The position numbers and the translations under genes were made by a program. The notes under the pieces are model-generated. The model did no database searches, was not told the origin of the DNA, and saw only the letters and a list, made by a program, of their open reading frames with translations. Shown here piece after piece: positions 1 to 26,998 of a DNA stretch of 26,998 nucleotides (its first letter is position 1; each line of letters begins with the position of its first letter). This DNA comes from a virus. Location: positions 1 to 26,998 of the IMG/VR virus record IMGVR_UViG_3300046009_004585; one strand, written 5' to 3'.

Positions 1-676
1 AATAACCAATACAAATTTGTCTACATTTTCTATGTGGAAATTCTAATTCGTACATGTAAGCATACACGCTTAATTGTAATGTATAAATTGACCATTGACA
101 TGCTTGTAAGTGGTCGAATGGTTTGAAAAGAGTTTCATAACCGTATTGGTTAAAGAAGTTGAATTCTCTGTTGGTTTTCCAGTCCCAAACATCAAAGTAA
201 GTATCATCAATATCGATAATAAGGTCAGACATACCAGCTAGTTCATATTGTTCAGAGAACATAATTCTTTCTGGCCACATTGCGATACCTTCATCAATTT
301 TTAAGTCGTTAAAACCATCAATCACTTTTTGTTCAAACTTACCTTCTTCTGTGTCGTCTGGAAAATACCATTTGTTGGCTAACAAATATCTTTCAACAAT
401 ATCGTGCACCTTTGTACCATACACATTCGCTTCATCATTAAGCATTTGCCAATAATCAAGTATTTGTTGTTGCGTCAAACCAATATATCGTTCTTGTTTT
501 ACGTTGTTTGGTTGATTGACAATAGCGGCTGACACAGCTTCAGAGTCAAAGTGTGGTTCGATTGATGTAAGTGTAGTTGTAACTGATTTATAAATTTTAC
601 CAGTTTCTCTGTGATGATATTTGTGTTCAATTGGTTCCAAGTAGACTGGCCCAACCCATAGTTTAGCATTTGACAT
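1..676 (-). CDS. PD-(D/E)XK exonuclease, RecB/Cas4-like, partial (3' end outside window)
   Basis: I translated this by hand from the minus strand; 225 codons are open from an ATG at 674-676 to the left edge, so the C-terminus is missing. The readable part carries the ordered signature of the RecB/Cas4-type PD-(D/E)XK nuclease superfamily: H91 in a G-x3-H-x3-E context, D151 in AGMSD, then D165-W-K167 (the D/ExK step), then Q194-x3-Y198 (the QxxxY motif typical of RecB-family nucleases). Such enzymes cleave DNA in a metal-dependent way and in phages serve recombination, replication or genome processing. A separate promoter-like element lies 17 bp upstream, in the gap after the primase gene, so it may be transcribed independently. 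No iron-sulfur cysteine cluster can be judged because the C-terminus is absent. The superfamily call is firm; the exact role is open. Confidence 0.85.
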   Translation of the reverse strand, partial: MSNAKLWVGPVYLEPIEHKYHHRETGKIYKSVTTTLTSIEPHFDSEAVSAAIVNQPNNVKQERYIGLTQQQILDYWQMLNDEANVYGTKVHDIVERYLLANKWYFPDDTEEGKFEQKVIDGFNDLKIDEGIAMWPERIMFSEQYELAGMSDLIIDIDDTYFDVWDWKTNREFNFFNQYGYETLFKPFDHLQACQWSIYTLQLSVYAYMYELEFPHRKCRQICIGY

Positions 677-692
677 AGTTTTTCGTTTATTA

Positions 693-720
693 CAAATATA
701 CTAAATTTTTATGCCAAATG
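693..720 (-). promoter_or_regulatory. Bacteroidota-type promoter for the exonuclease gene
   Basis: On the minus strand TTAGTATATTTG spans 704-693, ending 17 bp before the exonuclease ATG. It contains TATATTTG, matching the Bacteroidota -7 box TAnnTTTG. A TTTG lies 20 bp further upstream, near the end of the primase gene, at a plausible -33 position. The identical 12-mer precedes the primase gene and the primase remnant, which supports a shared regulatory function. No transcription start has been mapped. Confidence 0.6.
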
Positions 721-724
721 CAAA

Positions 725-1669
725 TTATTCTTTTAATTTGTGACTACTCATTAATAACTTAACAATACCACTATTACCCAAATATTGAAATACACTGGAA
801 GGGTCATAACCATCTGGTGGTGTACATATTTTTATACGGTCTTTTAAATCACCAGTATTTAATTCCCAATAAAGTCTTTCAGCGTCATCATAAGCGTCAC
901 TATCTAATAATATAACAACAAACGCTTTAGCTTTTTCGTGTAATAGATATTTTAATTTATCACTAATAAACTTACCTAATAATGGTATTGAATTAGGTAC
1001 AACAATATGGTCAGTCGCACCTTCAACTAAATAAATTGTTGCGTCCCAATTTATTTTATTCTCATTAAATATTATTTCATATTTTTCAGCATGAGGGTTA
1101 AGGTATTTTACTTTGGTTTTTTTATTTAAAAACCATCTAGCTATAAAATAATTAACATTACCATCAGAATCATAAGAAGGTATTATTATCCTATTTTGGA
1201 AGTCACCAGATATTGTATAACCGATATTATATTCTTTTATAATTTCATCGGTAATACCTCTATCTTTTAAATATTTTATAGCTAAATCTGATTTGTAGTC
1301 AAGTTTGGTACATTCTGATAATTTTTTATACCCTTCTGGTAACCTAACAATTATTTTTTCAGAATTTTTAGAACCATTGTAGTTGTATTCTGGTTTGAAT
1401 AAATTATATTCTCTTAGGTGGCTTTTAGTTCCGTATTTTTTAACTAGATTTTCTAAAGAACCGTACATGTGATTTGTTTCGTAACAAACCCAGCATTTAT
1501 ATACACCTTTATGGTAATTAAGTTCTAAATTACCCTTACCATCACCATTATATAAACCTTTATCAGCAGAGCACGCTGGACAGTCAAAGGCTGTTTGACC
1601 TGATTCTTGATTATGTTTTCTAGGTTCCCCCAGAAATGATTCAAATATACTTAATAAATAATTTGACAT
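725..1669 (-). CDS. DnaG-type DNA primase (zinc finger plus TOPRIM)
   Basis: This primase would synthesise RNA primers for phage lagging-strand replication. The N-terminus has a CHC2-like zinc-binding pattern, C30-x2-C33 and C59-x2-C62, used by primases to contact single-stranded template. The middle shows the DnaG core pattern around residues 131-180 (RGITDEII, then RIIIPSYDSDG and ARWF). The TOPRIM fold follows, with E216 in LVEGATD and the D256-x-D258 pair in LLDSDA, the metal-binding residues. At 314 aa it is much shorter than bacterial DnaG and ends soon after TOPRIM, so a helicase-binding C-terminal domain appears absent. The start is supported by the promoter element 15 bp upstream and by the matching start in the remnant at 2700. 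The next gene downstream is a nuclease, upstream is a homing-endonuclease cassette and then a resolvase, consistent with a replication/recombination block. Confidence 0.88.
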   Translation of the reverse strand: MSNYLLSIFESFLGEPRKHNQESGQTAFDCPACSADKGLYNGDGKGNLELNYHKGVYKCWVCYETNHMYGSLENLVKKYGTKSHLREYNLFKPEYNYNGSKNSEKIIVRLPEGYKKLSECTKLDYKSDLAIKYLKDRGITDEIIKEYNIGYTISGDFQNRIIIPSYDSDGNVNYFIARWFLNKKTKVKYLNPHAEKYEIIFNENKINWDATIYLVEGATDHIVVPNSIPLLGKFISDKLKYLLHEKAKAFVVILLDSDAYDDAERLYWELNTGDLKDRIKICTPPDGYDPSSVFQYLGNSGIVKLLMSSHKLKE

Positions 1670-1683
1670 ATTTAATTTTTAGA

Positions 1684-1695
1684 CAAATATACTAA
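1684..1695 (-). promoter_or_regulatory. Promoter for the primase gene
   Basis: On the minus strand TTAGTATATTTG ends 15 bp before the primase ATG and holds TATATTTG, a match to the Bacteroidota -7 box. It is the same 12-mer found before the exonuclease gene and before the primase remnant. No clear TTTG -33 box is seen about 20 bp upstream, only T-rich sequence. The element lies in the 99-bp divergent gap shared with the regulator gene of the mobile cassette. Confidence 0.55.
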
Positions 1696-1715
1696 AATTA
1701 TTTTAAAATATTTAA

Positions 1716-1745
1716 TTTTTACCCGACTTTTTTATTTTTATCCGA
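1716..1745 (+). promoter_or_regulatory. Direct-repeat candidate operator upstream of the RHH-like gene
   Basis: Two 11-bp direct repeats, TTTTTACCCGA (1716-1726) and TTTTTATCCGA (1735-1745), differ at one position and repeat with a 19-bp period. They stand out because the CCGA cores are the only GC-rich bases in an otherwise nearly pure A/T gap. Ribbon-helix-helix regulators commonly bind tandem half-sites, so this is a natural candidate for autoregulation by the protein encoded from 1769. Binding is inferred, not shown. Confidence 0.35.
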
Positions 1746-1768
1746 TATTTATTATTAAACAAAAAATT

Positions 1769-2008
1769 ATGGGACGACCAAAACTAGAAGAAAAAGAAAA
1801 AAAAATTAAATTAGGTATAACTATATCTAAAAATTCATTTACCATGTTAGAAATGTTAACAAATAATAAATCAGAATTTATTGAAAAATTGATAAATAAT
1901 CATGTAAAGAACATAACAATAACAAATAATATTGAACTTAAATACGATGAAAATAACAATTATATTGGTAGTAAAACCACTAAAATAATTGATGTTGATG
2001 AAAATTAA
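1769..2008 (+). CDS. Small ribbon-helix-helix-like DNA-binding protein
   Basis: This 79-aa basic protein starts with GRPK, an AT-hook-like tetrapeptide, and then follows the pattern of a ribbon-helix-helix fold: a short hydrophobic strand (KLGITIS, about residues 14-20), a first helix (about 21-32), a turn (NNK), and a second helix with the family-typical KSEFIEKLI (about 34-42). RHH proteins are dimeric transcriptional regulators that insert the strand into the major groove. It is the first gene of a two-gene plus-strand cassette; its stop overlaps the start of the GIY-YIG endonuclease gene by 11 bp, so the two are probably translationally coupled. The likely job is to restrain cassette expression, perhaps through the repeats at 1716-1745. 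The fold call comes from sequence pattern only; a general DNA-binding accessory protein is the alternative. Confidence 0.6.
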   Translation: MGRPKLEEKEKKIKLGITISKNSFTMLEMLTNNKSEFIEKLINNHVKNITITNNIELKYDENNNYIGSKTTKIIDVDEN

Positions 2009-2633
2009 ATCTGGTATTTATAAAATAACGAATAAAAATAATGGTCGTTATTATATTGGAAGTTCCGTAAATATTAATAATAGATGGAATGAACACAAAC
2101 GCACGTTAAAACAACACAAACATGATAATCACTTTCTACAAAAGTCATGGAATAAACATGGTGAAGAATCATTTTTATTTGAAATTATTGAATATGTTTT
2201 AGATTTAGATAAATTATTAGAACGTGAACAATACTATTTAGATTTAATAACACATAATAAAAAAATAACTTATAATTTATGTAAGACAGCTGGGAATATG
2301 TTAGGGTTTAAACATACAGAAGAATCTAAAAATAAGATGTCTAATAGTCGTATTGGTAATAAAAATAGTTTAGGGTTTAAACACACAGAAGAAACTAAAA
2401 ATAAGATGTCTAAATCTCATTTTGGTCTTAAACATGATGATAAAACAATTAGTTTACTAATTAATATAGGTAAAAAAAATGATTTAAAATCAAAAAAATT
2501 TAATAGTAAAATTTCTGATGATATAAGAACAGAACTAATAAATAAATATAGTTCTGGTTCTTATTCAACTAGAAAACTTAGCGTTTTATATAATATTAGT
2601 AAATCAACAATATGGAATATTGTTAGAAAATAA
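1998..2633 (+). CDS. GIY-YIG homing endonuclease with NUMOD3 repeats and C-terminal HTH
   Basis: This is a free-standing homing endonuclease that would cut a cognate site in related phage DNA and drive spread of its own gene. I chose ATG 1998 (211 aa, MKIKSGIYKIT); a TTG at 1989 and an ATG at 1992 are in frame but add only two or three residues. The catalytic domain shows GIY at 6-8, YIG at 19-21, R29, a glutamate in EREQYY (probably E77) and N93 in TYN, all expected for an active GIY-YIG nuclease. Two NUMOD3-type DNA-binding repeats (GFKHTEE...KNKMS, about 103-115 and 126-138) follow, then a third partial one (GLKHDD). The last 40 residues look like a helix-turn-helix (STRKLSVLYNISKSTIWNI). 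It runs opposite to all neighbouring phage genes, a sign of mobility, and its stop directly abuts the truncated primase 5' fragment. No intron core was recognised around it. Confidence 0.9.
   Translation: MKIKSGIYKITNKNNGRYYIGSSVNINNRWNEHKRTLKQHKHDNHFLQKSWNKHGEESFLFEIIEYVLDLDKLLEREQYYLDLITHNKKITYNLCKTAGNMLGFKHTEESKNKMSNSRIGNKNSLGFKHTEETKNKMSKSHFGLKHDDKTISLLINIGKKNDLKSKKFNSKISDDIRTELINKYSSGSYSTRKLSVLYNISKSTIWNIVRK
2301..2413 (+). repeat. Tandem 44-bp repeat encoding NUMOD3 motifs
   Basis: Two direct copies, 2301-2344 and 2370-2413, match at 42 of 44 positions and repeat with a 69-bp (23-codon) period inside the homing endonuclease gene. Each encodes LGFKHTEE-x-KNKMS. NUMOD3 modules are minor-groove-binding elements that lengthen the recognition site of GIY-YIG homing endonucleases. 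The near-identical DNA suggests recent duplication or ongoing homogenisation of the module. Confidence 0.85.
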
Positions 2634-2700
2634 CAGTATCGTGGTTGTGTTTTCTAGGGTCACCTAAAAAACTTTCAAATATGCTAGCTAAGTAATTCAT
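2623..2700 (-). pseudogene. Truncated second copy of the primase 5' end
   Basis: An ATG at 2698-2700 opens a 25-codon frame starting MNYLASIFESFLGDPRKHN. It aligns with the N-terminus of the intact primase (MSNYLLSIFESFLGEPRKHN) with one residue gap: 17 of 22 residues are identical and most others are conservative (E/D, S/T). At DNA level I count 48 of 66 identical bases, with many differences at synonymous sites (TAT/TAC, AGT/AGC, GGG/GGT, CAT/CAC, AAT/AAC). Homology stops at about 2634, exactly where the oppositely oriented endonuclease gene ends (stop 2631-2633); the frame then hits TAA at 2623-2625. It also keeps a copy of the primase promoter element. I read it as the remnant of an older primase gene split by the cassette, not as a functional gene. 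Confidence 0.8.
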
Positions 2701-2704
2701 CTAG

Positions 2705-2716
2705 CAAATATACTAA
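2705..2716 (-). promoter_or_regulatory. Promoter element of the truncated primase copy
   Basis: TTAGTATATTTG on the minus strand, identical to the elements before the primase and exonuclease genes. Here it ends only 4 bp before the remnant ATG, so a transcript started from it would be nearly leaderless. If still active it would transcribe antisense into the 3' end of the homing endonuclease gene. Confidence 0.5.
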
Positions 2717-2739
2717 TAAAAAATTATATTTACAATAAT

Positions 2740-3396
2740 TTATTTATTTTCATTTTCTAAATTTCTTTTGTTGAAATAAGCTAGACCACATACGTAGGCA
2801 TCTGAAGTATCAAAAGTTTCTTTTTTAAGTTTGTTGTTTTTATCATAAAACCAACTAATCTGTGGTTCTAATTCAGCAACTTTTTCCCATAAAACATATT
2901 TTTTATCAATATCAAAAGGGTAACCACCAAAAAGAACTGGTGTGTTTTTTGATATTTGTTTTTCTGTTAAGGGTGTACCATCTTTTTTAGTAGTTCTAAC
3001 CGCCATTAAATCTGGAAAAGCGTATTTACGAGCATCATAAGATGAAATAAATTCTGGAACAACACCCAATGTATCGTATACCGATTTAGATATCATACCA
3101 TTGAACCTTAAAAGAGTGGCAATTGTATATACGTTATTTGATTGAAGAAGAGGTTCTTCAATGATTACTTTAGTTATACCAAAATCAGCATAATTTGATA
3201 AGAACTCACTTTCAAAAATTTCAACTTTTCTAAAAAGTTCTTCCATTTTATCTGTAGGTTTTGGTTTAACTTTAGGACTGACATGGTGTAATAGTTTAAT
3301 ATCACCCTTATTACCTTTGTCCTCAAAAAGTGCAATACCTATAGTAGATGTAGATACATCCAATGCTAATAAAAATTGTGGTTCTTTTTCTTCCAT
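2740..3396 (-). CDS. RuvC-like Holliday junction resolvase
   Basis: This 218-aa protein has the RNase H-like fold signature of RuvC-type resolvases. The first strand carries D13 in LLALDVSTSTIGIALF, the second acidic position is E80/E81 in VIIEEP, and the C-terminal pair D196 and D199 sits in DTSDAYVCGLAY. Together these would form the two-metal active site that nicks four-way DNA junctions symmetrically. In phages such enzymes resolve recombination intermediates and branched concatemers before packaging. It is separated from the upstream structural operon by a hairpin and followed on the same strand by primase and exonuclease genes. The C-terminus is basic and asparagine-rich (KRNLENENK). 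A different RNase H-fold nuclease is possible, but the D/EE/DxxDA layout and the length fit RuvC best. Confidence 0.82.
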   Translation of the reverse strand: MEEKEPQFLLALDVSTSTIGIALFEDKGNKGDIKLLHHVSPKVKPKPTDKMEELFRKVEIFESEFLSNYADFGITKVIIEEPLLQSNNVYTIATLLRFNGMISKSVYDTLGVVPEFISSYDARKYAFPDLMAVRTTKKDGTPLTEKQISKNTPVLFGGYPFDIDKKYVLWEKVAELEPQISWFYDKNNKLKKETFDTSDAYVCGLAYFNKRNLENENK

Positions 3397-3414
3397 ATAA
3401 CTTTTTTATAGTAA

Positions 3415-3448
3415 TTTAAGACTTTATTGTGAAAAATAAAGTCTTAAA
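3415..3448 (-). terminator. Perfect 14-bp hairpin at the end of the structural operon
   Basis: The arms 3415-3428 and 3435-3448 are perfectly complementary over 14 bp, around a 6-nt loop (3429-3434). The right arm covers the TAA stop of the 400-aa fibre gene. It lies exactly at the boundary between the long structural operon and the resolvase gene. No clean U-tract follows on the minus strand (TTACTATAAAAAAG follows the stem), so it may act as a weak or factor-assisted terminator, a processing site or an mRNA 3'-end stabiliser. Confidence 0.6.
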
Positions 3449-4646
3449 CACTAATTTTTATTGAAAGAGCTAAAAATTCATTTATATTTTTAGATATTTG
3501 TCGGTCAGGTTTAGCATAAGCTATTAAATTACCAACATCATCATATAAACCAACTTCAGAAATTCTAGGGATATCATCAAATTCAAATGTAGGGTTAGTT
3601 GATGACCCAAATTCACCTCTATCAGCAATACAATTAACTATTTGGTAAACACCTGTTGATTGACTATCGAAACTAACTGTTGTTGCTGTACTAGCTGATG
3701 ATGTAAAATTATTAACAATTGTAGGGTCCGTAATAACGATAAAACCTTTATCTAAATACGCTATACCAACTAAGGTATCCGCTGTTAATGATAAATTTGT
3801 ATTTGTTTGATAATTATATGCTTTTTTACCGTTATAACTAAAAGGTCTGTTTGTGTTATAACCAGTAGCCCAACTTAAACTAGAATCACCACCATTTGGT
3901 GTTTTTATTGAATCACAAACTAACATAGATACATTGTTACCAAACATACTACTTTTAAGGTTACCATCGGTTAACAAACTATCCATTATATTTAATGGTT
4001 GTGTGTTATACTGATAAGTAGAATAAATAGTATATGTTCCAGCACTAGTTGGTAATTCAATTTTTAAAGATTTACCATCTATCAATTCACCATAAGTAGA
4101 ATCGTTAATAGCAATTGCCACAATTTTATTAACCGCGAACCCGCTAAATGCTGTATTCGCGTATCCGTTATTTGTTGCCGTTGTTGATGTAAATGTGGTA
4201 AAGTTTGTATCGTTTATCGGTAACCCAAAAGAATAATATAAATTTGTTTTACTATCAGTAGTGTAATCTGTTCTATTGATAACAGAAAAACTTAAATTAC
4301 TACCACTTATTGTTGTGTAACCAATTAATTCTGATTCTGTTAAAATATTTGTAGATTGTGTACCTACAGATTTAGTTAGTAATCCACTAGTATTAACTAT
4401 AAGTGGATTTTTAATACCTGTAACTTTAGTTGTACTATTATTGTTAGTGTTATTAACACCTATATCACCAGCTATACTAGGTACTTCACCTGTTCCTAAG
4501 GATAGATTGGTGTAGTAGTTAGCATCTGAATCACCCAAACTAAAAGTTTTTATTAAACCATTATTTGTTGAAATCATTTTTTGTCTGCCTATCGGTGTTA
4601 ATTTAGCAGTTAATGTAAGTGTTGTGGCTGTATTGTTATATCCCAT
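3444..4646 (-). CDS. Tail fibre/collar-like structural protein (paralogue of the 715-aa neighbour)
   Basis: This 400-aa Ser/Thr/Asn-rich protein is the last gene of the structural operon. Its ends match the upstream 715-aa protein: near the N-terminus both show LT-x2-GR (residues 16-21) followed by a GDS motif (38-40 here), and near the C-terminus both show EVG-(I/L)-YD followed by NL and a hydrophobic strand (here SEVGLYDDVGNLIAYAK). Middle regions differ. The EVGIYD-type ending resembles a recurring module in phage fibre proteins and suggests a shared fold capping a variable shaft. The composition, rich in short beta-prone Thr/Ser/Asn runs with no Cys-rich or enzymatic motif, fits an extracellular fibre. 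A host-receptor-binding role is plausible but inferred. It starts 12 bp after the stop of the 715-aa gene with an A-rich leader. Confidence 0.6.
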   Translation of the reverse strand: MGYNNTATTLTLTAKLTPIGRQKMISTNNGLIKTFSLGDSDANYYTNLSLGTGEVPSIAGDIGVNNTNNNSTTKVTGIKNPLIVNTSGLLTKSVGTQSTNILTESELIGYTTISGSNLSFSVINRTDYTTDSKTNLYYSFGLPINDTNFTTFTSTTATNNGYANTAFSGFAVNKIVAIAINDSTYGELIDGKSLKIELPTSAGTYTIYSTYQYNTQPLNIMDSLLTDGNLKSSMFGNNVSMLVCDSIKTPNGGDSSLSWATGYNTNRPFSYNGKKAYNYQTNTNLSLTADTLVGIAYLDKGFIVITDPTIVNNFTSSASTATTVSFDSQSTGVYQIVNCIADRGEFGSSTNPTFEFDDIPRISEVGLYDDVGNLIAYAKPDRQISKNINEFLALSIKISV

Positions 4647-4658
4647 TTTTTTATTATA

Positions 4659-6806
4659 TTAAAAATCCATACTTAATTCTAGCATTATTGTGTTACCTCC
4701 AGATAAAGGAATAGGTGTTGATAATTTACCGATACAAACTAAATTATTACTAGAATCATAAATACCAACCTCAGTTATTTTTATTGTAGCTGGGTTAGTA
4801 GCTGGATTAGTACTTCTAGTTGGGTTTGTAGTAGAGTCAAACTGACCCGCATTTACCGTAATGTTAAAAATTGTTTTGTAAATTGTTGCACCAATGTACG
4901 TTGTTAAATTACCATAGAAAAATCTTTCATCACCAAATTGTAAATAAGTAGGGTTTGTATTTGCTGGTAAATTTAAAGATTGTATCGCATTATATGTTGT
5001 TGCGTTGTTATCTTTTAATTTATCTAAAATAAAACCAGTGATATTAGAGTTTTGATTTTCTAATAATTTAGGGTCTATCGTTTTGTTAGCAACAGATGTG
5101 ATAGCTGTTGATGTAAAATCATATTGTTTCCAACTACCAGATGCTGGTCTTGTTGTTGATTCAGCAACTATTTGATACAATAGCTTAAATGTATCAGCAT
5201 AAAAACCATACCCATCATAATCAACATTTTCTATCTTACGCATATAAGTTAATAAATCAGTCCCATTTATTCTAAACGCAACATCTTTTGCTGTCGATGT
5301 GTTGTTTGTGATTTTTATATATTTTTGACATGATAGTGAAGTAGTTAAACCACTATTGTAATTGTTTTCTAATGCGTATGAAATATACATAGTTTCACCA
5401 ACTGCTAACACACCTGTAGAAGTACCACCAGATGGTGCTTGTAACACAGCTGATAATTCTGGTAATGTCCAGTTTCTATTTGATTTGTATGACATAGCTG
5501 AAACAATTTCATCATCAGTAAACACAACTGTTTTTAGTTGTGGGAATACTTTACCAACAACATTAGCCGTTAAACCAGTGTTTATTTTTGTTGGGTCCTC
5601 GATTAAATCAATATATTCAATATCAGTATTTGTTATGTATTTAGTACTACCAGACCCTATAAAATTCATACCCATACTAGTACCACTAGCAGTGGCACCT
5701 GTTGTTCTATGATACATTAAGTCAGGTAATGTAATGTTTAAATATTTACCTGATGTTAAATCAGTGTAAAAATATTCACCATATAAATTAGAAATTGTGT
5801 TATTTGTATAATGAACTATTGATATAGATTTGCTTACATCGTCTAAATAACTTAAACCAACACCATCACATGTTGCTGGACCTGTCGTGCTATCAGATTC
5901 ACAATCAATTTCAAAATATGGTTGTTTTTGTCCTAAGAAATTATAAGAACCAAATTTAGTATAATCTTCATATAAATTTGTAGATGTTAAACCAGTGATA
6001 CCAGCTATATTTTCACACCAAACATTATTCATATTCCAAACGGGAACATCTGAACATGTTACATTGTTAGCTGAATCAAAAGATAAAGTACCAGTATCCC
6101 AATAAGCTGTTGTATTACCAGTTGCTATCGTATTATAAACCTCACCACCTCTATAAACAATAACTTGATTAGTGGTTGTTTGTGAAGAAAAATTAGGTAA
6201 GTTTCTATCTAAAGTTAAAGTATTCGTACCTACTGATTGAACCTTATACCATAAATTAGGTAGTGGTTTTGTGTTCGCGTTAACTGTTATGTTACCAGCG
6301 CTAGTATTAGACGATTTTAACAAAATTAAATCACCAACGTTAATTGTACTTCCAGTTGGTATTGTTATGTTCAATACAGTACCACCAGTTAATACATTAT
6401 TTGATACAGTGGTTGTGAATGGTGTATAAGTACTACCAGTTAAAGTTGTATATATACCACCAGAATTAGAGAAAAAACCTCTTTCTGTTGCAGCATTGTT
6501 TACTTGTGCTTTGATAACATTTAAAACGCTAGCATCTATAGTGTTTAAAGGACTAGACGCATTGCTAGGTTTAACAAAATATTTAAGATTAGGTTCTCTA
6601 TCTACTGGTCTCATAACAACACTTGTTGCAGATAATGAAACATCTGTTGGGTTTGCGTCTACGTTAGCTTCCCTAACATAATTTAATTCAGAATCACCAA
6701 CAGCCCAATATGTAAAATTTAATTTACCTTGTGCTAATTGTTCTCTACCTTTTTGTGTTAATTTAATGCTAACAAACGGGCTAGTACTTTGTATTATATA
6801 ACTCAT
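4659..6806 (-). CDS. Tail fibre/collar-like structural protein, long paralogue
   Basis: This 715-aa protein has the same N- and C-terminal modules as the 400-aa protein downstream. The N-terminus reads LTQKGREQLAQGKLN at 16-30, followed by AVGDSELNY, and the C-terminus holds ITEVGIYDSSNNLVCIGK. Between them lie about 600 residues of Thr/Asn/Gly-rich, beta-prone sequence, compatible with an elongated fibre or a receptor-binding domain. Sharing both ends while differing in the middle points to duplication followed by divergence or swapping of the central part. It follows a 57-bp gap after the 509-aa fibre-like gene, one of the longest in the operon, so a secondary promoter is possible. It is exported only as part of the virion; no signal peptide is seen. 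Confidence 0.6.
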   Translation of the reverse strand: MSYIIQSTSPFVSIKLTQKGREQLAQGKLNFTYWAVGDSELNYVREANVDANPTDVSLSATSVVMRPVDREPNLKYFVKPSNASSPLNTIDASVLNVIKAQVNNAATERGFFSNSGGIYTTLTGSTYTPFTTTVSNNVLTGGTVLNITIPTGSTINVGDLILLKSSNTSAGNITVNANTKPLPNLWYKVQSVGTNTLTLDRNLPNFSSQTTTNQVIVYRGGEVYNTIATGNTTAYWDTGTLSFDSANNVTCSDVPVWNMNNVWCENIAGITGLTSTNLYEDYTKFGSYNFLGQKQPYFEIDCESDSTTGPATCDGVGLSYLDDVSKSISIVHYTNNTISNLYGEYFYTDLTSGKYLNITLPDLMYHRTTGATASGTSMGMNFIGSGSTKYITNTDIEYIDLIEDPTKINTGLTANVVGKVFPQLKTVVFTDDEIVSAMSYKSNRNWTLPELSAVLQAPSGGTSTGVLAVGETMYISYALENNYNSGLTTSLSCQKYIKITNNTSTAKDVAFRINGTDLLTYMRKIENVDYDGYGFYADTFKLLYQIVAESTTRPASGSWKQYDFTSTAITSVANKTIDPKLLENQNSNITGFILDKLKDNNATTYNAIQSLNLPANTNPTYLQFGDERFFYGNLTTYIGATIYKTIFNITVNAGQFDSTTNPTRSTNPATNPATIKITEVGIYDSSNNLVCIGKLSTPIPLSGGNTIMLELSMDF

Positions 6807-6863
6807 AATTTTGTTTTGTCTTTTATCTTTATTTTAATTATAAATATGCAATTGTAAAGAATA

Positions 6864-8393
6864 TTAATATGAATTTATCGAATTCGTTGCAATTGTTATT
6901 GGTATTATATCACTATATGAATAACTATTGATAATGTTGCCACAAATAGTCTCATAATTTTTATCATTTTTAACTCTATAAAATAACCTATCACCATAAG
7001 TGTAACCAGAAACTGGGAAATCAACACTATAAAAAGGTGAACCAACGTAATAGTCAGTTATTGACGAATAAACAATATTTTTAAAATCAACATCTGTAGA
7101 TAATTGTAATGTAAAATATCCGTTAACTTTATTTGGTGTTGGTGTGACTGACCATGAAGCTGATGGGCTTTCAGTTATTATATCACCAACAACACCATCT
7201 GGAAAATAAGATATAGTTATGATGTCATTTAAAACAACATCACCATTAAGTATTATTCTTCTAGGGTTTGATGTTGATTGGTAAAAATCAATCCCATTCG
7301 CCAACATAACACCATTAATCATAAGTAAAACTTTGCTAAAATCTATTGGTTTAGCCGATGTAAATAATTCGTATCTGTTGGTAGTTGTGTTGTAATATAC
7401 TAAATAATTCCCTTGTCCATTTGTTGCTCCGCTAGGTATCACACTATTTATTTCAATAATGTCATTTTTTAACGTGTTTGGTGAAGATGAAGTATATATT
7501 ATAGTCACAACATCTTCAGGGTCCAAAGGTGCATTTAAATAGACAATACTATTACCAGAATAAGTATAGTCAGCATTTGGTGCTAGAACTAAACCATTTA
7601 AAGTTAATATAAAAGGTGTGTCTATTTGAGCAGGAATCCCTATCATTGTGTTATTTTGTTCTGGTATTAATTCGTTACCATCTTCAAATTCCTCTTCATC
7701 AAAATTAATGTTTAATTGGTCAATGTCAGGATAAATTGTGTAATAATTTATTGGTAAGTAAGATTGTTGTAAAGAACTGTTGGCCACACTATTACTAGCA
7801 TTATAACTGAATTGTGGTGTAGCAGCAGCTTCAATAACAGCAAAATAATAATCAAAATTTTTATTATAGATACCGTATTCTGAACCACCAACATATTTAG
7901 ATGTGTCTATTGTATAACCTAATTTACCCATGTAATCAGTACATGCTGAAAAACTATAGAACCCTTTTATCATATATTCAGCATCTAGTGTTAATCCAGA
8001 TGATGGAATTAATTGTGTTGTCGCACTAGCGGTTAATGAAGAATAATATATATTGTTTGACGAATAACTAGGTATTGCAGTAAAACTATTATTATTTTCT
8101 TCAAATTTATATAATTTATAATTAAAAATTGCGTTGTTAATTGTAAAGCTTTCAGTATTTGAGGTAAAAGTAATTTTTAATGGTATATTTTGAGTTTCAC
8201 CTGAAATTATATGAGAGTATCCACTAACAGATGTTGCACTTAATACAGTACAATCTAAGGTTGTTGCACCACTAATATAATATGATGGTGCATTGAAAAC
8301 ACAGATATCTGAACTCATATTAAATATGGTTATATCTTTGTTTCTCAAAGCACTTACATTTGTTTGTGGGTATATTCTTTCTTGATATCTCAT
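6864..8393 (-). CDS. Tail fibre-like protein with two repeated NG-V-L beta modules
   Basis: This 509-aa protein contains two copies of a beta-sheet module often seen in phage fibres. The first (about residues 260-301) reads ILTLNGLVLAPNADYTYSGN and continues with a hydrophobic strand and PLDPEDVVTIIY. The second (about 354-397) reads VLLMINGVMLANGIDFYQST and continues with a strand and VLNDIITISYFP. The shared frame is L-x-(L/I)-NG-(V/L)-x-L-A-x(1,2)-DY/F, then strand, then acidic turn plus I/V-rich strand. The N-terminal 250 residues are unlike anything I recognise and end in an acidic linker (NFDEEEFEDGNE). The C-terminal 100 residues look like a fibronectin-III-like domain (LQLSTDVDFKNIVYSS). 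It begins 5 bp after the 80-aa gene, in the same operon. The precise place in the virion is unknown. Confidence 0.6.
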   Translation of the reverse strand: MRYQERIYPQTNVSALRNKDITIFNMSSDICVFNAPSYYISGATTLDCTVLSATSVSGYSHIISGETQNIPLKITFTSNTESFTINNAIFNYKLYKFEENNNSFTAIPSYSSNNIYYSSLTASATTQLIPSSGLTLDAEYMIKGFYSFSACTDYMGKLGYTIDTSKYVGGSEYGIYNKNFDYYFAVIEAAATPQFSYNASNSVANSSLQQSYLPINYYTIYPDIDQLNINFDEEEFEDGNELIPEQNNTMIGIPAQIDTPFILTLNGLVLAPNADYTYSGNSIVYLNAPLDPEDVVTIIYTSSSPNTLKNDIIEINSVIPSGATNGQGNYLVYYNTTTNRYELFTSAKPIDFSKVLLMINGVMLANGIDFYQSTSNPRRIILNGDVVLNDIITISYFPDGVVGDIITESPSASWSVTPTPNKVNGYFTLQLSTDVDFKNIVYSSITDYYVGSPFYSVDFPVSGYTYGDRLFYRVKNDKNYETICGNIINSYSYSDIIPITIATNSINSY

Positions 8394-8398
8394 TTTAA

Positions 8399-8641
8399 TT
8401 AATAATTGATGTCTATGTTTTGTTCTGTTATACCAATTGGTGGTGTGTAACCAAACGTAAATGGTTTAGCTAATCTATTAGTGATTGGTGTTTGTGATAA
8501 ATTTTGTAAAAAAGCGGTAAAAGCGTATATGTTTATATAATCTTCTCTTTGTATATCAGCTTCAATACTTTTTGCATAAGTTATCTCACCCTTTATTTCG
8601 GTTATAAAATTACCTTGTATGTTTTGTATTAATTGTATCAT
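8399..8641 (-). CDS. Small protein of unknown function in the tail operon
   Basis: I do not recognise this 80-aa protein. The N-terminal half (MIQLIQNIQGNFITEIKGEI) alternates polar and hydrophobic residues as in beta strands; the middle has a helix-prone AFTAFLQNL; the end is proline- and aromatic-rich (FTFGYTPPIG). No signal peptide, transmembrane segment or cysteine is present. It sits 11 bp after the nucleotidyltransferase gene and 5 bp before the 509-aa fibre gene, so it is very likely co-translated with the tail proteins. A small baseplate or fibre-assembly component is plausible by position only. TAA stop and codon usage match the neighbours. Confidence 0.65.
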   Translation of the reverse strand: MIQLIQNIQGNFITEIKGEITYAKSIEADIQREDYINIYAFTAFLQNLSQTPITNRLAKPFTFGYTPPIGITEQNIDINY

Positions 8642-8652
8642 ACTAATAAATA

Positions 8653-8961
8653 TTATGGTATTGGAATATATCCTATGTTATTTTTACCAAACATTACATC
8701 CACTTTAACACCAACTTCTTCTCTAATTTTATCTCTAATGTCGGTGTGTATATCATTAAATACAATAACGTCATAATCAGATTCTTCATCCCAATAACCA
8801 TGATTATAACTACCAAAAACAAAAACTTCAGTAGTTAAATATTTTTTTAAACTTTCTTTTATTTTTTTAAAAATTTCTTGTTTATCAATAGGTAATTCAG
8901 AAAAACTATTAAGTTTACCTCTATTTAATCTTTCTCTACCTTTAATTATAGTTTTATTCAT
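8653..8961 (-). CDS. MNT-type minimal nucleotidyltransferase inside the baseplate operon
   Basis: This 102-aa protein is a single polymerase-beta-like nucleotidyltransferase domain of the MNT class. It has G50-S51 followed by D62-x-D64 in GSYNHGYWDEESDYDVIV and the third acidic residue D88 in VDVM, so the metal-binding triad is intact. Such domains transfer a nucleotide from an NTP to a protein, RNA or small molecule; MNT proteins are best known as partners of HEPN toxins, but no HEPN gene lies nearby. The extreme N-terminus (residues 7-18, KGRERLNRGKLN) resembles residues 19-30 of the 715-aa fibre protein. Its start overlaps the end of the 1223-aa gene by 8 bp and the 80-aa gene follows after 11 bp, so it is embedded in the operon. 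The only ATG that gives the full domain is this one. The substrate is unknown. Confidence 0.8.
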   Translation of the reverse strand: MNKTIIKGRERLNRGKLNSFSELPIDKQEIFKKIKESLKKYLTTEVFVFGSYNHGYWDEESDYDVIVFNDIHTDIRDKIREEVGVKVDVMFGKNNIGYIPIP

Positions 8962-11900
8962 ATACGATATTTTTTAAACAGTCATAACCTATATTGTCGG
9001 AAGTGCTACAATAATAATATTTATTACCTTTTATAAGAAAAAGACCTATATCTGTATAATTACATATTGTACTAACATCACTATCACTCTGAATTACAAT
9101 TGAAAAAGCATCATTTTTAGGATAACTTATATAAAAACCATTCATACTACACTCATTACCCACACCTTGTTTTTCTTTTAAGGAAATTATTGCTTTATAT
9201 TCAGTTAAACCTAAATTAGTGAAGGTGTCATTTAAGAAATCAACAAAATTAGTGTATGTCCAACCAGTTATACCACCACTAGTACAACCAGATATGATGT
9301 TATTTTCAGCTCTGACAAAATTAACATTATTAGGTGTCATTGTTGTTGAACTTAAAGGTGTTGTTACGAAGGATGTACCATTTACTGTTAAAGCACTGAT
9401 TGAAAACGTAACTGCTGTTGTACCAATAGGGTAACACACTAAAGCTTCCATTATAAATTCTGGTCTATCAACCATGTTATACCACCTAATGTTTTTATCA
9501 CAGGTATTACAAAAAGTATCGTTATTAATATAATTATTACTACCATCTCTTATATCAACATTACCAACAAACTCAGAACCCCAATTCATTTGTGATATAC
9601 AAATACTATTAAACGTTTGTTTATTTGACGTGTAAGATGTAACACCTGACGTTGTTTGTACATTTTGAACTATTATTTCAATATCTTTACATTGACCGTC
9701 AGAACCATTTATCGGACTTGGTAATGTTGTGAAGTTTAAAGGACTGTTACATAACAATGTTGTATAACTTCTATACTTAAATTTTTGTTGGTCAAATAGG
9801 GTGTTTGTGTAAACTTTAACATTACCCCAAATAGTTGTTGACGGAACAACTTGTTCAATCAAATCATCCCAATACGTTTTTACAAGACTAGTAAATTGGT
9901 CCATCTTATAGTAATCAAATTCATTACTGTTTGTTAAACCATATTCTGTAGCATCCATATACCTATCATATACTGCTCTAAGTGATGGGTAGCTAGAAAG
10001 TGTTTTTCTATTTTTAACATCAATCAATTCTGATGTCATTAAATCATCAAATGATTCTAACGTTTTAATTTCAGATATATTTGTTGACATAAAACCAGAG
10101 AAATCAATTCTTTTATCACCACATGTATTATTACAAAAATTACACGTACCATCTGAATTCCAAAAAGCTTCATATAACGGATGGTCTGAATTAGTTCGAA
10201 CTATAAAATCATTTATAACTTCTATATAAGAAGTTAAAGCACCTAAACTAGAACCATTAAATACAAAATTAACTAAAATATCACTTAAACAATCTTCAGA
10301 ATAAAACACACCACCATCATCACTAACACGCAATTTAAATAAATCTATTTTTAAACTTATTGGGTCTAAGGTAGATTGTGTTATATTAAAAATAGTGTTT
10401 TGTGTGTTTGTATTTGCGCTTATATAATAAAAACCTAATTCCCCATCCTGACATGTAACCCAAAGACTTCCATTACCATTATCTAATAAAATTTTTAAAG
10501 TATTACCACATACTTGGTTTTCTATCTCTGGATAACATATATCTATTTTTGGATAAGGCGCCGCCGCAACACAACTATATAAATAGTTTGTAGCATCCCC
10601 TATAATTACCGACACATCTGTTAATGTTTGTGCAGTTGGTAAATTGATTGGGTTACCATAAATATCTGTTGGTGTTAAACCCGTGCTTGAACTACATGTT
10701 TGACCTGTTAATAAATTAGGGTTATCAACCAAATAACACCAAACATCGTTTTCAATAGCTGACGCCATATTCATGGTTAAATCTATTTCTTTAGTGTTTA
10801 ATATTAACCTTTCTTCATCAACAGTGTATTCTGTTTGACGAATTTGATTAGCATCGTTATAATTTCCAATGTGGAAATCTCTTTCGGTATATGAGTCAGC
10901 TTGAAGCCAAGATTTTTTATTATCGATAACTCTAGTTAAATTAAAACCTGGTGATTGGCTAATAAATATATTTGTTCTATTAGCGTCTTCACAAACTTTT
11001 GTCATATTAATTTGGTCAACTAAAAGACATAAATTACCACATGAACTGTTGATAATCACATTTAATTTTATTTGATTATTTGTGATACCAGTTATTATAG
11101 CTTGGTCATCAATTGTTGTTTCATATGTTAACCAATTTGAATTAAACGCATTTGGTGATAATGATTGATTGAAATCAGATGTTGAGACTAACCCTGAGTT
11201 ATTGTATAATTCACTATATAATGTTTCTTTAACTATTTGACAAATAGATACGTTTATATTGTCTGATTCTGGGTCAACAGTTAAAACACCATTTGTAAAT
11301 TCTGGATAAATTAAACCAGTACACCCAGATGCCCATGTTTCTGTTTCTGACGCTTCACCACATACAAGAAACCCACTGTTATCTGTATTCTCACTTAAAT
11401 AATTATATAAGTTACCTATTTGATTAAAAAGAGTTTGTGAATAAAATTGAGTTGTTGTACCGTTATCATTTACTAAGTCTAAGGTTACTGTTGCGCTTAA
11501 ATTTTCAAATTGACCTAATAACGTTGAGCAAACGTTTGTGTCTTTTATATCTGTTATATTTTTAATTTTAACATCAACATTGTCTTGTTTTGTTTTGTTT
11601 TCTATTTTAAGTTTAGATAATTCTTCAATTCTATTTAACGTTCTAGTTTTTTCACCAAAAGGTGTGTTACACTCAAACAATAATTCTGGTTGGTTATTTA
11701 ACAACGCAGTTTTGTTTAACTCATATATAGACACCACATCTAAACATGTGTAACTATCAGCAATACCGTTTATAAAACCTGAATAATTATCTTCACCGAT
11801 TACTTGTCTCCAACTATCTAAACCAATTTCAGTTAAACAAAAATTAACAGTTTTTGTTTTGTATACTGGACCTACTTTAGTATTTGTTAACGATAAATCG

Positions 11901-12625
11901 GTTGTATTTGTTAATGAACCAAATCCAGTGTTAGTAAACGGTAAAGTTTGTGAAGCACTTATTTTTGTTTCTGGTGTTGATTGTAGGACTTCATCGTTTG
12001 TTGGGAATTCATTACATACAATAGAATAATTTAATTTAGCGTTTTGTTGTACTAAATTATCTAATTCGTTATTTATATCAAAAGAATTTGATTCTAATTC
12101 AAATTTTGATTGTCTTAAAATTAATAACTCATCATTTGACGCTACATTAAAAGATGGGTTGGCGGCTGGACCGCTTATAATATCTTTTAACACTTCACAA
12201 TTTATTTTAAATAAATAATTAAATTTTACCTTTAAAGAACATGTATCGTTTTCAGTTAATGTAAAAAAAGCGCCATCATTACCAACTGGGTTTAACACTA
12301 TTTTAATTGGTGTATTTTCAGTTGAGCATGCATTTTTAGGTTCTTCTGACCATCTACATTTTTGTTCATCTAAATCAAAGTATATGTTCTGTGGGTTAAC
12401 GTTGCTAGGTGTGTTTGGGTTATTAGTAGCTGATTTTGCTAATATTAAACAACATCTTTGTGTTATTTCGTAATTAGTAAACGTTCCATCACCATTAGCT
12501 GTTTCAGCATATATTGTACCATCTGGTACATACACTATATTCCCACCACCATAGTTTAATATGTTATTCCAAATCTTAGTACATTTACTATCTACGTCAA
12601 TAATATCTTGTTTTGTTAAAGGCAT
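8954..12625 (-). CDS. Large cysteine-rich tail/baseplate protein, unrecognised family
   Basis: This 1223-aa protein is not one I can assign to a family. It begins MPLTKQDIIDVDSKC and has many cysteines through its length, including two clusters that look able to bind metal: CNFCNNTC near residue 826 and CNTC near residue 1040. A short lysine/glutamate-rich helical segment (RIEELSKLKIENKTK) lies around residue 330; the rest is Asn/Thr-rich and beta-prone. A motif region KSWLQADSYTERDFHIGNYN is conspicuous and rich in charged and aromatic residues. It lies between the 1096-aa wedge-like protein (37-bp gap) and the nucleotidyltransferase (8-bp overlap). Position and composition suggest a virion baseplate or fibre-network component. 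No enzymatic motif, signal peptide or membrane segment is evident. Confidence 0.55.
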   Translation of the reverse strand: MPLTKQDIIDVDSKCTKIWNNILNYGGGNIVYVPDGTIYAETANGDGTFTNYEITQRCCLILAKSATNNPNTPSNVNPQNIYFDLDEQKCRWSEEPKNACSTENTPIKIVLNPVGNDGAFFTLTENDTCSLKVKFNYLFKINCEVLKDIISGPAANPSFNVASNDELLILRQSKFELESNSFDINNELDNLVQQNAKLNYSIVCNEFPTNDEVLQSTPETKISASQTLPFTNTGFGSLTNTTDLSLTNTKVGPVYKTKTVNFCLTEIGLDSWRQVIGEDNYSGFINGIADSYTCLDVVSIYELNKTALLNNQPELLFECNTPFGEKTRTLNRIEELSKLKIENKTKQDNVDVKIKNITDIKDTNVCSTLLGQFENLSATVTLDLVNDNGTTTQFYSQTLFNQIGNLYNYLSENTDNSGFLVCGEASETETWASGCTGLIYPEFTNGVLTVDPESDNINVSICQIVKETLYSELYNNSGLVSTSDFNQSLSPNAFNSNWLTYETTIDDQAIITGITNNQIKLNVIINSSCGNLCLLVDQINMTKVCEDANRTNIFISQSPGFNLTRVIDNKKSWLQADSYTERDFHIGNYNDANQIRQTEYTVDEERLILNTKEIDLTMNMASAIENDVWCYLVDNPNLLTGQTCSSSTGLTPTDIYGNPINLPTAQTLTDVSVIIGDATNYLYSCVAAAPYPKIDICYPEIENQVCGNTLKILLDNGNGSLWVTCQDGELGFYYISANTNTQNTIFNITQSTLDPISLKIDLFKLRVSDDGGVFYSEDCLSDILVNFVFNGSSLGALTSYIEVINDFIVRTNSDHPLYEAFWNSDGTCNFCNNTCGDKRIDFSGFMSTNISEIKTLESFDDLMTSELIDVKNRKTLSSYPSLRAVYDRYMDATEYGLTNSNEFDYYKMDQFTSLVKTYWDDLIEQVVPSTTIWGNVKVYTNTLFDQQKFKYRSYTTLLCNSPLNFTTLPSPINGSDGQCKDIEIIVQNVQTTSGVTSYTSNKQTFNSICISQMNWGSEFVGNVDIRDGSNNYINNDTFCNTCDKNIRWYNMVDRPEFIMEALVCYPIGTTAVTFSISALTVNGTSFVTTPLSSTTMTPNNVNFVRAENNIISGCTSGGITGWTYTNFVDFLNDTFTNLGLTEYKAIISLKEKQGVGNECSMNGFYISYPKNDAFSIVIQSDSDVSTICNYTDIGLFLIKGNKYYYCSTSDNIGYDCLKNIVYE

Positions 12626-12662
12626 TTTTTTCTTTTTATTATAAATATATTTAATTTAATTA

Positions 12663-15600
12663 TTAACATGGAACTGAGGATACAAGTGTTATATAACCAT
12701 CGTTATCAACTTTGCAAGGTCTTTTCCAATAATTTTGGTCTTGATAATCTAAAACTACCCATTTATCGTTACCTCTAAACACCTCATTTACAGAAATTTT
12801 TACCCTGTCACCTATTGTGAATCGTCCAATATTTTGTGGATATAATATACAATCAAAATAATTATTAGTGTTATTACAAACTACACCTAATTGTGTAGGG
12901 GTAGGTACTCCTGTTGCCACACCAAGTTCACTATCAGAAGCTGAAAAATCACCTCTTTTTATACTTACATAGTCTTTTTCTTTTCTATTATCAATTGTTA
13001 ATATATTTGAAGATACTGTACACTCAGTAAACGGTTCGTTACAGTCGCTACTTATTTCATATGTCACATTTAATCTAAAATAAATTAACAAATTATCATA
13101 AAAAAGTCTAGAGTCAAGTGGTATGGTATACGCTAATAAATTACCGATTGTTGAATTAAGAATGGTAAAATCACTAAAATCAACACCATTAAAAGAATAT
13201 TGTAATCTAAGTGTCCCTTCACCACATGGTCTTTGTTGTAATGTCCATGTATATCTATAACCACCATAGTCTCGCCAAGACACCTCAGTTAGTGTTGGGG
13301 CTATACATGTTACTGGTTCTGATTCTACATCTGGGAAAACATATCCACACCCTGCGTCTTTTTTAATTTTGTCTTGATAAGCTGTATATAATACATTAAT
13401 ATTCGCTAAACCATATTGTGTTAATTTACAACCAAAACCAACTAAACCAGTGTATGGGTCTATAATATTATTTACAGGTGTTGCCCATAGTTGACCGTAA
13501 CCTGCTGAATTAACAGATGGGCAAAGACTAGAGTCGGCACCAACAACAACATTATTTCCAAAACCGTTAAGTGTTATAAATTTTAAATAATTTTCACCAT
13601 TTATCTGTATTGGCGATTGTGAAATAACCCAATCTTTAGCAACATTACATGCACAATCGATACCTTTTTTACAACACACATAACCTGAAGAAATACTATC
13701 TTCAACACTATCATAAACATCATTATACATAGAGTAACCTTCGATTGGTGGTGCTGAACAACAATCCCTATCTATAAATTCTGTTTGATAGATAGAATTT
13801 GTATTATTACCTTGATTGTCTTCATAATATTGTACAAATACATATAACCCTGTTTTTGGGTCTTCAGTATATCTAGCATAACATTCATCTTCAACTATTG
13901 GTGTTTTTTCTGTTTTTAAACAAATACTTAAAGATTCATCTTTTATAGATTCACATGGACAACCACATTCGGTTATTATATCTTCTGGTTTTGGGTCTTT
14001 AATTATTTCTGTTGTGTATGTTATACAATCAGCTAAATTAGAACCATTTAAATTTTGAACATCTACATATATAGCCCCATCATAATCAGTAATCTCACCT
14101 GTGTTATAATTTGTAAATAAATCTTGAGATGTTGTAGTAACTGTATTTGATGTTATAGTTACTGGTGTAAAATCTGGGATAAGCGTTCTTAATTGATTGA
14201 AGTATTTATAACCTCTATCATAAGGACCTATATGTGGGTTATTACCAGCTGTTATATCTAAAACAGAATTAACACCACTGGTTTCTCTATACCATAAACC
14301 ATTACCTTGAAAATACATGTCATTGGTATCAGCGAAAAATCTAGGATAACCTTCACTATCAACTGGGTAATTTGTAATATCAGTATCTAAACCATTTAAT
14401 TCCAAAATTGTTAAGAACAATTCCATATCTATTGGTTTATCTGCTTTATATACATGTTCATTGAATGTAATCAAACCATTTGGGGTTCCTATAAATCTAA
14501 GTAAAAACTCAATAGTTTTTCTAGTACCTTTTGATTTCCAAATCCATGGTGTGTTTAGTATTATTCTTCTCCATAATTCAATATCAGCTTCTACTGGTGT
14601 TAAACCTACCGATTGGCCACTAAAAGATGATTCGCTAGACTTTATATAGTCTGTTAATAAATCGTTGCTTATAACCGATTCTATTAACTCCCAACCCATA
14701 ACCCTAGCTATGTTTTTTAAATAAACATCTGGTGTGTTATCTAATTTATTATATGTAACGGTATTTGCAAATGAAATACCTTCAATGTATCTATTTAAAT
14801 CATCATAAGAAACACCATAAATGTTAAGTAATTTATTAACTTTACCACCAGAAGTATCTTGGTCTTCGTCAGATAAATAATATGGCATCGTATCAAAACC
14901 AGTAATAGATTCACTAACTAAAAATCTAGTCATTAAATTACTGTTGATTAAATCACTGTCATTGGCTAAATTAAATAATGAAGTAGCATACGTTTCGTAA
15001 TAATCGGTTGAATAATCTAAGTTATAACCATCCGTTGTAGGCCATGTTACAGAAGTTTCTGTGTATAACAAAACACCAAAATCCGTTCTTAACGGATATT
15101 TAAATGTTGCAGTGTATATAGGTAATGTTTGTCTATTTAATAAATAATATTCAAATTCATCTAACGTGTTAAAAAAGTTATCACAAATTATACTTTTTGG
15201 TTTAATGTGAAAACTAAACGTACTACTAGTTGCAGTAAATGGATTGTTTTTAATTTCAAAATATATGTAGTCATTTACAGTACTAGTTGTACCAGTAAAA
15301 CCAATTACATCATATTCTACTGTATTATATAATAATGCATATGAATCATAGTTTGTTACCAAATTTCTTAACGTGTTTGATTCGTTAAAAGTACCGCTAA
15401 TATCACCGTTTGTTAAATAATTTATATTGTATGGGTTAACGATAAAATTAGTAGGTATTCTAAATGACGCTACGTTTGTTATTTCATTGTAAGAATAATT
15501 TTCATAAGTATTACCAGTTATTTCAAAACCAGTGTCTAAGGTTTTAATTGGTGACGTATAAATAGATGCTGGCCAGTTAATTATTATATTTTCCAAGCCA

Positions 15601-15953
15601 ACACGCATAAATTCAGTTAATGAACCAAATGTCGCGTAGTATGATAATTTTGATTTATCAACATTTAAAAAAACTGTCGCGTTATTATTTAATAATGTTT
15701 CACTTTGGCTAACTGTCAAGTTTAACCCATCTAATGTTACAAAATCAGAAAATTGTTTTGTTATAAAATTCTTATCTGTCTTAGGGTCTACATTAGTTGT
15801 AATATTGAAATTACCCATTGTAAATAATGGGGTACCACCATCGCTAGTAAGTTGTAAACCTACAAGGTCTGGATTGTAATTTCTATATTCTATGTTACCG
15901 TTGTATATTGTTTTTTTAACATACCCAGCAACTTTTATGTTTTCGTTAGCCAT
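12663..15953 (-). CDS. Baseplate-wedge-like large structural protein with tail-protein-I-like segment
   Basis: This 1096-aa protein appears modular. Residues 1-330 are Thr/Asn-rich beta-prone sequence. Residues about 340-500 are helical and contain LLNIYGVSYDDL, LKNIARVMGWELIE and ELWRRIILNTPWIWKSKGTR, followed by an amphipathic segment ending in G; this resembles the core of P2 gpI-type tail proteins and large baseplate wedge proteins, where a KGT step precedes a small helical domain. Residues 643-769 hold 12 cysteines including CGCPC, two CC pairs and CKKGIDCAC. The last 200 residues contain a fibronectin-III-like stretch (LRLQYSFNGVDFSDF) and a C-terminal small beta domain. It sits 8 bp after the 312-aa gene. 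A role analogous to T4 gp7 (outer wedge) is my inference from size, gpI-like core and distance from gp6. Confidence 0.6.
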   Translation of the reverse strand: MANENIKVAGYVKKTIYNGNIEYRNYNPDLVGLQLTSDGGTPLFTMGNFNITTNVDPKTDKNFITKQFSDFVTLDGLNLTVSQSETLLNNNATVFLNVDKSKLSYYATFGSLTEFMRVGLENIIINWPASIYTSPIKTLDTGFEITGNTYENYSYNEITNVASFRIPTNFIVNPYNINYLTNGDISGTFNESNTLRNLVTNYDSYALLYNTVEYDVIGFTGTTSTVNDYIYFEIKNNPFTATSSTFSFHIKPKSIICDNFFNTLDEFEYYLLNRQTLPIYTATFKYPLRTDFGVLLYTETSVTWPTTDGYNLDYSTDYYETYATSLFNLANDSDLINSNLMTRFLVSESITGFDTMPYYLSDEDQDTSGGKVNKLLNIYGVSYDDLNRYIEGISFANTVTYNKLDNTPDVYLKNIARVMGWELIESVISNDLLTDYIKSSESSFSGQSVGLTPVEADIELWRRIILNTPWIWKSKGTRKTIEFLLRFIGTPNGLITFNEHVYKADKPIDMELFLTILELNGLDTDITNYPVDSEGYPRFFADTNDMYFQGNGLWYRETSGVNSVLDITAGNNPHIGPYDRGYKYFNQLRTLIPDFTPVTITSNTVTTTSQDLFTNYNTGEITDYDGAIYVDVQNLNGSNLADCITYTTEIIKDPKPEDIITECGCPCESIKDESLSICLKTEKTPIVEDECYARYTEDPKTGLYVFVQYYEDNQGNNTNSIYQTEFIDRDCCSAPPIEGYSMYNDVYDSVEDSISSGYVCCKKGIDCACNVAKDWVISQSPIQINGENYLKFITLNGFGNNVVVGADSSLCPSVNSAGYGQLWATPVNNIIDPYTGLVGFGCKLTQYGLANINVLYTAYQDKIKKDAGCGYVFPDVESEPVTCIAPTLTEVSWRDYGGYRYTWTLQQRPCGEGTLRLQYSFNGVDFSDFTILNSTIGNLLAYTIPLDSRLFYDNLLIYFRLNVTYEISSDCNEPFTECTVSSNILTIDNRKEKDYVSIKRGDFSASDSELGVATGVPTPTQLGVVCNNTNNYFDCILYPQNIGRFTIGDRVKISVNEVFRGNDKWVVLDYQDQNYWKRPCKVDNDGYITLVSSVPC

Positions 15954-15961
15954 TTTTTATA

Positions 15962-16900
15962 TTAAACTTGTGATATATTATTAAAATTTTTAGAAAAATC
16001 AATATTGTTTCTTTGTTCTCTAACCTCAAATAATGGTTTCCCAGTAAATTGGTCTTTAACTTCGTATAAATTGTATTGTTTATAAATTTGATTAGTGAAG
16101 TTGTATATAGTATAAATACCATCTTCAAGAGATTTCGATTGATTTCCAAATAATGCAAATGCAAGTGTTTCAATATCGTGCTCAACCATTTCAACTTCAA
16201 TCATAATTGGATTGAAGTACGTATTTGTTATAATAACGTTTTGGTTTGGTTGACCTATAAACGGTAATACGTTAGGTTTAACATTTGAAGCAGATGCTGG
16301 TGAAACAGTACAAAAAGTTAATGTTGAATTATCGTTAAATCGATATCTAATAGCTTTTTGAACCGTATCAGTTAAATTTTGGTTTACAGGTTCTGAACGA
16401 TTATTAGATGTGATTACTCTAAAAAAATTATTAAGTTTTATGTTGTCCCCAGTAGGATTTGGATTGTTATATTCTATTCTATAGCCGACCAATCCATTAT
16501 TCTCAAATTTAGGTAAAAATCTAGCCTCAACTGTTGATAAATCAAACACTAACCCTTTAATGTCTGGGTAAGCAGATAATACACCTACATCTACAATAGT
16601 TGTTCTTATTTCCACTGGTTTAATCATAATAGTATAGTAACCTTTAACACCAAAAGTATTTACTGGTAATTTAAGTGTATATAACCCACCAAATATTTCA
16701 AAACCAGTGTTTGTGTTATTTGTGTTTAAATCAGGGTTTCTGTAATTAGGATTGTTTATTGGTATTAAAACCTCATTTGGGTTTAACTCCCTTAATTCCG
16801 TACCTTGTGATTCTCTAGTTGGAGAAAAACTATAAAATATTTGCACGTCTTCTGGTAAAACGTCTGCTGGTCTTACTATTCCGTATGTTCCTGTTGCCAT
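15962..16900 (-). CDS. Structural operon protein, unrecognised (312 aa)
   Basis: I do not recognise a named family in this 312-aa protein. It opens MATGTYGIVRPADVLPEDVQ and continues with beta-prone segments, for example YTLKLPVNTFGVKGYYTIMI at about residues 73-92, suggesting a beta-sandwich start. The C-terminal third is more helical and polar (FALFGNQSKSLEDGIYTIYN). There is a single cysteine and no membrane segment or catalytic motif. The gene starts 21 bp after the 289-aa gene behind a run of A residues, and ends 8 bp before the 1096-aa wedge-like gene. Together with the 284- and 289-aa genes it forms a trio of mid-size beta-rich proteins, probably connector or baseplate subunits. A second short frame (15946-16200, same strand) runs inside it and is treated as a shadow. 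Confidence 0.6.
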   Translation of the reverse strand: MATGTYGIVRPADVLPEDVQIFYSFSPTRESQGTELRELNPNEVLIPINNPNYRNPDLNTNNTNTGFEIFGGLYTLKLPVNTFGVKGYYTIMIKPVEIRTTIVDVGVLSAYPDIKGLVFDLSTVEARFLPKFENNGLVGYRIEYNNPNPTGDNIKLNNFFRVITSNNRSEPVNQNLTDTVQKAIRYRFNDNSTLTFCTVSPASASNVKPNVLPFIGQPNQNVIITNTYFNPIMIEVEMVEHDIETLAFALFGNQSKSLEDGIYTIYNFTNQIYKQYNLYEVKDQFTGKPLFEVREQRNNIDFSKNFNNISQV

Positions 16901-16921
16901 TTTTTTGTTTTTATTTTTATT

Positions 16922-17791
16922 TTATATCGTATCAATTCTATAATAACCGTTTCCGTATTGTTGTAATTGACCTAAATTCTTTATTTCAGATAACCTCAAA
17001 TGATAATCTAATACTGGTGTGACACCTCTATCAATAAATACATCGTTTTCAACTTCTGGACGAGAAATTATTCCTAATAAAAACTCTTCTTTAGTTAACG
17101 CTGCTAATGATGTATTTGTTTGGTTCCAACCTTGTGTTATAAATCTAAAAGATGATGTTGGAAAGTCAATACCCTCACTGTTTAATATTGTTGTTGTTGC
17201 CGCAGAAAAATCTTTATATTGAATACCATAAATTTGATTGTCCGTACCTATGTTTAAATCATTAACTGCGTCAAAGACATATATTTTAGGTTCACCAACG
17301 CTAGTGACTCTATTAACACCATTTATTGAATTACCTAAGTAATTAGAATATGTTTCTTTTTTGATATCAAAACCAACTATGTATGGTTGATTTTGTTTAT
17401 AGGAACGAACATCATCTATTTTTGAATCTGTAGAACCAGTTAATGGGTTGTTACCATATAAATAATATTGTGGTAATGTTTTTTGTGGTAATTTTAATGT
17501 AACTTTATCGGTTGGTGATAGTAAACTATCAAAATTTATTGGAACAACGCCATTCATAAACGGGAACGATATACCTTCTTCATTTAATTTATCAACCAAC
17601 AAATCATAATTAACAGTACTACCATCCTTAGATATAAAAGCTAAATCAGTAAACATTCCCATATCATCTATAGTTTGATTTAGTTGAATGTTTAAATAAA
17701 AAGTAGTAGCTGTGACAGTACCCCATGTTTTACTACCATAGTTTCTATCAATCCCTTCTTCTAATAATATTTTTCTTTTTATTACTTCCAT
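16922..17791 (-). CDS. Structural operon protein, unrecognised (289 aa)
   Basis: This 289-aa protein has no family I can name. The N-terminal 60 residues (MEVIKRKILLEEGIDRNYGS, then a strand-rich region) look like a folded beta domain. The C-terminus carries a compact conserved-looking segment: EEFLLGIISRPEVENDVFID, then RGVTPVLDYHLRLSEI and LQQYGNGYYRI, mixing acidic turns and aromatic strands in a way typical of phage assembly interfaces. It has no cysteine and no transmembrane segment. The ATG overlaps the stop of the upstream 284-aa gene by one base (TAATG), a clear coupling signal, so the two products are likely made in fixed proportion. A baseplate or tail-tube-end subunit is plausible by position only. 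Confidence 0.6.
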   Translation of the reverse strand: MEVIKRKILLEEGIDRNYGSKTWGTVTATTFYLNIQLNQTIDDMGMFTDLAFISKDGSTVNYDLLVDKLNEEGISFPFMNGVVPINFDSLLSPTDKVTLKLPQKTLPQYYLYGNNPLTGSTDSKIDDVRSYKQNQPYIVGFDIKKETYSNYLGNSINGVNRVTSVGEPKIYVFDAVNDLNIGTDNQIYGIQYKDFSAATTTILNSEGIDFPTSSFRFITQGWNQTNTSLAALTKEEFLLGIISRPEVENDVFIDRGVTPVLDYHLRLSEIKNLGQLQQYGNGYYRIDTI

Positions 17792-18645
17792 TACAATGCA
17801 GCTACTTGGTATAATTTAACAGTAACACTATTACCGTCTATTGTTATATTGTTTGTTATGTTTGGTGTTGTCGTATTACCTTGATATGTTTCATCAAATT
17901 TATAATAATAACCAGTTGTTGTTCTAGTTATTATTATTCTAGTATATAATTCATGCACTAAGTTGCTAACTGTTTGTGGCGCGTTTTTAACCATTAAATT
18001 AACTGACTTACCTGTCTTGGCATTATTAAAATTAGCTTTTATATATAAATATTTACTTTCACCAATATTTAAAGAATCTTTATAATAATAAATGTGGAAA
18101 CCTTCTGAAAACCCTCTTTTATTAATAATAGGGTTTTCGACTGTAAAATTAATCGGTATTTGATTTATTGGTTTAGGTAAACCAGCTATTGTAGTCGTAG
18201 AGCCACTTTCCAAATCAACTGTTCTAAGTCTACTATACAATGTAGTATAACCCACTAAATTTTGTGTCATAGGGTCATCAGTATCATAAATAGCTAACCT
18301 TAAAAAACTGTTGCTAAAAGCATTCTTTCTAAATTTAACATCATCATATTGAAAACCAACACCACCATAAAAACTAGTGTATATATTGTTTGAATCTAAT
18401 AAACTTAAATCATAAGTTATTTCTGAAACTAATTCATCGTTTTGTGTTAGTGGCATGTATCTAACTCTATCATAATCCAATATTTTGTTAATAGAATTTT
18501 CTACTTCTGTTGCAACAAACACCCTGTCAATCAATTCTGAATTATCAACAATTTGAAATTGAGTCCCAATTGGGATTGTTATGTATTGTTCAGTACTACC
18601 CGTATTGAAATTATTTATATTTAATTTGTATTTATTAGCAAACAT
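17791..18645 (-). CDS. Structural operon protein, unrecognised (284 aa)
   Basis: This 284-aa protein is beta-rich and unassigned. Residues near 105-145 (RKNAFSNSFLRLAIYDTDDP, then QNLVGYTTLYSRLRTVD) form a pattern of strand, acidic loop and strand. The region IYYYKDSLNIGESKYLYIKA suggests a second sandwich. The C-terminus (TGYYYKFDETYQGNTTTPNI) is tyrosine- and threonine-rich. No catalytic motif, signal peptide or hydrophobic helix is present. Its start overlaps the 3' end of the 595-aa gene by 11 bp, and its stop shares one base with the next start, so it is held between two translationally coupled neighbours. That tight coupling with the 595- and 289-aa genes suggests the three products belong to one subassembly, which I infer to be part of the baseplate. 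Confidence 0.6.
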   Translation of the reverse strand: MFANKYKLNINNFNTGSTEQYITIPIGTQFQIVDNSELIDRVFVATEVENSINKILDYDRVRYMPLTQNDELVSEITYDLSLLDSNNIYTSFYGGVGFQYDDVKFRKNAFSNSFLRLAIYDTDDPMTQNLVGYTTLYSRLRTVDLESGSTTTIAGLPKPINQIPINFTVENPIINKRGFSEGFHIYYYKDSLNIGESKYLYIKANFNNAKTGKSVNLMVKNAPQTVSNLVHELYTRIIITRTTTGYYYKFDETYQGNTTTPNITNNITIDGNSVTVKLYQVAAL

Positions 18646-20422
18646 CGTCTGAACTTTTTACTGTGAATCTATCTGTTATTCTATCACCTGGCGCGTCTGA
18701 AGGGAATTTTGTATATAATAACCCCCATTGCGCGTAAGGGTCTTGTCTTTTTAAATTAAAACAATAATTTTGATATCTATAATGTGAACCATTTAAGAAT
18801 GGGTAATCTAAACTATTATCATCACCATCATTAAAACCTATTGAAAGTAAATCTCTCCAAACATATTTACCATCATTTCTAAGTGTTGCGTATGTTGGAA
18901 TACCATCTACTAAACTATCAGCTTCTTCTATGTAATTAGAAAAATTTCTTATTTTAATAGAATGGTGAGGTTTGTAAAAATACCCTTCTTGTCTAGGACC
19001 TAAATTTAAAGACCTAGTTTGAGCTAATTGAGTTGAACTAGTTGTTGTTGAAAAATATTCTTGAATATTATTAGTTTGTTCTCTATTGATAGTATTAAAC
19101 CTATGTTGTACGTCAGCTAAAACAGTTTCTAATAATGTTGTGTTGTTATATTCAACGATATCACCATAAAAACTATCTGGTAACCCATTTAATGTTTCTA
19201 ATTGTTTATGTGAAATATAAGGTAAACTACCGCCATTATGTATTTTTTGTATTACTGGAATGTCTCTCAAATATGTTAAAACATCACTATTATTCAAATT
19301 AGAAATGAAAGGCGCTTCTATACCAGATTTAACACTAGTAAATAAATTATTACTACTAGTTTTGAATATTGTTAAAAAAAATTCAGATAATGGTCTTCCT
19401 AAATTATCTTTTAATCCAGAAACATCTATTTCTTCATTAAAAACAAATTGGATAATAGGGTCATTGAAAAAATTCTCACTAAAACCAGCTTGGTAAGTCT
19501 CATAATCATCCGTTTCTATTATATTTGAATTTCTAGTTTTTATTTTAGAAAATTTTCTAAAATAATAATTAACCTTAACATTATCAACTATTTTAGTGAT
19601 TCTAGTGTTGTTACTGATAGTACCGTTTGCTGGTAAGTCTATTACAAAATAATAATCTTTTAAATCACCATTTTCAAGTCCTACACTATAAACAACATGT
19701 TCACCATTATATCCATTAGTGTTAGTAATTTCAACTACATCACCAGAAGATAAATTGTGTTTACATGTAACCGCAAAACAAACCATTTGTCTTTCAGAAA
19801 TTATTATTGGTTTAGAATCAACAACCAATAAACCATTTCTTACCATGGTATGTCCTGTGTCTGATGAAGATGGGTATGTTATTGTTAACTCCCAGTTCTT
19901 AACACTATCTGAGCTATTTGTACTCTTATATGGGTTATAATCTAATAAAAATGAAAACCTTTCTCTTTTTGGTTCCATATCAAAAAAACCACACAATGAT
20001 TTTTTAGAAACATCTGGGTCATAATAACCAAACCAACCATCTTTTTCTTTTAAATAATAGTCAATAGATTTAGAATAAGTTAAGTCTTCCTCATCATTTA
20101 AATCTAAATCTTGAGGATATGACCTACTTAAAAATGGCAACGTGTTAAACGCAGCATATGTAAATGAATTGTTTATACTAGTATCAGTTAGATTAAACAA
20201 ACAATTACTAACCGTAGAGTTAATGGTACCTAAAACCTTATAAAAACTACAAGATTGTCTTTCTTTATTAAATTGTTCAGCAACATTTAAAATATGGTTT
20301 ATTTGATTCGTTGGTAATAACCTTTCTTTACCTTCAATGTTTATATTGAGGTATGTATCGGTATTTACCGATTGTTTTGATGTTTGATTACCTAATCTTT
20401 GTTTTGTTCTTTCTGTACTCAT
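18635..20422 (-). CDS. Large structural operon protein, unrecognised (595 aa)
   Basis: I cannot assign this 595-aa protein to a named family. The first 60 residues are polar and basic and probably flexible (MSTERTKQRLGNQTSKQSVN), followed by a helical stretch (TNQINHILNVAEQFNKERQS). The middle is a mix of strands and aromatic loops, including DGWFGYYDPDVSKKSLCGFF. The C-terminal 100 residues are aromatic-rich and look well folded (YPFLNGSHYRYQNYCFNLKR, then DPYAQWGLLYTKFP). It has scattered cysteines but no metal-site spacing, and no membrane segment. It begins 6 bp after the 1496-aa gene and overlaps the 284-aa gene by 11 bp. Position soon after gp6 argues for a baseplate or fibre-connector protein. 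Confidence 0.6.
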   Translation of the reverse strand: MSTERTKQRLGNQTSKQSVNTDTYLNINIEGKERLLPTNQINHILNVAEQFNKERQSCSFYKVLGTINSTVSNCLFNLTDTSINNSFTYAAFNTLPFLSRSYPQDLDLNDEEDLTYSKSIDYYLKEKDGWFGYYDPDVSKKSLCGFFDMEPKRERFSFLLDYNPYKSTNSSDSVKNWELTITYPSSSDTGHTMVRNGLLVVDSKPIIISERQMVCFAVTCKHNLSSGDVVEITNTNGYNGEHVVYSVGLENGDLKDYYFVIDLPANGTISNNTRITKIVDNVKVNYYFRKFSKIKTRNSNIIETDDYETYQAGFSENFFNDPIIQFVFNEEIDVSGLKDNLGRPLSEFFLTIFKTSSNNLFTSVKSGIEAPFISNLNNSDVLTYLRDIPVIQKIHNGGSLPYISHKQLETLNGLPDSFYGDIVEYNNTTLLETVLADVQHRFNTINREQTNNIQEYFSTTTSSTQLAQTRSLNLGPRQEGYFYKPHHSIKIRNFSNYIEEADSLVDGIPTYATLRNDGKYVWRDLLSIGFNDGDDNSLDYPFLNGSHYRYQNYCFNLKRQDPYAQWGLLYTKFPSDAPGDRITDRFTVKSSDDVC

Positions 20423-20428
20423 GTTATA

Positions 20429-23400
20429 TTATTGTGTATATGTAAAATTAAATGGACAACCAACATTATCTAATCCACTAACACTAGTAGCGTTTGGTTG
20501 ACATGACACTACGTATGGTGTGTTTGGTAAGAAACCATTAGTTACCGTATATGGTGCGATACCTCCAGATAAACTATATCTTCTAATACATTGACCACTT
20601 ACAGTACTTTGACTCCAGCTATCTGAAAAACTACTAGTTGGTAGTGGGATATTGTTTATTGGTAACCAAGATGATTGACAACCAACATTATCAGTTACTC
20701 TAAATTTAATACTACATCTATTACTTGGTAAATTTGATGAATTTCTTGGTACAGCAAGTCTAATAGGTTGTTGATTTTGTGTTATAGATGTTTGGTAAAT
20801 TGTTTGTGTTCCGAACACACCAGTTTGTCCAGCTATTTGATATTCCAACCTATATGGTGCTCTATATGTTGCAAACACATTTAAATGACTTATATTAAAT
20901 TTGAATGTAACAAAATTAATCTCACATTGTCTAGTATTATCCACATTATTAACATCAACAGATAATACGTTTGGTGGTAATTTCATTTGTGAAACATCAA
21001 AATCAGTACCATCTTCATTATAATCACTACCACATGTTCCTTGTGCGTTAGATAACCTAATTATTACAGAAGCTAACATTTGTGTTCTAGGTATTGTCAC
21101 TTTAACTCTAAAAGGCCCAGCGGATGTAGGGTTATTTAAATATGTATACGGTTGTGGTGTACCCCAAATTGGGTTACCGTCACTATCTTCATTACTATCA
21201 AAATTAAATTGTAAATAACAACGAGTAACACCATTTACTTGTGTATAATTTTGATTTAGATTATTTTGACCACCGTTAATTACATCTAAATAGATTGTGT
21301 AATTATTAGGGTCACACTGTTGTGGTAATAAAACTAAATCTGGTTCAAGTTTCATTTCTGGCTCAGTTGGTAAAAGCGTTGTTGTAACTGTTACTACTTG
21401 AGCTGGTGATGAACTATCTGTAACCGTTGTTGTGTACACACCTTGCCCTAACGAAGATGAATTATTCCCAACGAAAGAACTATCGCTAGAAGACGTTACA
21501 ATATTATATGGTAATCTACCACCAGAAGTGGTTATTTTTATTTCACCATTTTTAGCATCATAACATGTAGGTTTTATATTACTAGTAATCACATTTAAAC
21601 CACTAACCCCTTCTAATATTAAATTGTATATTATATATTGTTGTTGTGGTGAACTTGTATCTCTAATAATAATATAATAACCAGTATTACCACTATGTGT
21701 TGAACTAGTATTTGGTGACGTATCCATAGGTAAACCACAAAAACTTATAGGTGTTTGGGTAACTGAAGTCGGGTTTGATGAAGCACCGTTTGCTTGACAT
21801 GTTCCTATTGATACTAATGAATTACTAGAATTGTATAACGAAGCAGTATAAGTACCATTACCACCACCAACAGATGTTATTGTTATTTGTCCATTATACG
21901 GTGATGAAATTGCTGTGTTTGTATTACTAACAATCGCCGACGCATATAAAGGAGTTGGTCCTGAAATTTCAAATGATTGTGAAATAGAAACACCAGAAGA
22001 GTCTGTAACGTTAATGATATAAGAACCTTGTGCTAAACCATTTAACGATTGTGTTAGATTTGGTTCTGTTAATGTTCCACTAGAATTATACCCATTAGGA
22101 CCACTTACAATATAAGTAAACGGACCAACACCAGATACTATTGTAAAAGTAGTACTACCATCATTAACATTGTTAGCGCTAATAGCATCAGTATTATCGA
22201 TACGAATAAAAAATTCAACGGTTAATGTTGGAAAACATTTAGTAAAAAATTTGCTATTCATTTTATCTAAACCAGTTGCACCTGGAGTTGAACCAAAATA
22301 GAAATAATAAGAATGTTTAGGTTGAGAAAACGAACTATTATCCAAATAACCCCTAAAATTAACATAATCACTACCATTGTCGCCACTTAATGCGAAATTG
22401 TAGTCTCCCACATTATTTGTATTAAAATTAGTTGTTGGTGGTGGGTTTAAATTTACGTTTATATTATTTGTCACATTATTTAATAAAAAGAAAACATCTC
22501 TAAAATATTTACCATATTCTGAATTTATTTCATTTGCACCTACAATATGGTCTGGTTCTAATAACGTACCATTATCCGTTTCATCTAATTCATTTAAGTC
22601 TACACCAAATTCACATGAATGTCTTATATTTAAACATTGTGTTTTATCAGACGATATTTCAATACAATTAATATCAAAAAACAACCCACCATAATTCTTA
22701 CCTATATCAAGCATACCACTAACATCTAAAACATTAGCTTGTTCTTCAGAATATTCGTCAATAATTGGTGGTTTAATATATGTTGTTGGTATTAAATATT
22801 CTTGTAGTTTTGGTACCCCTTGCCAATCACAATTAAATACTGACCCCAAATTAATTATTTCAGTTGCAAATAATTTAAACGTAGCTGTTTTATTAGATGG
22901 TGCGTAAAATAATTCGTTATTGTATTTTTTAACAACACCTTCTCTAAAACCTATAACTTTACCATTTTTTAAATCATTGTAACACGTGTCTATTAAAACA
23001 GAACTTTTACAATTAGCTCCAGAACAATCATAATTACAATATTTTTCTTTCCTACCTCTTTTTTTAAACTTAATTAAAAAATAATACAAAGAACCATTTA
23101 ACCAATCATTGTAGAAATCAAATTGAAGTAAATTTAATTTTTCAGCCATCACAAAAGAAACACACTTAGATAACATATTAATTTCAGTGTTAATATTAAA
23201 ACCTGTTTCTTTTTTTTCTAACTCTTTATACCCTTTACCAAAAGATAATGGACCGTCTTTGATGCAACCTGGTGCAAAAATACCAGGTTCACCTTCACTT
23301 TCACCAAATGGGCACCTAGAGTATAAACATGGTACGTAATTAATCTTATCATACCATTCACAGAAAATTTTAAAAACTCTAATACCTATTTTTTTTAATT

Positions 23401-24919
23401 TTCTATGAACACCACACAAAAGTCTTAATATAATATCTTTAACTATGTAGATTATCGTATTTATAATTGGTATAATTGCGGAATTTATAATAAACATAAT
23501 AAATTCAATTATACTCATTATTAAACATATTATGTTAAATAATGGGTTAATAACAGTGTTTACTCTATTGAAAGGGATTGGTAATTTATCACCAACACAA
23601 TCGTCAACATCTTTTAAACCAATAAAATTTCTATTTTTAACTCTACCGTTTTTTTGATATCTAGATATGAAGTTAGAAACTGAATAAATTTTATTCCAAT
23701 ACAAATCTCTAAAACTACTGTCTTTGGTTAATTCACCAAATTCATAATCAATCTCATCTGGTTTACCAGCTGTTGGGTTGTGTGGGATTAGATAATTAGC
23801 TTTTGTTCTAAGTCTACCTAAACCACCACTTTCATCCATAGCAATTTTAAACCTAACATTAGCTCTAGTAGGTATACCTTTATTTGGGTCTTCTGACAAC
23901 ACTAAATCACCAAATTCGTTTGTATAATAATAATCTAAGTTCATAGGTATTTGATAGGCCCATGAACCATTTTCATCCATTAAACGACCACCCTCGATAT
24001 CTAATTTTTCTATTTTACCATCTAGGGTTTTTCGTATCATTTCAATAGTTCCTTCACTAGTGTTTTGTTCACAAATTTTACCCATGCTTTTTCTAGGTCT
24101 ACAATTTTTGTTAACACTATTTTTATCGCTATCACCAAAGGCACCACCCATAAAGATAGCTGAAGGTGTTATAGTATAATTTAAGTCTAAATCTATTCTA
24201 CTTATACCGATTTCACAATTTTCAACAGAACCCCAAAATGGTTGAACATTAACACCAGCATTTACTGTTTTTACTTGTACTAGTTTATCTAAATTAGTAC
24301 CACCTTTAAATTTTGTTGGACTATCAAACATTTGGATAGGTGCTCCTTGACTAATGCTGTCGTAAGGTCTTTGTGAGGCTATACCTATATCAGAAATATC
24401 CGCGTCAACATGAACAGTATAATTACCAACTGGTACACCAAATATCATATAATCACCAGCATAGTTTGTCGATGTGGTAAATTTATAATATTTACAATAA
24501 ACATGACCCATTTCTGGGTCGTCTAAAACTTCTCTTTTGTTTGGAAAAGTACCAACTGGTGTGAAACAATCATTGTCAGTTTCACTATTTTTTGGTAGAA
24601 GGTTATATCTCTTACCATCTATATCTTTATCGGTAACTAGCTCATAAGGATACAATCCTTTTAGTATTGGGTCATTTTTATCTATATCGTCTATAGGTAT
24701 AAAAATACTAACCCTAGCATTAGGGATACCAAACCCATTATTTATAAACACTCTACCAACAACAACACCATAATCAGCACAAAAATTTCTATAAACTTCT
24801 TCTTGTGTGATTTTAAGTGATAAAACTTCAATAAAATCAAATTCTTGGTCTAATTTTACTTTGACAAATTTATCCTTATTGTCTGTTGTTGTTCTTATTC
24901 TTATACTGTTATTTGACAT
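20429..24919 (-). CDS. Giant multidomain tail protein with carboxypeptidase-regulatory-like and SprB-like domains
   Basis: At 1496 aa this is the largest gene in the window. Residues about 50-172 resemble a carboxypeptidase-regulatory/transthyretin-like beta sandwich (VVVGRVFINNGFGIPNARVS ... GVPVGNYTVHVD) with an inserted loop. Residues 458-502 form an unbroken hydrophobic stretch (INPLFNIICLIMSIIEFIMF and onwards), long enough for two membrane-spanning helices, followed by a basic patch and cysteine-rich regions (C520, C531, C536, C552; C628, C632, C637, C646). Residues about 907-1188 hold three tandem repeats resembling SprB repeats of flavobacterial adhesins, with GG-x3-PY and G-x-Y-x2-x-VTDSS steps. 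The C-terminus is another beta-rich, Cys-containing region. It follows the 115-aa membrane protein gene by one base. A tail fibre/baseplate protein that contacts the host surface is my inference; the hydrophobic stretch is unusual for that role. Confidence 0.65.
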   Translation of the reverse strand: MSNNSIRIRTTTDNKDKFVKVKLDQEFDFIEVLSLKITQEEVYRNFCADYGVVVGRVFINNGFGIPNARVSIFIPIDDIDKNDPILKGLYPYELVTDKDIDGKRYNLLPKNSETDNDCFTPVGTFPNKREVLDDPEMGHVYCKYYKFTTSTNYAGDYMIFGVPVGNYTVHVDADISDIGIASQRPYDSISQGAPIQMFDSPTKFKGGTNLDKLVQVKTVNAGVNVQPFWGSVENCEIGISRIDLDLNYTITPSAIFMGGAFGDSDKNSVNKNCRPRKSMGKICEQNTSEGTIEMIRKTLDGKIEKLDIEGGRLMDENGSWAYQIPMNLDYYYTNEFGDLVLSEDPNKGIPTRANVRFKIAMDESGGLGRLRTKANYLIPHNPTAGKPDEIDYEFGELTKDSSFRDLYWNKIYSVSNFISRYQKNGRVKNRNFIGLKDVDDCVGDKLPIPFNRVNTVINPLFNIICLIMSIIEFIMFIINSAIIPIINTIIYIVKDIILRLLCGVHRKLKKIGIRVFKIFCEWYDKINYVPCLYSRCPFGESEGEPGIFAPGCIKDGPLSFGKGYKELEKKETGFNINTEINMLSKCVSFVMAEKLNLLQFDFYNDWLNGSLYYFLIKFKKRGRKEKYCNYDCSGANCKSSVLIDTCYNDLKNGKVIGFREGVVKKYNNELFYAPSNKTATFKLFATEIINLGSVFNCDWQGVPKLQEYLIPTTYIKPPIIDEYSEEQANVLDVSGMLDIGKNYGGLFFDINCIEISSDKTQCLNIRHSCEFGVDLNELDETDNGTLLEPDHIVGANEINSEYGKYFRDVFFLLNNVTNNINVNLNPPPTTNFNTNNVGDYNFALSGDNGSDYVNFRGYLDNSSFSQPKHSYYFYFGSTPGATGLDKMNSKFFTKCFPTLTVEFFIRIDNTDAISANNVNDGSTTFTIVSGVGPFTYIVSGPNGYNSSGTLTEPNLTQSLNGLAQGSYIINVTDSSGVSISQSFEISGPTPLYASAIVSNTNTAISSPYNGQITITSVGGGNGTYTASLYNSSNSLVSIGTCQANGASSNPTSVTQTPISFCGLPMDTSPNTSSTHSGNTGYYIIIRDTSSPQQQYIIYNLILEGVSGLNVITSNIKPTCYDAKNGEIKITTSGGRLPYNIVTSSSDSSFVGNNSSSLGQGVYTTTVTDSSSPAQVVTVTTTLLPTEPEMKLEPDLVLLPQQCDPNNYTIYLDVINGGQNNLNQNYTQVNGVTRCYLQFNFDSNEDSDGNPIWGTPQPYTYLNNPTSAGPFRVKVTIPRTQMLASVIIRLSNAQGTCGSDYNEDGTDFDVSQMKLPPNVLSVDVNNVDNTRQCEINFVTFKFNISHLNVFATYRAPYRLEYQIAGQTGVFGTQTIYQTSITQNQQPIRLAVPRNSSNLPSNRCSIKFRVTDNVGCQSSWLPINNIPLPTSSFSDSWSQSTVSGQCIRRYSLSGGIAPYTVTNGFLPNTPYVVSCQPNATSVSGLDNVGCPFNFTYTQ

Positions 24920-24920
24920 T

Positions 24921-25268
24921 TTATTTGCTTGTTATTGGTGTTATTTCTTCTACGTCTAACATCTCATAGTTTTCTTCTGTAAATTCATCATAATCATCAT
25001 CATCATCATCCTCTTTTTCATAATCTTCGTTAAATGGTTTTATTTTTGAAGTCATGATATTGGCTATTTTTTTCATATCAATTTCTTTGTTCAACATTAA
25101 CAATTCAAACATAAACCATATTACACCCATCATTATTATTGGTAAAAATAATAACCCTAAACTGAAGGCAAGTATTCTAAGAACAATATTTGTATTATTT
25201 TTAGTTAATGTTTTATTTAAAGATTTTTGATTTGTTGGATAATTTTTTGTTTTGCAATTACAGCTCAT
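24921..25268 (-). CDS. Small acidic membrane protein of unknown function
   Basis: This 115-aa protein starts with a short basic, cysteine-containing segment (MSCNCKTKNY), then a hydrophobic block at about residues 28-59 (IVLRILAFSLGLLFLPIIMM and onwards), enough for one long or two short transmembrane helices. The C-terminus is strongly acidic, with a run of six aspartates encoded by a (GAT) repeat at 24993-25010, then EEN and DVEEI. I do not recognise a family. It lies between the gp6-like gene (63 bp upstream) and the 1496-aa tail protein (1 bp downstream), so it is co-expressed with the baseplate. Size and one- or two-helix topology allow a holin- or spanin-like role, a membrane anchor for assembly or an entry factor; the sequence does not decide between them. 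Confidence 0.6.
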   Translation of the reverse strand: MSCNCKTKNYPTNQKSLNKTLTKNNTNIVLRILAFSLGLLFLPIIMMGVIWFMFELLMLNKEIDMKKIANIMTSKIKPFNEDYEKEDDDDDDYDEFTEENYEMLDVEEITPITSK

Positions 25269-25331
25269 TTTTCATTTATTTTATTTAATATTATGGTTAA
25301 ATATATTGATTTTTTTAATATAAGGAAACAC

Positions 25332-26998
25332 TTATTTAACCCTAACCATAATATCAGTAGTTGGTTGGCGTATTTCAAACATTGAAGTTGGTTCTCCGAA
25401 TAATGTATATTCACCACTGATATCTATTTGTCTAGTTTCAGTGTCTAAATATGGTTGTGAAATTTCATTTAAACTATATTTACCCTCACCTACTTTGTTA
25501 TAAACCCTTACGTCAATTACGTTTAAAACACCACCAACATTATTAATTGTTTCAATCATAGGGGATAAATAAACATTATCACCCATATCATATTTATTGA
25601 CATCTAAATAAGTGGTTACATTGTTAATAACTTCAGAAATAATCTGTGCTTGAGGTTGTTTTTTATCGATATATAAATCTATTTCAAAACTTAAGTTTAT
25701 GATTTTTCCATCAGTTATTTGAACGTAATCATTCATCATTCTAAAATCTGATAAATATGTTGCCATATTATCTCTTAGCGCGCTAGTTGAATTGTTATTC
25801 AATTTATTAAACTGGTCTAAACCTATTGTGTAAATTTTAATTTTGTTTTGTTCTTCCATTACACCCATTCTGAATGGTACTCCAAATTGACTCGGCATTT
25901 TAGAAATAATAGCTTGGTAATCCTTAATGGTAACCGCTCTATTCTGTGATGCAAAGTTATATTTTGTCATGTATCTAATTTCATCAACGCTAGGTGCATT
26001 TCTACCACCAAGTGCTGGGAATGAATTGTTTACGGTTAAAGAGTTTTTAACAGCTAAATTTGTGTTTTTATTAGCACCATTTATTGTAAAGTTTAATAAA
26101 CCAACGCTCTTTAAAACATTAGGCCCAACATTTGTATCTGAACCACCACCAACTCTATATTTAATAAACATTGTTGTGTTTGCTGTTGGTGTTTGACCTA
26201 AAGAGAAATTATTTATAAAATCACCTATTTGATTAACTAAAGGAATGTTTGAATCAAAATCACATAAACTACTAGTATCTTTAGTACCAGAACCAAATAT
26301 TATCTTTGTAAAACCTAAATCGGTATATTCAGTAATAAATTTTTTATCAACTGTAATCCATTTACCTGGTTTTACACCTGAATTATCAGTTATTTTATTA
26401 TAATCCTCAACAAAAACTTTATTTTCAGCTAACGCATCAACTTCATACCATCTAAGACTTTGGTTTGAAAACTGACTTAATGATGGTATTGTGTTTATAT
26501 TGGTACCATCTAAGGTAATAATCGAATCAATTGATAAAACATTATCTTCTGGTAAAATCACTTCTAAAAATGGTCTTACATCTGAAATATTGATTACTTT
26601 TTTAAAGATTCTAGTAAAACCATTTGTAACTATTTCTCTTTTAGTTAAAGTATAATTTATAAGAGTTCCATTTGAATTAAAGTTTGGTATAATTAATCTG
26701 TTAGGTATACCATTGGTGTTGAATGGATTTGAAAAATCTATATCGTATAAATTCTCAAATATTTTACCAGCACCTGTAACTTGAGAACCAGCGTTAATGA
26801 TTGGTGCGTATGAAATGTCGAATGAATCACCTAGAACTGGAAGTGTAACACTAAAATCAACTATTGTTACAGATGGTCTTTTACCAGGAATTTTTAACCC
26901 AAACGTTCTAGCCATAGATAAAACGGATTTAGTTTGCTGTGCATAATCTATTTGAGTTTCTTGAAACATTCTATCAGTGTTAAAAGAAAGCATGTCAC
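25332..26998 (-). CDS. Baseplate wedge protein, T4 gp6-like (5' end outside window)
   Basis: This is a component of the contractile-tail baseplate wedge; in T4, gp6 dimers build the continuous inner ring of the baseplate. The family signature is clear at residues 329-361, counting from the ATG at 26991-26993: GGRNAPSVDEIRYMTKYNFA followed by QNRAVTIKDYQAI. The stretch around residues 1-45 (LSFNTDRMFQETQIDYAQQT ...) looks like the interior of the usual N-terminal helical region (the D-L-L-S-Y-x-T-D step), and the reading frame stays open to the window edge (codon GAC before that ATG), so the true start is probably further upstream. The C-terminal 200 residues contain YKVGEGKY-like baseplate-J features (DVRVYNKVGEGKYSLNEI). 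It is the first visible gene of the structural operon, with a 63-bp A/T-rich gap after it. Confidence 0.85.
   Translation of the reverse strand, partial: DMLSFNTDRMFQETQIDYAQQTKSVLSMARTFGLKIPGKRPSVTIVDFSVTLPVLGDSFDISYAPIINAGSQVTGAGKIFENLYDIDFSNPFNTNGIPNRLIIPNFNSNGTLINYTLTKREIVTNGFTRIFKKVINISDVRPFLEVILPEDNVLSIDSIITLDGTNINTIPSLSQFSNQSLRWYEVDALAENKVFVEDYNKITDNSGVKPGKWITVDKKFITEYTDLGFTKIIFGSGTKDTSSLCDFDSNIPLVNQIGDFINNFSLGQTPTANTTMFIKYRVGGGSDTNVGPNVLKSVGLLNFTINGANKNTNLAVKNSLTVNNSFPALGGRNAPSVDEIRYMTKYNFASQNRAVTIKDYQAIISKMPSQFGVPFRMGVMEEQNKIKIYTIGLDQFNKLNNNSTSALRDNMATYLSDFRMMNDYVQITDGKIINLSFEIDLYIDKKQPQAQIISEVINNVTTYLDVNKYDMGDNVYLSPMIETINNVGGVLNVIDVRVYNKVGEGKYSLNEISQPYLDTETRQIDISGEYTLFGEPTSMFEIRQPTTDIMVRVK

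Follow-up and report, generated by a model that had tools for sequence, protein, structure and literature searches.

A putative homing cassette that replaces the 5' end and promoter of a phage primase gene, with similar layouts at the ends of other phage genes

The stretch of viral DNA analysed here, a record of 27 kb that we refer to as the window, contains a primase gene that was entered at codon 22/23 by a cassette encoding a GIY-YIG homing endonuclease, and we hold it very probable that this element is a homing cassette of a gene-end-replacing kind, one that cuts near codon 22 and restores the primase with a foreign 5' end and promoter. On the minus strand the order is a tail gene, a RuvC-like resolvase, a primase remnant with a promoter-like element, an operon running antisense, a further promoter-like element, and the complete primase, the features being located as follows:

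1-676, minus strand: 5' part of a PD-(D/E)XK nuclease gene, truncated by the window edge, with the start codon at 676.
693-704, minus strand: promoter-like element TTAGTATATTTG, third exact copy, upstream of the PD-(D/E)XK gene.
725-1669, minus strand: active primase (Pfam DNAG_N, PHROG 47), chimeric, with codons 1-26 foreign and codons 27-314 native.
1592-1669, minus strand: replacement 5' coding tract, codons 1-26, identical to the cassette-free relative L002 in 51/75 nt and to the carrier L017 at 92%.
1684-1695, minus strand: promoter-like element TTAGTATATTTG upstream of the active primase, acquired with the cassette; conserved in L017 and L008.
1716-1727 and 1735-1746, no strand assigned: two direct repeats TTTTTAYCCGA, putative operators of the regulator ORF; CGGRTAAAAA is conserved in the window, L017, and L008.
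1769-2008, plus strand: small DNA-binding-like protein of 79 aa (ribbon-helix-helix/MazE-like), encoded by the gene that opens the cassette operon.
1998-2633, plus strand: homing endonuclease of 211 aa, GIY-YIG plus NUMOD3, whose start overlaps the 79-aa ORF.
2634-2700, minus strand: remnant, made up of the native codons 1-22 of the primase and one further base, severed by the cassette; identical to L002, L003, and L004.
2705-2716, minus strand: native copy of the promoter-like element, which stayed with the remnant.
2740-3396, minus strand: RuvC-like Holliday junction resolvase gene, left flank (PHROG 159, E = 2e-7); identical to L002 in 656/657 nt.

The remnant abuts the endonuclease stop codon (2631-2633) and aligns to residues 2-22 of the primase with 76% identity (E = 3e-6). 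The initial annotation had described a second primase 5' copy with its promoter beside that stop codon, agreeing in 17/22 residues and 48/66 bases, which figures, counted with the start codon included, proved exact; when the remnant and the active primase are compared codon by codon and the start codon is excluded, 16/21 amino acids and 45/63 nt agree. The 12-mer TTAGTATATTTG occurs in exactly three exact copies in the 27 kb, all on the minus strand and each just upstream of a start codon, and includes the form TAnnTTTG, familiar from Bacteroidota promoters, a likeness treated as a lead and not as a test. As to the flanking genes, the full-length PD-(D/E)XK gene in the second contig L001 has a Pfam PDDEXK_1 match, and the RuvC-like resolvase gene is in relatives the target of sister cassettes. 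Elsewhere in the window, an ORF of 102 aa with a nucleotidyltransferase domain (8653-8961; PF01909, E = 7e-9) lies among large presumed structural genes.

The cassette-free relatives of the primase in IMG/VR (L002, L003, and L004, whose contigs measure 306, 33, and 206 kb, respectively) each have the resolvase, one promoter element, and one primase, whose 5' codons correspond to the remnant, just as had been anticipated. The remnant together with its upstream flank is identical to these relatives in 127/127 nt, the identity ending at window base 2634, after codon 22, and in the alignment of the window with L002 two blocks were obtained that overlap by 112 bases on L002, which overlap represents the duplicated 5' end. 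The active primase, for its part, agrees with L002 in 51/75 nt (68%) over codons 1-26 and in 852/864 nt (98.6%) over the remainder (Fisher p = 6e-20). From this split and the identity of the remnant we conclude that the active 5' end is foreign and that the remnant and the primase body are native. The relatives nearest to the 5' end are not those nearest to the gene body, which result agrees with the hybrid origin from two lineages that had been proposed; the donor lineage of the window's 5' end was not found among the cassette-free relatives, whose nearest 5' ends are only 0.73 identical. The earlier model had repair bringing in the cassette, a donor promoter, and a donor primase, of which the promoter and some 26 codons stand and a whole donor primase does not, the body being 98.6% native; the cassette, comprising the regulator-like ORF, the GIY-YIG endonuclease, the divergent promoter, and ~26 codons, thus replaced only the primase 5' end.

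One 5' copy lies on each side of the insert, as after a duplication of the target, which arrangement would fit an origin in which the primase 5' end was duplicated locally in tandem at nuclease insertion and one copy then diverged. Yet the severed remnant is the copy identical to relatives, the diverged copy is the selected, active one, the gene body is 98.6% identical, and the diverged 5' end occurs also in a second lineage, that of L017; we therefore regard such an origin as very improbable, simple duplication being ruled out by the comparison with relatives. Furthermore, we saw neither the remnant as part of a different conserved short gene nor both 5' copies in cassette-free relatives.

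The 211-aa endonuclease matched Pfam GIY-YIG (2e-11, 44 bits) and NUMOD3 (4e-13, 49 bits), both above the cut-off, as well as PHROG 314 (homing endonuclease) and TIGR01453 (129 bits; cut-off, 56); and R29, E77, and N93, the putative catalytic Arg, Glu, and Asn of a GIY-YIG endonuclease, were invariant across four homologues. Enzymes with GIY-YIG and NUMOD3 are often intron-encoded, which circumstance, along with the TIGR01453 match, could be taken to favour a self-splicing intron or an intein, the remnant being the 5' exon; but the active primase has a start codon of its own and an uninterrupted frame, the nuclease operon runs antisense to it, and Rfam gave no match at E<=1 in window positions 1-4000. 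Splicing is accordingly hardly credible as an explanation, and an intron in the primase was rejected on the Rfam result and the contiguous active ORF. The 79-aa ORF gave a weak MazE match under the cut-off (E = 0.0024), and its structure model, two helices with a mean pLDDT of 63, was of low confidence and too poor for a fold search. A small DNA-binding-like ORF is nonetheless common to the primase-type and the ruvC-type GIY-YIG cassettes (window 1769-2008; L130-L134), cassettes that otherwise differ, and in the primase-type cassette the conserved TTTTTAYCCGA repeats lie between the 79-aa ORF and the primase promoter, which two observations suggest, as a guess, that the 79-aa protein might regulate its own expression through these repeats.

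The layout of the window's cassette was found again in a different background in contig 3300042397_001152 (L017/L096). The window and L017 agree at 95.4% in the replacement region and at 92.7% in the nuclease operon, as against 84.2% in ruvC, 84% in the remnants, and 81.5% in codons 27-44, so that the cassette seems to move as a block; moreover, the L017 remnant and codons 27-44 match the cassette-free L006 at 97% and 96.3%. The simplest reading of these values is that the window and L017 represent two separate insertions of one mobile unit. The relative with the cassette thus has the same layout, as the initial annotation had expected, although the junction itself differs by 3 nt (...GATACT|GTTATTTTC versus ...AATGAC|GTTATTTTC), which difference indicates that the left joint may be formed by imprecise joining instead of strict homologous copying.

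Since all the window-type contigs are metagenomic, a chimera of assembly might be considered; but contig 3300046011_006760 (L001) agrees with the window in 4,699/4,700 nt across the cassette locus, the diverged carrier L017/L096 has the same layout in a different background, and the cultured phage TG1, described below, has the same pattern. The first two observations argue that the cassette is no assembly quirk, and we assign to that explanation a negligible probability. In the L008 group, the same nuclease lies a few bases past the resolvase stop codon, beside the primase and without a remnant; remnants are therefore not obligatory and can be absent or lost. In L008 itself (2671-4656), a RuvC-like gene with a cassette-type 5' end lies between two GIY-YIG genes with no remnant at either junction, possibly an older state or a donor-like form.

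The sequences themselves show where the element begins and ends, that the remnant is of native origin and the active gene chimeric, that the unit entered different lineages repeatedly, and that 5' and 3' versions both exist; for the mechanism, we propose the following course of events. The mobile unit would consist of the GIY-YIG endonuclease, the small regulator-like protein, the divergent promoter, and the re-spelled first ~26 primase codons. The endonuclease would cut a cassette-free primase near codon 22; with a carrier phage as repair template, the recipient stump (promoter plus codons 1-22) would then be joined to the endonuclease end, while the right crossover, falling among the zinc-finger codons immediately after codon 26, would rejoin the gene body, and the primase would be restored with a foreign 5' end and presumably expressed from the cassette's promoter. 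A carrier should resist re-cutting, having its native target interrupted and ~30% of the bases changed in the active copy. In later homing the stump could act as left homology arm, much as in the model for the WHO elements, where the duplicated gene fragment is the second region of homology (PMC7282813).

We scanned for recurrence by starting from HEG-bearing loci and checking the neighbouring gene ends for a second copy across the nuclease. Among 1,244 nuclease-neighbour ends we obtained 64 same-strand terminal duplications versus 5 on the opposite strand, which counts are redundant and include some tail-gene paralogues and ambiguous cases, the matches being then read by hand; from this small and nuclease-biased sample only a minimum number of independent events can be given. 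L066, L189, L357, and L140 were excluded as ambiguous, and ORF calls are weak in crAss-like records, which may use other stop codes. End-duplication matches of two adjacent tail genes were rejected as paralogous proteins instead of remnants (~36% identity, all at one spacing); in the window, the adjacent presumed tail genes at 3444-6806 (400 and 715 aa) have a related C-terminal stretch with ~36% identity over 49 aa, which likeness is probably paralogy. The gene ends retained were:

RuvC-like gene, 5' end, clear: L130, L131, L132, L133/L034, L057/L134, L049-L051.
RuvC-like gene, 3' end, clear: L133/L034 with HNH; L049-L051, L052, L061, L298, and L299 with GIY-YIG.
Primase, 5' end, clear, in three lineages: the window, L017, L052.
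PD-(D/E)XK nuclease gene, 3' end, clear: L001 and L003 with HNH, the cassette lying outside the window.
gp25 baseplate wedge gene, 5' end, probable: L123.
DNA ligase gene, 5' end, probable: L117, with a diverged remnant.
Integrase gene, 3' end, probable: L327, with a diverged remnant.

The window case is not unique, the 5' and 3' ends of several genes being treated alike. In the RuvC-like gene, the active 5' ends in L130, L034, and L008 resemble one another at 0.90-0.94, although no relative exceeds 0.73-0.80 when compared with the L130 and L034 bodies; the L130 and L133 remnants, in turn, agree at 0.93 with relatives that have no cassette. In L132, the remnant carries Tyr in place of the conserved Asp of LDVST, a loss to be expected of unselected DNA. 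The 5' version in ruvC has the cassette in the same direction as the gene and downstream of the stump, and the reading frames of nuclease and gene overlap in several carriers; a comparison of the RuvC-like gene with cultured phages gave no match. In L133 (4867-7510; also L034), both ends of one RuvC-like gene have a cassette, that at the 5' end with GIY-YIG and that at the 3' end with HNH, each accompanied by a native remnant.

The 3' version is illustrated by the PD-(D/E)XK gene, in which L003 and L002 have 0/900 differences before diverging at 15 positions within the last 19 codons, and in which the L001 remnant beyond the HNH cassette, the same cassette as in L003, is identical to the L002 native end in 56/56 positions; what was exchanged in this gene is precisely the part beyond the insertion point. 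That HNH cassette (L001, 6773-8337; L003, 4535-6093) holds in addition a 250-aa ORF resembling the N-terminal ATPase of T4-type large terminases (PF03237, E = 2e-6). In L123 (4638-5440) and L121, the first 12 codons of a gp25-like gene continue in frame into an endonuclease ORF, which fusion indicates that the endonuclease probably uses that gene's start signals; the gp25-like gene restarts downstream with its 12-codon start re-spelled, mostly synonymously.

A cultured example is the T4-like Yersinia phage vB_YenM_TG1 (L386, KP202158.1), which at 3370-5173 has a stub of gene 47, then a GIY-YIG gene, then gene 47 in full, the first 540 nt of the latter having been replaced. The stub, of 51 bases, is identical to phiR1-RT in 49/51, and the 1,000 bases upstream of it show 13 differences between the two phages, whereas the active gene 47 differs from that of phiR1-RT by ~26% over the first 540 nt and then by 1/480; in the TG1 record, the stub is annotated as a separate protein, 'recombination-related endonuclease II'. 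Among the 20-odd other HEG loci of named phages (L374-L385, L387-L395, L398-L401; L393, with its annotated split terminase, stood outside the duplication test) we found no convincing gene-end duplication, the few matches being paralogues, and the gene-end layout is therefore not a general property of phage endonucleases.

The explanation that competes most with ours is ordinary intronless homing, in which a free-standing endonuclease would have co-converted a donor promoter and 5' codons, the remnant being a functionless scar of imperfect repair. L008-type phages, with the nuclease beside resolvase and primase but without a remnant, agree with it, and T4 endonucleases are well known to co-convert flanking DNA (PMC2988022). 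Against it, the free-standing T4 enzymes are described there as cutting hundreds to thousands of bases away (PMC2988022), whereas the cut inferred here coincides with the insertion point; the exchanged tracts are minimal, at 26 codons in the primase and 19 codons in the PD-(D/E)XK gene; and remnants recur at many genes and ends. We consequently consider ordinary homing unlikely, though deserving of some weight, and prefer a gene-end-replacing cassette as the explanation.

The sequences favoured by homing endonucleases are conserved and essential, yet the gene that they enter must keep its function, for which problem introns, inteins, and landing between genes are the textbook solutions. Phages would use a further solution, known from fungi, in supplying a new, re-spelled end for the gene that was broken. 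On balance, we think it probable that gene-end-replacing cassettes are widespread and recurrently evolved selfish elements of phages—natural home-and-rescue drives—in which unrelated GIY-YIG or HNH nucleases are combined with re-spelled 5' or 3' ends, and sometimes with a promoter and a regulator, to patchwork essential genes from both ends. Terminal segments of phage core genes can then move horizontally apart from the gene body, which movement affects gene phylogenies and also annotation, where remnants are called as short genes; and the allele pairs L003/L002 and TG1/phiR1-RT make the origin and spread of such elements directly testable.

Among known systems, the synthetic home-and-rescue (HomeR) drives reportedly have the restored gene end recoded. 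They are alike in that a nuclease cuts an essential gene and the insert restores its function but, consisting of an engineered Cas9 in Drosophila, are a conceptual analogue of the window cassette and not a relative (PMC7968924). The free-standing Seg and Mob endonucleases of T4 have in common with our cases the phage setting, the GIY-YIG or HNH nucleases, and the co-conversion of flanking markers in intronless homing, but insert between genes and cut at a distant site, and a gene-end remnant or a re-spelled end is not described for them in the accessible part of that review (PMC2988022); in the window, the insertion is not intergenic between intact neighbours, but at primase codon 22/23 with a remnant. 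Closer in position are mobE in nrdA and mobA in the T4 topoisomerase, endonuclease genes within essential phage genes, whose targets remain split into two polypeptides with no replacement end supplied (PMC2988022). The phage reviews and survey, in the parts available, describe intergenic, intron, intein, and gene-splitting insertions and do not describe end replacement (PMC2988022, PMC10448857), and in the open-access literature searched we found no phage precedent for it.

The nearest counterparts are fungal, so that the analogy drawn in the initial annotation was apt (PMC3630166, PMC7282813). In the mORFs of Allomyces and Glomus mitochondria (atp6, atp9, cox2, nad3), an endonuclease ORF likewise adjoins a foreign and a native gene end, the native end matching relatives and the inserted end having diverged; those elements are mitochondrial, replace the C-terminus, and use LAGLIDADG or GIY-YIG nucleases, and the part of the source available describes no promoter or accessory regulator (PMC3630166). 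The WHO elements of Torulaspora and Lachancea also have a nuclease between an intact gene and a truncated native end without splicing, being situated inside an essential gene with a diverged, cleavage-resistant copy of its end and the native end fragment on the far side; they occur, however, in eukaryotic nuclear genes, at the FBA1 3' end, and have an intein-zinc-finger (LAGLIDADG) nuclease (PMC7282813), whereas our elements occur in phage genes with nucleases of GIY-YIG or HNH type, the window's not being of the WHO type. The fungal cases replace the 3' (C-terminal) end, while the window replaces the 5' end together with the promoter, the 3' versions being found in its relatives. In comparison with the fungal systems, then, the concept itself is known, and what differs is the nuclease family, the phage setting, and the 5' version with a promoter.
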